This document shows positions 1-64,000 of a stretch of DNA of 64,000 bases, piece by piece. The notes under the pieces are model-generated. The model was not told the DNA's origin. It searched no databases and was given only the letters and a program-made list of their open reading frames with translations. The stretch is from Methanorbis rubei (lineage in GTDB: Archaea > Halobacteriota > Methanomicrobia > Methanomicrobiales > Methanocorpusculaceae), in assembly GCF_032714495.1 (NCBI RefSeq), contig NZ_JAWDKB010000002.1, forward strand, positions 1 to 64,000, written 5' to 3'. A program made the translations under genes and the position numbers. Position 1 is the stretch's first letter; the number at the start of each line of letters is the position of its first letter.

Positions 1-421
1 CAAACTACCGCACACGTTTTTTCGTGTCGGTTCGCGTTTCGTTCTCCACTTAAACAGCCTTAATACATACGCATGAAGCGTATTTATACTCTTCGAGACT
101 GCACGAGGTTCGAGAGTTTTGAAGCTCGTTTACCTCAGCGCAGGTCGCGCTGTTTGCGAGGTAACATCATACGTTCTTGAGAGATATAAATCCTCCGAAC
201 TTCTGAGTGTTGCCAATCAGACGAAAGAACTCGTCCGATTTCTCACAAAACACATAGGTGACTGTGAGCCAACAACATAGGATGAGGAGAGATATAAAGA
301 CAGCGAAACAAAATCCGAAGCCAATAGAAAGAAAATCAGAAAACAAACAAACAAAAAAATTACCAAAACAAAACCGATCTCAAAAAAATATCAGAAAAGA
401 AAAATGAGGATGAGGGAAAAA
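1..421. other. non-coding stretch at window start
   Basis: I see no convincing gene on either strand in these 420 bases. There is a hairpin at about 130-164 (outer arms TTACCTC/GAGGTAA, inner arms AGCGC/GCGCT) and two TATA-like stretches (about 183-190 and 290-297). The bases just before the following gene are A-rich. The hairpin could belong to a structured RNA or a terminator of a gene outside the window, but nothing decides this. Confidence 0.5.
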
Positions 422-1018
422 TCAGATACTCATCATTCTGCTCAGAGCATCATACACCATACGCCGCCAGTGCTCCGGACCAAACCGATACGTCTCACGC
501 GCAAGAAAAACATCCGCATCCGGCTGTTCTACCAAGGAAGCATCGACTCTCTCCAGTGTCGCGCGAGCAGTGTCTAAAATCCAGAGGTCGCGCGTCTCCT
601 GATCCACAACCAGCACAGACTCCGCACGAACCGAGGTGAAAACCTTCCCGTCCGGCGACGTGTAGACACTCGGTTTTCCGATAACCGCAACAAACACCGG
701 CATCTCAGGATCGATTTTCGCCAGCTGATGCATCGCCTCGGGCTGATACGACCCTGCCGTCACAAAGAATAGACCGGTCGGATCTGAGATCCGCGCACGA
801 TACAGAATATTCTGATCACCCACTTTGTCCTTCTGGGTAATCGTACCCACCAAAAGAACGCGGTTACACCGCTCGCCGGTCGGCAGAAGAACATACAGCG
901 GACTTTTTTCATCCTCAGTATCCTTAAACGTCTTCGTAGCCTCACGCAGCTCTGCGGCAAACACCCGTTTTGCCGGCTCACGTTCGTACGACATAAAGTT
1001 AGAATTAGCCTCGCTCAT
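422..1018 (-). CDS. RPA-associated OB-fold protein
   Basis: Protein of 198 residues that I recognise as the archaeal RPA-associated family (COG3390 type). The N-terminal half has a likely OB fold (about residues 45-130, containing GERCNRVLLVGTIT and IGKPSVYTSPDGKVF); the C-terminal part is helical. Family members bind RPA41-like single-stranded-DNA binding protein, giving a two-subunit ssDNA-binding complex for replication and repair. The start codon overlaps the stop of the upstream RPA gene by four bases (ATGA), so the two are almost certainly co-translated. Function is taken from the family and the neighbour; the pairing is seen directly. Confidence 0.88.
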   Translation of the reverse strand: MSEANSNFMSYEREPAKRVFAAELREATKTFKDTEDEKSPLYVLLPTGERCNRVLLVGTITQKDKVGDQNILYRARISDPTGLFFVTAGSYQPEAMHQLAKIDPEMPVFVAVIGKPSVYTSPDGKVFTSVRAESVLVVDQETRDLWILDTARATLERVDASLVEQPDADVFLARETYRFGPEHWRRMVYDALSRMMSI

Positions 1019-2928
1019 GACTGTTCACCTCCAAACACAGAACCCGCGCGATTCATCAGCTCCGCAGTAACTGACGGATCCAGACGGACAAACTCAGCAG
1101 ACTTCACCAGAATTCTTCCCTCAAAATCATTGCCGAAACAACGGAGATATCTGCCGCAGAGTTTCTCCACAAACTGTGCCTGCACCTCCTCAAGACCAAG
1201 AGGGCTCTCTGACGCAAGATCAATCGCCCGCTCCATAGTAAATCCGGTCAGAGCTTCTGTGACCTCGCGGCCGATCAGCACATTGTATGCTTTTTTTCCG
1301 TCATCCAGAACTCCCTTGATCCGCAGATCATAATGGAAGTTCGGTTGAATCTCATGAACCGGACAGAAGTTCTGACGCGAAAGAACGCGGTTACATCCTT
1401 CCACCGGACACCGCTTCACAAGGCCAGAGCCGCCTGAGATCTGCACAACCGCGCCGGAAAACTCATCAGTTGCTGTACCGACCGCAATATCAACCTCAGG
1501 CTCATCAGCCTCATAGGTTGCCGGATTCAGCACGAGCGAAAGCCGTCCGTTGTACTCATCCACCTTTGCATTCGTCACATGATACACGCGGCCAGGCTCA
1601 AGCTTCTCCTTTGTATCATCCTTCCAGAGAACAAACTTCACGCGGCCGGTCTCATCACCAACAAGACCGGTCTGCAGCATGCGGTCGCTCCGCGACTCCC
1701 ACTCCTCAACAAACTTCACCCGCAGCGAAGCATACCCGACCGCGAGATCGCGAACACTCGTCACCGGAAGAGGCGTCGTGGGCGCCACACCTTGCACCGC
1801 AATATCCACGTCGTCCTCGACAACCGAGTACTCGGCACTGTTCAGCGCAAGCGAAAGCCGTCCATTATACTCATCCACCTTCGCATTCTTGATCAGATAC
1901 ACCTGACCGGGGACAAGTTTCTCTTTGGAAGCATCCTTCCATAACACAAACTTCACACGACCGGTCTCATCACCAACAAGACCGCTCTGCAGCATACGCT
2001 CGCTCCGCGACTCCCACTCTTCGGCAAACTTCACGCGAACGGTCGCGTAGCCCACCTTCAGATCGCGGATGCTTGTTATCGGCAGCTCTTCTTTGGGTGC
2101 AGCAGTCACGACAGGGACATCAATCTCTGCATCCTCATCCTCCATCCACACGCCAGAGTTCAGCGCAAGCGACAGCCGCCCGCCGAACGTGTCCACGCTC
2201 GCATAGAATATATTATACACCGACCCAAGCGAGAGTTTCTCTCTGCCTTCGTCCTTCCACAGAACAAATTTCATCTTACCTGACGCGTCCGCAACAAGGC
2301 CGCTTTGCAGCATACGTTCGCTCCGGGACTCCCACTCCTCAACAAACTTCACCTGCACTGACGCAGCAACGCCCGGAGAAAGACTTGCCAGAGGCACCGG
2401 AGGTGCCGGCATCAGACTCCGGTCGTCATCAATCTGGGTAACCTTGGATCCTGAATGAATCTTCAGACTCGGCACGTCACGGAACGAATCAACTACAGCC
2501 GACTCGATTCGGTACCACTGCTCAAGCTCCATCAGAGGAATACCATCAGCCTTGGAAAACACCACGAACCGCACCGCGCCCGAACTGTCCGCAAGGACAC
2601 CGGTCTGCGCAATCGAGGGAGAGTTCGGCGTCTGCAAAGACACAACTTTCACCTCAATGGTGACCCAGTCGTTGGGCTGGATGTCGGCAAGAGCAAACAC
2701 GCCTCCTTCCGGCGCAGCCGCGGCAGCAGGCTGCTCGTCAGCCGGAATATCATACAGCCGCAGCTGGTCGGACAGAACCTTGCGTTCAGCCTCATATGCA
2801 ACCACACCGAACTCGTTGATGTAACTTGCAAGTTTTTCCGTAATGCTCTGCCTGTCCGGCGAAACTCCTTTGGATTCTAATTTTTGGGAGATTCTGTCGG
2901 TAATCTGCTGGATCTGTTCTGGGTCCAT
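1015..2928 (-). CDS. replication protein A, four OB folds plus zinc finger
   Basis: Single-stranded DNA-binding protein of 637 residues for replication and repair. It has one divergent OB fold (around QPNDWVTIEVKVVSL), then three nearly identical OB folds sharing VKF-EEWESRS-RMLQ and KFVLWKD, at a spacing of about 105 codons, then a C-terminal zinc finger (C-x4-C-x9-C-x2-H at CPVEGCNRVLSRQNFCPVH) and a last fold. The open frame extends 17 codons upstream, but the ATG at 2928 is preceded by a GGAG ribosome site and fits the TATA box, so I use it. It overlaps the RPA-associated gene by 4 bp. The close similarity of the three repeats suggests recent duplication or ongoing conversion. Confidence 0.92.
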   Translation of the reverse strand: MDPEQIQQITDRISQKLESKGVSPDRQSITEKLASYINEFGVVAYEAERKVLSDQLRLYDIPADEQPAAAAAPEGGVFALADIQPNDWVTIEVKVVSLQTPNSPSIAQTGVLADSSGAVRFVVFSKADGIPLMELEQWYRIESAVVDSFRDVPSLKIHSGSKVTQIDDDRSLMPAPPVPLASLSPGVAASVQVKFVEEWESRSERMLQSGLVADASGKMKFVLWKDEGREKLSLGSVYNIFYASVDTFGGRLSLALNSGVWMEDEDAEIDVPVVTAAPKEELPITSIRDLKVGYATVRVKFAEEWESRSERMLQSGLVGDETGRVKFVLWKDASKEKLVPGQVYLIKNAKVDEYNGRLSLALNSAEYSVVEDDVDIAVQGVAPTTPLPVTSVRDLAVGYASLRVKFVEEWESRSDRMLQTGLVGDETGRVKFVLWKDDTKEKLEPGRVYHVTNAKVDEYNGRLSLVLNPATYEADEPEVDIAVGTATDEFSGAVVQISGGSGLVKRCPVEGCNRVLSRQNFCPVHEIQPNFHYDLRIKGVLDDGKKAYNVLIGREVTEALTGFTMERAIDLASESPLGLEEVQAQFVEKLCGRYLRCFGNDFEGRILVKSAEFVRLDPSVTAELMNRAGSVFGGEQS

Positions 2929-2954
2929 AATGATCTCCAACAAACTGATTGGTG

Positions 2955-3038
2955 TGTTGGGATATAAAACCCTGACCACGCGTACTGAAAATGCTCAGTT
3001 CGGAAACATCAAGTAGTAAAGTAGCTAATCTACTATAC
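2955..3038. promoter_or_regulatory. divergent promoter region of RPA and DUF1858 genes
   Basis: A near-symmetric TATA box (GGGATATAAAACCC, about 2960-2973) can serve both directions. It is followed by ACCACGCGTACTGAAAATGC at 2976-2995. The same TATA-plus-motif arrangement recurs twice at 48.13 and 48.37 kb. A short inverted repeat, AGTAG/CTACT, lies just before the DUF1858 start. The shared motif suggests a regulator common to these sites (inference). Confidence 0.55.
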
Positions 3039-3224
3039 ATGGCAATCACCATCGATTCAACGATCGCAGAGCTTCTCCGCGAGAAACCGCAGAGCGCCGC
3101 AGTTCTTCAGAGCTTCGGCATGGGCTGCCTTGGTTGTGCAATCGCAAACAACGAGACCATTCGCGAGGCAGCAATGGTTCACGGCATCCCCTTAGAAGAG
3201 CTTACCAAGAAGCTCGGTATCTAA
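3039..3224 (+). CDS. DUF1858 small protein
   Basis: Small protein of 61 residues if started at MAITIDST; the frame is open for 16 more codons upstream but the shorter start matches the usual family N-terminus. It has the DUF1858 pattern: helix TIAELLREKPQSAAVLQSFG, then the cysteine motif GMGCLGC, then a second helical part ending in LTKKLGI. DUF1858 domains are found alone or fused to hybrid-cluster or ScdA-like proteins, and the CxxC pair suggests redox or metal binding. No partner gene is adjacent; it is divergent from RPA. The specific role is unknown. Confidence 0.8.
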   Translation: MAITIDSTIAELLREKPQSAAVLQSFGMGCLGCAIANNETIREAAMVHGIPLEELTKKLGI

Positions 3225-3237
3225 GTCTCTACATAAT

Positions 3238-4155
3238 TCACTTTTTTTGAACAAGTTTCAGTTCGGCAACGCCAGCTTCAGGATTTTCCAGCAAATGAGA
3301 GGCAACGTTCGGCACGTGAACGAGCCGGCAGTCCATGCAGCTCCAGACATCTCCGTTCGGCGTTTCGATCATGGCGCCAAGCGAGAGGTCCATGCATGGA
3401 TAGAGCGGGCAGTAGCAGAAACTGCACTGTTGCTCAGCATATTTGTGACATGGGTAGTAGGGGCAGCCTTCCGGCACCCACTCGGTCCAGTGATCTCCGC
3501 CGTACCGGCTGTAGATAAAATAGGAGGGACGCGTTCGTTTGACAAAACCGGGAGCGTCCCGCGACCATCCACGGGAGACGCCCCAGGTTGAAAGGAGATA
3601 GTTGTCAAATCGTATCAGCGCTTCAGTAAGCGCCTGACGAACTGCTTTGGCAATCCTCTCTCCGGTTTCGGTGAGGATTCCTGCAAACATCTCAGGGGTG
3701 GAGAGGGATTTTTCTGCGGCAACGACGACAGCGTCCGTGGGGGACGCACCGGAAGGAAGTTTTCGGTCGGCAAGTACCTGCATTTTGACTTCGGTTGCGG
3801 TAGTCATTGCGCCAAGCAGTGCGGCGTCGGAGAGAGGACGGGTTGAAGTGACGATGATGTTTATAGTGCGGTTGCTGTCAGAGACGCCTGCGGTGACGAA
3901 TACGGTGATGTAGTCGTACTTGGCGATGCAGAGATTGGTTATCGGGACTGCGGTTAAGAGGCCGAACTGGGGCTGAAGGAATCCCTGTTCGCTCGAGATG
4001 CGGTCGATCTCTCTGGACGCGTCGCCGGAAAAATTTCTTGGGACGGTGATGTTGAGAACTGTCCGGACGTCGGCAATGCCGCCGTCCACTCCGCTGCTTG
4101 CGGCGCGGAAGTTTCCCCGAACGATCAGGACATTTTCTCTGAGATAGTACCGCAT
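3238..4155 (-). CDS. cbiZ: CbiZ adenosylcobinamide amidohydrolase with cysteine-rich tail
   Basis: A 305-residue fusion. Residues about 1-190 match CbiZ, which cleaves the aminopropanol side chain of adenosylcobinamide so that the corrin can be salvaged through cobyric acid (seen: DYITVFVTAGVSDSNRTINIIV and TEVKMQVLADRKLPSGASPTDAVVVA). Residues about 210-290 are a cysteine-rich small domain (CPYYPCHKYAEQQCSFCYCPLYPCMD, then WSCMDC), a likely metal-binding unit often found with cobamide genes. Salvage suits a methanogen with heavy corrinoid demand. The downstream acetyltransferase gene upstream in transcription lies 6 bp away, so they may share an mRNA. Confidence 0.82.
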   Translation of the reverse strand: MRYYLRENVLIVRGNFRAASSGVDGGIADVRTVLNITVPRNFSGDASREIDRISSEQGFLQPQFGLLTAVPITNLCIAKYDYITVFVTAGVSDSNRTINIIVTSTRPLSDAALLGAMTTATEVKMQVLADRKLPSGASPTDAVVVAAEKSLSTPEMFAGILTETGERIAKAVRQALTEALIRFDNYLLSTWGVSRGWSRDAPGFVKRTRPSYFIYSRYGGDHWTEWVPEGCPYYPCHKYAEQQCSFCYCPLYPCMDLSLGAMIETPNGDVWSCMDCRLVHVPNVASHLLENPEAGVAELKLVQKK

Positions 4156-4161
4156 GAGGAG

Positions 4162-4746
4162 TTAGACGTCTTTTTGGTAGGTGTAGAGCGAATAGTAGTC
4201 GACAACCGTTTTTTCAACAGATTCTGCTGGTTTCTTTTCAAAGATTTTTCCAAGCAGGCCTTTTTTCGACTCTTCGGCAGCCGGGTTCGGGTCGACCATG
4301 ACTGTTTTGACGTGGCGGTAGCCGCGGGAGATTTCGCCTGCCGGGACGAAACCGGATTTGGTGAGGAAGTTCATTGCGGCAGGGTTCATGCCTGAGATGC
4401 GGGGGCAGACGAGTGCGGCAAAGCCGAGTTCACGGGCGGTTTTGCTCGAGTGTTCGCTCATGGTTTTCCCAACGCCAAGGTTGCGGAAGGAGAATTTGAC
4501 GGCGTAGAGGACTTCGGCGATGTGGGAGCCTTTGCCGAGGTTGAGTTTGCGGAGCAGGTAGACGCCGGCAACTTCGCTGCCGATTTTTGCGCAGTAAACG
4601 CGGTACTGGTCCAGAAACTTTTGCATCTCTTCGGGGATGAGAGCGGTTTCTTCGAGGAATGCGTCTCCTTCGGCGATGATGGAGTTCCAGACGGTCATGA
4701 CATGGTAGAGGTCTGCGGATTCATAGGGACGGATGGTAATATTCAT
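4162..4746 (-). CDS. GNAT-family N-acetyltransferase
   Basis: Protein of 194 residues with a GNAT fold: N-terminal ITIRPYESADLYHVMTVWNSII, central strand VAGVYLLR, and acetyl-CoA loop region FRNLGVGKTMSEHSSKTARELGF followed by MNPAAMNFLTKSGFVPAGE. It should transfer an acetyl group from acetyl-CoA to an unknown amine or protein. An extra C-terminal tail of about 35 lysine- and glutamate-rich residues lies beyond the usual domain. It is 6 bp upstream of cbiZ in the same direction. The substrate cannot be told from sequence. Confidence 0.8.
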   Translation of the reverse strand: MNITIRPYESADLYHVMTVWNSIIAEGDAFLEETALIPEEMQKFLDQYRVYCAKIGSEVAGVYLLRKLNLGKGSHIAEVLYAVKFSFRNLGVGKTMSEHSSKTARELGFAALVCPRISGMNPAAMNFLTKSGFVPAGEISRGYRHVKTVMVDPNPAAEESKKGLLGKIFEKKPAESVEKTVVDYYSLYTYQKDV

Positions 4747-4816
4747 GGTACTATACAGTTATTGGGATGAATCTGATATAAGAACAATCCTGTGAGTACT
4801 GTATGATTTTTTTGAA

Positions 4817-4973
4817 AAACGCGAATGGCGCGAATAGCGCGAATAAAAATCGCCAATGGTGATTTTTCAAAGGTTTACTATAATTACTTATTTTTCAGAC
4901 AAAACTCTCAATTTCAAAAAACATCAGTTATTTTTTGAAAAATCGCCATTGGCGATTTTTTTATTCGCGTTTT
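4817..4973. repeat. inverted repeat family A, copy 1
   Basis: A long inverted repeat whose ends read GCGAATAGCGCGAATAAAAA and its complement. Each arm contains a hairpin with a 10-bp stem (AAAAATCGCC/GGCGATTTTT) and a three-base loop followed by a T-run, so either arm could act as a transcription terminator. Copies also occur at 36.3, 39.9 and 42.6 kb. It fills the gap between two genes, ending 13 bp from the stop of the DHPS-like gene. Confidence 0.85.
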
Positions 4974-4985
4974 TTTAATTCTTGA

Positions 4986-6413
4986 TCAGAAATCCCCGTC
5001 CTGTTCGAAACTTCTGCCGAACCGAATCGCAAGCTCTGCTTTGTAGAGTTCCTTACCGAGATATCCGGCATGGTCAAGGAGCGAGACACCGTTCTCGGCG
5101 AGGATTGTCGAGAAGACATCATACCAGTTTGTGCCGCGAACGGCACGGCCGTTTCGCACCGCAACGATCATGCCGCCTTCAATGCCGATGCGGAAATTGC
5201 CGCAGGGGTCGTACTGGGCGAGATCGTCTGATGCCGCTGGCGCGTCAGAGATTTTTTCATACACGAGAGGAGGTTCTCTTCTGCATCGTTTTTCTTTGAG
5301 GATCAGAAGATCAACGCCGACGTCTTTCGGGTAAGGGCGGCCTTCTGATAACACCATCATCTCTGCGGCACGCCGCATCTCAGCAGTTGCGCCATGGGTT
5401 TTATCGGAGTGTTCGGAGACAAGCACGGCAGCAACACCGCACTCTGCGGCGGCTGAGGCAAGCAGGGCACAGATACCCGGGCTGTCGGCGTCAACCATCT
5501 CAATCACGTTCACGCAGCCGAGAACTTTGGGGCAGCCGAACTCAGGCAGGTAGCCGGCAAGCGAGGGGACGAGACCGGAAAGCGGCGGCTGAAGAAGCGG
5601 GTCGGCGAGAATTTTCGATAAGCCTGCAGCCTTTGCGGCGGCAACGGTCTCTTCAAGCGTTGCATTGCGGGGGATGAGAACCGCTGCGGCTCCGCACTCT
5701 CGGACTGCATCAGCAAGGAGGGGGATGGTTTCCTTGGTCAGGGAAAAGATCAGATCGCACCGGAACAAGGCGGCTCTGATAAGCTCAGGGTCGAGGGTAT
5801 CGACCGAGAGCGGGATGTCGATGTCTGCGATCGCGGAAAAACAGCGGACGACGTCGTCAGCGGTCGCGTCAAATCCGAACCCGATATCCACGACGTCAGC
5901 ACCGCAGGAGATGGCGGCGAGAACTACGTCCCGCAGGGCAGGATGGCGGTGGGCGTCCATGATCTCATGGATGACTTTGATGCGGGAAGTTCCCCCGAAC
6001 TTCACGCCGCGAATGGTAAACTCAGGCGTTGCCGTGTCCTCTGATTCGGCAAGTCGGGACGCGGCAAGTTTTCGCCGGACGTCCGCGAGGAGATCATCAG
6101 CGGGAATTGTTTTCGAAAGTTTTCCTTCCAGAATCAAAGGAACAGAGAGCCGCATGTCTGCGGCATGGCGGGTTCCTTTTCGCACCGGAACTCCTGACTG
6201 CTGCTCAACCGAGTCAAAGGATGCCGTACACATGCCGGAGACGACGACGCAGTCGTAGACTCCTGCTTCGATGAGGCGGGTGAGAACTCCCGGAGAAAGA
6301 AAGGATGCAATTTCCCCAATCGGCACGATATCAAAGGTAAACGCATCAACATCAGCGAGAGCGGCACGCAGTGACGCCTCGCTCTGATGGCCGGTAGGGA
6401 AGAGGACGTGCAT
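4986..6413 (-). CDS. dihydropteroate synthase-like protein (methanopterin type)
   Basis: A 475-residue protein of the archaeal dihydropteroate-synthase-related family. The N-terminal about 150 residues form a family-specific domain (HVLFPTGHQSEASLRAAL, VVVSGMCTASF). The middle is a TIM barrel with DHPS-like strands: FGGTSRIKVIHEIMDA, GADVVDIGFGFDA, IPLSVDTLDPELIRAAL, KILADPLLQPP. A C-terminal part of about 120 residues follows. Members are candidates for joining a pterin to an arylamine in tetrahydromethanopterin synthesis; that assignment comes from family knowledge and is not proven here. It stands alone, with repeat A downstream and repeat E upstream. Confidence 0.82.
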   Translation of the reverse strand: MHVLFPTGHQSEASLRAALADVDAFTFDIVPIGEIASFLSPGVLTRLIEAGVYDCVVVSGMCTASFDSVEQQSGVPVRKGTRHAADMRLSVPLILEGKLSKTIPADDLLADVRRKLAASRLAESEDTATPEFTIRGVKFGGTSRIKVIHEIMDAHRHPALRDVVLAAISCGADVVDIGFGFDATADDVVRCFSAIADIDIPLSVDTLDPELIRAALFRCDLIFSLTKETIPLLADAVRECGAAAVLIPRNATLEETVAAAKAAGLSKILADPLLQPPLSGLVPSLAGYLPEFGCPKVLGCVNVIEMVDADSPGICALLASAAAECGVAAVLVSEHSDKTHGATAEMRRAAEMMVLSEGRPYPKDVGVDLLILKEKRCRREPPLVYEKISDAPAASDDLAQYDPCGNFRIGIEGGMIVAVRNGRAVRGTNWYDVFSTILAENGVSLLDHAGYLGKELYKAELAIRFGRSFEQDGDF

Positions 6414-6459
6414 AGATGATTTATTTTATTGTGCTCCAACATCGAAATAGTTGGGGTTG

Positions 6460-6715
6460 GGTGTAGCCGGAGGATGCGGCTACAAAATAACCAGTGTTTG
6501 CGAAGCATTTTGGAAAAATACCTGAGTATGCAGAAGATAAGAATCTTGTAGCCGCTAAATCGACATTGTGATCTTTGGTAAAATATTACTCATAAACAGA
6601 ATAGCAAAAACTCGGCTACATCGGCTACAAAATTTTTGAAAAACAAAAGAAACCCACTTATTTCAAAAATTACCCGAAATAATTGAAAATTTTGTAGTCG
6701 CACATGCGGCTACAT
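6460..6715. repeat. structured GTAGCC/GGCTAC repeat element (family E)
   Basis: This 370-bp gap holds no gene but several copies of the hairpin GTAGCC...GGCTAC (6463-6483, about 6551-6556, 6607-6625, 6694-6713), mixed with AT-rich stretches such as CAAAATTTTTGAAAA. The first and last hairpins bound the element, and the second half is partly the inverse of the first. It looks like a folded mobile repeat of a different sequence family from A and B. No protein or TATA-driven transcript is evident. Confidence 0.65.
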
Positions 6716-6783
6716 TTGCCCAGTTCGTAGAAACACAGTAGCAATGTTAATCAGGAATAAGAGAGAACTCCCTAATCATCAAA

Positions 6784-7503
6784 ATGGTCCTTCTCAAATG
6801 TGATCTGCATGTTCACACAAACGCGTCGCGAGACGGCGAGAGTTCGGTCGAAGAGGTCATCGCATCAGCGATTGCCGCAGGACTTGACGCGGTTGCCATC
6901 ACCGATCACGACACAACAGAAGGAGCCATCCATGCCCTCACCCTGAAAAATCCGGGAATTATGATCATTCCGGGAATTGAGGTCTCCACAAAACAGGGAC
7001 ATCTTCTGGTGCTTGGCACGGCACAGGTTCTTGCGCCAAAACAGGATGTGCTCAAAACAATAGCCGAGGCAAAAGCCCTTGGAGCGGTAACGGTCATTCC
7101 GCATCCGTTCCATCGATGGCGGCACGGTGTCGGCCTCAAGTGCCGGATCGCACTGAAAGATGTGGATGCGGTCGAGGCGTTCAACAGCAGATACATTATC
7201 GGCACGGCAAATCAGAAGGCGGCAAAAGTCGCGAAAAAGTATCAGCTGCCGGTTACGGCTGGCTCTGACGCCCACAACTGCAAGTATGTCGGTTTCGGGG
7301 TAACCGAGATCGATGCTGAGGAGAGATCAGTTGAGGCAATTCTTGCGGCGATGCGAGCAGGAAGGATAACCTGCACCTGCAAAAAAACGCCGCTCCGCAC
7401 CTATACCCGCCAGTCATGGGACAACACGGTCCGAAAGGTTCGCAGACGCGTGCCAAAGTTCCGGCACCGGCCACGGCGGCGGATGGTTCACAGGAAGAAA
7501 TGA
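6784..7503 (+). CDS. PHP-domain metal-dependent phosphoesterase
   Basis: Protein of 239 residues starting with the PHP signature LKCDLHVHTNASRDGE (motif 1, two metal-binding histidines) and continuing with DAVAITDHDTTEG (motif 2), IIPGIEVSTKQGHLLVLG (motif 3), VIPHPFHRW, and AGSDAHNCKYVG. All expected metal ligands are present, so it should hydrolyse a phosphoester, possibly a nucleotide or small phosphate. The C-terminal tail is very basic (RKVRRRVPKFRHRPRRRMVHRK), perhaps for nucleic acid contact. Its stop overlaps the truA start by four bases. Confidence 0.87.
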   Translation: MVLLKCDLHVHTNASRDGESSVEEVIASAIAAGLDAVAITDHDTTEGAIHALTLKNPGIMIIPGIEVSTKQGHLLVLGTAQVLAPKQDVLKTIAEAKALGAVTVIPHPFHRWRHGVGLKCRIALKDVDAVEAFNSRYIIGTANQKAAKVAKKYQLPVTAGSDAHNCKYVGFGVTEIDAEERSVEAILAAMRAGRITCTCKKTPLRTYTRQSWDNTVRKVRRRVPKFRHRPRRRMVHRKK

Positions 7504-8348
7504 AGCTGGCATTTCTTCTCGGATACAAGGGTGACGAGTTTGCCGGCTCGCAGTTTCAGCCGAACAAGCGAACGGTCGAAGGAGAGTTTGTTGCAGCAGG
7601 CGTAGGCCTCGGCATTTTTTCTGATGCAAAGGATGCGCATTTCCGAATTGCCGGCAGGACAGACCGAGGGGTTTCCGCACGACGGCAGGTTGCATCCATC
7701 ACTACGGATTATCCGGAGAAGGCTGTTGACGCGCTGAACTTCTGGCTGCCTGATGATATCTGGTGTCTGGGCTCAGCTGAGGTGGATCCAAATTTTTATC
7801 CCCGCTATGCGGTTACGAACCGGACCTATCGGTACTATTTTCCCTATCCGGCGAATATTTCCGCAATGAACGAGGCGACGGAGAAGTTTGTTGGCGTCCA
7901 CGACTTCACGCGGTTTTCCAAGATGGAGGAGGGACGAGATCCGAACCGGACGGTGACGAGTGCTTCGGTGTTTGCGGGAACTGACGGGCGTCCGGTCTTT
8001 GAGGTGTCGGCGAAAAGTTTTCTCTGGAATATGGTGAGAGGGATGGCAGGCGTTCTGGCATTGATTGGTGCCGGGATTGCAGAACCTGCGGTAGTTGATG
8101 AGCTGTTGAGCGAAACTGGCCACCGTGTGCATCCCGCACCCGCCAAGGCGCTGATATTCTGGGATGCTGAGTGCGGAGTTGTGTTTCAGCCGATGCGGCA
8201 GGCACGGGAGACGGCACGGATGCTCGGACGGGCGTCCGCTGCTGCGCGGATGCAGGCGATGATGACCGAGGCACTTATGGATGAAACACCAGAGGAGATG
8301 TGGCGGCTGAGGCTTGCGCGTGAGTATCCTGATATCAGGAAGAGTTGA
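7500..8348 (+). CDS. truA: tRNA pseudouridine synthase A
   Basis: Isomerises uridines in the anticodon arm of tRNA (positions 38-40 by family). The catalytic aspartate lies in AGRTDRGVSARRQVA; other family marks are LLGYKGDEFAGSQFQP, NRTYRYYFPYP, HDFTRFSKMEEGRDPNRTV and FLWNMVRGMAGVLALIG. The open frame begins at 7416, but the ATG at 7500 gives the family N-terminus (MKLAFLLGY) and an ATGA overlap with the PHP gene, so I use it (282 residues). The 3' end overlaps the convergent flavoprotein gene by 14 bp. Confidence 0.92.
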   Translation: MKLAFLLGYKGDEFAGSQFQPNKRTVEGEFVAAGVGLGIFSDAKDAHFRIAGRTDRGVSARRQVASITTDYPEKAVDALNFWLPDDIWCLGSAEVDPNFYPRYAVTNRTYRYYFPYPANISAMNEATEKFVGVHDFTRFSKMEEGRDPNRTVTSASVFAGTDGRPVFEVSAKSFLWNMVRGMAGVLALIGAGIAEPAVVDELLSETGHRVHPAPAKALIFWDAECGVVFQPMRQARETARMLGRASAAARMQAMMTEALMDETPEEMWRLRLAREYPDIRKS

Positions 8349-8928
8349 GCAGGCCTGCAATCCGCCGCCCTTCGGACTCGGCCTTTGCCACTGATTCGGG
8401 CCAGCCCTTTACCCCGCCGTGCTGATCCATCCCCGGGAAAAGAACATTTTCCGTATAGGAAAATCCGGCATCATTGAAGAACGCACACACCACAGGAAAC
8501 GCCCCGTCAAAGATGTGGAGAATATCCTGGCCTGATGTCCCCAGATACACACCGATATGGTTTGCAAGGTGTTCTGGCGAAAACGACAACGTCTTCGTAA
8601 CAAACTTCTGCGCCCAGAGAAACTGACCGCGGTCGATGAAGGACTTCATCTCGGCGGTGACCGTCATAGAGTAGATGGGAGATGCGAGCACGAGGATGTC
8701 TGAAGACATCACCTCTTCAAAGATCGGTGTCAGATCATCGGTCAGGATGCAGACTCCTTTCTTGTGGCATGCATTACAGCCCCGACAGTTTTTATGATCA
8801 ATATCCACGAGAGTTATCTTCGAGATTTCGGCACCCGCACTCTCCGCACCACGAAGAAACGCGTCGAGAACCGTTTCAGTATTGCCGCGTTTGCGCGGAC
8901 TTCCGTTGATAGCAAGAATACGGGTCAT
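8335..8928 (-). CDS. iron-sulfur flavoprotein (NADPH-FMN reductase fold)
   Basis: Flavodoxin-like protein of 197 residues. It opens with ILAINGSPRKRGNTETVL (FMN phosphate loop) and has the compact cysteine motif CRGCNACHKKGVC (C-x2-C-x2-C-x5-C), typical of archaeal iron-sulfur flavoproteins that hold FMN and a 4Fe-4S cluster. LASPIYSMTVTAEMKSFIDR is the usual second flavin region. It probably moves electrons between ferredoxin-type carriers and oxidants such as O2 or peroxide (family knowledge). It overlaps the next flavoprotein gene by 4 bp and its tail overlaps truA. Confidence 0.87.
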   Translation of the reverse strand: MTRILAINGSPRKRGNTETVLDAFLRGAESAGAEISKITLVDIDHKNCRGCNACHKKGVCILTDDLTPIFEEVMSSDILVLASPIYSMTVTAEMKSFIDRGQFLWAQKFVTKTLSFSPEHLANHIGVYLGTSGQDILHIFDGAFPVVCAFFNDAGFSYTENVLFPGMDQHGGVKGWPESVAKAESEGRRIAGLLNSS

Positions 8929-9515
8929 AATTCCTCAATAGCTGCCGCAAGAACTGCGGCGGTTTCTTTTGTTCTGGTGACCGACACCTGGCTGTTCACA
9001 AAGTCGGTCTTCTTATCAAGACCATTGAGAAGGAGAAGCATTGTGTGTTTCGGTTTGATGCCTGACACATCAAACAGAAATCTTGCCACAGGCACAGTGT
9101 GTTCAAAGATATTCTCACGGGTCTGACCTGCGGTTGCGATGAAAAGGCCGACCTTTTTTCCCTTTGGTTCTTCAAAGGTGTGCAGCACGTACTTCCGTGA
9201 CCAGAAAACCTGGCATCGGTCGATCAAAGCTTTTGCCTGCGAACAGACCGACATTGAGTAAACGGGGGAAGCAAAGATCAGCACATCTGCTGCGAGGATT
9301 TTTTCGGAAAGACCCTGAAAGTCATCCTCCTGAATGCAGCGGCCGAGCTTTTCACATGCCCCGCATCCTTTACAGGGAGCAACCGAGAGGTCGGACAAGA
9401 CAACTTTCTCCTTCGTGAAGCGGTCGCCAACCTCTTCGAGAACCATATCAAGCGCAGACTCGGAGTTGCCGTGGCGGCGGGGAGAGGTTGTTATGGCAAG
9501 AATATGCGCAGACAT
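8925..9515 (-). CDS. iron-sulfur flavoprotein
   Basis: Second flavodoxin-like protein of the pair, 197 residues when started at MSAHILAIT (9515); the open frame reaches 16 codons further but that extension is not family-like. It has TTSPRRHGNSESAL for FMN binding and the cluster motif CKGCGACEKLGRC. LIFASPVYSMSVCSQAKALIDRCQVFW follows. Translation of the two flavoproteins is coupled by an ATGA overlap, so they may act together or form hetero-oligomers (inference). A second such pair is at 52.1-53.2 kb. Confidence 0.86.
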   Translation of the reverse strand: MSAHILAITTSPRRHGNSESALDMVLEEVGDRFTKEKVVLSDLSVAPCKGCGACEKLGRCIQEDDFQGLSEKILAADVLIFASPVYSMSVCSQAKALIDRCQVFWSRKYVLHTFEEPKGKKVGLFIATAGQTRENIFEHTVPVARFLFDVSGIKPKHTMLLLLNGLDKKTDFVNSQVSVTRTKETAAVLAAAIEEL

Positions 9516-9592
9516 GATTGAGTATATCGACAGGATGAATGATAAACTCAATGGAATATGCAAATATTTTCGGAACGACCGGAAAAAACAGT

Positions 9593-9673
9593 GCGAGGGG
9601 AGGGATTCGAACCCGCGAACTCCTTGAGAGCAGATCTTGAGTCAGCCTCCGTTGGCCACTTGGATACCCTCGC
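9593..9673 (-). tRNA. tRNA-Leu (anticodon CAA)
   Basis: An 81-nt class II tRNA on the minus strand. Acceptor GCGAGGG pairs with CCCTCGC; the D stem is TCC/GGA with GTGG in the loop; the anticodon loop is CTCAAGA with CAA at 9637-9639; the variable arm is CTC-AAG-GAG; the T loop is TTCGAAT. Two stem positions do not pair: U-U in the middle of the anticodon stem (29-41) and C-U in the T stem (50-64). CCA is not encoded. The two mismatches are odd but the rest of the tRNA is intact. Confidence 0.9.
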
Positions 9674-9794
9674 AAAAAGACGGATAATATATTAGAAGGA
9701 GGAGAACATCAACCTGTCGCAGATTTTGGCGAAAGTTTTTCGAGTGAAAAAAATAATTTCCGTGTTTGGGGAGTCTTAGTAGGAAACATTTCTC

Positions 9795-9963
9795 GGAATA
9801 ACCACGGAATGCACGGAGCATACGAAGTTTCACGGAAAAAATGCACAGAGAACGCCTGCGCCGCAGGTGTTCTCCGTGCATTCCCGCGAAGCGGTGAGCA
9901 GACCAAAGGTATGCGATTTTCAGTGAAGTTCCGTGAAATTTCAGTGCATTCCGTGGTTACTCC
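9795..9963. repeat. inverted repeat family B', copy 1
   Basis: A long inverted repeat with ends GGAATAACCACGGAATGCA and its complement. The centre holds AACGCCTGCGCCGCAGGTGTT and a 31-bp module at 9886-9916 that is also found at 24.35 and 40.1 kb. It fills the gap between the tRNA and the HxlR gene. No gene is present. Another full copy, interrupted by an inserted element, lies at 54.4-54.8 kb. Confidence 0.82.
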
Positions 9964-9999
9964 AAGTAAGCCACACACAAAATGTCAAAAAAACAAAAA

Positions 10000-10392
10000 T
10001 CACTTCTCCGGCATCTCGCAGTGCACATGAATCGGGCACCCCTCATCCGCATGACCACCGTTTCGCATCACCCAGGTAAGCAGGGGAATAAGCAGCTCAC
10101 GCAGTTCCCATCCCGGAACCGTCAGATAGTACCGCACAACAGGAGGCGTCTGATCCACCACCTGACGGCTGATAAGTCCGGCCTCCTCAAGATCCTTCAG
10201 TGTGTTTGACAGCGTCTTCGAACTGATGTTGCAGAGATAACGTTTCAGCTCATTAAATCCCGCAGACCCGTGATTGCCGATAACCGCAATGATCATCAGA
10301 GCCCATTTCTTACTGATCGTATCAAGCAGCCCATGCAGCGGACAAAAACAGATCTCAGAATGTACTGGCAACTCCTCAGAGATGATAACCAC
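10000..10392 (-). CDS. HxlR-family transcriptional regulator
   Basis: Winged-helix regulator of 130 residues. The HxlR pattern is clear: CFCPLHGLLDTISKKWALMIIAVIG, then GFNELKRYLCNISSKTLSNTLKDLEEAGLISRQV and VVRYYLTVPGWEL. HxlR proteins bind DNA as dimers, often sensing redox state or aldehydes through cysteines; here CFC near the N-terminus and a C-terminal CPIHVHC are possible sensor or metal sites. It is divergent from the small exported protein at 10.5 kb, which may be its target (inference). Confidence 0.9.
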   Translation of the reverse strand: MVIISEELPVHSEICFCPLHGLLDTISKKWALMIIAVIGNHGSAGFNELKRYLCNISSKTLSNTLKDLEEAGLISRQVVDQTPPVVRYYLTVPGWELRELLIPLLTWVMRNGGHADEGCPIHVHCEMPEK

Positions 10393-10516
10393 CTTACTTC
10401 AGTACTTGGAATTTTCTCCATGATAAACTACGACGCCCAATTAATCAGGGAGGCCAGTGATAAATCAGAACACAGTGTAAAGATTATTTAACAACCACTC
10501 GCATATACTTATTATT

Positions 10517-10924
10517 ATGGGAAAGAACAGCGCGGAAATTGTCGCAGTAGTAATAGCAGTAATGGTAGTATTCGCAGGAATCGCCGCAGGCTTTGGAGGG
10601 TTCATGATTCAGGACACAGGTTCCACATATGCAGACACATTTGCACAAAAAACAGGAACCACCCTGACAACGGTTGTAGCACCGGCAGACTATGATGTGG
10701 ATCAGGTAGCAGTATTCCAGATTCCGGGCGGGGCCTACATCGATGCAAAATCCCTCATCAGCGCATACAACGGCAACACCGACAGCGTAATCGTCTATAA
10801 TGTTGTGGATGGAACAATCGTTGGCGAACAGAGTGCCCCGATCACCTTCAACCATGCAGCAGGACTCCTGAATACCGCAATGGGAAAACAGCTGATCAAT
10901 CTCGCAACAGCAGCTCAGACATAA
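10517..10924 (+). CDS. small exported protein with N-terminal membrane segment
   Basis: Protein of 135 residues with one hydrophobic N-terminal segment (EIVAVVIAVMVVFAGIAAGFGGF) after MGKNSA, then a soluble region containing IPGGAYIDAKSLISAYNG and VYNVVDGTIVGEQSAP. The N-terminus loosely resembles archaeal pilin-like proteins (short polar head, then a hydrophobic helix), but I see no firm cleavage motif, so that is only a possibility. It is encoded 8 bp before the HD hydrolase gene and may share its mRNA. No function is recognised. Confidence 0.7.
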   Translation: MGKNSAEIVAVVIAVMVVFAGIAAGFGGFMIQDTGSTYADTFAQKTGTTLTTVVAPADYDVDQVAVFQIPGGAYIDAKSLISAYNGNTDSVIVYNVVDGTIVGEQSAPITFNHAAGLLNTAMGKQLINLATAAQT

Positions 10925-10932
10925 AACCCAAT

Positions 10933-12138
10933 ATGCCAAAACATATCAAAGACCCAGTACACGGATATATCGAAGTACCTGCAGATCTTGTGCCGCTCGT
11001 GGATACCACGATTGTGCAGCGTCTGCATCATATCCGTCAGCTGGGATTTGCATACTTGGTATATCCCGGAGCAAACCACAGCAGATTTGAACACTCTCTT
11101 GGAGCGATGCATCTTGCTTCGCTTCTCTGCGGCAGACTCGGACTCGGAGAATCCGAGACAAAAACCATCTGTGCCGCAGCACTTCTTCACGATATCGGGC
11201 ACGGCCCGTACTCCCATGCAAGCGAACGGCTCATGCAGGAGTACGAACACTTTTCTCACGACGACATCAGTATTCATCTGGCGGATCCTGCAATAGATGC
11301 CCAGCTCAAAAAAATATCCGTCAGTCCTGATGAAGTGGCGGCACTTGTTGCAGGCGGACATCCTCACTCAGGCATCATCCATGGAGATCTCGACGTCGAC
11401 CGGATGGACTACCTGCTCAGGGACGCCCACTATACCGGAGCACCGTACGGAAACTTTGACACAGGAAGACTCATCCAGTCGCTTGAGATCGTTTCTGGCA
11501 AACTGGTGCTCAACCAGTCCGGCATCTCAGCAGCCGAGTCGCTTTTGATCGCACGAACTCTGATGGGACCGACCGTCTACTATCATCATGCATGCAGAAT
11601 CGCCGAAGAGATGTTTCTTCTTGCAGGCCGCTCCCACTTCGGCAGTGATGCCACAGGAGTTGAACAGTTCATGCATCTTGACGACGTGACAGCAGCCGCA
11701 GTTCTGCTGAACTCGCCTTCGGCAACGACGCGGGACCTGATCGACCGCATCAGAACGCGGCGGCTCTACAAACGTTCGGTCTACGCTGGCCGCGAACTCG
11801 TGGACATCGACCATCTGCCGCAGACCAAAGAAAGCGTCAACCGCATGCACCAGGCGATTGTGGAGACCGCAAGCGTCAGAGACGAAGACGTCATCCTTGA
11901 CATCCCGCCGCTTCGTAAGGAAATTCGCATGGACGTTCTGGTCAGAAGGCATCATGACCTTGTGCCGTTCAATGAAATTGTTCCCATGCTTGAGATGATG
12001 AACGCAACCCGTCACGGCCAGTGGCGGCTTGGTGTGTATGCACCTGCCGAACTTCGCGACCGGGTCGGGGAAGCCGCCCGCGAAGTACTCTCCCTGCGTC
12101 ACGCAACAAAACAACATAAACTCACAGGTATAATATAA
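10933..12138 (+). CDS. HD-domain phosphohydrolase (dNTPase/SAMHD1-like)
   Basis: Protein of 401 residues of the HD superfamily. It starts KHIKDPVHGYIEVPADLVPLVDT, and has RLHHIRQLGFAYLVYPGANHSRFEHSLG, the metal pair in LLHDIGHGPYSHASE, and GDLDVDRMDYLLRDAHYTG; together these match the SAMHD1/dGTPase-like group that hydrolyses nucleoside triphosphates. The likely role is control of deoxynucleotide pools, though some relatives act on other nucleotides. It lies between the small exported protein (8 bp upstream) and ubiX (5 bp downstream) in one direction. Confidence 0.87.
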   Translation: MPKHIKDPVHGYIEVPADLVPLVDTTIVQRLHHIRQLGFAYLVYPGANHSRFEHSLGAMHLASLLCGRLGLGESETKTICAAALLHDIGHGPYSHASERLMQEYEHFSHDDISIHLADPAIDAQLKKISVSPDEVAALVAGGHPHSGIIHGDLDVDRMDYLLRDAHYTGAPYGNFDTGRLIQSLEIVSGKLVLNQSGISAAESLLIARTLMGPTVYYHHACRIAEEMFLLAGRSHFGSDATGVEQFMHLDDVTAAAVLLNSPSATTRDLIDRIRTRRLYKRSVYAGRELVDIDHLPQTKESVNRMHQAIVETASVRDEDVILDIPPLRKEIRMDVLVRRHHDLVPFNEIVPMLEMMNATRHGQWRLGVYAPAELRDRVGEAAREVLSLRHATKQHKLTGII

Positions 12139-12143
12139 GAGAG

Positions 12144-12692
12144 ATGAAGCGGATCGTTGTCGGAGTTACCGGAGCTTCCGGTACGCTGTACGCAAAACGG
12201 CTCATTGAAGCCCTCACGAAAACGGACGGCGTCGAAGTGTATCTGATAATCTCCGACACCGCAAGAACCGTGGCTCGCCTCGAGGAAGTTGATCTTTCCG
12301 GCTATCCGGTTCACTATGAAGAGAACTGCGACCTTGCCGCAGGCATTGCAAGCGGCTCGTTTTTGTTTGATGCAATGGTTGTCATACCCTGCAGTATGAA
12401 GAGCCTCGCCTCAATTGCGGGCGGTTACGGAGCAACACTGATCTCCCGCGCCGCAGACGTCTGCCTCAAAGAGCGCAGAAAACTGATTCTTGTACCCCGG
12501 GAGACCCCGTACTCCCGCGTGCATTTAACCAATATGCTTGCCGCACACGACGCGGGAGCGGTCATCATGCCTGCCTCCCCTCCGCTCTACACGCATCCGG
12601 AGACGATCAATGATCTTGCCGACATGATCGCCGCCCGCGTACTGGATCACTGCGGAATTTCCCACACACTTGGATCACGGTGGAAAGAATGA
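12144..12692 (+). CDS. ubiX: flavin prenyltransferase UbiX
   Basis: Makes prenylated FMN, the cofactor of UbiD-type decarboxylases, from FMN and dimethylallyl (mono)phosphate. Family marks are VGVTGASGTLYAKRLIEAL, VVIPCSMKSLASIAGGYGATLISRAADVCLKERRKLILVPRETP and LTNMLAAHDAGAVIMPASPPLY. Length 182 is typical. It overlaps the next gene, a UbiD-family decarboxylase, by four bases, so the cofactor enzyme and its user are made together. Confidence 0.93.
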   Translation: MKRIVVGVTGASGTLYAKRLIEALTKTDGVEVYLIISDTARTVARLEEVDLSGYPVHYEENCDLAAGIASGSFLFDAMVVIPCSMKSLASIAGGYGATLISRAADVCLKERRKLILVPRETPYSRVHLTNMLAAHDAGAVIMPASPPLYTHPETINDLADMIAARVLDHCGISHTLGSRWKE

Positions 12693-13933
12693 GAGAATTT
12701 ATCAAACGAATGATTGCCAACGGACTGGTCGAGGAGATATCTGAGCCGGTCTCTTCCATATACGAAGCACCGAAGCAGGCCTACTACAACAGTAAGAAGA
12801 TGCTCTACTTCCACAACTGCGACGGACACGAATGTGTGATGAACACGATCTTCGACCGCAGGAGTCTCTCGGTTGCGCTGAATATTCCTGAAGACAAACT
12901 CGTGAAGACGCTTGCCTCCTGCACCTACTCAGGGAAAACCCATAACGCAGGAAAACTGACGTTTGTTCCGGCAAAGCTTTCGGCACTGCCAATCATGAAA
13001 CACTTCCCCAAAGACGCAGGCAGATACCTGACGTCGGGCGTGGTCTTCTCTGCACTGGACGGAGTGGAGAACGCTTCGATTCACCGGTTGGAAGTGCTGG
13101 ACGACACGCATCTGATCGGAAGAATTGTGGAAGGCCGCCACACCTACAAGCTGCTTCAGCAGGCAAAGGCTGCCGGCAAAAAACTCCCGATCGCAATAAC
13201 TGTCGGAACACATCCTGCGGTAACGTTTGCCGCATGCACCCGCGTGCCGGAAGGAAAGGAGATGGCGTACGCAGCAGAAATTCTTGGTGAGGACATGCCG
13301 CTCTATGAATGCCCGAACGGCATCCGCGTACCGGACGCAGAGATTGTTCTCTACGGCTACATGACCGCGGACCTGCATGAAGAAGGTCCGTTCGTTGACA
13401 TCAGCGGAACGTATGACCCTATCCGCATGCAGCCAGTGATCGAACTCGAAGGCATGGCATGCAAGCCTGACTTCATCTATCACGGCATTGTGCCGGCAGG
13501 CGCAGAACACAAGATGCTGATGGGTGCGCCTTATGAGCCGAGGATTTATCAGGCCGCAGCAAACGTGACGAACGTTCGCGACGTGTACCTGACGCCCGGA
13601 GGAGCAGGATACTTCCATGCGGTAGTGCAGGTAAAGAAGATGACCAACGGCGACGGCAAGAATGTGATCATGGCAGCGTTCGCCGCCCACACCTCACTGA
13701 AGCATGTCGTCGTCGTTGACGAGGACATCAACATCTATGACCCGAACGATGTGGAGTTTGCTATCGCAACACGCGTGCGTGCGGATCAGGATGTGATGAT
13801 CATCGCAGGCGTTCGCGGCAGTTCACTTGACCCGTGCAGAATCGGTGACGGCATGAATGTGAAGATGGGTATCGACGCGACGATGAATCTCGGGCATGAG
13901 GATGAGTTTATCCGTGCCGGATGGGATGAATAA
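12689..13933 (+). CDS. UbiD-family decarboxylase, probable anhydromevalonate phosphate decarboxylase
   Basis: A 414-residue UbiD protein starting at the ATG overlapping the ubiX stop (a GTG three codons earlier is also open; GGTGG precedes the ATG). UbiD features include PIAITVGTHPAVTFAACTRVPEGKEMAYAAEIL, EGPFVDISGTYD and HVVVVDEDINIYDPNDVEFAIATRVRADQDVMI. Directly downstream is AcnX large subunit. In archaea lacking the classical mevalonate end steps, phosphomevalonate dehydratase (AcnX) and this UbiD relative form isopentenyl phosphate. The neighbourhood supports that role strongly; the residues alone do not prove the substrate. Confidence 0.88.
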   Translation: MREFIKRMIANGLVEEISEPVSSIYEAPKQAYYNSKKMLYFHNCDGHECVMNTIFDRRSLSVALNIPEDKLVKTLASCTYSGKTHNAGKLTFVPAKLSALPIMKHFPKDAGRYLTSGVVFSALDGVENASIHRLEVLDDTHLIGRIVEGRHTYKLLQQAKAAGKKLPIAITVGTHPAVTFAACTRVPEGKEMAYAAEILGEDMPLYECPNGIRVPDAEIVLYGYMTADLHEEGPFVDISGTYDPIRMQPVIELEGMACKPDFIYHGIVPAGAEHKMLMGAPYEPRIYQAAANVTNVRDVYLTPGGAGYFHAVVQVKKMTNGDGKNVIMAAFAAHTSLKHVVVVDEDINIYDPNDVEFAIATRVRADQDVMIIAGVRGSSLDPCRIGDGMNVKMGIDATMNLGHEDEFIRAGWDE

Positions 13934-13947
13934 GTAAGGAGTGAAAA

Positions 13948-15132
13948 ATGGAACTGGATACATACGATCAGGCACTGCTAAACGGCGAACATGGCGAGAG
14001 CCGTCAGAAGATGATGGAGATACTGCTTGCTCTCGGCAAAATTTTCGATGCCGAACGCTTTATTCCGGTAAAGAGTGTGCAGGTTTCCGGAGCTTCGTTC
14101 AAAACGATTGGCGACGCAGGTCTTGAGTGGCTGTCAAGCATTGATGCAAAGGCAGTCGTGCCGGCATTTTTAAATCCGATCGGCATGCCTCGCGAAGGTT
14201 GGGAAGAGCTCGGCATTCCGGGAAGTTTTGCCGAGAAACAGAAACAGGTAAACGAGGCATACATCAGGCTCGGCATCCGGCCGACCTGTACGTGCACGCC
14301 GTATTATTTCAGCATTGTTGAGCGCGGCGACCATCTTGCATGGTCCGAGTCTTCGGCTGTCAGCTACGCAAACTCAGTGCTTGGCGCACGAACGAACCGC
14401 GAGGGCGGACCTTCCGCTCTCGCGGCTGCCCTGACCGGCAAGACGCCTGAGTACGGTCTGCACATTGTGAAGAACCGGTTGCCAAAGATTGAGTTCCGCT
14501 TAGATGATCCTGAAGCCACAAAAAACTGGACGAATGCTGAGTACGGTGCGCTCGGTGTTGTTGCAGGTGCAGTTGCCGGCAACAAAATTCCTCTGTTCAT
14601 GGATATTCGGCCGAACCGCGATATGCTGAAGAGTCTTGGCGCTGCAATGGCCGCGTCCGGAGCGGTCGCACTCTATCATGTAAACGGAATTACACCTGAG
14701 TCAAGGTTCCCGTTCTTCAAGAAACACTTCGCCGAGGACGATCTTGAAGTCGTCACAATCGAAGTTGCCGAAGTGCTGAATGTGTTCGCTGAACTTGAAG
14801 TCACGGCGGTTGCCATCGGCTGTCCGCATCTTTCAAAGGAGGAAGTGACACGCGTTGCCCAGCTGCTTTCCGGCAAAAAAACGGTGATGCCGTTTTATGT
14901 GTTCATCGCCGAAGAGATGCGGGCATCCTGTTCTGCAGAGCTCGGGATAATCGAGAAGTCAGGGGCAAAAGTTGTGCCTGACACCTGTATGGTGGTGTCA
15001 CCGTTAATGGATCACACAGGAAGCGTCATGACCAACTCAGGCAAGGCGTTTTCCTATTTGCCTGGAATGTGCGGCGTGACTCCAAGAATGGGAACACTCG
15101 AAGAGTGTGTGCGTGTCGGGTGCGGTGAGTAA
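13948..15132 (+). CDS. aconitase X catalytic (large) subunit, probable phosphomevalonate 5-phosphate dehydratase
   Basis: Protein of 394 residues of the AcnX large-subunit family. It has the AcnX start QALLNGEHGESRQKMMEILLALGK, TCTCTPYYFSIVERGDHLAWSESSAVSYANSVLGARTNREGGPSAL, a late cysteine region (GIIEKSGAKVVPDTCMVV) and GKAFSYLPGMCGV, giving candidate Fe-S ligands. With its neighbours it fits the archaeal mevalonate branch: dehydration of mevalonate 5-phosphate followed by decarboxylation. The small subunit gene is not adjacent. A GGAGTGA ribosome site precedes the start. The stop overlaps the protease gene's likely GTG start. Confidence 0.9.
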   Translation: MELDTYDQALLNGEHGESRQKMMEILLALGKIFDAERFIPVKSVQVSGASFKTIGDAGLEWLSSIDAKAVVPAFLNPIGMPREGWEELGIPGSFAEKQKQVNEAYIRLGIRPTCTCTPYYFSIVERGDHLAWSESSAVSYANSVLGARTNREGGPSALAAALTGKTPEYGLHIVKNRLPKIEFRLDDPEATKNWTNAEYGALGVVAGAVAGNKIPLFMDIRPNRDMLKSLGAAMAASGAVALYHVNGITPESRFPFFKKHFAEDDLEVVTIEVAEVLNVFAELEVTAVAIGCPHLSKEEVTRVAQLLSGKKTVMPFYVFIAEEMRASCSAELGIIEKSGAKVVPDTCMVVSPLMDHTGSVMTNSGKAFSYLPGMCGVTPRMGTLEECVRVGCGE

Positions 15133-15829
15133 CTTGAGTCTTCTTGAAAAGATCTCTCCGTTTGAAAAGCGGGACCTGCTGATTGCGTGGTTCTGTCTTG
15201 CGGTCGCATTCACGCTTGGTATCTCAGGAGGCATTGCATTTGTCACCGACTTTACGAAAATTTCGATCGACACGCTTGCGCTGACGTTTGTTGTGGCAAT
15301 CATAACGGTCGGGCTGTCTTTTGTTCTGCATGAGATGGCGCACAAGTTTGCGGCAATCCGGTACGGATACTGGGCAGAGTTTCGCAAAAATACGCAGATG
15401 CTGCTGCTCGCAGTCGTCATTGCGGTGGTGACCGGCATTGTGTTTGCCGCGCCCGGAGCAACGCTGATCAATACTGCCGGCCGCGAGATGACGAAAAAAG
15501 AGAATGGTATCATCTCTCTTGCGGGACCAGCAATAAATCTGATTCTTGCAGTTCCGTTCTTTATCTGCATGATTGCAGGAATTCTTATAGGAGGGGCAGA
15601 GGTTAGTCAGTTCACGCTTCCCGGGTTCCTGTTCTATCTGGGAATGATTGGTTTTCAGGTAAATGCGATGCTGGCATTCTTCAACATGCTGCCGGTGGGC
15701 CCGCTTGACGGCAGAAAGATTCTCCGCTGGAATGTGGTGGTGTTTGTTGTGACCATTGTTGTGTCGCTTCTGCTTCTCTACGTCTCGCTGCAGCCGTGGA
15801 TGTTTGTGAAGATGCTGGTTTATAGTTGA
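15125..15829 (+). CDS. site-2 protease-like membrane metalloprotease (M50)
   Basis: Multi-pass membrane protein of about 234 residues. It has the zinc motif HEMAH in FVLHEMAHKFAAIRYGYW and the distal ligand NMLPVGPLDGRKI, both diagnostic of the intramembrane M50 peptidases. I place the start at GTG 15125, overlapping the acnX stop, giving VSNLSLLEKISPFEKRDLLIAW; an earlier frame start at 15107 is possible. The substrate is unknown. Co-location with isoprenoid genes may be only positional, though the overlap suggests one mRNA. Confidence 0.85.
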   Translation: MSNLSLLEKISPFEKRDLLIAWFCLAVAFTLGISGGIAFVTDFTKISIDTLALTFVVAIITVGLSFVLHEMAHKFAAIRYGYWAEFRKNTQMLLLAVVIAVVTGIVFAAPGATLINTAGREMTKKENGIISLAGPAINLILAVPFFICMIAGILIGGAEVSQFTLPGFLFYLGMIGFQVNAMLAFFNMLPVGPLDGRKILRWNVVVFVVTIVVSLLLLYVSLQPWMFVKMLVYS

Positions 15830-15857
15830 GGGATTTCCCTCCGCAATTTTTTTTGTA

Positions 15858-16111
15858 GCTCCGCCCACGGAAAAACGGAACACACTGAATATTCTCGGAA
15901 GAAAAACATCACGGAGCAGACGGGAACAGCACGGAACTCTAAAACATTGATACAACAAAAAAATCTAATTCGTTTTTTGAAAAAAATATCACGAAATATT
16001 TGATGACATCGTATGGAAATCTAAAATAATTCATTTCCGTGATGTTCACGTCTGCTCCGTGATGTTTTTCTGTGAGATTTCCGTGTGTTCTGTGTGCTCC
16101 GTGGGCGGAGC
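15858..16111. repeat. inverted repeat family B, copy 1
   Basis: Long inverted repeat with ends GCTCCGCCCACGGAAAAACG and its complement, and inner arms reading ATCACGGAGCAGACG...AACAGCACGGAA. A spacer of about 100 AT-rich bases lies in the middle. It sits between the M50 gene and the methionine-synthase-like gene. Related copies are at 43.9 and 49.5 kb and fragments at 24.4 and 56.5 kb. Confidence 0.85.
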
Positions 16112-16177
16112 AGAACGTAATGCACAAGGATGACCAAACCCAAACTTTTTTTACGTTCCCTCCCATATGCTGTAGAT

Positions 16178-17071
16178 ATGCAGCTTCCGAAACTTCTTCC
16201 GACAACAGTTGTCGGTTCCTTTCCGTGCGTGAAAGGTTCCGGCTTTTTCGGTCTGGTTGATCCCTACAAACATGCAGTGAAGTTTGCGGTTGCCGAACAG
16301 CTGAGAGCAGGCGTTGATATCATCTCGGATGGACAGGTGCGGGCCGATATGGTGCAGGCATTTGTCTCAAAGCTCCCGGGCATCAACGGAAATACAGTGA
16401 TAGGGCCGATCGGCATTTCGGAAAAACCGATCACGGTCGCAGACACCAGATATGCTCTGACGCAGACAAAGTATGTGAAGGGAATTTTGACCGGGCCGTG
16501 TACTCTCGCGTATGCGCTGAAGATTGAGACTCCTTCCTACCGCGACCGCGAGGAGCTGGTGCTGGATCTTGCATCAGCCCTGCACTCTGAAGCGAAATTT
16601 CTTGCGGCAACCGGAGCATACATGATTCAGGTGGATGAGCCGATTCTCTCAACAGGCGCGATGGATATTGAGACGGCAAAGGAAGCACTGAAAATTATTT
16701 TCCGCGGTATTGAAACACCGACATGTATTCACACCTGCGGCCGGCTGAATACGGTCTCGTCAGAGTGGACGCGGCTGCCGGTGGATGTGATTGATTTTGA
16801 GTACTCGGTGAGCCCTGAGAATCTCTCCGACATCTCGCGTCATGATCTGCGGAACAAAAAAATCGGATGCGGTTGTGTGAAAAGTTCGGAGACACAGGTG
16901 GAGTCGGTCGAAGAGATCGAGAAACGCGTGCGGTTCTGTGTGGAGTCGTTCGGAGCTGAAAATATTCTGATCGATCCGGACTGCGGGCTGCGGATGCTGA
17001 CACCAGAGGTGGCGTTTGCGAAGCTCGCGAATATGTGCGAAGCGGTGAAGAACGTCAGGGCTGAGTTATAG
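16178..17071 (+). CDS. methionine synthase-like (MetE C-terminal family, archaeal type)
   Basis: About 297 residues from the ATG at 16178 (LPKLLPTTVVGSFP is the usual family start; an upstream ATG at 16130 is open but adds an atypical head). It is the C-terminal MetE barrel only. The zinc ligands can be seen in TCIHTCGRLN and in DPDCGLRML. ILTGPCTLAYAL and QVDEPILSTG are family motifs. Archaeal short MetE-like enzymes transfer a methyl group from a corrinoid donor to homocysteine rather than from methyl-folate (family knowledge). It stands alone after a repeat. Confidence 0.85.
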   Translation: MQLPKLLPTTVVGSFPCVKGSGFFGLVDPYKHAVKFAVAEQLRAGVDIISDGQVRADMVQAFVSKLPGINGNTVIGPIGISEKPITVADTRYALTQTKYVKGILTGPCTLAYALKIETPSYRDREELVLDLASALHSEAKFLAATGAYMIQVDEPILSTGAMDIETAKEALKIIFRGIETPTCIHTCGRLNTVSSEWTRLPVDVIDFEYSVSPENLSDISRHDLRNKKIGCGCVKSSETQVESVEEIEKRVRFCVESFGAENILIDPDCGLRMLTPEVAFAKLANMCEAVKNVRAEL

Positions 17072-17227
17072 GACGTTGACATCTGTCACTCGCAATTTTT
17101 TTCAGAAAAAAATAAACGAAATTTTTTTCAGCATCACATTTCATAATTCCTATTGAAAAAAATTTCAAAAAAAAATCGAGTGAGTTTTTTTTCATGAATC
17201 ACAAATAAAAATTCAAGCCAAAAAAAA

Positions 17228-17653
17228 TTATTCACCGAACCGCATCATGTACTCATCATGACCGGTCTCGGTCGACCGACGCAACATAATTACAAAACCA
17301 AATTTTTCATAAAATATTTTTGCCGCAGAATTTTCCACATACACACACAACGTAAGATCTTTTGCGATCTCCTGCACATAACGAATCAGTGCAGAGCCGA
17401 TGCTCTGTCGCTGAAAATTTGGCGCGACAAAAAGTGCGCCGATAATATTTCGATCAAGGATGCTGACAAAACCGCGAATGAGATCATCCTCGACAAAAAC
17501 ATAAGTCTCCGAGATTGGAAGGTACTGATCTCGTACAACCGAAAACTGCTCCTGCCAGTAGGAAGGAGAAATAAAATCATGCGCAACAATACTCGCGTCA
17601 AGCCATATTTTCATCACCACATCGGTATCTGAAGAGCGGAACTGGCGAATCAT
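17228..17653 (-). CDS. GNAT-family acetyltransferase
   Basis: Protein of 141 residues with a full GNAT fold. It starts IRQFRSSDTDVVMKIWLDASI, and has IIGALFVAPNFQRQSIGSALIRYVQE (acetyl-CoA pyrophosphate loop) and LCVYVENSAAKIFYEKFGFVI. It resembles small acetyltransferases of the YjaB/PhnO-like kind. The acceptor is unknown. It follows ecfT in the same direction with 8 bp between, so a shared transcript is possible without implying shared function. Confidence 0.82.
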   Translation of the reverse strand: MIRQFRSSDTDVVMKIWLDASIVAHDFISPSYWQEQFSVVRDQYLPISETYVFVEDDLIRGFVSILDRNIIGALFVAPNFQRQSIGSALIRYVQEIAKDLTLCVYVENSAAKIFYEKFGFVIMLRRSTETGHDEYMMRFGE

Positions 17654-17661
17654 AAAAAAAG

Positions 17662-18432
17662 TTAGAAGAAGGTTACCGCAGCAACGCCCGCGAGGACTGC
17701 GATCACCAGAATGATCACGCCTGCATCTGCGAGATGATACTCCAGTTTTCTCCGGTACTCAGAAGCCAGGCGGTAACCACGCATATCGATCGTTAATCCA
17801 AGGGTGTCAGCTTTTGCAAGCGAGTTCAGCATCAAAGGAAGCATGACGGGTCCAAGCTGCTTGAGTTTTCCGACAATTCCTCCGCCAGGGAAGTAGCCGC
17901 GGGAGAGCTGGGCCTCGTTGATTCTTGCGCCTTCTCTCTGAAGCGTCGGAATGAACCGGATGGCAATCAGGAACATCAGTGCATAGTCGCCCGGAATCCG
18001 CAGAGTGTAGAGGGCATTCACCAGATCACGCGGTTGTGTCGAGATGACCAGCAGCTGGAAGGCAAATATCAGCACCGCGAACCGCAGAGCCATCTGCACC
18101 GCGAACAAAATTGCTCCCGTTGTAATTGGCAGAAGATTGTTCGGCAGCAGATAGACGATGACTTCCCCGGTGGCGTTCGTGAGAACCGTCAGCACGACCA
18201 GTGCGAGACCGAGAATGAACAGCAGCGGAACCTGACGAAGCAGAACCTTGAAGAGACCACCGGCTGCGGCAATTATCAGCACGACTGCAATCAGTCCTGC
18301 GAGGATCGCAAGGTTCGTGGTGAAGATTGCGGCAAACATCATGCCGACCGCGAAGATAATCTTCGTCATCGGCGACAAGCGGTGAACAAACCGGTTGCCT
18401 GGGATATACTGCATAATGTCTTCCATTTTCAC
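17662..18432 (-). CDS. ECF transporter transmembrane component EcfT
   Basis: Membrane protein of 256 residues, the shared T component that links ATPases to the substrate-binding S component in energy-coupling-factor vitamin/metal uptake systems. It has about six hydrophobic segments and the coupling-helix motifs EAQLSRGYFPGGG and DMRGYRLASEYRRKL (the two xRG motifs of EcfT). Its start codon overlaps the stop of the fused S-A-A' gene by four bases (ATGA), giving a complete importer in two genes. Confidence 0.92.
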   Translation of the reverse strand: MKMEDIMQYIPGNRFVHRLSPMTKIIFAVGMMFAAIFTTNLAILAGLIAVVLIIAAAGGLFKVLLRQVPLLFILGLALVVLTVLTNATGEVIVYLLPNNLLPITTGAILFAVQMALRFAVLIFAFQLLVISTQPRDLVNALYTLRIPGDYALMFLIAIRFIPTLQREGARINEAQLSRGYFPGGGIVGKLKQLGPVMLPLMLNSLAKADTLGLTIDMRGYRLASEYRRKLEYHLADAGVIILVIAVLAGVAAVTFF

Positions 18433-20393
18433 GCACCTCCATTTGCGGATGCACGAACTTTTGTCACATGCCCAACTTCCATCTCAACAATTCTGTCGGC
18501 AAACATCTCGGCAAGCGGGGGGTTGTGCGTAACCATCAGAATGGTTTTGCCATTGTTTCTCATGCCGGTCAAGACCTGCATAATCTCGTATGACTCCTGC
18601 ATGTCAAGACCCGTGGTCGGCTCATCCATAATGACGATCTGTTGATTCATCGCAAGCACACAGGCAAGAGCGAGTCTCTGCCGCTCGCCGCGGCTTAAGT
18701 GGCGGGGGTTGACCTGCGCTTTTCCGGCGAGGCCGACCGTCGCGAGTGCTGAAAGCGCTGCGGCAGGGTCAGGGTTGCCGACATTTTTGAGACCAAAGAG
18801 GATCTCTTTCTCGCAAGTGTTTTCAAACAGCATAGTGTCAGGATTCTGGAACACAAGGCCGACGGTTTTTGCAATCTCGGAGACGGACTTCTGGATGATA
18901 TCCTCGCCATTCAGAAGAACTCTGCCTGAGTCAGGACGAAGAAGTCCGTTCAAGTGTTTGACAAGAGTCGTCTTGCCTGAACCGTTCTCGCCAAGGACTG
19001 CAACAATCTCACCTTTGGCAAAGGTGACAGAGACGTTGTCAAGCGCAAGCACGTCACCGAAGCGGTGGGTCAGGGACTCTGCCGCAAGGACGGTTTCTGT
19101 GCCGGCAGGGGTCTTCGGAATTTTCGCGAAGGAGAGGTTGTCGGCTACGGGCTTTCCATCGTAGACAATTTTTCCTGCATCAAGCCGGATCATTCTGGTG
19201 GCAAAGTCAAGCGTCTCATCGGTCATGTGCTCGACAAGAATGATCGTGTGGCCGCGGTCGGTCAGGCTCCGAAGGAGGGTGTAGACCTGACGGCGTGCAT
19301 TTTTGTCGAGCTCAGACGTTGCCTCGTCAAGTACGAGGATTGGGGTTTCGCGGGAGAGAGCAGCAGCCATTGCGACACGCTGCTTCTGACCGCCGGAGAG
19401 GGCGTGTGGTGCCCGGTCTTTGAGATGGCCGGTGCAGGTGACTTTGTAGATCTCATCCAGCTTTTGTGCGACCTCATCTGCGGAGAGTCCGCGGGTCTCA
19501 AGAGCGGTGAGAATTTCTTCCTCGACTGTTGTGAAGATCAGCTGTGCGTCAGCGTCATCGAAGACCATGCCGACCTCTTTTGAGAGAGCTGTCACATCCT
19601 CGTACTCGTCTGCGTACTTTCCGGCGATCGCAATTGAACCGGTAAGGTCACCGCCGTAGGCATGGATGAGAACTCCTGAGACCGCACGGGCGAACGTAGT
19701 CTTGCCGGCACCTGATGGGCCGGTAACCACGACGAACTCACCCTTCGCAAAGGAGAGGGAGATGTCGCGAAGCGAAGGAACGTCTGATGCCTGATAGGTG
19801 AAGCCGACATGATCGAGAACTATCGGAGCATTGGTCGGGGCAGGCGTTGTGTGCGGGGAGGCGGTAACATTGCGGGTTTTTTGCATGACGGCTGTTGCCG
19901 GCATTGCGATTATCTGGGCAATGATTATGTTGACAACTGCGGCGCTCGCAACGATTGGGATCATGGCGATGGCAAACGCAAGCACGGTTCCAACAGTTGC
20001 GTCCGGAGCTGTTGCCAGCATGACGCAGCAGGTGATGCCGATGAAGGTAAAGCCGCTTGCAGGTGTTGCAATTGCGGTCGCAATTGCCGGAGCAAGTCTG
20101 GTGTGATCTTTGATTAGTTTATAGACCGCAAGACACACGACCGCACCGATGGGTTCGGAGATGAGGTTTCCGAGAGGAAATATGGAGTGCGAAAAGACCG
20201 CACAGATGATACCGGCCACAAGGCCGATGCCGAGTGCTTCCCGAAACTTCGGAACTACAAGGATGATCGCAAGACAGTAGAAGGCAATCGTTAGGTTTGC
20301 AACGATTGCTCCCGGGACAAACAGGGAGATGTACCGGGCGATGGCACCGGCAGCAAGCAGTATGCCGACCAGTGCAATATCGCGTGATTTCAT
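18429..20393 (-). CDS. fused ECF transporter: S-type membrane domain plus two ATPases
   Basis: A 654-residue fusion. Residues about 1-175 form a five- to six-helix membrane domain resembling an ECF S component (SRDIALVGILLAAGAIARYISLF; NLISEPIGAVVCLAVY). Then two ABC ATPases follow: the first with GPSGAGKTT, LSGGQKQRVAMAAALS and LVLDEATSELD; the second with GENGSGKTT, LSRGERQRLALACVLA and VIMDEPTTGLD. With EcfT downstream this makes a full importer. The substrate is unknown; the S domain is loosely like the tryptophan/thiamine-type S families, but I would not assign one. No riboswitch is seen upstream. Confidence 0.88.
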   Translation of the reverse strand: MKSRDIALVGILLAAGAIARYISLFVPGAIVANLTIAFYCLAIILVVPKFREALGIGLVAGIICAVFSHSIFPLGNLISEPIGAVVCLAVYKLIKDHTRLAPAIATAIATPASGFTFIGITCCVMLATAPDATVGTVLAFAIAMIPIVASAAVVNIIIAQIIAMPATAVMQKTRNVTASPHTTPAPTNAPIVLDHVGFTYQASDVPSLRDISLSFAKGEFVVVTGPSGAGKTTFARAVSGVLIHAYGGDLTGSIAIAGKYADEYEDVTALSKEVGMVFDDADAQLIFTTVEEEILTALETRGLSADEVAQKLDEIYKVTCTGHLKDRAPHALSGGQKQRVAMAAALSRETPILVLDEATSELDKNARRQVYTLLRSLTDRGHTIILVEHMTDETLDFATRMIRLDAGKIVYDGKPVADNLSFAKIPKTPAGTETVLAAESLTHRFGDVLALDNVSVTFAKGEIVAVLGENGSGKTTLVKHLNGLLRPDSGRVLLNGEDIIQKSVSEIAKTVGLVFQNPDTMLFENTCEKEILFGLKNVGNPDPAAALSALATVGLAGKAQVNPRHLSRGERQRLALACVLAMNQQIVIMDEPTTGLDMQESYEIMQVLTGMRNNGKTILMVTHNPPLAEMFADRIVEMEVGHVTKVRASANGGA

Positions 20394-20424
20394 GAAGGTG
20401 ACTTCCAGATATTGATATTATGAA

Positions 20425-21921
20425 TTATGAGAATTTTTCACGAAGCTCGCGTCTGAGGAGCTTCCATCCGTTTACGCGGGGAAGAGCGTCCACCGTGTAA
20501 ATTTTTCTGGGAACTTTGTACCCTGCCAGATGCTCCTTGGCAAATGCAAGGAGACCGGCTTCATTGCCCGAGCCGTCCCGGCCCGCCCGCCAAACAACAG
20601 CGGCTGCCGGAACTTCACCGCGATGCGGGTGCGGGATACCGAAGACCGCAATCTCGGCAACTTCCTGATACTGAAGAAGGGTCTCTTCGACCTCGGTCGG
20701 ATAAATTTTCCAGCCTGACATGACGATCATGTCCTTTTTGCGGTCAGTTAAGCAGAGCCTCTGGTCTTTGTCAAGGTAGCCGATGTCGCCGGTGAGGAAC
20801 CATCCGTCCGGAAGAAATGCCCGTGCGGTTTCTTCCGGCAGTCCCCAGTATCCTTTGGCAACGGCGGGCCCCCGAAGCGCAATCTCGCCCGGGGTTTCGG
20901 GAGGCATTACTTTGGACGCGTCAGCTTCGTCAACAATTTTTACTTCTGAGAAGCAGACCGGATGCCCCACACTCTGGAACCGGTCGGCGGAAGCATAGTC
21001 TTCCGGCCGGATCACGGTTCCGGTACCAATGACGACGGTCTCTGAAAGGCCGTAGGCGTTGATGACCGGAATGTTGTACCGGTAATGGAAATTTTTCCAG
21101 GTTTCATGGTGCAGAGGCCCTCCGCCTGAAATTATTTCGCGGGTGGTTGCAAGCATCTCTTCGGTTCCTGCGGGCGCCCCTTCCAGAAAGTGAATGACCG
21201 GCGGCATGCCTGAGAGAACGGTGACATGATGTATTTTGCAGAGGGAAAGATAGGTATCAGGGTCATACCTCTCCATCATGATGTAGAGTGCGCCCGCACG
21301 CATTGCAGCAACTCCCCATGAGAGACCGACGTGACCCATCGGGTAGATGCCGAGATACACGTCGTCCTGCTTGAGGGTGAGCACATCGCATTCGTTGTGA
21401 ACTGCGGTAAGCCAGTTGCCGTGGGTGAGCATGGCACCTTTTGGTTTGCCGGTTGTGCCGGAAGTGTACTGGAGCTGGCAGAGGTCATCTGACTCAGTCG
21501 GTTCGGGAAGAAGTATGGGAGCAGTCCGATAAAACTCGATATTTTCCGGAACGAAAACAATCACACCCAGATCTTTTGCGATCGCGGTGCCCTCGGGATC
21601 AGTAATGAAGACGTTTGCCCCGGCATCTTTGATCATATAGCTGAGTTCGGTTGCGGTGTAGACGCGGTTTGTCGGAACAGCGACCGCACCAACTCTCCAG
21701 ACGGCAAGGTACGAGAACAGATATTCGGGGCTGCTGTTCAGGTAGAGAAGTACCCGGTCACCTTTGGCAACGCCAAAGGATTTGAGGGTGCGGGCAATCT
21801 CTGAACTGATTCCAAGAACTTCGGATGAGGTGTAGGAGGTGTTCCTCTCAGGACAATAGAACACCGGCTTTGCAAGACGGCAGGCATTGGCATCAAGGAA
21901 CGTGGTTATATTCAGCATCAT
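20425..21921 (-). CDS. AMP-forming acyl-CoA synthetase/ligase
   Basis: Protein of 498 residues of the ANL superfamily; activates a carboxylic acid with ATP to an acyl-adenylate and then to acyl-CoA. Seen: the P-loop motif LQYTSGTTGKPKGAMLTHGNW, NAYGLSETVVIGTG, PDGWFLTGDIGYLDKDQRLCLTDRKKDMIVMSGWKIYPTEVE and the late lysine region GYKVPRKIYTVDALPRVNGWKLLRRELRE. The catalytic lysine region has KLLR where many have G-K-xx-R. The chain length of the substrate cannot be judged. ATG at 21921 or 21918 are both possible starts. Confidence 0.88.
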   Translation of the reverse strand: MMLNITTFLDANACRLAKPVFYCPERNTSYTSSEVLGISSEIARTLKSFGVAKGDRVLLYLNSSPEYLFSYLAVWRVGAVAVPTNRVYTATELSYMIKDAGANVFITDPEGTAIAKDLGVIVFVPENIEFYRTAPILLPEPTESDDLCQLQYTSGTTGKPKGAMLTHGNWLTAVHNECDVLTLKQDDVYLGIYPMGHVGLSWGVAAMRAGALYIMMERYDPDTYLSLCKIHHVTVLSGMPPVIHFLEGAPAGTEEMLATTREIISGGGPLHHETWKNFHYRYNIPVINAYGLSETVVIGTGTVIRPEDYASADRFQSVGHPVCFSEVKIVDEADASKVMPPETPGEIALRGPAVAKGYWGLPEETARAFLPDGWFLTGDIGYLDKDQRLCLTDRKKDMIVMSGWKIYPTEVEETLLQYQEVAEIAVFGIPHPHRGEVPAAAVVWRAGRDGSGNEAGLLAFAKEHLAGYKVPRKIYTVDALPRVNGWKLLRRELREKFS

Positions 21922-22123
21922 ACATCACAACATACAGACGTTGATGTATAATTATGTTCATCATAGATATAAATGTGATAGATTTAGCGGGAGTGTCTGA
22001 GGGCGTCCCCGCGAAATTATTTCATGAGAAAAATAATTCTTCAGAAAGCGAGATTTCACAGAAAAATGGTTTCGTCACTGACAAAACATCTATGTGCGAA
22101 AACACGCATATATTCACGTATCT

Positions 22124-22813
22124 ATGGCAGATGCACCAGAGGGGATGATAGCACATGAGCAGCAGGTCTGCGCATGGGTGATTCCTCCAAAAATAGGGGA
22201 AGAGGAGGCTACAGCAATTGTCCGCAAATGGCTGGGGTCAGATACGACTCCCTTCATTTCGATGGACAAGGTTCGTTTTGGAAAAGCCGTGATGGTATAC
22301 TATCCGTTCTGGCGATACCGGCGTGAGGACGGCGGAGAAGACAAGACTCTCTACCGGCCAGCCGCAGGCACACTGCTGACCGGACTGCAGAACATCAGGT
22401 ACTATGAGGAGACGGGTCTCATTGAAACTCCGAGTGATGCCGTCATTCTTCCGGCAACTGTGGATTCTTCCGTGTATCTGCCAGACCTTCACGGAATTGC
22501 TCGCGGAGAGGAGCTGATCGGTATTCCGCTGTGGCTGATCAGCTACAAAGTGAAGAGCAATGTCTACATGATCAAGGTGGATGCGAACTCAGGCTCGGTG
22601 TATCCTGAGTGGCACCCGATCAAAGAACCGATAAACTGGAAGAAGACAGCACTCACCGCATTTATTCCGATGTTCGCCCTCAGTCTTATTGCGATCTATC
22701 TCAACCCATGGGTTTTCATTATTGTGGTGATTCTTCTGTTCATCTTCCTCTACCAGAGTGAGATGCTCGGAATAATTACCAAGAAGGAGAAGGAGGAAGC
22801 ACATGGGCCTTGA
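22124..22813 (+). CDS. unknown two-helix membrane protein
   Basis: About 229 residues from MADAPEGMIAHEQQ (22124); the ATG at 22145 is an alternative, since the nearest TATA-like sequence lies close. The first 170 residues are soluble, with aromatic motifs VMVYYPFWRYRRE, LQNIRYYEETGLIETPSDAVI and IGIPLWLISYKVKSNVYMIKVDANSG. Two adjoining membrane segments follow (ALTAFIPMFALSLIAIYL, WVFIIVVILLFIFLY) and a charged tail. The motif VYYPFWRYR recurs as VYIPFWRFI in the next protein, so the two are related. The reading frames overlap by 11 bp. I do not recognise a family. Confidence 0.75.
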   Translation: MADAPEGMIAHEQQVCAWVIPPKIGEEEATAIVRKWLGSDTTPFISMDKVRFGKAVMVYYPFWRYRREDGGEDKTLYRPAAGTLLTGLQNIRYYEETGLIETPSDAVILPATVDSSVYLPDLHGIARGEELIGIPLWLISYKVKSNVYMIKVDANSGSVYPEWHPIKEPINWKKTALTAFIPMFALSLIAIYLNPWVFIIVVILLFIFLYQSEMLGIITKKEKEEAHGP

Positions 22814-24299
22814 ACGTTCGATTGAGGACCGCATCGCCGAGGTGATGTACCGTCCGAAGATAACAAAGGGAGTCGCAGACCGTACCGTGCGCGACTGGTT
22901 CACGAAGGGAATCAAGGCACCTGACCTTCCGGCTAAAGCGAACATGAACGAACTGTATATGGTTTACATTCCGTTCTGGCGGTTTATTGCTCAGGGGAAA
23001 GCGATCGCATGCGGGTACTCTGAGTTTGAGGAAAAAACCGGCAATGTGATCCGCAACATCTTTGAGGAGATCATCGATGATGAGTTTGTGTGGACTGAGG
23101 CGGCGTGTGATACCGGAAAGTACGGCATAACAACACTCTGGCTGGACCCCGGGAATGAAGTTCCGTTCACTCCGGGAAAAGTTGTTTCGATGGAGCCGGG
23201 AGGTTCAGCCATTGAGGCAAGCAAGAAAGGGCGGACGGCTGTCCGGCAGATGATCGATGATGCGGCAGCAAAGCGTATCGAGACGCTGACTCTCGAGAAG
23301 TCGTTCCTGCTGCCGAAAGTGTTCGAGCTGGTGTATGCACCTATCTGGGTTGCGCACTACGAGTATCTGGACGGAGACTACACAGCAATCGTTGATGCGG
23401 TGCGTGGAGAGGTTCTGGGAGGGACCGCCCCCATGAATCTGACGGCGAGATCAAGAATGATGATTCTCGCTCTTGCTGCGGGAGGTATCATGATTGGATC
23501 TTCTGTTGCGATGCTGCTGCACACAGGGACCCATCAGATATCCGAGCTGTTTCAGGTAATTTTGCTGCTGCTCGGTATTGCGATGTCGATGGCTGCGTAT
23601 CCGGCATTTAAGGAAGGACGAACGTTTGTGACTTCCGGCACGATGAAAAACATCAATGCTCTCAGGCCTGCAACCCGCGTGCCAAAACAGCTGACTGATC
23701 ATGAGATTCTCAAACGCGACTCAACCATTCTTGTCTGCCCGAAGTGCGGAGAGGCAGTTGAGCAGCCCTGGGGAGAGGTCATCTCGGTCTGTAAGAAGTG
23801 CAGCAGGCTCCTGAATGTAACAGCAGACGAAGTAAAAATTGTGCCGTACGATATTGCGGAGGCTGATATTCTTGCAAGAACTGCGATGGAGGACGAACCA
23901 GAACATATTCCGTTCTGGAAGTTTGATGTGGATATTTCGGTGACCGACAAACTCGCAGGCGGATCAACCGAGACAGGTCTTCCGGAAATTGCAGGAAAAC
24001 GCAGCTACTACATCTGTGCGGCAAACACTCCCCGCTATCTTGCGGAAAAGTGGGAGGTGGATCTCACCATCCGCAATCCAGTAATTGCCGAACTGCCGCT
24101 GGATCAGGAGGTTGAACTCCAGCCGATCGTTATCAATCAGAACACGGCACGGGAACTGACAGAGTTTTTGTTCCTCAGATATGAGGCGGAAAAGCCTGGT
24201 GTGTTGCAGGTGCTGCGGTATGAGTATGCGGTTGATGAGGCACGGATTGTGTATGTGCCGTACTATCAGATGAATAAGATGTACATTCCCGGCATCTGA
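22803..24299 (+). CDS. unknown membrane protein with zinc ribbon
   Basis: Protein of 498 residues overlapping the previous gene by 11 bp. The first about 210 residues share motifs with that protein (ELYMVYIPFWRFIAQGKAIACGYSEFEE; FELVYAPIWVAHYEYLDGDYTAIVDAVRGEV). Two membrane segments follow (MMILALAAGGIMIGSSVAMLL, LFQVILLLLGIAMSMAAYPAF). Then a zinc ribbon CPKCGEAVEQPWGEVISVCKKC, and a final domain of about 150 residues again containing IPFWKFDVDISV and VYVPYYQMNKMYIPG. It looks built from repeats of one PFW-containing domain. Function unknown; the pair is probably a complex. Confidence 0.75.
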   Translation: MGLERSIEDRIAEVMYRPKITKGVADRTVRDWFTKGIKAPDLPAKANMNELYMVYIPFWRFIAQGKAIACGYSEFEEKTGNVIRNIFEEIIDDEFVWTEAACDTGKYGITTLWLDPGNEVPFTPGKVVSMEPGGSAIEASKKGRTAVRQMIDDAAAKRIETLTLEKSFLLPKVFELVYAPIWVAHYEYLDGDYTAIVDAVRGEVLGGTAPMNLTARSRMMILALAAGGIMIGSSVAMLLHTGTHQISELFQVILLLLGIAMSMAAYPAFKEGRTFVTSGTMKNINALRPATRVPKQLTDHEILKRDSTILVCPKCGEAVEQPWGEVISVCKKCSRLLNVTADEVKIVPYDIAEADILARTAMEDEPEHIPFWKFDVDISVTDKLAGGSTETGLPEIAGKRSYYICAANTPRYLAEKWEVDLTIRNPVIAELPLDQEVELQPIVINQNTARELTEFLFLRYEAEKPGVLQVLRYEYAVDEARIVYVPYYQMNKMYIPGI

Positions 24300-24333
24300 A
24301 ATTTTTTTTCTTTTTTTAGACGTGGATGGATTT

Positions 24334-24430
24334 GCCGCCCACGATTCGCATGCCTTCGGCCTGCTCACTGCTTCGCAGGAAAAACAGAAGACACGGAGCT
24401 TCACGGAAAAAAGATCACGGAGCAGATGTA
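24334..24430. repeat. partial family B repeat with shared 31-bp module
   Basis: The gap between the membrane-protein gene and nadC holds fragments of the CACGGAG-type repeat (CACGGAGCTTCACGGAAAA, ATCACGGAGCAGATG) and a 31-bp module at 24346-24376. The module is identical, in reverse complement, to 40084-40114 in a family A element. No gene is present. A T-rich run at 24299-24317 may end transcription from the left. Confidence 0.7.
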
Positions 24431-24440
24431 ATGGAAAAAA

Positions 24441-25271
24441 TTATTCGATCTCAAGACTCACGTCGGCGTACTTCACCGAGTGCGTAAGAGAGCCCATGCT
24501 GATAACATCCACATCAACCCCCGCCCACTTCTGCACATTCTCCGCAGTGATGCCTCCCGAGACCTCAAGCACCACACGCTCCCGGAAACCCCGGGAAGCA
24601 AGTGCGGCAATAGATCCATGCACCGCAGAAGGCGTCATGTTATCAAACATAATAATATCAGCGCCTGCTTCTGCTGCCGCGACCGCATCGATCAGATTTT
24701 CCACCTCGCACTCCACCTTGTGGTAGACCGAGTACGCCTTCGCACGGCGAACGGCTTCGGCGACCGGAAGGAGTGCACGGTGGGTATCCTTGATCAAAAA
24801 CGCATCCGATAAACTGTCGCGGTGCGGCTCACCGCCGCCGAGACGAATCGCTTTCTTGTCAAAGTAACGAAGGCCCGGAGCAGTTTTTCTCGTTCCCGCA
24901 ACCTTCACATGATCATTCACTGCGGCCACAAGCATTTGCGCAGCAGCGGTCGCGGTCGCAATCCCGCTCATTCTTCCAAGAAGATTCAGACAGGTACGCT
25001 CAAGCGACAAAATCGCATGAACCGATCCTGCGAGCGAGAGAATTTTTGTTCCCGCAGAAATTTTTTCGCCGTCATCAGCGTGAACCGTTGCCCCGACACC
25101 GAAGTGTTCAAAGAGCCAGACACACTCCTCAACACCTGCGAGAACCATGTCACTCCGCGCCTCAACGCGGGCCGCGACAACCTTGTCCTCGACAAGAGCA
25201 AGTGTCGTGATATCTCCGAAGGGAACATCCTCGGCAAAAAAAGAGAGAAGTTGATCAGTTGGCAGCATCAC
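24441..25271 (-). CDS. nadC: quinolinate phosphoribosyltransferase (nicotinate-nucleotide pyrophosphorylase)
   Basis: Third step of NAD synthesis: quinolinate plus PRPP gives nicotinate mononucleotide and CO2. Family motifs: FAEDVPFGDITTLAL, LNLLGRMSGIATATAA, VAGTRKTAPGLRYFDKKAIRLGGGEPHRDSLSDAFLIKD, CEVENLIDAVAAAEAGADIIMFDNM and VLEVSGGITAENV. The length of about 276 is normal. Start is GTG at 25271 (overlapping the nadA stop) or the next codon ATG at 25268. It is the last gene of nadX-nadA-nadC. Confidence 0.95.
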   Translation of the reverse strand: MMLPTDQLLSFFAEDVPFGDITTLALVEDKVVAARVEARSDMVLAGVEECVWLFEHFGVGATVHADDGEKISAGTKILSLAGSVHAILSLERTCLNLLGRMSGIATATAAAQMLVAAVNDHVKVAGTRKTAPGLRYFDKKAIRLGGGEPHRDSLSDAFLIKDTHRALLPVAEAVRRAKAYSVYHKVECEVENLIDAVAAAEAGADIIMFDNMTPSAVHGSIAALASRGFRERVVLEVSGGITAENVQKWAGVDVDVISMGSLTHSVKYADVSLEIE

Positions 25272-26170
25272 TTCGAGACCTCAATCATCCGCTCGATCGC
25301 GGTCCGAGCCTTTGCGGCGATGTGATCAGACACCTGCACAGGATACACACCGTCGCGAAGCGTCACATAGAGATCAGAGAGATCAATCAGCTTCATGTTC
25401 GGGCAGACCGCAGACGCCATCACGTGAAAAATTGTGTCAGGATATTTTTTCCGTAACGGGTGAGCGATGCCTTCCTCAGTGAAAATAACCCACTCCTTTT
25501 CTGTTCCGCAGTTGCGGATCATGTAGCCGGTCGAGCCAACCATGTCGCTTGCCAGCTGAACCTCTCTGCTGCATTCTGGATGGCAGATGATCGTTGCATC
25601 AGGATACTCACGGCGGGCGATCTCAACATCCCGCACCGAAAAGTTGTGATGCGTCGGGCAGCCGCCGTTCGGTGGAACCGGGATGATCTCTTTGTCCGGC
25701 AGCTGGGCCTGCACCCACGCAGCAAGATTTGCATCAGGGCCGAACAGAATTTTTTTCTCGGGCAGGGATGCTGCGACAGCCGCCGCGTTTGCTGAGGTGC
25801 AGGTGATGTCACATTCAGCTTTTGTTGCTGCGTTTGAGTTCACATACACCACAAACGGCGAGCCGGGATGAGCGGCCTTTGCCGCACGCACGATTTCCGG
25901 AGTCAGCTGATCAGCCAGCGGGCATCCCGCGTCAGGACGCGGGATGAGGACGGTCTTTTCCGGCGAGAGAATTTTTGCCGTCTCTGCCATGAAGTAGACG
26001 CCGCAGAGAACAAGTGTTGACTCCTTTGCTTCCTTGGCAAGCCGGGCAAGCTCGAGTGAGTCGCCCGTGATGTCGGCAGCATCCTGAATCTCAGGCGGCT
26101 GATAGTTGTGGGCAAGGATCACCGCATTTTTTTCTGCGGCAAGTTTTTTGATCTGCTGTTCGTAGTTCAT
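25268..26170 (-). CDS. nadA: quinolinate synthase
   Basis: Condenses iminoaspartate with dihydroxyacetone phosphate to quinolinate using a 4Fe-4S cluster. Motifs seen: AVILAHNYQPPEIQDAADITGDSLELAR, the three cluster cysteines (VLCGVYFMAET, CDITCTSANAAA, CHPECSREVQ), PDANLAAWV and MVGSTGYMIRNC. Length 300 is typical. It overlaps nadX upstream by four bases and nadC downstream by a stop/start overlap, giving a tight operon. Confidence 0.95.
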   Translation of the reverse strand: MNYEQQIKKLAAEKNAVILAHNYQPPEIQDAADITGDSLELARLAKEAKESTLVLCGVYFMAETAKILSPEKTVLIPRPDAGCPLADQLTPEIVRAAKAAHPGSPFVVYVNSNAATKAECDITCTSANAAAVAASLPEKKILFGPDANLAAWVQAQLPDKEIIPVPPNGGCPTHHNFSVRDVEIARREYPDATIICHPECSREVQLASDMVGSTGYMIRNCGTEKEWVIFTEEGIAHPLRKKYPDTIFHVMASAVCPNMKLIDLSDLYVTLRDGVYPVQVSDHIAAKARTAIERMIEVSK

Positions 26171-26925
26171 GCGCCTATCACCAGAGGGTTGTCAAGATTT
26201 TTCAGGAGTGTGAGAATCGATAAGGCCGCAAGGTAGCTGGTTGCCGGGTTGTCGGGCGAAGGGAGGTTTCTCACTCTGATGTATGCTTCGCCGAACTCTC
26301 CTTCGAAGAATATTTCATGCATGTTGCGGTCTTCGTTTGGGTCCATCCACAGTTCGACGTCAACGTCGCGGCCGCAGGCGATCGACAGCGACTCGGCAAC
26401 GTTGGTGTTCTTCGGATACTGACGGACACAGTCATGAGCTTTTCCTGAGAACAGCTGGGTCCGCTCGGTTGCTTCGCGGGCGAGGGATGCCGGGTTCTTG
26501 GTTGTTCTCAGAACAAATTTGTCGATGCGGCTGATCTGGCCGATGCTGATGTTGTCAAGGCCCATGATGGCGCCGGACGGGATATGGATCTTGCGCTTCA
26601 GCTGCCGTGCGGTCTCGATAAGTCTGGAGCGGTACTCAATATCTGCAAGTGCCCCGACACTCATGATGACGATGTCTTTTCCGGCCTCGAGTACCTCCTG
26701 CGCATGTTCGGTGGCGGCGAGAACTGACGCTGCTTCGACGATGATATCGGTTGGTTCGGCAAGGAAGGCGGTGAAGTCTGAGAATGGTTTTGCGTCGAAC
26801 TCTTTACCGAATGCCTCTACCCGCGCCGGAACTACGTCATACACGGCGGTTATTTTGAAGTTTTCCTGACCTGCGGCGATAACGCGGCCGATATTTCCGC
26901 ATCCAAGCAGACCAACGGTGATCAT
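26167..26925 (-). CDS. nadX: L-aspartate dehydrogenase
   Basis: Oxidises L-aspartate to iminoaspartate with NAD(P)+, replacing the oxygen-dependent aspartate oxidase of many bacteria, which suits an anaerobe. It begins with the Rossmann motif VGLLGCGNIGRVIAAG; other marks are EAASVLAATEHAQEVLEAGKDIVIMSVGALADI, IHIPSGAIMGLDNISIGQI and NVAESLSIACGRDVDVELWMDPNEDRNMHEI. It is first of the nadX-nadA-nadC operon. The intergenic region before it (26926-27030) is shared with the divergent winged-helix gene. Confidence 0.94.
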   Translation of the reverse strand: MITVGLLGCGNIGRVIAAGQENFKITAVYDVVPARVEAFGKEFDAKPFSDFTAFLAEPTDIIVEAASVLAATEHAQEVLEAGKDIVIMSVGALADIEYRSRLIETARQLKRKIHIPSGAIMGLDNISIGQISRIDKFVLRTTKNPASLAREATERTQLFSGKAHDCVRQYPKNTNVAESLSIACGRDVDVELWMDPNEDRNMHEIFFEGEFGEAYIRVRNLPSPDNPATSYLAALSILTLLKNLDNPLVIGA

Positions 26926-27030
26926 ATTACTAAATATCAGAGTTTACGTAGTTAAGGATTATGTAGAGGGGCGTTTTCGATGCTTTGATCACACTTGATT
27001 TAATCGAGGAGAGCAGATTTTATTTTACTC

Positions 27031-28491
27031 ATGTCAACGAAGCAGACGGCGGTTCTTCTGATACTATTCCTTGGAATTTTTGCTGCCGTTCTGATCTTTG
27101 TTCCGTCGGAAATTCCGCAGACTCCTGAGGAGATTGTCGTACCTGCTCCGGCAGAGATTCCACAGCAGATGATTGACACCAAAACCGTGATTAAATCCTA
27201 CGGGACAACATGGAACGAGAGAGGGGACCGCTATGATCATGACTATGATGTGTACCTGATGTGGGAATGGTTCAATAATGATACGACATTTGACGTGAAA
27301 GTTCAGAACCATTACGGAAATAACAGCCCCATACATGTGATCTTTTACGGAGAGTCAATTGGGTTCGGAGTGTATCCGTCCACCACTGTAGAAGAGATGG
27401 ACATGATCTACGAATGGCTGAATGAGTCAGCAAGTGAAGCAGGATTATGGCGTATTCCGGCAAAGTTCCGGTACTTCGGGAAACTCATGATCGGGCCTGC
27501 CCCGACAGTGGTGCGAACCCCTGAGTACAATACTGTTATCCAGACTTATGGGGCAACGTGGGAGGAGATATGGGAGCGGGAAGGAAAGGAGTATGATTAC
27601 GGACGGGTCTGGAGCTGGTACTACAATAACACCAACTATCAGGGAGAGTTCTGGGAGAGTGTGGAAAACTATTATGGAGATGTCAAAAAAAGTCCGATAA
27701 ACCGGATTGAGTACGGCTGGACGATTACCGTCTGGACTGATCCGATCTCGCTTACGGAGATGGATCAGGTCTATGAAAAAATAAATCGATCAATGGCCAA
27801 AGAAGGACTCTGGGGAATTCCTGTTCAGTTCAAGTACGGAGAAAAGTTCATTGCAGGTTCCGAGAACTACACTGTCTACATCACCGGTCATCTCACGTCA
27901 GGGTTGACGCTTACTGCGGAAAAAGATTCCATCGTCCGAACGCGGCCGCAGCAAAATCATCTCAAATCATTTCTTCTCATCCTCCTGACCGCTGTGGTTG
28001 CGGTGGTAGGATTTTTCCGGATTCTTGAACTCCCAAGCGACCCTGAGTCGCGGCCGCAGAGAATTGCAAAATTCATCGAAGCACATCCGGGCTGTTCGCA
28101 AAAAGAGATCATCGATGCCACCGGCTACTCGCGGGGCTCGGTTCTCTACAATCTCAAACTGCTAAAACAGAAAAAAATCGTGCAGGAGGACACATACTAT
28201 GGAACCATTCGCTACTTTTCGCGGGAAGCGAACACGTCGGCGATGGAGAGAATGTTTCACACCATCCTTGATCAGGAAAAACCTGCACGCGTACTTCGTG
28301 CGATTGCAGAAAGTCCCGGGATCAGTGACGCCGAGCTCGCAGAAAAAATTAGCGTTGCCAAAACAACGCTTGCCTGGCATCTTGGCAGGTTTGCCGACGC
28401 AGGCATTGTCATGAAGACAAAGGAGGGAAGTACACTAACGCCAGAAGCTCTTGACGTCTGGCAGCAGCTGGCGGAAGAGCCGCATCACTGA
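27031..28491 (+). CDS. membrane-tethered tandem winged-helix regulator with duplicated extracellular domain
   Basis: Protein of 486 residues. N-terminal membrane segment (TAVLLILFLGIFAAVLIFVP), then two copies of an outside domain of about 115 residues: TVIKSYGTTWNERGDRYDHD and TVIQTYGATWEEIWEREGKE begin them, and both end in EAGLWRIP-KFRYF/EGLWGIP-QFKYG. Next a second membrane helix (FLLILLTAVVAVVGFFRIL) and two winged helices (HPGCSQKEIIDATGYSRGSVLYNLKLLKQKK; SPGISDAELAEKISVAKTTLAWHLGRFADAG). It is plausibly a one-component sensor that binds DNA from the membrane. Relatives are at 44.1, 56.6 and 61.9 kb. The last bases overlap the convergent HTH gene. Confidence 0.82.
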   Translation: MSTKQTAVLLILFLGIFAAVLIFVPSEIPQTPEEIVVPAPAEIPQQMIDTKTVIKSYGTTWNERGDRYDHDYDVYLMWEWFNNDTTFDVKVQNHYGNNSPIHVIFYGESIGFGVYPSTTVEEMDMIYEWLNESASEAGLWRIPAKFRYFGKLMIGPAPTVVRTPEYNTVIQTYGATWEEIWEREGKEYDYGRVWSWYYNNTNYQGEFWESVENYYGDVKKSPINRIEYGWTITVWTDPISLTEMDQVYEKINRSMAKEGLWGIPVQFKYGEKFIAGSENYTVYITGHLTSGLTLTAEKDSIVRTRPQQNHLKSFLLILLTAVVAVVGFFRILELPSDPESRPQRIAKFIEAHPGCSQKEIIDATGYSRGSVLYNLKLLKQKKIVQEDTYYGTIRYFSREANTSAMERMFHTILDQEKPARVLRAIAESPGISDAELAEKISVAKTTLAWHLGRFADAGIVMKTKEGSTLTPEALDVWQQLAEEPHH

Positions 28492-28703
28492 CTCTCTTCA
28501 TCAGGCTGATACTCAAGAATATCGCCCGGCTGGCAGTTGAGCGCCTTGCAGATCGCCTCAAGCGTCGAGAATCGTATCGCACTAATTTTTCCGGTCTTGA
28601 TCTTCGAAAGATTGACATTGGTCACGCCGACTTTTTCTGAAAGCTCGTTCAACGACATCTTTCGGTCGGCCATAACGCGGTCAAGTCTTAAAATGATGGA
28701 CAT
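28485..28703 (-). CDS. small Cro/C1-type helix-turn-helix regulator
   Basis: A 72-residue HTH protein of the YozG-like type: LDRVMADRKMSLNELSEKVGVTNVNLSKIKTGKISAIRFSTLEAICKALNCQPGDILEY. Such genes are typically paired with DUF2975 membrane proteins, as here (6 bp upstream in the same direction). It probably represses its own operon. The palindrome TTATCGT-N3-ACGATAA in front of the DUF2975 gene and again upstream of the 29.8-30.1 kb membrane gene is its likely target (inference). Confidence 0.88.
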   Translation of the reverse strand: MSIILRLDRVMADRKMSLNELSEKVGVTNVNLSKIKTGKISAIRFSTLEAICKALNCQPGDILEYQPDEESQ

Positions 28704-28709
28704 ACTACC

Positions 28710-29294
28710 TCACAGGGTCTCGTCTGCCTGCTGCTGCAGGAGAACACCGTACTCAAATATATGGGCGAGGCTGTAAATAACTGCCGAGGCAATCAGAAGC
28801 TCAATACCCAGTGGTATCAGCTCAATGTAGACGCCTATGATGAGACTTCCGACAACACCGATCAGGTACGGAACAATCGCAACGAGAGCCATATAGATGG
28901 CAGCCTTCTTCAGCCGCTGAGCGTTTGCAGCGGTAAACGGCAGCAGGGTTTTTCTGACTTCGGAAAATATCTGCCCCATCGAGCGAAGCATTCCTGCAAG
29001 CAGTCCCACATAAACAATTGCGGAAACAAGAAACACCGCGCCGGTCCGTACAAACATATCAAGGGGAGTAACTCCTGCTGGAAGAACAATTCCCGGACCG
29101 AAAACTTCCATAACATTTTCAGTGGTGATAAACACGGAGAATCCTTCCGGCCCTGCAGCCGCATAGATCAGAAGCGTCAGCAGAAACACTCCGCCAAAGA
29201 TCACAATGATGATCCACAAAAGGATCCATGCGATCTTCACGGCAATGTCGGCAATTCGCGCACTTTTTTCAATATTTACTTGAATGGTATTCAT
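28710..29294 (-). CDS. DUF2975-family membrane protein
   Basis: About 194 residues with four membrane segments (IAWILLWIIIVIFGGVFLLTLL, AVFLVSAIVYVGLLAGML, AIYMALVAIVPYLIGVVGSL, LLIASAVIYSLAHIFEYG), the usual DUF2975 layout ending in a short QQQADE tail. I start at MNTIQVNIEKSARIAD because a TATA box lies about 26 bp upstream, which makes this a leaderless start; the open frame extends 26 codons further through the promoter. It is followed by the HTH gene, its usual partner. Family function is unknown. Confidence 0.85.
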   Translation of the reverse strand: MNTIQVNIEKSARIADIAVKIAWILLWIIIVIFGGVFLLTLLIYAAAGPEGFSVFITTENVMEVFGPGIVLPAGVTPLDMFVRTGAVFLVSAIVYVGLLAGMLRSMGQIFSEVRKTLLPFTAANAQRLKKAAIYMALVAIVPYLIGVVGSLIIGVYIELIPLGIELLIASAVIYSLAHIFEYGVLLQQQADETL

Positions 29295-29344
29295 AGAGAT
29301 ACACGTTTTTCTACATATAAATTTGGTCTTTGTTCTATACGAAA

Positions 29345-29361
29345 TTATCGTGAAACGATAA
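29345..29361. promoter_or_regulatory. palindromic operator TTATCGT-N3-ACGATAA (copy 1)
   Basis: A 17-bp perfect palindrome with a three-base centre (GAA), located about 25 bp upstream of the TATA box of the DUF2975/HTH operon. An identical pair of half-sites occurs at 30211-30227. This is the expected place for autoregulation by the HTH protein. Confidence 0.72.
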
Positions 29362-29448
29362 AAATTCTCCATCAGAGACGGAGTTGAGTACTTTTTTTTG
29401 TCGTAGACTTTGGTGAGTCAAATTATTTTGAATACAGATTGGTTCATG

Positions 29449-29763
29449 TTAGAGTTCCTTCTGCAAGCCGCCAGCACAACCGGTTATGGGAGCCGCAAGG
29501 GCTCCACGTTTCTGAATTTTGCGGGTGGTATGCAGGTACATGGAGATTGAGCGGTACAACAGTGTCATCCAGAGAAGGAGGTACATGATGCCGGAGGTGA
29601 GTATGACAACAGCGGCAATGGAAAGAAATACAGAGATCGATACAAGGTGAATGCCGGAGAGTACCGCCCATCCAAGGAGGATAAGGAACACAGTGAATGC
29701 CGCCGCAGTTATGGCGGCGGCAAGAGTCAGCCGGTAAAGGTACTCGGATTTTGCTGTTGTCAT
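29449..29763 (-). CDS. small unknown membrane protein
   Basis: Protein of 104 residues with two to three hydrophobic segments (LTLAAAITAAAFTVFLILLGWAVL, VSISVFLSIAAVVILTSGIMYLLLWMTLLY) and a basic tail (HTTRKIQKRGALAAP). No family recognised. It lies 23 bp downstream of the next membrane protein gene, with both before the DUF2975 operon. Both are probably in the regulon of the palindrome at 30.2 kb (inference). Confidence 0.65.
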   Translation of the reverse strand: MTTAKSEYLYRLTLAAAITAAAFTVFLILLGWAVLSGIHLVSISVFLSIAAVVILTSGIMYLLLWMTLLYRSISMYLHTTRKIQKRGALAAPITGCAGGLQKEL

Positions 29764-29786
29764 GGTTTTCTTGGTTGTGTTTGGGG

Positions 29787-30092
29787 TTAGTCGAGATCAA
29801 CTTTGATGCCGCCAAAAATTCCGGCGGCGATGTTGTAGACGAAGGCGGCAATAGCACCTGAGATGAAGCCGACGATTATTCCGGTGACGGCAATAATGAG
29901 CATGGTGAAGGCCAGCGTGGCGAGGCCGCCTGAGAGAGTGAGCGTGGTGGTGTATGCGTCAACCATGTTGATGCCGAAGTAGAGGAAGATGGCAGAGAAG
30001 GCTGCACTGATCAGCGAAAAGATGAGGCTGATTGCGGCACAAAATTTTGCGACGGAAAATACGCCGACATGTTTGATCTCGTGGGTTTCCAT
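29787..30092 (-). CDS. small membrane protein, four helices or fewer
   Basis: Protein of 101 residues: METHEIKHVGVFSVAKFCAA, two hydrophobic segments (AISLIFSLISAAFSAIFLYFGI; LATLAFTMLIIAVTGIIVGFISGAIAAF) and the ending YNIAAGIFGGIKVDLD, a form common in small archaeal membrane proteins of unknown function. A GGAG ribosome site precedes the ATG, which overlaps the stop of a short upstream reading frame (TGATG). The palindromic operator lies about 120 bp upstream. Confidence 0.75.
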   Translation of the reverse strand: METHEIKHVGVFSVAKFCAAISLIFSLISAAFSAIFLYFGINMVDAYTTTLTLSGGLATLAFTMLIIAVTGIIVGFISGAIAAFVYNIAAGIFGGIKVDLD

Positions 30093-30178
30093 CAGAAGTT
30101 TCTCCGGGGGTTGCGGGTCGATTTGTTCAGGGAGCTGTTGTTCTGTTTTGTTGAAGATGCATTCATGTTGAACGTCAT
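30092..30178 (-). CDS. possible short leader reading frame
   Basis: A 28-codon frame (MTFNMNASSTKQNNSSLNKS then TRNPRRNF) whose stop overlaps the start of the small membrane protein as TGATG. A TATA-like TTTATTAA lies about 26 bp before it, so its ATG could be the leaderless first codon. It is polar and short. It may be a coupled leader peptide or simply a chance frame. Confidence 0.35.
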   Translation of the reverse strand: MTFNMNASSTKQNNSSLNKSTRNPRRNF

Positions 30179-30210
30179 CACATACCTATGCGTTAGCATA
30201 CGTTAATAAA

Positions 30211-30227
30211 TTATCGTTTAACGATAA
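30211..30227. promoter_or_regulatory. palindromic operator TTATCGT-N3-ACGATAA (copy 2)
   Basis: Same half-sites as copy 1, with centre TTA. It lies in the divergent region between the small membrane protein gene (minus) and the ROK kinase gene (plus), overlapping the likely TATA region for the minus-strand transcript. Binding here would be expected to repress that transcript and could affect the kinase gene too. Confidence 0.72.
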
Positions 30228-30306
30228 ATAATATCTGACAAACACCAAGTAGTTCGGAAAGGAATGGTTCATGTAAGAGAGAGGTCAATAGAGTATCAGA
30301 AGGGCC

Positions 30307-31251
30307 ATGAGCGAAGACACGCATGTTGCGGCGGTTGATCTTGGCGCAACGAACATTCGTGCGGGAATTATTCGTAAAGACGGGACGATTGTTGCATTTT
30401 CCGTGGAAGGTGTTCCGAAAAATTCCTGTGAGAACGGCAGTTTCGTGACTGAGAGGATCGCATCCATGATCTCGTCCATGGTAAAAGAAACCGGCATCAC
30501 TCCTGATGCGGTCGGCATCAGTACAGCAGGGCCGGTTGATCAGAAGGCAGGGTCGGTTATTCAGTCGCCAAATATGCAGTGTTCGGAAATTTTTCTCCGT
30601 GAACCGCTCGCTGATCTGTTCGAGGTTCCGGCAGTGATGCTCTCTGACTGTAAGGCAGGAGTTCTTGGCGAGTACTTTTACGGCGACGCCGCATCAGCTC
30701 ACACCGTAGTTTACCTGACATTTTCAACCGGGATTGGCTGCGGCGTGATTGCAAACGGATCGCTTCTGACCGGGGTTGATGGAAATGCCGGAGAGGTTGG
30801 GCATGTTCTTGTTGATACGAGCTATCATGTCCGGTGCGGCTGCGGAGGTTTCGGCCACTGGGAGGCGTATGCGAGCGGGACCGGCATTCCGAAATTTTTC
30901 CGCTCATGGTACGAAAAAAAGTGCGAAGGCCGCTGCGTGGCAAAGGCAGATCTTTCGACCGGGCAGGTTTTACAGTCTGCAAATCTTGGAAGCAAGATGT
31001 TTCTTGAGTTCACCGAAGAGCTCGCGGTGGTGAACGGACGGGGACTCTCAACAGTGATTGCTGCATACAATCCTGATCTCGTGATCCTTGACGGTCCGGT
31101 TGTCAGAAATTATCCGTCCCTTGTTGCGGGAAAGATGGCAACGCAGGTTGAAGGGTATTTGCGGAGGCCTGAAATCAGGCTGACAAAACTTGAGGGGAGA
31201 GCCCCGTTGATAGGGGCGGCTGCGGCGGCGTTTCGGATCGGGGTTTTGTAA
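30307..31251 (+). CDS. ROK-family sugar kinase (probable glucokinase)
   Basis: Protein of 314 residues. ATP site VAAVDLGATNIRAGIIRKDG; sugar and ATP regions TAGPVDQKAGSVIQSPNM, FSTGIGCGVIANGSLLTGVDGNAGEVGHVLVD; and the ROK zinc motif CGCGGFGHWEAYASGTGI. It should phosphorylate a hexose with ATP; archaeal ROK kinases of this type are often glucokinases of broad range, or act on N-acetyl sugars. No sugar operon surrounds it. A weak ribosome site AGAAGG precedes the start. Confidence 0.87.
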   Translation: MSEDTHVAAVDLGATNIRAGIIRKDGTIVAFSVEGVPKNSCENGSFVTERIASMISSMVKETGITPDAVGISTAGPVDQKAGSVIQSPNMQCSEIFLREPLADLFEVPAVMLSDCKAGVLGEYFYGDAASAHTVVYLTFSTGIGCGVIANGSLLTGVDGNAGEVGHVLVDTSYHVRCGCGGFGHWEAYASGTGIPKFFRSWYEKKCEGRCVAKADLSTGQVLQSANLGSKMFLEFTEELAVVNGRGLSTVIAAYNPDLVILDGPVVRNYPSLVAGKMATQVEGYLRRPEIRLTKLEGRAPLIGAAAAAFRIGVL

Positions 31252-31760
31252 CTATATATTTTGCAAAGAGTCAAGTCGGAGTATACCTTGTAAAAGGATT
31301 TGGCAAAACACATCAATCTCTGAGAACTGTTGGGACTGAGCCTAAATTCGTTTACCGAGAGAAAACCCTCTCAATACTTCGTGATTCCGCGGTGAATTCA
31401 CAAATAAATGTACAAAGTCACGATTGGAGTTACTTTTATAATAGGTTATACTGAATATACTATTATCGGAGGATTTTTACCCGCTAAAAAAACCACATTT
31501 GTCGTAGAAAATAATTGATTTATCGAATAATCACGAGAAAATCAATTTGATCTGAAAAACATCCGATAATCGTGGAGTCTGCCTTGAGTTTGGACAGAAC
31601 ATGATTTTATTGCGAAAGTCATGTTGATGAACACAGCCTTCCTTCGGATATCGGTATCAGAGCAGAGGTTGCGGTTATCCGGCAATTAAGTCAGAATCTC
31701 ACGGCTCGGACTGCTGCGACAGAAAAAAAACATGTGTGTGAAACCAAGGAAAATACCAAA
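31252..31760. other. non-coding gap
   Basis: About 500 bp with no supported gene. AT-rich in its first half, with a TATA-like stretch near 31445-31460 followed by TTATCGGAGGATTTTTACC. A short frame at 31622-31690 has no ribosome site. No long inverted repeat of families A-E is present, which is unusual for gaps of this size here. Confidence 0.5.
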
Positions 31761-32105
31761 ATGGCAAGTTACAAACAACCCTGTATTCATTGTGGAACGC
31801 TGGTTGATCGGGACGTTCGATTTTGCCCGTCATGCGGGAGTCAAAGTCCATTCGGATATCAGTGTCCCTCATGTCTTCTGCCGATTGCAAAAGGCCAGGC
31901 ACGATGTTCCGGATGCGGCAGGCCGCTCTATGTTATCTGCCCGCACTGCGGAGAACAGACCTTTGTACAGGATACATGCGAACGCTGCCGCGAGAGCATG
32001 ATGGTGACGTGCGAGAACAAACGCTGTGGTGTTCTGCAGTTTTTTGAAAACACCAAATGTACCGCCTGCGGAAAAAAGATCAAACCAAAGCTTGACAAAA
32101 AATGA
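31761..32105 (+). CDS. multi-zinc-ribbon protein
   Basis: Protein of 114 residues started at MASYKQPC (the frame opens 9 codons earlier). It contains successive CxxC knuckles: CIHCG, FCPSCGSQ, CPSC, CSGCG, CPHCG, CERC, KCTACGKK, which would make about four zinc ribbons. No other domain is seen. It begins a three-gene cluster of zinc-ribbon proteins with 12 bp and 24 bp gaps. Such proteins usually serve as protein-protein or nucleic acid adaptors; no specific role is known. Confidence 0.78.
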   Translation: MASYKQPCIHCGTLVDRDVRFCPSCGSQSPFGYQCPSCLLPIAKGQARCSGCGRPLYVICPHCGEQTFVQDTCERCRESMMVTCENKRCGVLQFFENTKCTACGKKIKPKLDKK

Positions 32106-32117
32106 GGTTGAGAGAGT

Positions 32118-32885
32118 ATGCTGAAATCATTTACCCGGAACTTTGAGGACAACTCAACAGATGCCGGATTCCAATTTACCTTTTACTGCGACATCTGCAG
32201 TGACGGATACAAAAGTTCCTTTATCGAGAGTGAGACCTACAAGAAGAAAAGCGGCCTGAAAGGACTGGGTCAGGGCATAGGGATTGTAGGAAGTCTATTC
32301 GGGGGAGTGGCAGGTTCTGTCGGCAACGCCGCACAACGAGGAGGAAGTGTTCTTTCCGAACGATTTGACGGAAAGAGCCCTGAGTGGCAGAAAGAGCATG
32401 AACGTGCCTTTGAGATGGCACAGAATGAATCAAGGCAGCACTTCCACCGCTGTCCGTCCTGCAACAAGTACGTCTGCGATGCCTGCTGGAACGAGGATGA
32501 AGGTCTCTGTACTGACTGCGCCCCGCGTCAGGAAATTTATGCGGCAAAAACCCGTGCGGGTGCGATGAAGCGTAACATCGATTCGGCAGGCGAGACAGCA
32601 ACGGTCTGGCAGGGAACGATTGAGAGCAAAACCACCATATGTCCGGTCTGCGGAAAGCCTGCCGGAAATGGAAAATTCTGCAACAACTGCGGAACTTCAA
32701 TGGAGCTGAAGGCCTGTCCAAACTGCGGAGCGAAGAATGCTCTGACAGTTCGGTTCTGTAACAACTGCGGTACCAATCTTGCTGAAGCCGCAGTACCGGC
32801 ACCGAAACCGGGTACATGTCTTTCCTGCGGAGCAGAAAATTCTCCGGGAACCAAGTTCTGCGGAGAATGCGGAACAAAACTCTGA
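32118..32885 (+). CDS. zinc-ribbon protein with glycine-rich hydrophobic segment
   Basis: Protein of 255 residues. N-terminal YCDICSDGYKSSF knuckle; a glycine-rich stretch LKGLGQGIGIVGSLFGGVAGSVGNAA that might lie on or in a membrane; a helix (EWQKEHERAFEMAQNESRQHF); a cysteine module CPSCNKYVCDACWNEDEGLCTDC; and three C-terminal zinc ribbons (CPVCG...FCNNCG, CPNCG...FCNNCG, CLSCG...FCGECGTKL). Similar zinc-ribbon proteins in bacteria occur beside SPFH or stress proteins, but no such gene is here. Function unknown. Confidence 0.78.
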   Translation: MLKSFTRNFEDNSTDAGFQFTFYCDICSDGYKSSFIESETYKKKSGLKGLGQGIGIVGSLFGGVAGSVGNAAQRGGSVLSERFDGKSPEWQKEHERAFEMAQNESRQHFHRCPSCNKYVCDACWNEDEGLCTDCAPRQEIYAAKTRAGAMKRNIDSAGETATVWQGTIESKTTICPVCGKPAGNGKFCNNCGTSMELKACPNCGAKNALTVRFCNNCGTNLAEAAVPAPKPGTCLSCGAENSPGTKFCGECGTKL

Positions 32886-32909
32886 GTAACAATCGGGCAG
32901 GGGATCCTG

Positions 32910-34247
32910 ATGTTTGATCAGCTGATGAAAGGTATGTCTCCGGAGGGAGAAGAGAAGACCAAAGAGGAAAAACCGAAAAAATCAGAGTTCGAGGGGTTTA
33001 CAGAGTGTCTGCTGTTTTCCGAAACTACGAAAATAACCGTTGATGAAGAGGGGGTCCTGATCTCCGCAGTGCTTGATCAGCTGCCAATCCCATACGATGA
33101 GATCATCAGCTTTGTGTTCACAAACTACCGGTTGGAGATTGTGACCGTTCACGGAACGATCACAATCTCACGAATGGGGCAGTCCGGGCAGTGGTTGTAT
33201 GATCATCTGTATGCTGCCTATAATGCGGCGGTGCTGAAGGCACTGCTGGTAGAGGGCAGTCATGAGGCAGAGGTCAGAGGAGTATTTGAAGCTGAAGAGA
33301 ACGGCGAGATCATTCGTGGAGAGGCGTTTTTCCGACTTTACAAGGACTGCGTCTGTATTCTTCCGGCAGATGATCACGGCCGTAGGCTTCCTCTCTGTTT
33401 TGTTTCCGGGATGGAGAAGGACAGACTTCGTGTGACTCTTTCCCTTGCAACCGGAGAGCGGTACATGTTCTCGATGATGGGATCTGAGACCGATTTCTTT
33501 ATCGAAAAACTTGCTGCGGCACTTCGATCACTTCGAGAGCGGTCAATGAAACAACTGCGGGATATGGATGATTCTCTTGGTTCGATGCAGGCATCGATAG
33601 CGGCAAAGCTGATGCCTGAAGGTGTACATGCTGCAGTCGAAAAACTTTCCTTGGCAGTTCCCACACTGATGACAACGTTCGAACATCTAATTCAGGAGAG
33701 CAGAATTTCAGACAGTTACCAGGTACTGAAAAGTTTGTGCGGAAATGATCGGCTATTCCTTGGTATAAAGAGTTCCACAAAAGAAGAAAAAACGCAGTCG
33801 ATGCTAACGGAACTTTCTGCCGGAGAGAAAGTAGTCGGTCAGCTCATCTGGCTGATAGGTGTGAGTCGTTCCGGTACAAGGGCAGCAGTGGAACTGGCAC
33901 TGCCGGGTAATGAGGCGGCCGCAACCTATCTTTACGATGTGCAGGGAGAACCAGAAAGATTTGCGATGATGTTGAACCGCGGGATGGAGGCAACGAAGTT
34001 CCAAAGAGAACTGTTCACATTGTCGAATGAGGAGCTTGTAAAATCCGGGCACAGGACTGAAGCCATGTTGATTCACCGAACGCCTTCGCTGCAGTTGATG
34101 CGGAAATGTTTTGTCGGACGCGTGATTCACTCAAGTCAGGATAAGTGGAAGAAAGAGATGGAAAAATATTTCTCATCCGTACGTGAAGACGAAACTCAGG
34201 AGAGAGAGGGAAAGGGAGAGCAACAGACGCGATTCTGCACAAACTGA
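32910..34247 (+). CDS. PH-like domain protein whose C-terminal zinc ribbon is cut by an in-frame TGA
   Basis: Protein of 445 residues to the TGA at 34245. Residues about 25-110 look like a PH-type domain (FTECLLFSETTKITVDEEGVLISAV, IPYDEIISFVFTNYRLEIV, GTITISRM); a second similar unit follows (EIIRGEAFFRLYKDCVCILPADDHGRRLPLCFVSGMEKDRLRVTLSL). The C-terminus reads RFCTN-stop. If TGA were read through, 20 more residues would follow to 34310: GAKISSGAKFCGECGVKISP, completing the FC-x2-C...FCGEC ribbon seen in the preceding protein. The TGA therefore stands exactly where a cysteine belongs. The most likely reading is a nonsense mutation or sequencing error. Confidence 0.75.
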   Translation: MFDQLMKGMSPEGEEKTKEEKPKKSEFEGFTECLLFSETTKITVDEEGVLISAVLDQLPIPYDEIISFVFTNYRLEIVTVHGTITISRMGQSGQWLYDHLYAAYNAAVLKALLVEGSHEAEVRGVFEAEENGEIIRGEAFFRLYKDCVCILPADDHGRRLPLCFVSGMEKDRLRVTLSLATGERYMFSMMGSETDFFIEKLAAALRSLRERSMKQLRDMDDSLGSMQASIAAKLMPEGVHAAVEKLSLAVPTLMTTFEHLIQESRISDSYQVLKSLCGNDRLFLGIKSSTKEEKTQSMLTELSAGEKVVGQLIWLIGVSRSGTRAAVELALPGNEAAATYLYDVQGEPERFAMMLNRGMEATKFQRELFTLSNEELVKSGHRTEAMLIHRTPSLQLMRKCFVGRVIHSSQDKWKKEMEKYFSSVREDETQEREGKGEQQTRFCTN

Positions 34248-34435
34248 GGTGCAAAGATCAGTAGCGGCGCTAAATTTTGTGGAGAGTGCGGAGTGAAAAT
34301 ATCACCCTGAAATTTTTACAAATATTTTCAGAAAAATACTGCGATGAAACTTTGTGGATGAGCTGATGAGAAACCATCACAAAACTTTTTTGCAAAATGA
34401 AATGACAACAACGCCGAAAAAAAATTTTAAAAAAA

Positions 34436-35398
34436 TTATGCAGCATCCTCACCAAGACCGCTGGAAATTTTTCTCTCCATCAGATGCGGGAACGCAATAC
34501 CTGCAAGAATGATCAACACACCAAGCCACTGCCATGCGGACACCGCTTCAACAAGAACGATCGCTGCGGCAAGCACCTCAACAGGAAGCTCGATAGAGTT
34601 TAAGATCGTCGCCATACCGGTACTGATTCTCGGAGCACCAATTGCAAGGAAAAGAATTGGCAGCGCAACACCAAACAGACCAAGGGCAATACCATAAACA
34701 ATCGCATCACTGCCGAAGATTCCAGCAGGAATTGCCGCCGGGCTGTCGATGCAGGCAATAAGAGCACAGACAAAAATGAATCCGGCAGTCGCAATGAAGA
34801 AACTCCGGTTCATCGGCCGCATCGAAGGCTCAACACGTCCGCTCAGGAACACGAAGAGTGCGTAGAAGAATGCTGCAAGAAGACCAAGCACAACACCGAA
34901 CGGATTGATGTCCATACCAAATCCGATTGTTCCTCCGGCAAAGATCGTACCGACAAAGATAATCAGCACCGCAATAAGCTGATTGCGTGACGGCATCTTG
35001 TGGTTTGCCACAGCCTCAATGACCACACCCATCCATGAGAACTGGAACAGAAGAATCACGGCAACCGAAACCGGCAGATAACTTACCGAGTAGAAGTAGC
35101 AGACCGTCACCAGACACATCACAATTCCGGTGAAGAAGAGAACAACACCGCGTTTCCACGGCGGCAGCGTGCTTTTTGCCGGCTTATCAGTTCGCGGAAA
35201 CAGGAAGTGAACCACAATCACAAGAGCCAGAAGGATGACCCATCCGTAGAAGAATTTGCCAACCAGAATTACCGGGATTCCCACACCGTTTCCAAGAGCG
35301 ATCTTTACGATCGTTGATAAAATACCGTAACAGCAGGCGGCAAGCAGCACGAGGACTGAGCACAACACCACTGAATTGGAAAGTTTTTTCAGATCCAT
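34436..35398 (-). CDS. EamA/DMT-family transporter
   Basis: Protein of 320 residues with ten hydrophobic segments in two repeated halves, as in the drug/metabolite transporter superfamily (LLAACCYGILSTIVKIALGNGVGI, WMGVVIEAVANHKMPSRNQLIAVLIIFVGTIFAG; second half LALGLFGVALPILFLAIGAPRISTGMATILNSIELPVEVLAAAIVL). It would export or import a small metabolite; the direction and compound cannot be read. It is divergent from the methyltransferase gene. Confidence 0.85.
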   Translation of the reverse strand: MDLKKLSNSVVLCSVLVLLAACCYGILSTIVKIALGNGVGIPVILVGKFFYGWVILLALVIVVHFLFPRTDKPAKSTLPPWKRGVVLFFTGIVMCLVTVCYFYSVSYLPVSVAVILLFQFSWMGVVIEAVANHKMPSRNQLIAVLIIFVGTIFAGGTIGFGMDINPFGVVLGLLAAFFYALFVFLSGRVEPSMRPMNRSFFIATAGFIFVCALIACIDSPAAIPAGIFGSDAIVYGIALGLFGVALPILFLAIGAPRISTGMATILNSIELPVEVLAAAIVLVEAVSAWQWLGVLIILAGIAFPHLMERKISSGLGEDAA

Positions 35399-35534
35399 AC
35401 CAATCTGAGGTATAGTGGGTGAAGAATCCTATAATAATTATGTATTTATTTTTTGTAACACAGATTTACTTGATAATCGAACAACTAAAAATGGGAAAAA
35501 CTACTTTAGCAGAAGAAAAGATCTATTGAGTATT

Positions 35535-36254
35535 ATGGACTTCTCGGAGATTGAAACAATAACCCAAGGAACGCTCCCAATCATGAATCCGATTTCCGAA
35601 GAGAAACTCATCCGGGCAGGAAATATGGCAGGACTCGCTCCCGGAAAGCGGGTGCTTGACATCGGCTGCGGCAATGGAACCACGCTTTCCCTCTGGCACA
35701 AAACCTTTGGCATCACTGGAACCGGCATTGAGTTGCGGCAGAGCTCTGCGGCGAAGGCGAGAAACATTCTTGCCGGAACCTCGATTGAAATCCGCTGCGT
35801 TGATGCCACAACAGTTGTTCCAAAAGAGTATTACAACACAGTTGCGGCTCTTGGCACATCCTTCATCTTCGGGGGAGCTGAAAAAGCCCTCGCATATCTT
35901 GCCGAACATGCGGACGAAAACGGCAGTACAATTGTTCTCGGCGACCGGTTCTGGCACACCGACAGAGTGCCGGCAGAGTTCGCACGGGAGTGGACCGAGG
36001 TTCCGACAGCCTACGAAATTGCCACGACCGCACGAGATCTCGGGTTTACGCTTGCCAGCATGATAACCGCATCAACTGAAGAATGGGATGCGTACGAATC
36101 AGCAATCTGGAAAAATGCCCTTGAGTTCATCGATGTACGAGGCCGCGATCCCGCAGCGGAAGAGGTGGCGCTCTACCTTGAACAGATACAGAATGAGTAC
36201 CTCGCCTACGGCCGCGAGTTTATGGGATGGGGACTGTTTGTCCTGCGGCAGTGA
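35535..36254 (+). CDS. SAM-dependent methyltransferase
   Basis: About 239 residues from the ATG at 35535 (MDFSEIETITQGTLPIMNPI); the open frame begins earlier but has no family-like sequence. Motif I is GKRVLDIGCGNGTTLSLWHKTF, followed by GTGIELRQSSAAKARNILAG and a motif II region VAALGTSFIFGGAEKAL. The fold is class I. The C-terminal part (AYEIATTARDLGFTLASMITASTEEWDAYESAIWKN) resembles small-molecule methyltransferases of the UbiE/arsenite kind. Substrate unknown. Repeat A2 lies 16 bp after its stop. Confidence 0.83.
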   Translation: MDFSEIETITQGTLPIMNPISEEKLIRAGNMAGLAPGKRVLDIGCGNGTTLSLWHKTFGITGTGIELRQSSAAKARNILAGTSIEIRCVDATTVVPKEYYNTVAALGTSFIFGGAEKALAYLAEHADENGSTIVLGDRFWHTDRVPAEFAREWTEVPTAYEIATTARDLGFTLASMITASTEEWDAYESAIWKNALEFIDVRGRDPAAEEVALYLEQIQNEYLAYGREFMGWGLFVLRQ

Positions 36255-36270
36255 ACTGAGATTCTGAAAC

Positions 36271-36444
36271 AAACGCGAATCGCGCGAATAAAAAATCGCC
36301 AATGGCGATTTTTAAGAAATTATCAAAATAATTTATTTTTAGACAGATCCATTCGTTCAGAAAAAAAAACAAAAAAAATATTTTTCTAATGAAAAATCGC
36401 CAATGGCGATTTTTTTATTCGCGCTATTCGTGCTATTCGCGTTT
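36271..36444. repeat. inverted repeat family A, copy 2
   Basis: Same ends and paired hairpins as copy 1 (AAACGCGAATCGCGCGAATA start; AATCGCCAATGGCGATTTTT hairpins). It lies between the convergent methyltransferase and binding-protein genes, so its two T-ended hairpins could terminate both. Confidence 0.85.
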
Positions 36445-36493
36445 CTGAATCCCCGCCAGCCCATCACTCATTCGTTTTTCTTTTCAAAAAAAA

Positions 36494-37702
36494 TTAGTGT
36501 GATAAATTATAATCGTAGGTCAGAATCTCATTCCATTTTAACGACTGCCAGGAACCATCACGAATAACCATCAGATCGTACGCAGGCTGCACATCGCCGT
36601 TATCATCAAACACTCTGGGGCCCACAATGCCGACGTGTCTGATCTTATCGAGTGACTCCTTCACTCCCTCATACGTGTACCCGCCATCCGCAATGCAGGT
36701 CGCAAGAAGTATCACCGCATCATAACCGTACGAAACCGGGAACGAGATAGACGTCGTCTCGTTATAGATCTCCTGATACCGCTCACCAAAAGACGGAGTC
36801 GTCAAGCGGTGAGCCTGCGTGAATCCGATCATTCCCTCCGCATACTCACCGACCTCGATTGGAACATCATGCGAGGTCATCGTATCCGAACCAAACCAGA
36901 TAGGATCAAGACCCGCAGCTTCCGCGGCCTGCATGATGTCAATGCCCTGATCAGGATACACGATCAACACGACTGCATCAGGATCAGCCTCTTGCATCAC
37001 AGCCGTCACCGCTGCCGTGTCGATCGGTTTGTTTTCATCAATCTCGACCGTGGTAACTGAGGTCATCGGCAGATAATAGCCGGTCTCCTCCTCAAACGAG
37101 TGAAGCAGACTCTTTCCGTACTGATTTCCCAAGTAAAAAACAACCACGGAATCCATATCCTCAACGCCGCCGAGGATTTTGGTCATGCCGCCTCCCTGAT
37201 ACACATCAGAAGAGACCGTCCGGTATGCATCCTGGAAGTTGGTCAGGGCCGCCGCGGTTGAGCCCGGAGACAGCATCAGAATATCATAGGCCTGCGCGTA
37301 CGGAGCGATCGCAATCGAGTTTCCGCTGCCGATCGCACCAATCATTATCGGAATTTCCCTGTCCCGTATCTCATACATCTGTTCAACCGAGATGTTCACA
37401 TCGCCCTTATCGTTAAAGTACTCAACCCTCAAAGGAACGCCGCGGATACCACCCGCCGCATTCACATCCTCCACCGCCATCTCGATACCGTGCTGGTACT
37501 CAACACCGAAATCATGCAGAGGACCTTCCAAAGGAAGCATCGCGGCAATCACCACTTCATCCTCAGGGAACGGCTCTGAGAGTGTTGTCCCGAACGGATG
37601 AAACACGATGACGAACAAAATGATCATTATCGCAATCAGCAGTACGTCGATAAGATTCGTCCATTTCGTACGCGGCGGTTTACTGTGATGGCTACCTGAC
37701 AT
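36494..37702 (-). CDS. membrane-tethered periplasmic-binding-protein type 1 receptor
   Basis: Protein of 402 residues. It has an N-terminal membrane anchor (LIDVLLIAIMIILFVIVFHPFG) with no lipobox, then a full Leu/Ile/Val-type binding domain: VVIAAMLPLEGPLHDFGVEYQHGIEMAVEDVNAAGGIRGVPLRVEYFNDKGD, IGAIGSGNSIAIAPYAQ, YGKSLLHSF, DPDAVVLIVYPDQGIDIMQAA. Unlike usual ABC operons, no permease or ATPase follows; instead its gene overlaps by 11 bp the Nramp-like/LytS-type fusion upstream. A GGAGG ribosome site precedes the ATG. It probably delivers or senses an amino-acid-like ligand with that partner (inference). Confidence 0.85.
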   Translation of the reverse strand: MSGSHHSKPPRTKWTNLIDVLLIAIMIILFVIVFHPFGTTLSEPFPEDEVVIAAMLPLEGPLHDFGVEYQHGIEMAVEDVNAAGGIRGVPLRVEYFNDKGDVNISVEQMYEIRDREIPIMIGAIGSGNSIAIAPYAQAYDILMLSPGSTAAALTNFQDAYRTVSSDVYQGGGMTKILGGVEDMDSVVVFYLGNQYGKSLLHSFEEETGYYLPMTSVTTVEIDENKPIDTAAVTAVMQEADPDAVVLIVYPDQGIDIMQAAEAAGLDPIWFGSDTMTSHDVPIEVGEYAEGMIGFTQAHRLTTPSFGERYQEIYNETTSISFPVSYGYDAVILLATCIADGGYTYEGVKESLDKIRHVGIVGPRVFDDNGDVQPAYDLMVIRDGSWQSLKWNEILTYDYNLSH

Positions 37703-39713
37703 TGTTGTCCTCCGTTTCTGTTTCTTTTTCCTCTTCCTCTTCTTCCGGCGGATTCATCAGCTCACGCAGATCATTGCGGAATTTTTGCAGATCAAAGAGC
37801 CGGGCAGTTCCTGAGGCGAAGGCGTCATATGTTCGCACAAAGTAGGCAAAGATCAAAAGACCTGCGATGTTGACCATACACATCGGAAGAATGGTAATCG
37901 TAATGACACTGAGAACACCTTCCGCGGTCATTGTTCCAAACGGAATGGTAAGGGTCGGAAGAACAACCAGCAGGTGCAGACATTCAACAAAGATGGCGAG
38001 GACCACTGCCCGGAACATCGAGAGTCGTCCCTTCCAGTAATGAATCATCAGTCCGGCGACAATTCCGGCAAGAACGGTCGCGGCAAAACACGGCAGTGCG
38101 GTCGGCCCTCCTTCGAGATAGCGGTGGATGCCGCCGATAGCTCCAGCCGCAGCTCCGATAAAGGGACCGCCGATCAGACCCGCAATCATGGGGCCTACAT
38201 CGCGGAAGTTGATGATGATGCCGCCAACATCAACCGGAATGCCGCGGACCGTTCCGTAGATGGAGATGGCGCCAAACAAGATCACCGTCCAGAATTTGTC
38301 AAGAAGGTTGGCGGTTCCGTTCAGCATCTTTTTGAACAGCTGGGTTTTCGAGAAGATGAAGAGCACGAACGCAACGACCAGCATCCGTTCGATTAAGGGG
38401 ACGCCGTAGGTGAGGAACGCGGACTCCAGCAGGAGAGCGACGTAAATCGAGATGACGCTCCCGATTCCCATGATCATCAGCCACAGTCGGTTGCCGCGGG
38501 CGTACTTCGGGAGTTTAAGATCCAGATAGATGACGATGAATCCGAAAATACCAAACACGATCGCAGAGAACGCGGCAATTCTTCGGATGATCAGCATCGG
38601 GTCGCTGATAACAAAGGAGGCGATGATGATTCCTGAAAAGACGAGGAGCATTATCTGGTAGAGCGTGTGTTCGGAAGGAAGTTGTCTGCCGGTGTCCTCG
38701 CCGACTCTGCCGATGACTTTTGCTATTGCACGGGCACGGCCGTCCATTCCGACAACGACCGCTCCAAAGAAGATGAAGGCGACAAGTGCGAGGAACACGT
38801 AGGCACCGTAGGGGATACTGCCGACGATGTAGAGTACCTGGGTGATGAGGGTGTCAAGGCTGAGGGTTGCACCGTGACCCATGAAGGAGACGGTGTAGCC
38901 TGAGTAGCCGAGGAAGAGGAAGCTGATGGTGATGAGGGCGACGAAGAAGAAACCGATCAGAACGTCAACATTGACGCTGCGGATGTAGCGGCGGAAGTGG
39001 GTCTCGTTCAAGAGGTCGCAGGATTTGTCGATCACTGCATGGCGGCTGGCTTTTTCATGCAGCCAGACAGAGTAGAGCATGAGGTTGAGACCAGAGCCAA
39101 CCACTCCGATAATTGCAAGGATTGCCATCTCGGAGCCTGCGGGAATTGTGGGAATGACTCCTTCGAGGAAAAGGTTGAGCGGAATCGGAAACTCAACTAA
39201 GGAGATGACGATTGCAAGCGAGAGAACGCCGACGAGGACTGCGATGAACAGTTCGAGTATTTCATACGAGTTGGTCCGAAGCATTGCAAGGGCAACGACG
39301 AGTAAGAAGAGGGCTATCAGTACCGCATTGTAGACTCCGGGCAGCAGGTAGTCGAGGAAGTATGCGGCGAACATGAGCATGCCGCCGATGGCAAGCATTT
39401 CGACTAAGTAGACGATGATGACAAGAACAGAACCCCAGTACTTGGGACCCGGAATACGGTTGAGGGCATCAAATATTGTGTGGCCGGTCGCAAGAGTGTA
39501 GCGGGCGATGCCGTTCGTGAATGCGTATTTGAAGATGAGTGTAAACAAAACAACCCAGATAAGTGCGAGACCGTAGTGCGCACCAATCTCGGTGGCCTCG
39601 GTTACTCCTGCTTCACCTGCTGCGGTGATTGCAAGAAGGAGACCTGGACCGAAAAACACGAAGTTTTCCCGGAACCATTTTTTGAACTTGTGCAGTAGAG
39701 AGGTTTCACTCAT
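37692..39713 (-). CDS. Nramp-like transporter fused to LytS-type five-helix domain
   Basis: A 673-residue membrane protein. The first about 430 residues follow the Nramp layout (FGPGLLLAITAAGEAGVTEATEIGAHYGLALIW; GSGLNLMLYSVWLHEKASRH), but the metal motifs are absent: AGEAG stands in place of DPGN and LNLMLYS in place of MPHN. Residues about 450-620 are a LytS-type 5TM domain with IYGTVRGIPVDVGGIIINFRDVGPMIAGLIGGPFIGAAAGAIGGIHRYLEGGPTALPCF. An acidic tail (EEEEEEKETETED) ends it. It overlaps the tethered binding protein gene. The substrate cannot be a standard divalent metal if these motifs are needed; function unknown. Confidence 0.82.
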   Translation of the reverse strand: MSETSLLHKFKKWFRENFVFFGPGLLLAITAAGEAGVTEATEIGAHYGLALIWVVLFTLIFKYAFTNGIARYTLATGHTIFDALNRIPGPKYWGSVLVIIVYLVEMLAIGGMLMFAAYFLDYLLPGVYNAVLIALFLLVVALAMLRTNSYEILELFIAVLVGVLSLAIVISLVEFPIPLNLFLEGVIPTIPAGSEMAILAIIGVVGSGLNLMLYSVWLHEKASRHAVIDKSCDLLNETHFRRYIRSVNVDVLIGFFFVALITISFLFLGYSGYTVSFMGHGATLSLDTLITQVLYIVGSIPYGAYVFLALVAFIFFGAVVVGMDGRARAIAKVIGRVGEDTGRQLPSEHTLYQIMLLVFSGIIIASFVISDPMLIIRRIAAFSAIVFGIFGFIVIYLDLKLPKYARGNRLWLMIMGIGSVISIYVALLLESAFLTYGVPLIERMLVVAFVLFIFSKTQLFKKMLNGTANLLDKFWTVILFGAISIYGTVRGIPVDVGGIIINFRDVGPMIAGLIGGPFIGAAAGAIGGIHRYLEGGPTALPCFAATVLAGIVAGLMIHYWKGRLSMFRAVVLAIFVECLHLLVVLPTLTIPFGTMTAEGVLSVITITILPMCMVNIAGLLIFAYFVRTYDAFASGTARLFDLQKFRNDLRELMNPPEEEEEEKETETEDNNVR

Positions 39714-39928
39714 CGTTCGTTTTCGAGTTTATGTTGAAAAGGAGACCATATATAATTTGGGGGAGGACGAACCCGCCCTCGCTCTTTTCGAAGGGTTTTG
39801 AGTACGGCGGCCGAAGATGAAAGGCCCAAATCAGGAAAAATTTCCGTCCGCGCCATACATCTGTTATAGATATGTCAACGTCAGTTCAGAATGAGTGTTA
39901 AGATATGGACGAGCGATGATGAGGTTTC

Positions 39929-40133
39929 GAAACGCGAATAGCGCGAATAGCGCAAATAAAAAATCGCCAATGGCGATTTTTGAAGATTTACGAAAACAGA
40001 AGTATCACGATGATGAATGTTTTGAAACACGAATAATTTTTTTTTGAAAAATCGCCATTGGCGGTTTTTTATTCCGCGAAGCTGCGAAGCAGTGAGCAGG
40101 CCGAAGGCATGCGATTCGCGTTCTTCGCGTTTC
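39929..40133. repeat. inverted repeat family A, copy 3, with shared 31-bp module
   Basis: Family A element, longer than the others because one arm carries an insertion around 40074-40114. That insertion contains the 31-bp module also found at 24346-24376 (identical, inverted). The hairpins of family A are otherwise kept. It fills the gap before the membrane-protein gene at 40.2 kb. Confidence 0.83.
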
Positions 40134-40182
40134 AAAAAAATCATGGCATTACAGTATTCCGGATAAAAAAAATATGGGGAGA

Positions 40183-41217
40183 TCAGAACAAAGGAAGTTT
40201 TTTGTTCTGACTGAAAACGGCGAACGCGAGATAAACCGCAATTATCAGCTGAATCACATTCATGGAACAGAGAAAAAGCGCGTTTTCGTCGCTGCCGAGG
40301 ATCGAAAACAGCAGTACGCAGGATCCTGACAGTACGACCATTATCGCAGGAAGAATTCTTTCATCATCTCTGAGTGCCAGGAAAAGTCCGACGAAGATAA
40401 CCATCATACCGATAGGGACAAGCATTTCGATTGAACTCGTCTGCGAACCGAGAGCGAAGAAAAATCCGAGAAGAAAGAACATGATCGGCGTGAACTTCAT
40501 TTTTGCAATCGCCCAGAGAAGGATACCGACAAACATCAGCATAAGACCGGTCGCAATCTCAAGTGCCACGACGTTTTCGGATGCGATAATTGTCCAGCCG
40601 GTAATGTGCAGGACTGCCCACATCGCAAAGATCATGCCAAGCAAGAGATATCCCAGAACCGAGGCACTGGCTTTGAAGTCGGTCTCGGTATCTGTTCTGA
40701 GTATGTCTGAGCCAGGCAGTTCAATTAAATCACTCACAGAAGCGAAGGCATAGTAGCTCAGAATTACTGCGGCAACAACGGAAAGAATCGCAGTGAAAAT
40801 GCTCTCTCCAAGAATCGACATCAGGATCCAGTAGACGGCGATAAGAATGAGAGGAATAGATAACAGGTATTTTGTTTTATCCTTTGCAGTGAGAATAACC
40901 AGGGCTAAAATGAGAAGGAACACTCCGGTAATGAGGGTGGCTACGTCAGGAAAGGCATTCGTCACCGTCTGAAGTGCCGGAAACGCGGCTACCAGTCCGG
41001 TCATGAGAAATACAATTGCGGTGATGTCGCGCTTTCCCTCAATCGCAAGAATTGTTCCAAAAATTATCAGCGCAAGAGCAGAGAATAAAGAAATATTTCC
41101 CATCGAGGCCGCAGGTACTATCTGGCAGATAAAAAACTCCAGAAGAATAAATGCCAGAACGAGAAACCCTGCCGCAGTGGTGTAGTTTCTCATCTCTGAT
41201 AATGAGAATTCATTCAT
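40183..41217 (-). CDS. unknown polytopic membrane protein
   Basis: Protein of 344 residues, about ten to twelve hydrophobic segments in a row with very short loops (AAGFLVLAFILLEFFICQIV, NISLFSALALIIFGTILAI, LITGVFLLILALVILTA, IFTAILSVVAAVILSYYAFA). One polar loop in the middle (SDLIELPGSDILRTDTETDFK) divides two halves of similar pattern (GNISLFSALALIIFG; ENVVALEIATGLMLMFVGI), suggesting an internal duplication. No catalytic motif is seen. Family not recognised. Confidence 0.72.
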   Translation of the reverse strand: MNEFSLSEMRNYTTAAGFLVLAFILLEFFICQIVPAASMGNISLFSALALIIFGTILAIEGKRDITAIVFLMTGLVAAFPALQTVTNAFPDVATLITGVFLLILALVILTAKDKTKYLLSIPLILIAVYWILMSILGESIFTAILSVVAAVILSYYAFASVSDLIELPGSDILRTDTETDFKASASVLGYLLLGMIFAMWAVLHITGWTIIASENVVALEIATGLMLMFVGILLWAIAKMKFTPIMFFLLGFFFALGSQTSSIEMLVPIGMMVIFVGLFLALRDDERILPAIMVVLSGSCVLLFSILGSDENALFLCSMNVIQLIIAVYLAFAVFSQNKKLPLF

Positions 41218-41309
41218 GATTTTTTATATCGACTCAAGGGTGATAAAAATATTCTTGGGCTCGGGAATTATGTTATTAATCTTCGACACATACATTTAGT
41301 AACTGTCCC

Positions 41310-42623
41310 ATGTTGTTCCGTTACCAGATTGATGACCGGGTTCCCCTCAAGGAGTTGATAACATCCGGCATCATGTGGTCGATCTGTTCCTCAATTTTCG
41401 TCATAATTGTCGCGAGTGTGGTCGGAAACCTCTACGGTTTCACCCTCGCAGATACCATCTGGTACACCCAGAAGATGCTCATCATCTCAGGAGTCGCCGT
41501 AATTTTGCAGGTGCTGTTCGGCCACAAACTGCCGGTGGTGTTCGGGCCGTCCGTGATATTTCTGACAGCTGTTGCCGCGTCGGCTGATTTTTCCGTGGAT
41601 GTTCTTGCAACATCCATCATTCTCTGCAGTGTCGCAGGAATTATTATTGCGAGGACACGAGTTCTTGAGTTCGTGGCACGGCTGTTTACGGTGAGGGTTA
41701 TTGCGACCGTTCTGATGCTTTTGTCGATCACGCTTGTTCCGACATTTGTCCGCCTTCTGGTAAATATGGATCAACCGGGAGGGACTGCGGCGAAACTTGT
41801 GTTTGCGTTTGTGCTTCTCGTCTGTATCATTGCCCTGAACCATCGGCTGAAAGGATTCTGGCGGGCGACGTTGATGTTGTGGATGCTGGTTGTTGGAACG
41901 GTTGCGGCACTTTTCTGTTTTCCGGGAACAACAATACCGTTTGTGGACGTGTCAGAGCAGACCCAGGCCTTTTCAGGCCTGTTCATCACGCCCGGGTTTG
42001 CTCCCGGAGTGTTTCTGTCGGTGTTCATCTGCTATCTTGCGGTGATGGTAAATGACATCGGGAGTATCAAAAGTGTGGTTGAGGTTACCGGAGCCGATCA
42101 GGCCCAGACCGAGCCGCGTCTGCGGCGTGCTCTTTCGATTACCGGCATGATGAATATTATCTCGGGAGCGTTCGGTCTTATTGGCGGTGTCAACTATTCT
42201 ATTTCTTCAGGGATGGTGCTTGACACGAAGAATGCGAGCCGGTATCCACTGATTGCAGGCGGAGTTCTGATGATTGTCTGCGCCTGTATTCCAACGCTGA
42301 TACTTCTCATCGATTCCATTCCAACGGTCGTCACCGGCTGCCTGCTGATTTTTATTATGACCAGTCAGCTTGCCGCAGCGTTCGGTGTTCTTGCCGGACG
42401 AGACGATGCTCCTCCGATGACCTTCAACGGCGGAGTTATTATCGGATTTTCCTTACTGATAGCGGCAACCGTTGCGTTCCTTCCTGCGGAGTTAGTGGAT
42501 ACGATTCCGGCAGTGCTGCGGCCGGTGGTTGCAAACGGGTTTGTGGCAGGAACGGTTGCGGTGATGATTCTGGAACATGTGATATTTCGGAAATCTGATG
42601 ATGAAATTTTGAAACGCGAATAG
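41310..42623 (+). CDS. NCS2 uracil/xanthine permease (paralogue 1)
   Basis: Nucleobase:cation symporter-2 of 437 residues. Family marks: DRVPLKELITSGIMWSICSSIFVIIVASV, VLFGHKLPVVFGPSVIFL, SVFICYLAVMVNDIGSIKSVVEV and GVNYSISSGMVLDTKNASRYPLIAGGVLMI. The conserved acidic residues of helices 8 and 10 could not be placed with certainty. It imports a purine or pyrimidine with protons or sodium. A close paralogue lies at 49.7 kb. The last codons (LKRE-stop) are encoded by the start of repeat A4, so the repeat supplied the present stop codon. Confidence 0.86.
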   Translation: MLFRYQIDDRVPLKELITSGIMWSICSSIFVIIVASVVGNLYGFTLADTIWYTQKMLIISGVAVILQVLFGHKLPVVFGPSVIFLTAVAASADFSVDVLATSIILCSVAGIIIARTRVLEFVARLFTVRVIATVLMLLSITLVPTFVRLLVNMDQPGGTAAKLVFAFVLLVCIIALNHRLKGFWRATLMLWMLVVGTVAALFCFPGTTIPFVDVSEQTQAFSGLFITPGFAPGVFLSVFICYLAVMVNDIGSIKSVVEVTGADQAQTEPRLRRALSITGMMNIISGAFGLIGGVNYSISSGMVLDTKNASRYPLIAGGVLMIVCACIPTLILLIDSIPTVVTGCLLIFIMTSQLAAAFGVLAGRDDAPPMTFNGGVIIGFSLLIAATVAFLPAELVDTIPAVLRPVVANGFVAGTVAVMILEHVIFRKSDDEILKRE

Positions 42624-42780
42624 CGCAAATAGCGCGAATAAAAAATCGCCAATGGCGATTTTTCAAAATAAAATTATTTGTGACTTTCGCAACATAGAAC
42701 TGTATCTAAAAATAAGTAATTTTAGTAAATTTTCAAAAATCGCCATTGGCGATTTTTTTTATTCGCGCTATTCGCGTTTC
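42611..42780. repeat. inverted repeat family A, copy 4
   Basis: Complete family A element between the NCS2 and corA genes, which converge. Its left 13 bp overlap the NCS2 coding end (GAAACGCGAATAG includes the stop). Its two T-ended hairpins could serve as terminators in both directions. Confidence 0.86.
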
Positions 42781-42790
42781 ATCCAAAAAG

Positions 42791-43771
42791 TCAGATGACC
42801 CGCTTGTGGAACAAAAGCCACAACAGAATCGCCGAGACACTGAGGGATCCTGCAATCAGCAGCAGGAATGCAAACGGATTGTCGGAGAAAAGATCAGGGA
42901 TGATGACGTTCATGCCAAAAAAGCTCGCGATCATGGTGGGGATAGTGAGAACGATTGTCACAACAGTGAACAGCTTCATGATGCTGTTGACATTGTTGTT
43001 AATGATAGAGGCACACGTATCCATGATGCTGCCAAGGGTACTGCTGTAGGTCTGCGCCATCTCGAGTGCCTGACGGTTTTCAATGATGGTGTCATCAAGG
43101 AGATCCTCGTCCTCTTCGTACATGCGGACCTCGGGTGTGGGAAACCGGGAGAGTTTGTCCAGCACGGCACCATTCGCCTTGAGAGCGTTGGTGATGTAGA
43201 CGAGGGATTTTGAGACGCGGAGCATGTCATACAGCTCCTCGTTTCTCGTAGCCTTGTAGAGTCTGTGTTCTATGTCGACCGTAAGCCGGTCGATTTGACG
43301 CAGATGCATGATGAAGAGTTTGGCATTTTTGTATAAGAACTGAAGAAGGAAACGCGTTTTTTTCACGGTGGAAAAATTTTTCACTTTTCCTTCGATGAAC
43401 GACTGAATTACGGGGTTTTGCCGAAGAGAGACGGTGAGGATGATGTCTTCCATAACTATGAAGCCGGAAGGTATGGTGGCGTAGCTTGCAACACCATTCG
43501 TTGTGCGGGCGGAATTTTCATCAAGATCGTCGGTGTCGATATAAGGTGTGTCAACAATGATGAGGGTCCTGCCTTCGTCATGTTCAATGCGGGGGCTTTC
43601 CTCATCATCGAGAAGTGTGATGATGTCGTCGCGGGGTATTGACAGGGTGGTACAGACGCGGGTGATCTCTTCTTCGGTCGGCTGAATCAGGCGAACCCAG
43701 CATCCGCTGGTGATCTCGCTTACGCGGGAAGGGGTCGCGGAGTTATCTGTGGTTCGGTAGATTTCAAGCAT
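42791..43771 (-). CDS. corA: CorA-type magnesium/cobalt channel
   Basis: Protein of 326 residues. A soluble N-terminal domain of about 250 residues, a long helix region (KATRNEELYDMLRVSKSLVYITNALKANG), then two membrane helices with the selectivity motif GMN in MIASFFGMNVIIP and the ending LLWLLFHKRVI. This matches the pentameric CorA channels for Mg2+ (some carry Co2+ or Zn2+). It is preceded by a long gap with repeat B2 and converges with the NCS2 gene across repeat A4. Confidence 0.92.
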   Translation of the reverse strand: MLEIYRTTDNSATPSRVSEITSGCWVRLIQPTEEEITRVCTTLSIPRDDIITLLDDEESPRIEHDEGRTLIIVDTPYIDTDDLDENSARTTNGVASYATIPSGFIVMEDIILTVSLRQNPVIQSFIEGKVKNFSTVKKTRFLLQFLYKNAKLFIMHLRQIDRLTVDIEHRLYKATRNEELYDMLRVSKSLVYITNALKANGAVLDKLSRFPTPEVRMYEEDEDLLDDTIIENRQALEMAQTYSSTLGSIMDTCASIINNNVNSIMKLFTVVTIVLTIPTMIASFFGMNVIIPDLFSDNPFAFLLLIAGSLSVSAILLWLLFHKRVI

Positions 43772-43912
43772 CGAAATTTCCCCGACAGTAGTTTGTGCGG
43801 GTTCTAATTGATGTATTTGTATGGAGAATATATAGGTCCTCGGGAAGTACTGGAACTATAGGCTTTGATTATAAGTTCGTTTGTTGGCAGCCAATATTTG
43901 GTATTGATCGCA

Positions 43913-44046
43913 GCTCCGCCCACGGAAAAACGGAACACACGGAAATTGATTATTTTAGATTGTTTTTGGATTCCGTGCTGTTCACGTCTGCTCCGTGATG
44001 TTTTTCTGTGAAGCTCCGTGTTTTCGGCTTTTCCGTGGGCGGAGCT
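43913..44046. repeat. inverted repeat family B, copy 2
   Basis: Ends GCTCCGCCCACGGAAAAACG and complement; the inner arm has CGTCTGCTCCGTGATGTTTTT. Compact copy with a short AT-rich centre. It lies in the gap between corA and the tethered winged-helix gene, downstream of the latter. Confidence 0.85.
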
Positions 44047-44094
44047 ACGAGAAAAAACCGAAAGTGCCGGAACTACGAAAAAAATAATGAGAAG

Positions 44095-44886
44095 TCACTC
44101 ATGCGGAAATATTCGCATACCGCGGCCTGCCCGCTCGACCGTGACAAGATCATTCTTCTCAAGCCTGCCCAGATGCCACGTGAGTGTTCCTGAGGTGATG
44201 CCCGCACATGAGGCAAGTACGGTTCCGGAGATGCCGGGATCTTGTTCGATGATCTCCAGAATTTTTTCGGTGGTGGGATTTTTGCACAGCGTCATTTTGA
44301 CAGTGTCATGATAACTCAGTGTTGAACCGTTGGGGAAGTAGTAGTAGGTGTGTCCTGCTTTTCTTGAGACAATCCGTTGTTCTCTTTCCAGAACTGCGAG
44401 ATGATATCTGAGTGTTGCGTGATGGATGCCGGTTTTTTCCCTGAGAGCTGATGCGGAGCTGCCGGGTGCTTCGCGAATCTCGGAAAAGATTCTGTCGCGC
44501 ACCGGACTTGGCGGAGCCTCGCGGGTTTTGCCGATCATAATCGGGAGAAAGTGAAGGGAGGCGAAGACGATTACGGCAATACCGGAGATGCCGGCGGCTG
44601 CAAGAATCCATGAGGGAACTTCGGACTCGGGGCGGGCAGAGTCGGCACGATTGATGTCTGAAAAACCTCCCGGATGTTCGGGAGGATTTTCATTGACATA
44701 GTAGCCTCCTTCAGAAGGAGTTTTTACTCCAAGTCCTCCGATGATCCATGAGGGAACATCAGCAAAACTGCGGGAAACTTCGTTACTCGCGGCGGTCTCG
44801 TCATCTGCGGCCGCTGCGGGTATGAAGCAGAGACAGATGATGAGGACGGCGGCAACCAGATTAAATAGTGTAGTTCTGAACTCCAT
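44095..44886 (-). CDS. membrane-tethered tandem winged-helix regulator
   Basis: Protein of 263 residues. Signal-like N-terminus (LFNLVAAVLIICLCFIPAAAA), an outside part of about 70 residues containing the repeated phrase ADVPSWIIGGLGV and SEVPSWILAAAGI, a membrane helix (AGISGIAVIVFASLHFLPIMI), and two winged helices inside (APGSSASALREKTGIHHATLRYHLAVLEREQ; DPGISGTVLASCAGITSGTLTWHLGRLEKND). It overlaps the upstream secreted-protein gene by 26 bp. A GGAGTGA ribosome site precedes the start. It probably senses something outside and binds DNA from the membrane (inference). Confidence 0.83.
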   Translation of the reverse strand: MEFRTTLFNLVAAVLIICLCFIPAAAADDETAASNEVSRSFADVPSWIIGGLGVKTPSEGGYYVNENPPEHPGGFSDINRADSARPESEVPSWILAAAGISGIAVIVFASLHFLPIMIGKTREAPPSPVRDRIFSEIREAPGSSASALREKTGIHHATLRYHLAVLEREQRIVSRKAGHTYYYFPNGSTLSYHDTVKMTLCKNPTTEKILEIIEQDPGISGTVLASCAGITSGTLTWHLGRLEKNDLVTVERAGRGMRIFPHE

Positions 44887-45664
44887 CGACTTTCACTCCC
44901 TGAATGCAGTACCACCATTCGCCTTCGGCAACGTTGTCGGGACGGACAATGTAGGTGTGAATCTGCATTTTTTGCGGATTACTGTAAAACGATTCTGCTT
45001 CGATGAACGGACCAAACACACATCTGTCCGGTGAATAAATGGTGATGCTGAGATTGTTTTGGACGTTGGCGGGATTTTCCCACTGGAGATCAACAGAAAT
45101 TCGGGTCACATTTGCGGTGACATTTTTGGAGAACCATTGTGTCTCACCTTCGGTGATGGAGGCACCACCGCGAACGCCGGCATCCGGACCACGCTGGGCA
45201 CGCACCATACCACTCATATGTTTTCTGAGATCATCAGAGAGATCTAAATAAATCTCAGTCTGAGCAATTGCCTGATACTCACCTTCGGTGATCTCCAGTT
45301 TCTCAATGGCATCCATCAGAGCAAAACGCTCTCTGCCGATCGCTTCATTGAGAGTAAATCCAATACCTGTTCCGCCATCAGTTCGATCAAGCTCTTTCAG
45401 CTCCCAGATATGAGTGAAAGCAGCGAGTTTTTTCTTGTGTTCGGGAGAGATTTTTGCATACACCTGAGGCCAGATAATTTCCAGATATTCAGCGGTGGTC
45501 ATCTCGGTCCCGTTGTACTGTTCCATCAGATCAAGACTTTTTTGAATCTGCAAATAATTTACCTCTGCTGGATCCATGGCGAGAGCGGGGATTGTCAGCA
45601 ATAAAAACAGGAAACCTGCCAGAAGAATGGTTTGAGATATTTTCTTAATTGGTAGCACCTCCAT
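44861..45664 (-). CDS. secreted protein with WPxVY domain and beta-rich tail
   Basis: About 267 residues after ATG 45664. A signal peptide (KKISQTILLAGFLFLLLTIPALA), one copy of a domain of about 110 residues with YLEIIWPQVYAKISPEHKKKLAAFTHIWELKEL and ERFALMDAIEKLEITEGEYQAIAQTEIYLDLSDDLRKHM, then a probable beta-sandwich (ITEGETQWFSKNVTANVTRISVDLQWENP, ITIYSPDRC, WWYCIQGVKV) similar in style to PPC domains. The same first domain is duplicated in the protein at 47.0-47.9 kb. A GGAGGTG ribosome site overlaps the first codons, so translation might really start at ATT 45649. It overlaps the winged-helix gene. Confidence 0.75.
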   Translation of the reverse strand: MEVLPIKKISQTILLAGFLFLLLTIPALAMDPAEVNYLQIQKSLDLMEQYNGTEMTTAEYLEIIWPQVYAKISPEHKKKLAAFTHIWELKELDRTDGGTGIGFTLNEAIGRERFALMDAIEKLEITEGEYQAIAQTEIYLDLSDDLRKHMSGMVRAQRGPDAGVRGGASITEGETQWFSKNVTANVTRISVDLQWENPANVQNNLSITIYSPDRCVFGPFIEAESFYSNPQKMQIHTYIVRPDNVAEGEWWYCIQGVKVDGVQNYTI

Positions 45665-45749
45665 CGTTCGATATGCTTTCATTCGCAGGGAGGCGTATAT
45701 AATATCTCTGGCAGTTGTGTCAAAATGAATGTGAAAAAAATTTGAAAAA

Positions 45750-46916
45750 TTATTTTTTTCTCCAGAGAACGGCAAGCACACATGCCAAAGCAAATGTAAT
45801 CAGGCCGACGATCATGCCAAGTGGTGTTCCGGTTTGTGTAGGCTGCGGAGGCAGAGCTTCTTCTATTGTTGGATGAGTCGTGGATTGTATGGCCAAAGGC
45901 ATGTCAAGTGTGGCGAGTTGTACCACAAGTCTGCCGGTAGATTCATCCTTTTTCCAGAATGTAGCGTACGGAGGATAAATATTCAAAGGACTAAGATGCT
46001 TGGAAAACGTCACCGGTTTGGTTTCCTTCGTTCTCAGATTGATGAGATAATATTCTCCGAAATAATTTCCATTCGCATCACCCTTTACCGGCACCTGATT
46101 ATACAGAAGTGTTTCTCCCCAGATGCAGTCAATCGACTGAACATATCCGTCCGGACGCTCAATGTCATAGGTTTCCTTGGAGCTGATGGTGTAAACATGA
46201 ATGTACCGGTCTGTTGAAACAGGGCGGTCCCGCCCATCATCAGCATAAACCACATAATCTCCGGACACGCCAAAATGATATGAATCCGGTTGATTTGCGA
46301 TAGGAAGACGTTCCCATTCGCCTGTTCTCAGATCAAATAGTGTGAGAGTTCGTTCAAGTACTCCCTCACGCAGTACTTCACTTCGTATCATGGCAAGATG
46401 TACTCCATCAGTCGCAAAACGACTCAAATGACAGTTTTGCGGAATTGCAATCTCAACAGGGGCAGGATCACCAGGTGTGTACTGATAGTAGTGAGTGGTG
46501 TACTCCAGATACTCAAAACCATCGGGGGCAGTAACTTTCTTTCCATAGGAACCATCTATCCAGTACACCGTTCCGCTTTCCATGATCGCCCATTCAGAAG
46601 GAATTTCTCCGGGAATTTTTTCCAGTATTCCTCGTTCGATATCATACAGATACAATGAGCCGAGCCATCGATATCCTTCAATGGGCTTACCGGTTTTTTG
46701 GGCATCATTGGGTTTTCTTTCCGCGATAAGGACGTAGTTCCCGTCTGTTGCCACATTGTTAAAGAAATAACCTTCCTGAAACTCGTAGATCGTCTGTGGC
46801 TCTCCAACAATAGTAATTGGAACAGCTGCGGCAGACGCGGTACAGATGATCGTTATCAGGAGAACGAGGGGAAGAAAAACAATTTTTACCATGCGGCTGT
46901 TTTTGCTGCAAGACAT
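45750..46916 (-). CDS. surface-anchored beta-propeller-like protein
   Basis: About 388 residues from ATG 46916 (MSCSKNSRMVKIVFLP); ATG 46892 is an alternative. Signal segment (FLPLVLLITIICTASAAA), then repeated strands typical of a propeller (YRWLGSLYLYDIERGILEKIPGE; FATDGVHLAMIRSEVLREGVLERTLTLFDLRTGEWERLP; VSGDYVVYADDGRDRPVSTDRYIHVYTISSKETYD; YYLINLRTKETKPVTF), a proline/threonine linker, and a C-terminal membrane anchor ending in RKK. Likely an S-layer-associated or outside binding protein. No enzyme motif seen. Confidence 0.75.
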   Translation of the reverse strand: MSCSKNSRMVKIVFLPLVLLITIICTASAAAVPITIVGEPQTIYEFQEGYFFNNVATDGNYVLIAERKPNDAQKTGKPIEGYRWLGSLYLYDIERGILEKIPGEIPSEWAIMESGTVYWIDGSYGKKVTAPDGFEYLEYTTHYYQYTPGDPAPVEIAIPQNCHLSRFATDGVHLAMIRSEVLREGVLERTLTLFDLRTGEWERLPIANQPDSYHFGVSGDYVVYADDGRDRPVSTDRYIHVYTISSKETYDIERPDGYVQSIDCIWGETLLYNQVPVKGDANGNYFGEYYLINLRTKETKPVTFSKHLSPLNIYPPYATFWKKDESTGRLVVQLATLDMPLAIQSTTHPTIEEALPPQPTQTGTPLGMIVGLITFALACVLAVLWRKK

Positions 46917-47016
46917 ATTTATGTTCTCTCGCAGTTCCGTCAAAAGGTCAGCACAAAAAAAATTCAAAAAAATATTTCAAAAAAAGAAAGGGAAAATTAT
47001 CAGATCATTTTTCTAA

Positions 47017-47892
47017 TCAGATATTTTTCCGCATGTTTGGTATGCGGGCAAGATTTTCACGTGTACTATCATCCATATCCAGATACAACTCAGGATTGAC
47101 GATCTGCATATACTCAGCCTCGGAGATATTCAGCTTCTCAACAGCATCCTGAATCGCGAACCGCTCCGGTCCCTGCGGATCATTGAGTGTCAGACCGATT
47201 CCGCGACCGCCCTCCGTAACATTCAGAGGTACCAGTTCCCACACATGGGAAAACGTCGAAAGCTTCTCTTTGTGTTCCGGCGCAATCATCGAATACACAT
47301 CCGGCCAGACTTTTTCCAGAAACTCAGCAGACGTCATGGCTGTTCCGCTCAGTTCCTCAATAAGAGCAAACCGTTTTTTACCGGTCAGATCATCTACAAG
47401 TCTGGCAGCAAGGCGATCACGTTCCTCCTCGGAAACAACAACCGGTTGAGAGATTGTGGTCTCTTTTGGACGGTGCATATTCGGCATGTGGGCAAGCTGT
47501 TCACGATTTGCCTCGCTCATATCTGCATACAACTCTGGCCATACAATCTGCATATAGACAGCTTCAGAGATGTCAAGATCTGAGACGGCATCCATCAGAG
47601 CATATCTCTCCACAGCCTGCGGATCCTCAAGCGTCATGTCAAGACCATGACCACCTTCGGTTTTCTTAATTTCTTTGTACTCCCAGACGTGAGGAATGGA
47701 AGAGAGAATATCTTTGTTTTCAGGCGTGATCTGGGAGTACACGTCCGGCCAGTACGTAGCAAGGTACTCTGCCGAACTCATCGGCTGGTTGGCGGGTTCC
47801 TCAGAAGCACTCATCGGAACTGCTGCAAATGCAAGCAGCAGAATTACGACGACAACTCCGAGAATACCTGCAATTTTATAGGATTGTTTCAT
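47017..47892 (-). CDS. secreted protein with two WPxVY domains
   Basis: Protein of 291 residues. Signal segment ([24 protein letters not shown]), then two copies of a domain of about 100 residues: [33 protein letters not shown]...TEGGHG and [33 protein letters not shown]...TEGGRG, each followed by [31 protein letters not shown]-type and MPNM endings. A third linked stretch with WP-ELY lies between. Related to the protein at 44.9-45.7 kb. GGTGA precedes the ATG. Function unknown. Confidence 0.75.
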
Positions 47893-47910
47893 GATAATTC
47901 ACCTGTTCTA

Positions 47911-47926
47911 TCAGGAATATTCCTGA
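47911..47926. promoter_or_regulatory. 16-bp perfect palindrome in leader of secreted-protein gene
   Basis: TCAGGAATATTCCTGA is its own complement. It lies in the leader, about 20 bp before the ATG and about 35 bp after a TATA-like TTATAT (around 47962 on the minus strand). The location suits a repressor site. Confidence 0.5.
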
Positions 47927-48052
47927 CATACAGCAAACTGGGCATTACAGGATATAAGAAAACTCTCTCAGATCTATCAAAATATCAGAAAATTGCAGAG
48001 GATAGGATAAAACAGATCATGAAAAGAGTTGGGGAGAACCAAAAAAATTTGT

Positions 48053-48403
48053 GAAGGACCAAAACAACGGGTACTGTCATCTGTTTTTCAGTTCATGTGG
48101 TGTTACAAAATAAAATACGACATATCAGCATATAAACCCCGGACCGCGCGTACTGAAAGTGCTCAATATTCATGCTCGAACCAAAAAAACATAACAGAAA
48201 TAACACCCTCGAAAACGAAAAACTCCGATGTCCAAAATATTTTGATCATCAGTCACAAATTCCTGCGAAAAGAGTAGAAGAGGCAGGGACTCATGAAGGA
48301 CCAAAACCAAGGGTACTGTCAGAGGGCCACTGTCTCGAGGGGTGTTACAAAATACAATACGACATATCAGCATATAAACCCCGGACCGCGCGTACTGAAA
48401 GTG
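48053..48403. repeat. tandem pair of promoter-like repeats
   Basis: Two direct copies of a unit of about 110 bp (48053-48162, 48295-48403; period about 241). Each contains GGTGTTACAAAATA, CATATCAGCATATAAACCCC (TATA box), GGACCGCGCGTACTGAAAGT. A third relative lies in front of RPA (2961-2998). I cannot find a protein clearly driven by them: the frames downstream (for example 48172-48465) are unusual in composition. They may drive short RNAs or be remnants of a duplicated promoter. Confidence 0.6.
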
Positions 48404-48622
48404 CCCCACGAATTTTCGAACGAAATACGACTCTCCCAAAAAGGCAGAGCCAGAAAACAGAATAGCTGTCTGAAAGGATCGAAAGGCATGCCAAAAAACC
48501 CTCATATATTCGAATTTTCAGGTTTTTGAGGACTATTACAACACAAACCCTCATTTTCAGAAGGATGGATTACTCCATGGCACTATATAAAGTGGCTTAA
48601 AAGGCGTTTATAGAGGTCAGAG

Positions 48623-48715
48623 ATGAGACAAGTATCCGAGCAGAATAAAAAGATGAAAATTTTAACAAATTTAGAGAGATCTTACCATCTCAATACCCCC
48701 ACATGGCGGAGATAG
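48623..48715 (+). CDS. possible small protein
   Basis: A 30-codon frame MRQVSEQNKKMKILTNLERS then YHLNTPTWRR, with a ribosome site GAGGT five bases before the ATG and a TATA box (CTATATAAAG near 48580-48590) about 35-40 bp upstream. The promoter, leader and frame are coherent, but there is no similarity to judge by. It might be a leader of the downstream gene at 48824. Confidence 0.4.
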   Translation: MRQVSEQNKKMKILTNLERSYHLNTPTWRR

Positions 48716-48823
48716 AGAGTTGACGCGATAGTGTATCTTTAATGCCCGAAAACTGAAAAATTTTACCTGATATTCACGCATAATTTATTAGGTAATTAAC
48801 GGAAATAACTTATCTGAGTAACT

Positions 48824-49423
48824 ATGGATATTGTGATTCTCGCCTGTTTTTTAATTATAAACCTCGGTCTTGCGGCATTGTCCGGTTATTACCTTGGGAA
48901 GACGAAGCTGTTGGATATTGAAGGAGGCAAACTGACCGGCTGGGCCCGCAACCTCTGCGGAATTGTGATTTTTGGGGCAATCTCAATTATTGGAACTCTG
49001 TCTGCAATCGATGTGAACGGCACAGTTCTGAATAACCGGGACAGCGGGCCGGTTTCCGGCGGTCTCTACTTCGGACCGGTAATCGGTATCGGGGCTGCAG
49101 CACTGAGTGCACTTTTCCGCGTAACGCAAGGGGGCGTTACGATGATCCCCTGCAGTCTTGGAACATTCTTCGCAGGATGCATTGCCGCAGCTGCAGGATA
49201 CTACTTCCGCGAACGTCCGTCCATCTGGCTCGCCGCAGTTATCGGAGTAATCGTTGTTCTGGTACACTCGATTCTCGTGATCTTCCTTACCGAGGGAGGG
49301 ATTGAAACAGGATGGCACATCGTCATGCAGACGCCGGCCGCCGCAGGATACGGAATCACGGTAATTATTTCGATCATTCTGTTCTCGTGGACTTTCCGTA
49401 TCGCGAGAGAGAAAACAGAATAA
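48824..49423 (+). CDS. LytS-type five-helix membrane protein (stand-alone)
   Basis: Protein of 199 residues with six hydrophobic segments. It carries the 5TMR-LYT signature IVIFGAISIIGTLSAIDVNGTVLNNRDSGPVSGGLYFGPVIGIGAAALSALFRVTQGGVTMIPCSLGTFFAGCIAAA, the same pattern as the C-terminal part of the 37.7-39.7 kb fusion, though differing in sequence (RDSGPVSGG against RDVGPMIAG). LytS domains sense murein or small molecules in bacteria. No kinase or effector domain is attached here, and none is adjacent. Confidence 0.83.
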   Translation: MDIVILACFLIINLGLAALSGYYLGKTKLLDIEGGKLTGWARNLCGIVIFGAISIIGTLSAIDVNGTVLNNRDSGPVSGGLYFGPVIGIGAAALSALFRVTQGGVTMIPCSLGTFFAGCIAAAAGYYFRERPSIWLAAVIGVIVVLVHSILVIFLTEGGIETGWHIVMQTPAAAGYGITVIISIILFSWTFRIAREKTE

Positions 49424-49460
49424 TTTTTTCTTTTTTCGATCTCGTTTCAAAGATTGATCT

Positions 49461-49633
49461 GCTCCGCCCACGGAAAAACGGAGCACACTGAATATCTTTG
49501 AAAAACATCACGGAACAGACGTGAACAGCACGGAACTCACATTCAACGTGATATTTCCGTGGTGTTCACGTCTGCTCCGTGATGTTTTTTTCCGTGAAAT
49601 TTTCTGTGCGTTCCGTTTTTCCGTGGGCGGAGC
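49461..49633. repeat. inverted repeat family B, copy 3
   Basis: Ends GCTCCGCCCACGGAAAAACG and complement, with ATCACGGAACAGACGTGAAC and ACGTCTGCTCCGTGATG inside. The full arms are clear. It lies between the LytS-type gene and the second NCS2 permease, downstream of the first and upstream of the second. Confidence 0.86.
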
Positions 49634-49691
49634 GATCAAAGCCAAAGTCACCCACACCTTATACCATTCAAACACAAAGAGATCATAACGA

Positions 49692-50987
49692 ATGTCCTTT
49701 CGCTACAACGTCAATGACAAAGTCCCCGCAAAAGAGATGGCAACGTCCGGCCTCATGTGGACGATCTGTTCCGCGGCATTTGTCATCATCTTTGCAAACG
49801 TTGTAGCAGGACTTTATCAGGCAAGCCCTGCGGAAACCGTCTGGTACGCCCAGAAACTTTTAGTGATCACCGGAGCTGCGGTAATTTTGCAGGTGATGTT
49901 CGGTCACAAACTTCCGGTGGTGTTCGGGCCGTCCGCAATTCTTCTGACCGCCGCAGTTGCCGCGACCGACTTTGCACCCGCGGCATTTTCAACAGCCCTT
50001 GTTCTCTGCGGTGTTCTCGGTATTGTGATTGCGCAGACAGGACTGCTTGGCATGCTTGCAAAACTGTTCACACCCAGAGTAATCGGGACAGTGCTGACGC
50101 TGATTCCTCTCACGCTCGTGCCGACATTTGTGAGTCTTATCGCAAATCCAAGTCAGCCAGGGAGCCTGACCGGAAAAGTCATCTTCGCATTTGTTCTGCT
50201 GATTGTAATCTTTGCAGCAAATCATCGGCTGAGAGGATTCTGGCGGGCGACGCTGATGCTGTGGATGCTGATTTTTGGAACGGTTGCGGCTCTCGTCTGT
50301 TTCCCGGGAACGATGCTTTCGTTTGGAACACAAGGAGTTGTTCCCCTGACCGAGGGGCTGCTGCTTTCGCCGCTTGTTGCTCCGGGCGTTATCATCTCGG
50401 TATTCATCTGTTATGTGGCGTTGATTGTGAATGATGTGGGAAGTATCCGCGGCGTTGCGGCGGTGGCGAAGTCGCCGGTAACGGAAATCAAGGGTCAGCT
50501 CCGCCGCGGAATTACGATCACCGGCATTGCAAATATTTTGTCGGGCGGGGCAGAAGTAATCGGCGGAGTAAACTACTCCATCTCGACAGGAATGATTCAG
50601 GATACGAAGAATGCGAGCCGGTATCCTCTGCTGATCGCAGGAGTCGTGATGATCATCTGCGCCGCAATTCCGCAGGTGATTGCGTTGATTTCTTCGATTC
50701 CAACAGTTGTCACCGGCTGTCTTCTGATCTTTATTATGACGAGCCAGCTGTCTGCGGCTCTGGGTATTCTGATCGATCGTACAGAGTCAACGCCGTTCAC
50801 GTTCGACAACGGGGTCGTGATAGGATTTGCGATAATTATTGCGGCGACGTTTTCGTTTCTGCCTGAAGCAGCGGTTGCGGCAATTCCTGCGGTCATCCGG
50901 CCCGTGCTTGCAAACGGATTTGTCGCGGGAACTATCGCGGTGATGGTGCTTGAGCATGTGGTGTTTCGAGAGAGGAAGGGGCGGTAA
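49692..50987 (+). CDS. NCS2 uracil/xanthine permease (paralogue 2)
   Basis: Nucleobase permease of 431 residues, closely matching the one at 41.3 kb: MSFRYNVNDKVPAKEMATSG, VMFGHKLPVVFGPSAILL, NHRLRGFWRATLMLWMLIFGTVAALVCFPGT, SVFICYVALIVNDVGSIRGV, GVNYSISTGMIQDTKNASRYPLLIAG and STPFTFDNGVVIGFAII. Having two suggests different base specificity or regulation. It stands alone, with repeat B3 upstream. Confidence 0.86.
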   Translation: MSFRYNVNDKVPAKEMATSGLMWTICSAAFVIIFANVVAGLYQASPAETVWYAQKLLVITGAAVILQVMFGHKLPVVFGPSAILLTAAVAATDFAPAAFSTALVLCGVLGIVIAQTGLLGMLAKLFTPRVIGTVLTLIPLTLVPTFVSLIANPSQPGSLTGKVIFAFVLLIVIFAANHRLRGFWRATLMLWMLIFGTVAALVCFPGTMLSFGTQGVVPLTEGLLLSPLVAPGVIISVFICYVALIVNDVGSIRGVAAVAKSPVTEIKGQLRRGITITGIANILSGGAEVIGGVNYSISTGMIQDTKNASRYPLLIAGVVMIICAAIPQVIALISSIPTVVTGCLLIFIMTSQLSAALGILIDRTESTPFTFDNGVVIGFAIIIAATFSFLPEAAVAAIPAVIRPVLANGFVAGTIAVMVLEHVVFRERKGR

Positions 50988-51024
50988 AAAATACACCAGC
51001 GTGGAAAAAATATTTTCAGATAGG

Positions 51025-51110
51025 AGTTACGCGGTGTGGTTCTGTGATATGTGGTTTTGCTTGAAATAACCACGGAGTGTACAGAGCACACAGAATTTCA
51101 CGGAAAAAAA
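51025..51110. repeat. fragments of families C and B'
   Basis: The gap after the NCS2 gene carries GGAGTTACGCGGTGTGG (a family C end) followed by ATAACCACGGAGTGTACAGA and TTTCACGGAAAAA (family B'). Only left-hand ends are present; no paired right arm is found, so these are remnants. Confidence 0.65.
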
Positions 51111-51115
51111 TATGG

Positions 51116-51799
51116 CTATGTCACGGTAAAGCGGGCGTAGTAATAGGATTCATTCCAGATAAACGGGTAGCCACCGTATCTGTTGTATGGCTGCAATGCC
51201 TCCAGTTCAGGTTCAAAGACACGAACCGAACTGCCTTCATCCGTCAGATTACAGAGGAAAATCTCATACAACACCGGAATTTCCAAGAGTTCTTCTTCAT
51301 GAAATGCGTGAGCATTGGGATACAAAGAATACTCTTTCTCAGAAACTGGGACAAGACGTAACCAGTGCTCTTCTTGCGCTCCAAGAATCTGACGTCCATA
51401 GCCGAGATTGTGCCGAAGAAGGTACTCAGCAAATGTCACCTGAGGCTGGGTCTCAAGATATCTGTCATAATCGATTGAATACCGTAGGGGAAGATAGTCG
51501 GCAAATGATCCTTCCGGCGTCTGGTTGAGATACTCAAGATATTCCTGATGTTCTTTCAGACGTTGCTCGCTGTACATCTGACGCTGTTTCTCCTCATCTT
51601 GGCTCGTCATAAAATATTTGTTAAAATTTTCCAGCGAATCATTCTGGCGGTACAGTGTATAATACTCAGGGATTGCCTCAGGTGTTTCGTAAAACGAGGA
51701 AACCGGTTCCAACACCTCCGGCTGATCTTCAGGCTGAATGCATCCGGAAATCAGAACGACACCAATTATCAGAACGACCGCCCAGAGTAGTTTACGCAT
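51116..51799 (-). CDS. lipoprotein of unknown function
   Basis: Protein of 227 residues with a lipobox LISGC after a hydrophobic segment (LLWAVVLIIGVVLISGC). The rest is helical and tyrosine/glutamate-rich (EAIPEYYTLYRQNDSLENFNKYFMTSQDEEKQRQMYSEQRLKEHQEYLEYLNQTPEG), with YLPLRYSIDYDRYLE and FAEYLLRHNLGYGRQIL. It shares the general style (xxYL repeats) of the exported proteins at 61.4-62.9 kb, but I cannot prove homology. Anchored to the outside of the cell membrane. Confidence 0.72.
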   Translation of the reverse strand: MRKLLWAVVLIIGVVLISGCIQPEDQPEVLEPVSSFYETPEAIPEYYTLYRQNDSLENFNKYFMTSQDEEKQRQMYSEQRLKEHQEYLEYLNQTPEGSFADYLPLRYSIDYDRYLETQPQVTFAEYLLRHNLGYGRQILGAQEEHWLRLVPVSEKEYSLYPNAHAFHEEELLEIPVLYEIFLCNLTDEGSSVRVFEPELEALQPYNRYGGYPFIWNESYYYARFTVT

Positions 51800-51867
51800 A
51801 GCTGTTTACTATTTTGTTCGCGATCTACGAATTATTTTGCGTTATGAAAAATTTGATATCAGGAGAT

Positions 51868-52040
51868 ACGTGGTGTGATGTGGTAAAAAAGATCTTAGTT
51901 CTTTTTTTCAATAGAACTTACGCGGTATGAAATAGTATAAGGAAAAAGGGATTTTCTGTCCTTGGTTTTGTTTGAGGTAACCACGGAACACACTGAACAC
52001 ACGGAATTCCACAATGAAACTCATCACCGCGTAACTCCGA
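51868..52040. repeat. inverted repeat family C, copy 1 with B' fragment
   Basis: Left end GAACTTACGCGGTATGAAAT (51915 on) and right end ATGAAACTCATCACCGCGTA (to about 52033), with AACCACGGAACACACTGAAC between them. It is a shorter relative of the big element at 58.0-58.7 kb, where the same ends enclose much more. Confidence 0.72.
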
Positions 52041-52063
52041 ATTGAAAAAATATTGAAAAAAAT

Positions 52064-52684
52064 TCACTCAATAAAATTCGTCATAAGATGTTCCTCGTAC
52101 ACAGGCCCCGGAACGCCCGCCTTCCTCCCAGCCTCAATACATCGAAGAAGCCACGCCATATTTTCCGCAAGCGTTCGCATCGTCTGAAGACCCTCCGCAT
52201 CCTTTCGCACATCCTCAGGCGTAAACCCGTGAACCTGATTCCAGTACTGCGAAGAAACAATCGGCATATTACTGATCGTAAAATACTTGTTCAGCCGATC
52301 AAACGCAGCAGACGCACCGCCTCTGCGGCAGGACACAACCGATGCACCAAGTTTTCCTGCCATTTTGCCGCTGGTTGAAAAAAACAACCGGTCCAAAAAC
52401 GCAGTCAGCTGGCCCGAAGGACCCGCATAATACACAGGTGATCCAAAAACAATCGCATCAAACTCATCAAGGCGGGCCGCAACCTCATTCACCTGATCCT
52501 TAAAGGCGCACTTCCCCATCTCCCGACACTTCATACAGGCAATACAACCCGCAATCGGTTTCTTCCCAAGATACAAAATCTCAGTATCGACATCATGACG
52601 ATTCAGACTTGACGCAACCTCAGACAACGCCGTAAACGTACAGCCCTCCTTATTCGGACTTCCGTTGATCAACAGAACCTTCAT
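52064..52684 (-). CDS. iron-sulfur flavoprotein / NADPH-FMN reductase family
   Basis: Flavodoxin-like protein of 206 residues: VLLINGSPNKEGCTFTAL (FMN loop), cluster motif CIACMKCREMGKC, and IVFGSPVYYAGPSGQLTAFLDRLFFS. It has the normal iron-sulfur flavoprotein layout. Its start overlaps the stop of the next flavoprotein gene by four bases, giving a second pair like that at 8.3-9.5 kb. Confidence 0.87.
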   Translation of the reverse strand: MKVLLINGSPNKEGCTFTALSEVASSLNRHDVDTEILYLGKKPIAGCIACMKCREMGKCAFKDQVNEVAARLDEFDAIVFGSPVYYAGPSGQLTAFLDRLFFSTSGKMAGKLGASVVSCRRGGASAAFDRLNKYFTISNMPIVSSQYWNQVHGFTPEDVRKDAEGLQTMRTLAENMAWLLRCIEAGRKAGVPGPVYEEHLMTNFIE

Positions 52685-53235
52685 ACAACCGACCTCCCGA
52701 GCGCCTCAGCCTCAAGAAGAACAGGCTTGCCGGAAATATCCCCGACCTCCATCACGCCTCCCGCAAGAATCATTCCTACATCTTTCCATCCAAGATTTTC
52801 CGCAAGAGTCTGATAATAACTCACTACCGGAGCAAAATTTTTCTCAGAATCCTCCTCGGCAGGCATCAGAAGAATACACTCCTTTCCACTCGAGCTTTGA
52901 AGATCGCTCTCCATCACCGCAAACAAGCGATCAACACATGCCTTCAACTGCGCAGTAAAACTCCAGAAGTACATCGGGCATGCAAACACCACAACCTCCG
53001 CCTCCTGAAAGACCGGATAAATCTCATCCATCGCATCCTTCTGAACGCACGGACTTTTTGGATCCTTTCCGCCGGACAGACATCCAAGACACGGATGAAT
53101 ATCCATCTTCTCCAGATCAAACCGCGTAACAGAATTTCCGGAAGCGACCGCTCCCTTCACAAACGAATCAATCAGCACCGCAGTATTGCCTTTCGGTCGC
53201 GGGCTGCCGTTGAGAATCAGAATTTTTTTGCTCAT
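52681..53235 (-). CDS. flavodoxin-family protein with incomplete cluster motif
   Basis: About 184 residues from MSKKILILNGSPRPKGNTAVL (53235); the open frame continues 25 codons but has no family-like sequence. FMN loop present. The cysteine motif is CLGCLSGGKDPKSPC: C-x2-C then no third cysteine at the usual place, and a last C ten residues on. So a 4Fe-4S cluster seems unlikely, unless another ligand helps. VVFACPMYFWSFTAQLKACVDR follows. It may be a plain FMN reductase partner for the neighbour. Confidence 0.84.
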   Translation of the reverse strand: MSKKILILNGSPRPKGNTAVLIDSFVKGAVASGNSVTRFDLEKMDIHPCLGCLSGGKDPKSPCVQKDAMDEIYPVFQEAEVVVFACPMYFWSFTAQLKACVDRLFAVMESDLQSSSGKECILLMPAEEDSEKNFAPVVSYYQTLAENLGWKDVGMILAGGVMEVGDISGKPVLLEAEALGRSVV

Positions 53236-53284
53236 ACCAAAACACCTGAGAATTATAAATAAAAGATAAAAAATTTCACCGCAC

Positions 53285-53473
53285 TCAGAACTGACGCTGT
53301 AAAAACTCAAACGCCGACAGAACTTCTGCGTACTCCTTTCTTCTGTACGGATTTACTGATGGATCATACTTATCGCGGAGATCACGAAACGCTTTTGCTG
53401 TCGTCGAAAAATCCGAGCCTGCCGGAACACCAAGGATTGCATATGCCCGTTCCGTCGTCATCTCATCAGCCAT
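53285..53473 (-). CDS. small J-domain-like protein
   Basis: Protein of 62 residues resembling a DnaJ J domain in outline: RAYAILGVPAGSDFSTTAKAFRDLRDKYDPSVNPYRRKEYAEVLSAFEFLQ. The HPD tripeptide that activates DnaK is replaced (YDPS), so it is unlikely to stimulate a chaperone ATPase. It lies between the flavoproteins and the peroxiredoxin gene. Role unknown. Confidence 0.65.
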   Translation of the reverse strand: MADEMTTERAYAILGVPAGSDFSTTAKAFRDLRDKYDPSVNPYRRKEYAEVLSAFEFLQRQF

Positions 53474-53518
53474 AGTATAACCTCCGCAGTAAAAGAAGAA
53501 AAATGTTCGGGAAGGATT

Positions 53519-54217
53519 TCAAAGATCCTTCATCAGAAGATACCAGGTCTTCTTGTCAGGACTCGAAATCTTCTCGCGTTCCTCCATCTCGGCCTGAGTC
53601 CTTGGCGCAGGAACAATAACCTTGTCTCCCGGCTGCCAGTTTGCAGGCGTTGCCACATGATACTTCTCATTCACCTGCAGTGCATCAATCACCCGCAGAA
53701 TCTCAGGCACATACCGGCCGGTCGTCAGCGGGTAATAGATCATCGCACGAAGAACGCCATGTGGATCAATGAAGAACACCGCACGGCACGCGGCGGTTGT
53801 GCTCATTGCCGGCTGGATCATGCCGTAGAGTGAGGCAACTCTCGTATCCAGATCAGCAATGACCGGGAAGGGAACGGCAACTCCGAGCTTTTCCTTGATG
53901 TCTTTTATCCAGGCGAGATGCGAAGAGGCGCTGTCAATCGAAAGACCGATTAATGCAACGTTTCTCTTCTCAAACTCTGGGTAGACTTTGGAAAATGCCG
54001 CAAACTCGGTCGTGCAGACAGGAGTGAAGTCTGCCGGATGGGAAAACAGCACGACCCATTTCTTGTCTTTGTAGTCGGAGAGTTTGATCTGGCCGTGCGT
54101 AGTTTCCGCGACAAACTCCGGAGCCGGTTCACCGAGACGGGGCATCTCGTGGTAGTAGTCAACGCAGTCGCACTCGTTGTCAAATGAGTCGCATGTACAA
54201 GTCTGGTCGTCGCACAT
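53519..54217 (-). CDS. peroxiredoxin (Prx6-like) with cysteine-rich N-terminus
   Basis: Protein of 232 residues. Reduces peroxides with the peroxidatic cysteine in HPADFTPVCTTEFAAFSKVYPEF (about residue 68); other family marks are KRNVALIGLSIDSASSHLAWIKDI and FFIDPHGVLRAMIYYPLTTGRYVPEILRVIDALQ. The first 24 residues (CDDQTCTCDSFDNECDC) contain five cysteines and are absent from most relatives, perhaps a metal site or thiol buffer. It fits beside the flavoproteins as an oxidative-defence group (inference). Confidence 0.9.
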   Translation of the reverse strand: MCDDQTCTCDSFDNECDCVDYYHEMPRLGEPAPEFVAETTHGQIKLSDYKDKKWVVLFSHPADFTPVCTTEFAAFSKVYPEFEKRNVALIGLSIDSASSHLAWIKDIKEKLGVAVPFPVIADLDTRVASLYGMIQPAMSTTAACRAVFFIDPHGVLRAMIYYPLTTGRYVPEILRVIDALQVNEKYHVATPANWQPGDKVIVPAPRTQAEMEEREKISSPDKKTWYLLMKDL

Positions 54218-54362
54218 TTTTTTGTTTCACCTGATCTGTCTTTTGCATCTGTAAGAGAATAAGGGTTCAGTTGTCGGCAAAAAATCAGGTTTGATTTGGA
54301 AAAACTTTATTCGGATTTTGTGTCTTTATCTGATGGGTCGTCCATGAAAATCCGAAATACAT

Positions 54363-54757
54363 GGAGTAACCACGGAATGCACTGAGCACACAGAGCTTCA
54401 CGGAAAAAGAAAATGCACGGAGAACGCCTGCGGCGCCGGAATGCACGGAAAGATCTCCAAGACAATTTATTCTCTTTTACTCTCTCAAAATATGAATGTG
54501 ACACCACGAAAAGATTTAGTCGATTTTTTCTGGGAAAAGTAAGAGGGTAAGTGGTGAGCGTGGATTTGCGGTTTCCTTTTCTCATCATGCCCACTCACCA
54601 CTTACCCGCTTACTTTTCCAGAAAAAAACGGACTAAATTTTTTTGTGAGAGTACACTCTCAAAATATGAAAAATATATTCCGTGCATTCCGGCGCCGCAG
54701 GCGTTCTCCGTGCATTCAGTGAAGCTCCGTGTGGTCTGTGCATTCCGTGGTTACTCC
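54363..54757. repeat. inverted repeat family B', copy 2, interrupted by an inserted element
   Basis: Outer arms GGAGTAACCACGGAATGCA and complement, inner arms AGAACGCCTGCGGCGCCGG and complement, as in copy 1 (9.8-9.96 kb). The centre is split by element D1 with its 15-bp duplication. It lies upstream of the symporter gene. Confidence 0.85.
54497..54655. mobile_element. MITE-like element D1 with 15-bp target duplication
   Basis: A 159-bp element starting TGTGACACCACGAAAAGATT and ending with AATTTTTTTGTGAGAGTACA. Its terminal inverted repeats cover about 35 bp (AGATTTAGTCGATTTTTTCT against the complement of AGAAAAAAACGGACTAAATT). It is flanked directly on both sides by CTCTCAAAATATGAA (54482-54496 and 54656-54670), a perfect 15-bp target duplication. 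The element has no coding capacity and is a deleted version of D2 at 58.1-58.6 kb. It inserted into a family B' repeat. Confidence 0.85.
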
Positions 54758-54883
54758 AAGCAAAGCCTAAGAGCACATAAATAGCATGTTGACAAACTAA
54801 GTAAGTTGCAGTAAGTTCGCGTATTTGTGCCCGAAAGCCCGGTGTGGGGCTGAAGGAAAATACCACTGCCGGGGGAATATTTT

Positions 54884-56455
54884 GTGTTAGATTGGAACTT
54901 AATTGGTATCGGAGCGGCATTCATAATTTATTTTGCCGTAATGATCTACATCGGGTTCTTCTATTTTAAGAAGACCAAAACCACAAGTGACTACGTTCTC
55001 GGAGGCCGTAAGCTGCACCCGTTTGTTGCGGCAATGTCTGCCGAAGCATCAGATATGAGCGGATGGCTCCTGCTTGGTCTGCCGGGTCTTGCCTATGCAA
55101 CCGGCATGTCTGCGGCAGGCTGGACTGCAATCGGTCTTGCAATCGGTACCTACCTGAACTGGAAGTTCATTGCAAAACGCCTGAGAATCTATACCCACAA
55201 GGCAAAGGATTCTCTGACCATTCCTGAGTTCATCACGAACCGTTTCAATGAGAAGAGAGGATTCATCACTGCAATTGCATCAGTTTTCATTCTGATCTTC
55301 TTCATCGTCTACACCTCTGCCCAGTTCAAGGCAGGAGGAGTTCTGTTCAGCTCCCTGATGACGATCTACGGCGTTGACTTAAGCGCAATCGGTATCACGG
55401 ATGTTTCCACACTCTATGTCGCAGGCGTTCTTGTCTGTGCACTGATTGTGGTCTGTTATACCTTCACCGGAGGATTCCGTGCAGTGTGTATCACCGATAC
55501 CATTCAGGGTCTTCTGATGCTGTTCGCTCTGATTCTTGTGCCGGTCATTGCCTGCATTGTTCTCTTCGGCGACGGCATTACGTTTGCAAGCGCAGGAATT
55601 GATCCTGAGATGTTCTCGCTGTTCCATCAGTATGATGCGGCAAGCGGTGTGTTTGAGTTCGTGTCGGTGTTTACGATTGTATCAGGACTTGCATGGGGAT
55701 TCGGTTACTTTGGCCAGCCCCACATTCTGCCAAGATTTATGGCAATCGAGAATCCCGAAGAGGTGCCAAAGGCACGTATGGCTGCAATGGTCTGGGTTAT
55801 TCTGTCTTTGTCTGCGGCAATCTTTGTTGGTCTGATCGGTCAGCTGATGTTCCCGGATCCGGCAACTCTCGGCGGAAACCCTGAGGAGGTTTTCATCCAG
55901 ATGACGGGATCGGTGTTTGGTGCTCTGCCGTTTATTGCAGGTATCATCTACTGTGGTATCCTCGGGGCAGTGATGAGTACTGCTTCGTCCCAGCTTCTTG
56001 TTGCATCCTCTTCGATCTCGCAGGATATCTACAAGAATCTGATCAATAAGTCTGCACCTGACAGAAGACTTCTGATGATCTCTCGTGTGACGGTGCTGGC
56101 AGTTTCTGCAATTGCAATCATCCTTGCCTTAAATCAGGCAAGCACGGTGTTCAATATTGTGGCAAATGCCTGGGCAGGTTTCGGCTGTACGTTTGGTACG
56201 GTAATTCTGCTTGGACTGTTCTGGAAGAGAATGAACTGGCAGGGGGCACTTGCTGGTATCATTGTCGGAGGAGTGGTGTCTCTTGGCTGGGGTACGTATC
56301 TCGCAGGCCCGACCGGTCTGTATGAGATGGTGCCCGGAGTTATCGCGAGTCTGATTGCAATTTATGTGGTCTCAAAGCTTACGGCAGAGCCGGAGAAGGA
56401 GATCACGGATTTGTACGATGAGTACGTTGCAGAGATTGGCGACCGAAGTACCTGA
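54884..56455 (+). CDS. sodium/solute symporter (SSS family, proline-permease-like)
   Basis: Protein of 523 residues starting at GTG 54884 with a GGGGGA ribosome site. It has about 13 hydrophobic segments. Family marks: KTTSDYVLGGRKLHPFVAAMSAEASDMSGWLLLGLPG, LNWKFIAKRLRIYTHKAKDSLTIPEFITNRF, VCYTFTGGFRAVCITDTIQGLLM and AVMSTASSQLLVASSSISQDIY. It would import proline or a related solute with Na+. It could serve osmotic adaptation, as in relatives; no regulator is adjacent. Confidence 0.92.
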   Translation: MLDWNLIGIGAAFIIYFAVMIYIGFFYFKKTKTTSDYVLGGRKLHPFVAAMSAEASDMSGWLLLGLPGLAYATGMSAAGWTAIGLAIGTYLNWKFIAKRLRIYTHKAKDSLTIPEFITNRFNEKRGFITAIASVFILIFFIVYTSAQFKAGGVLFSSLMTIYGVDLSAIGITDVSTLYVAGVLVCALIVVCYTFTGGFRAVCITDTIQGLLMLFALILVPVIACIVLFGDGITFASAGIDPEMFSLFHQYDAASGVFEFVSVFTIVSGLAWGFGYFGQPHILPRFMAIENPEEVPKARMAAMVWVILSLSAAIFVGLIGQLMFPDPATLGGNPEEVFIQMTGSVFGALPFIAGIIYCGILGAVMSTASSQLLVASSSISQDIYKNLINKSAPDRRLLMISRVTVLAVSAIAIILALNQASTVFNIVANAWAGFGCTFGTVILLGLFWKRMNWQGALAGIIVGGVVSLGWGTYLAGPTGLYEMVPGVIASLIAIYVVSKLTAEPEKEITDLYDEYVAEIGDRST

Positions 56456-56500
56456 ACGCGGATCAAACTCCGCATTTCTTTTTTTTTTGTTTACGTTTTG

Positions 56501-56525
56501 CTCCACCCACGGAAAAGCGGAGCGG
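56501..56525. repeat. remnant of family B repeat
   Basis: GCTCCACCCACGGAAAAGCG resembles the family B end, but no right-hand partner is found before the winged-helix gene at 56.6 kb. Confidence 0.55.
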
Positions 56526-56624
56526 AACATAAGTGAGCGAAACATAAGTAAGCAGAACGATAAAACGAGTATTTGTCCACAGTACTCATATACTGTGAAG
56601 GATCAATGACAGAAGTACACAAAG

Positions 56625-57092
56625 ATGATGAGTATTGATTCTGCGGCAACGGGTGAGATGGCGAGAGTTGCCGCATGTATCCGGGAAAATCCCGGGATAT
56701 CATCAGATGCAATAGCGCAAAAAACCGGCATCCCGCAGTTCTGGACAGATCATGCAGTCCGAAAACTGAAGAGACGATCACTCATTCTGGTAATCATGAG
56801 AGACGGGGTCTCTACCTACTGGGTGCGGCGGGAACCAAAATGTGCCGAGGAAAAAATTTTGCAGGAGATCATGGGCCGTGATGTTCTTCACCGGATATTT
56901 TCAGAAATTTTCGAGAGACCGGGAGCTTCAGCAGAAGAGATTGCAAAGCGGACCGGGCTGTCCGGAGTGCGGGTCGGCTGGCATCTCTCGAGGCTGGAGA
57001 TGTTTGGTGCAGTTGTTGGAGAAGAGGTTTTGGGATTGAAAAAATATCGGACTGCGGATATGTTTAGAGAAGCGTACGAAATATATCAGTGA
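56625..57092 (+). CDS. soluble tandem winged-helix protein
   Basis: Protein of 155 residues with two winged helices: NPGISSDAIAQKTGIPQFWTDHAVRKLKRRSLI and RPGASAEEIAKRTGLSGVRVGWHLSRLEMFGAVV. This is the same arrangement as the membrane-tethered regulators at 27.0, 44.1 and 61.9 kb, but without membrane or outside parts. It lies next to the secreted-protein locus and is one candidate for binding the palindromes at 57.98, 59.43, 60.11 and 61.3 kb (inference). ATG 56628 is an alternative start. Confidence 0.8.
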   Translation: MMSIDSAATGEMARVAACIRENPGISSDAIAQKTGIPQFWTDHAVRKLKRRSLILVIMRDGVSTYWVRREPKCAEEKILQEIMGRDVLHRIFSEIFERPGASAEEIAKRTGLSGVRVGWHLSRLEMFGAVVGEEVLGLKKYRTADMFREAYEIYQ

Positions 57093-57104
57093 AAAAATAT
57101 TTTT

Positions 57105-57935
57105 TCAGGAAAAAAATTCCATGAGAGCTGAGAGTGACTCATCGGTTGCGTCATCATCAAGCGTGATGAACATTTTTTCCGCGAACGAACTCACGTGACC
57201 TTCAGGAGTACACGTGAATCTGACGATGTGAGCGATCAGATCTTTTGGTTTTTTGTCGCGGTTCCATTCAAGAGAGATCTCTGCGTATGTGGTACTGTTG
57301 TCTGAGAGAATTTTTTCCGAGATGAAATTTCTGGTTGACCACACTCCTTCTTCGGTCCAGTTGGTAAAACCGGTCGCATGCTCTCGTAGGACCGGATGGG
57401 GAATTGGAGGATTCACGCCGTCGTACTCAAAGACCATGACGATGCTGAGGTTCGTCGATGGTCTGCCAAAGAAAGCTCCTTTGTCAGAGGAGGACTCTTC
57501 TTTTGATGCAGTACGCAGTTTTTCTCCATGAAGGGAGAAGAGATCATACACTGAACTTGTTTCTGCGGTGATGATTCCATCAGGCGAAAAGGTGATCTGT
57601 AAACGGCAGCCGTAGATGTCAATGCGGGTGCTGCCGTCGGGACCAGACAGATTCGGATACCGGGCCTGATATGCTGAAATAATTTCTTCGTGAAGAGCGG
57701 GAGCGGTTGTGTAGAGAGTGCGGCCCAGCTCTTCTCTGAGGAGAGTGAGATTTTTGGATGACGGAATCTCGGATGGATCGAAGACTGTTTTCAGCGGCAG
57801 TGCTGCGTGTTCATCATACAGGACATGATCGCTCTGATTGTACTGCGTTTCAATGACTGCGGCGGCTGCCGGAGACGCGGCAAGACAGAGTGAAAAAATC
57901 AAAAGAAGGCAGAGGCAAAAAGTTCTGGGCTGCAT
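57105..57935 (-). CDS. secreted protein, AYQARYP family member 1
   Basis: About 276 residues from ATG 57935 (MQPRTFCLCLLLIFSLCLAA), the leaderless start about 27 bp after TATA TATAAATA. Signal segment, then LYDEHAALPLKTVFDPSEIPSSKN, REELGRTLYTTAPALHEEIISAYQARYPNL, YGCRLQITFSPDGIITAETSS and a C-terminal part of about 90 residues. The first three blocks match the protein at 59.4-60.1 kb. Converges with the winged-helix gene. Function unknown. Confidence 0.78.
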   Translation of the reverse strand: MQPRTFCLCLLLIFSLCLAASPAAAAVIETQYNQSDHVLYDEHAALPLKTVFDPSEIPSSKNLTLLREELGRTLYTTAPALHEEIISAYQARYPNLSGPDGSTRIDIYGCRLQITFSPDGIITAETSSVYDLFSLHGEKLRTASKEESSSDKGAFFGRPSTNLSIVMVFEYDGVNPPIPHPVLREHATGFTNWTEEGVWSTRNFISEKILSDNSTTYAEISLEWNRDKKPKDLIAHIVRFTCTPEGHVSSFAEKMFITLDDDATDESLSALMEFFS

Positions 57936-57971
57936 GTTTGAATAAACGTCAGCCGGATATTTATAGAGAGT

Positions 57972-58000
57972 GAGCAATTCTTCGGTTTGAAGAGTTGCTC
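57972..58000. promoter_or_regulatory. palindromic operator O1 next to TATA box
   Basis: Arms GAGCAATTCTTC and GAAGAGTTGCTC (11 of 12 pair), centre GGTTT. It lies directly upstream of the TATA box (57959-57966) of the secreted-protein gene starting at 57935. The 48 bases from 57951 recur almost unchanged from 59401. Confidence 0.72.
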
Positions 58001-58007
58001 AAATGAT

Positions 58008-58694
58008 TAGGACTTACGCGGTATGAAATAGCATAAGAAAAAAGGGTTTCTCTGTCCTCGGTTTTATTTGGAGTGTACTCTCACAAAAAGATTTAGTCGA
58101 TTTTTTCTGAAAAATGTAAGCGGGTTAGTGGTGAGTGGGGTTTCGCTTGAAAGAAAACCGCAAATCCACGCAAATCTCGCTCGCTGATGCTCGCTCCGCA
58201 AATCGCGTTTGCTATTTCGTCGCTCTCATCCCGCCGGGTTCCGGCGGGCTCGTTGCTATCGCAACCGCGACGGCAAACGCTGGACGGCGCCAGTCGGGCG
58301 CCGTCTATTGTTTATCGATAATATTCATGGTGTGGCACTGCGTGAAAAGTCGTTGCGTCGAAAACTTTCAGATCGTCCTCACGTCGGCGATCCATTCAAC
58401 CCATGGCGGCGCCCGACTGGCGCCGTCCAGCATTTGCAGTCGCGTCACCGATTAGGTGCTCCACCCGCCCAATCTTGGGCGGGAAGGAGAGCGACGGTTC
58501 GCAAATGCGATTTGTGGAGCCCGAAGGGCGAGATTTGCGTGGATTTGCGGTTTCTTTTTCTCATCATGCCCACTCACCACTAACCCGCTTACATTTTTCA
58601 GAAAAAAAACGGACTAAATTTTTTCGTGTTATCACATAGCGAGACCACCTACAAAAAATCCCAAACGATGAAACTCATCACCGAGTAAGTCCTA
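58008..58694. repeat. large nested palindrome, family C copy 2 enclosing D2
   Basis: Outer ends AGGACTTACGCGGTATGAAA and complement ATCACCGAGTAAGTCCT. Inside is element D2, itself palindromic. Further in are paired AACCGCAAATCCACGCAAAT, CTCCGCAAATCGCGTTTGC, TCGCTCTCATCCCGCC and GACGGCGCCAGTCGGGCGCC, each matched by an inverse copy on the right side. The loop, about 58311-58410, contains about 100 unpaired bases. The whole could fold into one long hairpin. It holds no gene I can support. Confidence 0.83.
58074..58636. mobile_element. MITE/foldback element D2
   Basis: Starts TGTACTCTCACAAAAAGATT and ends TTTTTTCGTGTTATCACA, matching D1's terminal repeats, but is 563 bp with a long GC-rich palindromic interior that D1 lacks (D1 keeps GCGTGGATTTGCGGTTTC and CTCATCATGCCCACTCACCAC next to the right arm). 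No perfect target duplication is seen at its edges. The interior GC content is well above the flanking DNA. Confidence 0.75.
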
Positions 58695-58725
58695 TTATAA
58701 TCAAAATTCTCTCCATACCATGTAT

Positions 58726-59301
58726 CTAATATTCAGTCAGACGTCCATAATCATTCCAGTCTCCGAACATCTTTCCTGCCGCAGACTGCTCAATCAGTTT
58801 TTTCACTCTTTTTTCAAACACAGCTCTGTCTTTCTTTTTGTCACGCTGTATGGAATCGATACGGACACGCTGATAGAGAGAAGGAAAACTTTTGAAATTA
58901 TCCCATGCCGCCGGATTTTCTTTGAACGCCAGCATGATCTCATCATCTATGACAAAGCTCTTCTCCGACATATCCGGCAAAACCGCACGCCCTGCGTCCG
59001 TCACAAGCCCCAGTTTTTCTAATCTGCGGCAACGTTCCTTATTTAATTCCGACCACGGGCTCCTCGGTGCCCGGGGAGTGAACTTCTGCATATCCACGCC
59101 ATCGATGTTTTTATGTGTTGTATCTATCCATCCAAAACAAAGGACTTCTTCCACTGAATCAAGATACCAGACAAAATCTTCAGGCGGTATTTTTCCTTTC
59201 TTTGCGATCATCCAGCATTCCGTTTCCTTGTCATGATTTTCTGCTAACCACTCCCGAAATGCCTCTCTTGTGGTGATGCCAAGAATATTTTTTGCCTCCA
59301 T
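58726..59301 (-). CDS. YdeI/OmpD-associated-like protein
   Basis: Protein of 191 residues matching the YdeI/OmdA-like family: TREAFREWLAENHDKETECWMIAKKG, VEEVLCFGWIDTTHKNIDG, FTPRAPRSPWSELNKERCRRLEKLG and MLAFKENPAAWDNFKSFPSLYQRVRIDSI. Members are widespread small soluble proteins of unknown biochemical role, sometimes linked to antimicrobial-peptide resistance. The gene starts about 100 bp downstream of an operator-TATA block (O2), with a short leader reading frame between. GGGCGG precedes its ATG. Confidence 0.83.
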   Translation of the reverse strand: MEAKNILGITTREAFREWLAENHDKETECWMIAKKGKIPPEDFVWYLDSVEEVLCFGWIDTTHKNIDGVDMQKFTPRAPRSPWSELNKERCRRLEKLGLVTDAGRAVLPDMSEKSFVIDDEIMLAFKENPAAWDNFKSFPSLYQRVRIDSIQRDKKKDRAVFEKRVKKLIEQSAAGKMFGDWNDYGRLTEY

Positions 59302-59316
59302 GGTAATCCGCCCTGT

Positions 59317-59361
59317 TCAGTAATTGTTCGACTGTTCTGCAAAGAAAGTATTTGGATTCAT
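59317..59361 (-). CDS. possible 14-residue leader peptide
   Basis: MNPNTFFAEQSNNY with AGGAGG eight bases before the ATG, between the O2 promoter and the YdeI-like gene. The ribosome site is unusually good for such a short frame. It may be a leader peptide, or the remnant of the start of a gene lost when the promoter moved. Confidence 0.4.
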   Translation of the reverse strand: MNPNTFFAEQSNNY

Positions 59362-59410
59362 ACTTGAGTCCTCCTTTGTTTTTGTCACGTCGCAGCACAC
59401 AGCCGGATAT

Positions 59411-60073
59411 TTATAGAGAGTGAGCAATTCTTCGGTTTGAAGAGTTGCCCATATGATACACATCAAAATCCTCTCCATGAATGAGGCTCATGATCTCCTT
59501 CCATGCATCCTTGAGTTCCTTAAGAGAGCCCGGTCTTTGGAAAGAGTTGGAGTTGGTATAGGGTAACTCGAGTGACGCGGGCGGAGTGTCGGTGTACTCA
59601 GTGGAAAAAGTTCCTTTTCCAAACGACCCGTCAGGCCTGAACTCAAGAGTCAGCCGGTTGCCGTAATGATAGATATATTTGGCATCTCCATAAGGAAGTT
59701 CAGGATAGCGGGCCTGATATGCCATCACAATTTCTGAGTGAAGCGAAAGATTTGACATATAGAGATCATACCCCAGTGCCTCGCGGGCCGCGGCGCGATC
59801 ATAGGTCTGTGGAATGGAGGTTGGATCAAAGCTGTCTGCAAGTACCAGACCCCTTTCTCCATAGGAAAAACGATTTTCTGTATCAATGTCGATGACCACG
59901 ACCTGAAGAGAGTCGTCACTCTCACTGTATCGGGAGACAGAGTATCCGTAGGAAAGTCCGTCATCAGAGACGGTATCATTTCCGTCAACAGTTTCTCCAG
60001 CGGCAAATCCTGTCACAAAAAAACTGAACAACAGAATGCAGAAGAGAGCAAATGCCCCACCGTGACGGTTCAT
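59411..60073 (-). CDS. secreted protein, AYQARYP family member 2 (C-terminus run into operator)
   Basis: Protein of 220 residues. Signal segment (FALFCILLFSFFVTGFAAGE), then VLADSFDPTSIPQTYDR, REALGYDLYMSNLSLHSEIVMAYQARYPELPYG, YGNRLTLEFRPDGSFGKGTFS, matching family member 1. It ends in NSSNRRIAHSL, which is encoded by operator O2, and the stop codon lies in the TATA box. So it lacks the C-terminal part of its relative and looks truncated by arrival of that promoter. The start is leaderless, 27 bp from TATA. Function unknown. Confidence 0.78.
   Translation of the reverse strand: MNRHGGAFALFCILLFSFFVTGFAAGETVDGNDTVSDDGLSYGYSVSRYSESDDSLQVVVIDIDTENRFSYGERGLVLADSFDPTSIPQTYDRAAAREALGYDLYMSNLSLHSEIVMAYQARYPELPYGDAKYIYHYGNRLTLEFRPDGSFGKGTFSTEYTDTPPASLELPYTNSNSFQRPGSLKELKDAWKEIMSLIHGEDFDVYHMGNSSNRRIAHSL
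59422..59450. promoter_or_regulatory. palindromic operator O2 and promoter
   Basis: Same sequence as O1 (GAGCAATTCTTC...GAAGAGTTGCCC), followed on the minus strand by TATAAATA at about 59409-59416. It drives minus-strand transcription toward the YdeI-like gene. It overlaps the 3' end of the secreted-protein gene. Confidence 0.68.
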
Positions 60074-60109
60074 ACTACAAAGTAGGAGAAACCGGTATTT
60101 ATAGAGTGT

Positions 60110-60126
60110 GAGCAGTTTCTCGGTTT
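60110..60126. promoter_or_regulatory. operator half-site O3
   Basis: GAGCAGTTTCTCGGTTT, one arm of the palindrome, upstream of the TATA box (60096-60103) of the secreted gene starting at 60073. The other arm is missing, as the stop codon of the PEGA lipoprotein gene lies there. Confidence 0.6.
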
Positions 60127-61240
60127 ACATTTTTTCCAGAGTTATCTCCAGATCCTGCAAATCGATCATCTGGCCGGAGCCGGACTTGGCAAGTCTGATG
60201 TTTTTGATATGATAGACATAACCTTTGGTGAAACTGAAGTTTTCGAGAGTGAGTGAATCATATCCTTCAGCCTCAATGCGAACAGTATGTACTCCCGGGC
60301 TGATGCCCGTGATGTGAATATCCGGATAGTACACACTGCCGAAGAAATGTTTTTTATCCACATACACCTCGGACTCGAGCGGAACTGCATTCACCACAAG
60401 TCCTGCCGAAGAGACTGATCTGTTCAGAACAGCAGCGATCTTAGCGTTCGATTCATCAGAGATGTTCACCTCCATGCAGTACTCATCATACCCTGCCTTC
60501 GCAACTTTCACCATATGGTTTCCAGTCGGAATGTTGGTCCATGGATGATGACCGTCAGCGTACCCGATAACCACATCATCAATAATGACATACGCGTCCG
60601 GCGGCACGGCTTTCACCAGAAGTGATCCGGTTTTTTCTGCAGGATACACAGGCGAGTGGAACACAACATCCGGATCATCACGCATATAGACGATATGCAC
60701 CCGATGAAAAGATCCTACTCCCTCTTTGGTGGTTGGAATCTGTGACACATATTTTTCTGATTGAATGGGATGTATCTCGATGCGTTTTTCCTGCCAGGGA
60801 ATGCTCGCTGAAACAGCGTTTCCATAACCGAGCCGAATATTAAACAATGTTGCAGGATCTTCGGTGAGCTGCCCCCAGTAGATTCCATAATATCTGCTTT
60901 GATTGGGAACACTGTTTTTCAGAATGCAGGTGTACGGGTCTCCGTAGATCAGAAAGGTGAGCTGAATGGTTTCCGGCGGATCCAAAAGATAAGGATTGTC
61001 AAAAAACATCAGCGTGAAATCCTGCACATTCGTCGGAGGAGAAAGCGGGCCATAGGTTTCATTGTATTTTTTCAGATATTGATCAGAGGTCAGATTCTCC
61101 TGCGGAAGAATGGTACTGTGTCCAAAAATTGCGAAAGGAACTTCTGAGTAATCTGTTTCGGTTGGCGTCCCGATACATCCGGATGATGCAAAAACGATCA
61201 CAAGGAGCAAAACTATCATATAGCGATGTATGCGGATCAT
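60125..61240 (-). CDS. lipoprotein with two PEGA domains
   Basis: About 371 residues from ATG 61240 (MIRIHRYMIVLLLVIVFASSGC), chosen because the TATA box lies about 35 bp upstream; the frame extends to 61312 only through the operator. Lipobox ASSGC. After a region of about 200 residues, two PEGA repeats follow: GSLLVKAVPPDAYVIIDDVVIGYADGHHPWTNIPTGNHMVKVAKAGYDEY and AGLVVNAVPLESEVYVDKKHFFG...ISPGVHTVRIEAEGYDSL. PEGA domains are surface-bound beta modules. Likely outside, lipid-anchored. Function unknown. Confidence 0.82.
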   Translation of the reverse strand: MIRIHRYMIVLLLVIVFASSGCIGTPTETDYSEVPFAIFGHSTILPQENLTSDQYLKKYNETYGPLSPPTNVQDFTLMFFDNPYLLDPPETIQLTFLIYGDPYTCILKNSVPNQSRYYGIYWGQLTEDPATLFNIRLGYGNAVSASIPWQEKRIEIHPIQSEKYVSQIPTTKEGVGSFHRVHIVYMRDDPDVVFHSPVYPAEKTGSLLVKAVPPDAYVIIDDVVIGYADGHHPWTNIPTGNHMVKVAKAGYDEYCMEVNISDESNAKIAAVLNRSVSSAGLVVNAVPLESEVYVDKKHFFGSVYYPDIHITGISPGVHTVRIEAEGYDSLTLENFSFTKGYVYHIKNIRLAKSGSGQMIDLQDLEITLEKM

Positions 61241-61286
61241 CTGAAGTCCTGTACTGATACCTGAGTTGTTCTGATATTTATAGTCC

Positions 61287-61329
61287 GTGAGCAGTTTTTC
61301 GGTTTTGTTCAAACCGAAAAACTGCTCAC
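61287..61329. promoter_or_regulatory. perfect palindromic operator O4 between divergent promoters
   Basis: Arms GTGAGCAGTTTTTCGGTTT and its exact complement, 19 bp each, with five bases between. On the left lies TATAAATA for the PEGA gene (minus), on the right TTAATATATTC for the sensor gene (plus). Half-sites match O1-O3. It is a bidirectional control point and, if transcribed, would be a strong hairpin. Confidence 0.78.
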
Positions 61330-61375
61330 ACCCTTAATATATTCAAAAAAACTATTCATTCCATATACCAGTTTC

Positions 61376-61888
61376 ATGAAGCCCAGCAGAAGATACGATC
61401 TCTCACTCGCACTCAACATACTTCTCATAGCAGCTCTCTGCCTCCTCGCATTCACCGCTCTTGGCACAACGCCTGATCAGCTGCTGCGGGATCAGATGAT
61501 GCGGGGAGAGTATCCAAAAGAAGACTACGAAGCATACCAGTCCTCACTCGATGCAGGGTTTTTCATGAGCTATGAAACCTATCTTCAGAAAAAATATCCT
61601 GTCAACTTTATCGACTGGAAGGAACAGGGACAAAAAATCAGCTTCCTCCATTTGCGCGAGGTGACAAAGGATGAGATTGACAAAAATCCTGAAGCGGTCA
61701 TAAAAGATCTGACCGGAGACGAACTCGCCCTCTATCCTCTGCTTGACGACCTCTTCATCGCAGACACTCCCTTCTCCCTAAAACAGGCGTACCGGTACGA
61801 ACTGGAAGCGGTTGAACCCTTCACCGCCAACAACACCTATGTACTCTGGCACAACAAAACCTACCGGCTGTGGGAACAGGAGGTGTAA
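61376..61888 (+). CDS. membrane-anchored sensor domain without DNA-binding part
   Basis: Protein of 170 residues. N-terminal membrane segment (SLALNILLIAALCLLAFTAL), then an outside domain: DYEAYQSSLDAGFFMSYETYLQKKYPVNF, ISFLHLREVTKDEIDKNPEAVIKDLTGDELALYPLLDDLFIADTPFSL, TYVLWHNKTYRLWEQ. This matches, segment by segment, the outside domain of the next protein, which also has two winged helices. It ends where that protein has its second membrane helix. The two genes overlap. It may modulate the larger sensor by pairing with it (inference). Confidence 0.78.
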   Translation: MKPSRRYDLSLALNILLIAALCLLAFTALGTTPDQLLRDQMMRGEYPKEDYEAYQSSLDAGFFMSYETYLQKKYPVNFIDWKEQGQKISFLHLREVTKDEIDKNPEAVIKDLTGDELALYPLLDDLFIADTPFSLKQAYRYELEAVEPFTANNTYVLWHNKTYRLWEQEV

Positions 61889-61890
61889 AA

Positions 61891-62913
61891 ACGGATTCAA
61901 AAACGCGCCTTCGAATTTCACTTCTACTTAATCTTCTTCTGCTCGCAGCAATATGCTGTCTTCTTCTCATCTCAATCACCGGAGAAAATTCTGGATCATA
62001 TTCAGACGACGAGTACCGTGCCTACCAGAACTCGGTCTATTACGGACTTGACGCAACCTACCCCGAGTACCTCGCACAAAAGTATCCGGAAAAATATACC
62101 AACACAAAGCTCGGCATCTTTTATCTCGCAGACGTTCGGCCCATCACCTCAGACACGCTGAAGATCAGCGAGATGAAGACTGTGATCAAAATCACCGACG
62201 AAGACTTCCGCAGTCATCCTGCACTTGGAAAAATATTCATCGCAAACGCTCCCTTCACCACCGTACAGCTGAGTCAGGAAGAGTACAACAATCTGGCGAT
62301 CTACTTTCAAGAAGGAGTTATCATCGAATGGAACGGTACCCTCTACCAGTCATTCGTCGTCTCAGGCATCATGCTCGGAGCGGCCGCAGTACTTGGAACA
62401 GGACTCTTTCTCTTCGCCTGCACCAGAAGAAAGATCTCAGATGACCCGGCGTCTCGTGTGATGCAGATTGCCGAGTACATCAAAACGCATCCCGGCTGCT
62501 CCATGAGTGACATCATCACCAACACCGGATTTTCCAGAGGTTCTGTTTCCTACAATCTTCACAGGCTTAGAGCCGCAGGACGGATACAAAAAATCACCCG
62601 TCACGGTGTCGTCCGCTACTACTCCTCGCATGCAGAGACGAACACTCTTGACGAGTACCTCTCAGACATTCTCAGAAAAGAAAAACCTTCACAGATTTTT
62701 GAAGCAGTGCGGAATCATCCCGGGATTACCCAGAAAGAGATAGCAAAAGCAACAAAACTGTCGGTCTCAACCGTACAATGGCATCTGACACGAATGGTTT
62801 TGGACGCTGTCATAGAACAGACGCGGGAGAAGAAGATGAACCATTATATGATACGACCTGAGTACCTCGATGTGCATAAAGAGATGCAAAACAGAACAAC
62901 CAAACATAAATGA
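61891..62913 (+). CDS. membrane-tethered tandem winged-helix sensor-regulator
   Basis: About 340 residues. Membrane segment (ISLLLNLLLLAAICCLLLI), outside domain (DEYRAYQNSVYYGLDATYPEYLAQKYPEKY, LGIFYLADVRPITSDTLKISEMKTVIKITDEDFRSHPALGKIFIANAPF, IIEWNGTLYQSF), second membrane helix (GIMLGAAAVLGTGLFLFAC), then two winged helices (HPGCSMSDIITNTGFSRGSVSYNLHRLRAAG; HPGITQKEIAKATKLSVSTVQWHLTRMVL). There is no ATG. GTG 61870 is open, but a perfect GGAGGTG (61879-61885) stands five bases before ACG 61891, which I think is the real start. It is the best candidate regulator for O1-O4. Confidence 0.82.
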   Translation, partial: TDSKTRLRISLLLNLLLLAAICCLLLISITGENSGSYSDDEYRAYQNSVYYGLDATYPEYLAQKYPEKYTNTKLGIFYLADVRPITSDTLKISEMKTVIKITDEDFRSHPALGKIFIANAPFTTVQLSQEEYNNLAIYFQEGVIIEWNGTLYQSFVVSGIMLGAAAVLGTGLFLFACTRRKISDDPASRVMQIAEYIKTHPGCSMSDIITNTGFSRGSVSYNLHRLRAAGRIQKITRHGVVRYYSSHAETNTLDEYLSDILRKEKPSQIFEAVRNHPGITQKEIAKATKLSVSTVQWHLTRMVLDAVIEQTREKKMNHYMIRPEYLDVHKEMQNRTTKHK

Positions 62914-63494
62914 CCAAAACAGGCACTCAGTCAAAGCCTGACCAGAACAACCGGCCGGGGAGTTAGGCTCTGACCAGAGTATTTGATAGATCCCAAAGCG
63001 AAAGTCGTGTGGAAAATCACCCGTAAAATCATCAACTGTCTTGACATTTTTGCGGTAATACCTGATGGAGAGATTTGTGCCAACAACAAGCATCACCAGC
63101 GGCAGAAGAAATTTTGAAACCTGCTTCAAACATTTCTCGGACGCGGGGGATACATAACTCCATCAAGTAGTACAATTTAGCAATCTCTCATTCTGAGAAG
63201 ATAAATCTCTTGGACATAAATTAGGTTTGCCCGAATACCAGATTATTTGAGAAATTTTTGGAAAGCAGGGAACAAAAAATAAATCAGGGCAACTGCATGG
63301 AAATATCATAAAAAGCATTCATTCTACAACAAATTGAGAAAAAATATTCTGGCTTCGGAAAAAAATCCGCGCCAAAAAAATACGAACAAAACGTCAGTTT
63401 GCGTCAGCTACCCCCAATCATCTGACCGCGAACTGCTTTCCCCAAACACCACAGCATATGCTTTTATCATACCAAGAGAAAAGCATACAGTAGT
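62914..63494. other. non-coding gap before GAPDH
   Basis: About 580 bp without a supported gene. A minus-strand frame (62767-63129) starts in the gap but runs into the preceding gene and has no ribosome site, so I leave it out. The later part is AT-rich. The promoter of the GAPDH gene is at its right edge. Confidence 0.5.
63458..63486. promoter_or_regulatory. inverted repeat at the GAPDH promoter
   Basis: ATGCTTTT and AAAAGCAT, 8-bp perfect arms, 13 bases apart, just before the ATG at 63495. The left arm overlaps the probable TATA box (CTTTTATCAT), which makes the start leaderless or nearly so. It could be a repressor site for glycolytic/gluconeogenic control. Confidence 0.5.
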
Positions 63495-64000
63495 ATGATC
63501 AAGGTCGCAGTCAACGGATACGGAACCATCGGAAAACGTGTGGCTGATGCAGTAGCCGCACAGCCTGACATGGAGATCATCGGCGTCTCCAAAACCAAAC
63601 CCGGTGCAGAAGCATTCGTCGCAAAAGAACGCGGGTACCCGCTCTATATCGCAGACATCACCAAAAAGGAAAGCTTCGAGAAAGCAGGCATTCAGGTTGC
63701 CGGCAGTGTCTCGGACATGATCCAGAAGGCTGACATCATCGTTGACGCAACTCCCGGAGGAGTTGGCGAAGGCAACAAAGCCCTGTACGAAAAATACGGC
63801 AAAAAAGCAATCTGGCAGGGCGGCGAGGACCACGAAGTCGCAGGATTTTCCTTCAACTCCTCCTGCAATTACGCAGAAGCGATCGGAAAACAGTTTGCCC
63901 GCGTGGTATCCTGCAACACCACCGGTTTATGCCGGATCATCAACCTGATCGACACAGCCTTTGGCGTCAAAAAAGTACGGGCCACCATGGTTCGCCGCGG
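63495..64000 (+). CDS. gap: type II glyceraldehyde-3-phosphate dehydrogenase, 5' part
   Basis: Cut by the window end; 168 residues seen. It starts [27 protein letters not shown] (NAD(P) binding), continues [47 protein letters not shown], and has the catalytic cysteine in [17 protein letters not shown]. This is the archaeal type II enzyme, working in gluconeogenesis and glycolysis. The start is ATG at 63495. Confidence 0.94.

Follow-up and report, generated by a model that had tools for sequence, protein, structure and literature searches.

A conserved pairing of Nramp-like/5TMR fusions with a LivJ-type solute-binding protein in Methanomicrobiales: a possible uptake or sensing system of an unusual kind

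Introduction

We begin with the described systems that come closest to the locus considered here. Fusions of an NRAMP-like protein with a C-terminal 5TMR domain, prevalent in archaea, have been reported by Partipilo and Slotboom in 2024 (PMC11109136), and in the part of that paper drawn on here NRAMP-5TMR is the only 5TMR case whose fused domain is an integral membrane transporter. Nramp-related proteins that lack the DPGN and MPH motifs also form a recognised group, paraphyletic and mostly uncharacterised (PMC12873925; the outgroups are treated also in PMC10606218), and among these NRMT or orphan SLC11 outgroups EleNRMT moves Mg2+ (PMC12873925, PMC8806188, PMC10606218). Solute-binding proteins (SBPs) that serve secondary transporters are the third point of comparison. 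In TAXI-GltS, the SBP gene overlaps the secondary-transporter gene, and the two products were proposed to work jointly on the strength of this translational coupling. The SBP-dependent secondary transporters described to date are, or probably are, of the elevator type; the TAXI-GltS authors ask why so few types of secondary transporter have SBPs, suggest that working with an SBP may call for an elevator mechanism, and name further novel classes as the test (PMC12344293).

The locus of this study lies in a stretch of Methanorbis rubei DNA of 64,000 nucleotides (the window). It encodes a fusion with the published architecture, an Nramp-like N-terminus and a 5TMR C-terminus. A preliminary description of the window knew of no such fusion and took the motif-less Nramp part as a surprise; the papers above precede it on both counts. 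It left out the gene that overlaps the fusion gene downstream, which encodes an SBP. The fusion itself is already published and uncharacterised, and the conserved SBP pairing is what we add. The published account, in the part drawn on here, gives no SBP partner gene, no missing metal motifs and no substrate (PMC11109136); the first two are described below. In the open-access literature that we searched, no substrate is assigned to the family, and nothing is found on SBPs working with Nramp proteins.

Results

Architecture of the fusion protein

The features of the locus are listed below in window positions, with the evidence for each in brackets.

39713 to 37692, minus strand: fusion open reading frame in one frame, 673 aa, ATG start
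38424..39713, minus strand: Nramp-like LeuT-fold domain, residues 1-430, TM1-TM11 (PF01566 match, profile alignment to PDB structures, AlphaFold model)
38346..38423, minus strand: residues 431-456, the H0 helix that opens the 5TMR module and carries the conserved polar pair E442-R443 (conservation among fusions)
37833..38345, minus strand: 5TM-5TMR_LYT (S-component-fold) domain, residues 457-627, with the NFRDVGP and GGPTALPCF motifs (PF07694 match, model helices 458-627)
37692..37832, minus strand: acidic C-terminal tail, residues 628-673, and stop codon (low pLDDT, variable, no Pfam match)
36494..37702, minus strand: partner SBP of the LivJ/ANF-receptor type, 402 aa, with an N-terminal membrane anchor (ANF_receptor and Peripla_BP_6 matches)

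Both domains are found in the one open reading frame, Nramp (PF01566) at residues 39-268 with 70.7 bits against a cut-off of 29.8 and 5TM-5TMR_LYT (PF07694) at residues 458-627 with 131.3 bits against 24.6. The AlphaFold model of the single chain has a pLDDT of 83.8. The solved structures nearest to it are DraNramp and BfraNramp, with a target TM-score of up to 0.85, followed by EleNRMT and then by remoter transporters of the APC superfamily. The tail, predicted to be disordered, has a pLDDT mostly below 65 at residues 631-673, and its sequence differs between relatives (alignment A1).

Because the fusion recurs across many Methanomicrobiales species, a chance joining of reading frames or an assembly artefact is ruled out as its origin. 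Nor are the two halves separate genes in close relatives: within the genus they are fused wherever the gene is found, and the Nramp-only genes that occur separately, with about 25-31% identity, fall in a clade of their own. Comparison with a 95%-identical relative gives dS of about 0.37, dN of about 0.025 and dN/dS of about 0.07 (Nei-Gojobori), indicating purifying selection. In Methanocalculus taiwanensis (L084:3473-5391) the fusion is broken inside the Nramp part into two reading frames overlapping by 4 bp, by a frameshift or a true split. Upstream of the window fusion, on the same strand, a predicted membrane protein of 344 aa (40183-41217, minus strand) has no Pfam match.

Replacement of the metal site

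In the profile alignment to solved Nramps, the TM1 motif DPGN/DPSN falls on G33-E34-A35-G36 of the fusion and the TM6 motif MPHN/TPYN on S207-G208-L209-N210. The canonical Nramp/SLC11 motifs DPGN and MPH(N) are absent, with GEAG and SGLN in their places. The preliminary description was right that both are missing and, the canonical metal site having gone, right to doubt ordinary transition-metal transport. With its PF01566 match and LeuT/Nramp fold, the fusion belongs with the Nramp-related proteins outside canonical SLC11. It shares this fold and the loss of both motifs with the NRMT and orphan outgroups, and differs from them in the attached 5TMR, the SBP linkage and a clade-wide TM1/TM6 pair, GE[A/S]G / GSGLN. 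The replacing residues are strongly conserved: G33 and G36 each occur in 50/50 sequences and E34 in 45/50 (alignment A3), G206 is invariant across the 50 family sequences, and E34 is present in all 45 fusions, including the 33 of the SBP-linked clade.

The partner SBP

The start of the SBP gene overlaps the stop end of the fusion gene by 11 bp. Its product matches ANF_receptor (118.6 bits) and Peripla_BP_6 (105.2 bits), the N-terminal helix spans residues 13-34, and the nearest solved structures are Leu/Ile/Val/Ala/GABA-binding proteins. Residues S126, T149 and D273 align with S79, T102 and E226 of LivJ/LivK, and the triad is kept across the SBP family (S in 30/31, T in 31/31, D or E in 31/31). 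The last of these, E226, holds the amino group of the ligand. S79 and T102 are isoleucine contacts in a docking study of LivJ (PMC6983066). By its fold and these alpha-amino-acid contact residues, the partner is a LivJ/ANF-type amino-acid SBP, and an amino-acid ligand is suggested by this three-residue match, although amides and aromatics are also among the ligands of the family. The gene is under purifying selection (dN/dS of about 0.12 against its closest relative, Nei-Gojobori).

Several variations are seen among the SBPs. The linked SBPs of L018 and L019 have a lipobox-like N-terminus, and in the family of the window SBP (36494-37702; alignment A4) many linked SBPs end in a C-terminal histidine (..SH or ..HH). 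Three loci, L096:1474-3573, L099:4860-7004 and L101:1314-3539, encode SBP relatives joined to a Peptidase_C13 (legumain-like) domain; in L100:2442-5818 an SBP gene and a longer SBP-containing gene overlap by 4 bp, and L097:2795-5080 is a tandem double SBP in one protein of 761 aa.

Linkage of the two genes

In a tree of the Nramp part, the SBP-linked fusions form a single clade (support 100/98, 33 rows), outside which lie the fusions without an SBP and the Nramp-only proteins. The SBP adjoins the fusion in 32 of the 33 members, and the remaining one is at a contig edge, so that the linkage is seen in all testable members. Among the 28 pairs measured with the SBP downstream, the genes abut or overlap in 26, and the commonest overlap, 4 bp, is seen in 13. 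A single basal lineage (L038 = L070) has its SBP upstream of the fusion instead. In the class search 33 genomes give a strong match to the SBP family (E<1e-100), and every one of them also carries an SBP-clade fusion. Within the genus, 16 genomes contain the two genes and 4 lack the two, 3 of these 4 being less than 80% complete; this co-occurrence is weak independent evidence, since neighbouring genes are lost together.

A scan of genome contigs with the fusion protein as single query gives no matches. The same scan with profile A2 gives 37 loci, all titled Methanomicrobiales or its genera, the nearest named relatives of the window being Methanocorpusculum. Apart from the fusion and the SBP themselves, no gene recurs broadly in the SBP-linked loci, and no regulator or enzyme is conserved beside the pair across families. 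An NCS2 nucleobase permease (window 41310-42623; also L039) is not among the neighbours that recur in at least three loci, and we regard its presence as coincidence.

The question that arises is "does the SBP have its usual ABC partner?" We searched for the LivHM permease family (PF02653), with controls positive in 12/14. No match above the cut-off is found in 25 genomes, its own and 24 others, with one match below it, so the SBP is seemingly without that partner. Coupled to a gene of the secondary-transporter type (26/28 pairs, one clade) and lacking an ABC permease by the LivHM test (0/25 genomes), it forms with the fusion a candidate SBP-dependent secondary transporter. Like LivJ and LivK of ABC importers, the SBP has the fold and the amino-acid triad; unlike them, it has an N-terminal anchor, no above-cut-off LivHM in its genomes and an Nramp-5TMR gene as its pair.

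There are 25 fusion positions conserved in the SBP clade and not in the SBP-less fusions. Twelve map to those loops of the Nramp part that are predicted to be extracellular, which make up 84 of 615 positions, and none to the 5TMR. The enrichment (Fisher p of about 2e-5 overall and about 5e-4 within the Nramp part) is calculated on a predicted topology and on positions linked by phylogeny, and we take it as a pointer to a possible docking face, short of proof.

The 5TMR module

The window fusion has RDVGP at residues 504-508 and GGPTALPCF at 535-543. An H0 helix with two consecutive polar residues is described for 5TMR in the part of PMC11109136 drawn on here; in the fusions the pair is E442 in 44/45 and R443 in 36/45. 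Profile match and H0 together place the module in the 5TMR-LYT family. The preliminary description saw in it a LytS-type sensor, and the motifs that it named are indeed present in the window. The sensing role fares less well across the SBP-linked clade: R504 is kept in 21/33 members and lost in 12/33, so that NxR/RDxGP is gone in about one third, against E34 in 33/33 and the SBP triad in 30 or 31 of 31, and no output domain follows. After the 5TMR of the window fusion no kinase, GGDEF, phosphatase or MCP domain is recognised by Pfam or in the model, just the acidic tail of 46 residues. At least in this clade, a role in dimerisation or modulation seems to suit the module better than that of sole sensor.

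Outside the SBP clade the tandem 5TMR copies number one, two (L036, L037) or three (L106:3328-6708, 1126 aa, from a genome listed as the same phylum only). A soluble C-terminal domain is added by the Methanospirillum-type proteins only; in this long form (L033:4875-8378, L034, L035, L082) Nramp-5TMR-5TMR is followed by a conserved domain of 300 aa. The domain finds no credible match in Pfam, NCBIfam or PDB, and a kinase-like identity, an idea formed by eye, is left without one. The genome of the window also has two stand-alone 5TMR-LYT genes without output domains, at window 48824-49423 (plus strand) and C2:183543-184160, encoding 199 and 202 aa.

Discussion

The fusion and its SBP together suggest an uptake or sensing system of an unusual kind, whose solute would be an amino-acid-like compound and not a metal. 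We give a probability of roughly 0.4 to the reading, drawn from sequence, that the Nramp-like LeuT-fold domain receives such a solute from the SBP, for uptake or for transport-coupled sensing. The tethered SBP (36494-37702) would capture an alpha-amino acid or a close analogue outside the cell and form a complex with the fusion (37692-39713) by docking on the extracellular face of its Nramp-like domain. The solute would then be handed over to the LeuT-fold core. There a TM1/TM6 site that is rich in glycine and contains an invariant glutamate (GE[A/S]G ... GSGLN) stands in place of the metal site and would accept the solute, either to take it up or to sense it through coupled transport. At the C-terminus, the H0-5TMR module may dimerise or modulate, with a second ligand possible in some members. 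Fusions closely related to the SBP clade but lacking an SBP have the same TM1/TM6 site, so the site need not serve the ligand of the SBP. A natural fusion of SBP and Nramp was looked for, and none is found.

The arrangement resembles TAXI-GltS, where the SBP gene is also downstream and overlapping, the operon or immediate region holds no classical membrane partner, and the role is drawn from linkage. It differs in having a LivJ/ANF-type SBP, an attached 5TMR and a membrane component that is LeuT/Nramp-like and not elevator-type in the model, and in being known here from sequence. With its predicted non-elevator core, the case is either one of interest or one that calls for caution.

The main rival to SBP-assisted uptake or sensing is a pure receptor for amino acids or similar compounds, in which the transporter fold would merely shift conformation and the signal would leave through a dimeric H0-5TMR to a cytoplasmic partner. 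Sensor kinases are the best-known carriers of 5TMR, H0 and its polar pair are retained in the fusions, and the Methanospirillum long forms bear their conserved 300-aa domain after Nramp-5TMR-5TMR. Transporter-fold receptors are also known, such as CbrA, an SLC5 domain coupled to a histidine kinase (PMC7096432), which like the fusion joins a LeuT-fold transporter domain and sensing machinery in one chain. However, CbrA has a kinase output, whereas the window fusion and every SBP-linked member lack an output domain and end in a short, variable, predicted disordered tail; the Methanospirillum domain has no credible counterpart in the databases, and a regulator gene recurring beside the SBP-linked pairs across families is not found. 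We consider a receptor without transport rather unlikely.

More doubtful still is a role in divalent cation transport, as served by the Nramp-related EleNRMT, with the SBP as a mere neighbour or acting in another step. Nramps, EleNRMT included, are nearest in sequence and fold, and the carboxylates E34, E39 and E105 are still conserved. Yet the TM1 D and N and the TM6 M and H are all replaced, the SBP is of the amino-acid/amide type with its triad kept, and the tight conserved linkage and the lack of an above-cut-off ABC permease point to a working pair. With its metal ligands lost and an amino-acid-type SBP as its partner, the fusion is less likely to be an ordinary metal transporter.

Pyruvate is the ligand of the 5TMR-type domain of YpdA/BtsS, and the NxR and GG-TA motifs kept in the window fusion, with the two or three tandem 5TMR copies in relatives outside the SBP clade, would suit a 5TMR that is the main ligand-binding part (for pyruvate, for example), its ligand supplied or regulated by Nramp and SBP, but this is the least probable reading, as R504 is gone in 12/33 SBP-clade members that keep the SBP and Nramp motifs, and in the closest pair the Nramp part is the slower-evolving of the two (dN 0.011, against 0.035 for the 5TMR part).

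If hand-over from SBP to Nramp-like core is true, there would be an SBP-dependent secondary transporter that is not of the elevator type. The coupling of a LivJ-type SBP with a protein of LeuT/Nramp fold is a concrete, testable candidate against the elevator rule. The NRAMP-5TMR fusions, and with them one uncharacterised Nramp-related branch, would gain a likely ligand class other than metals.
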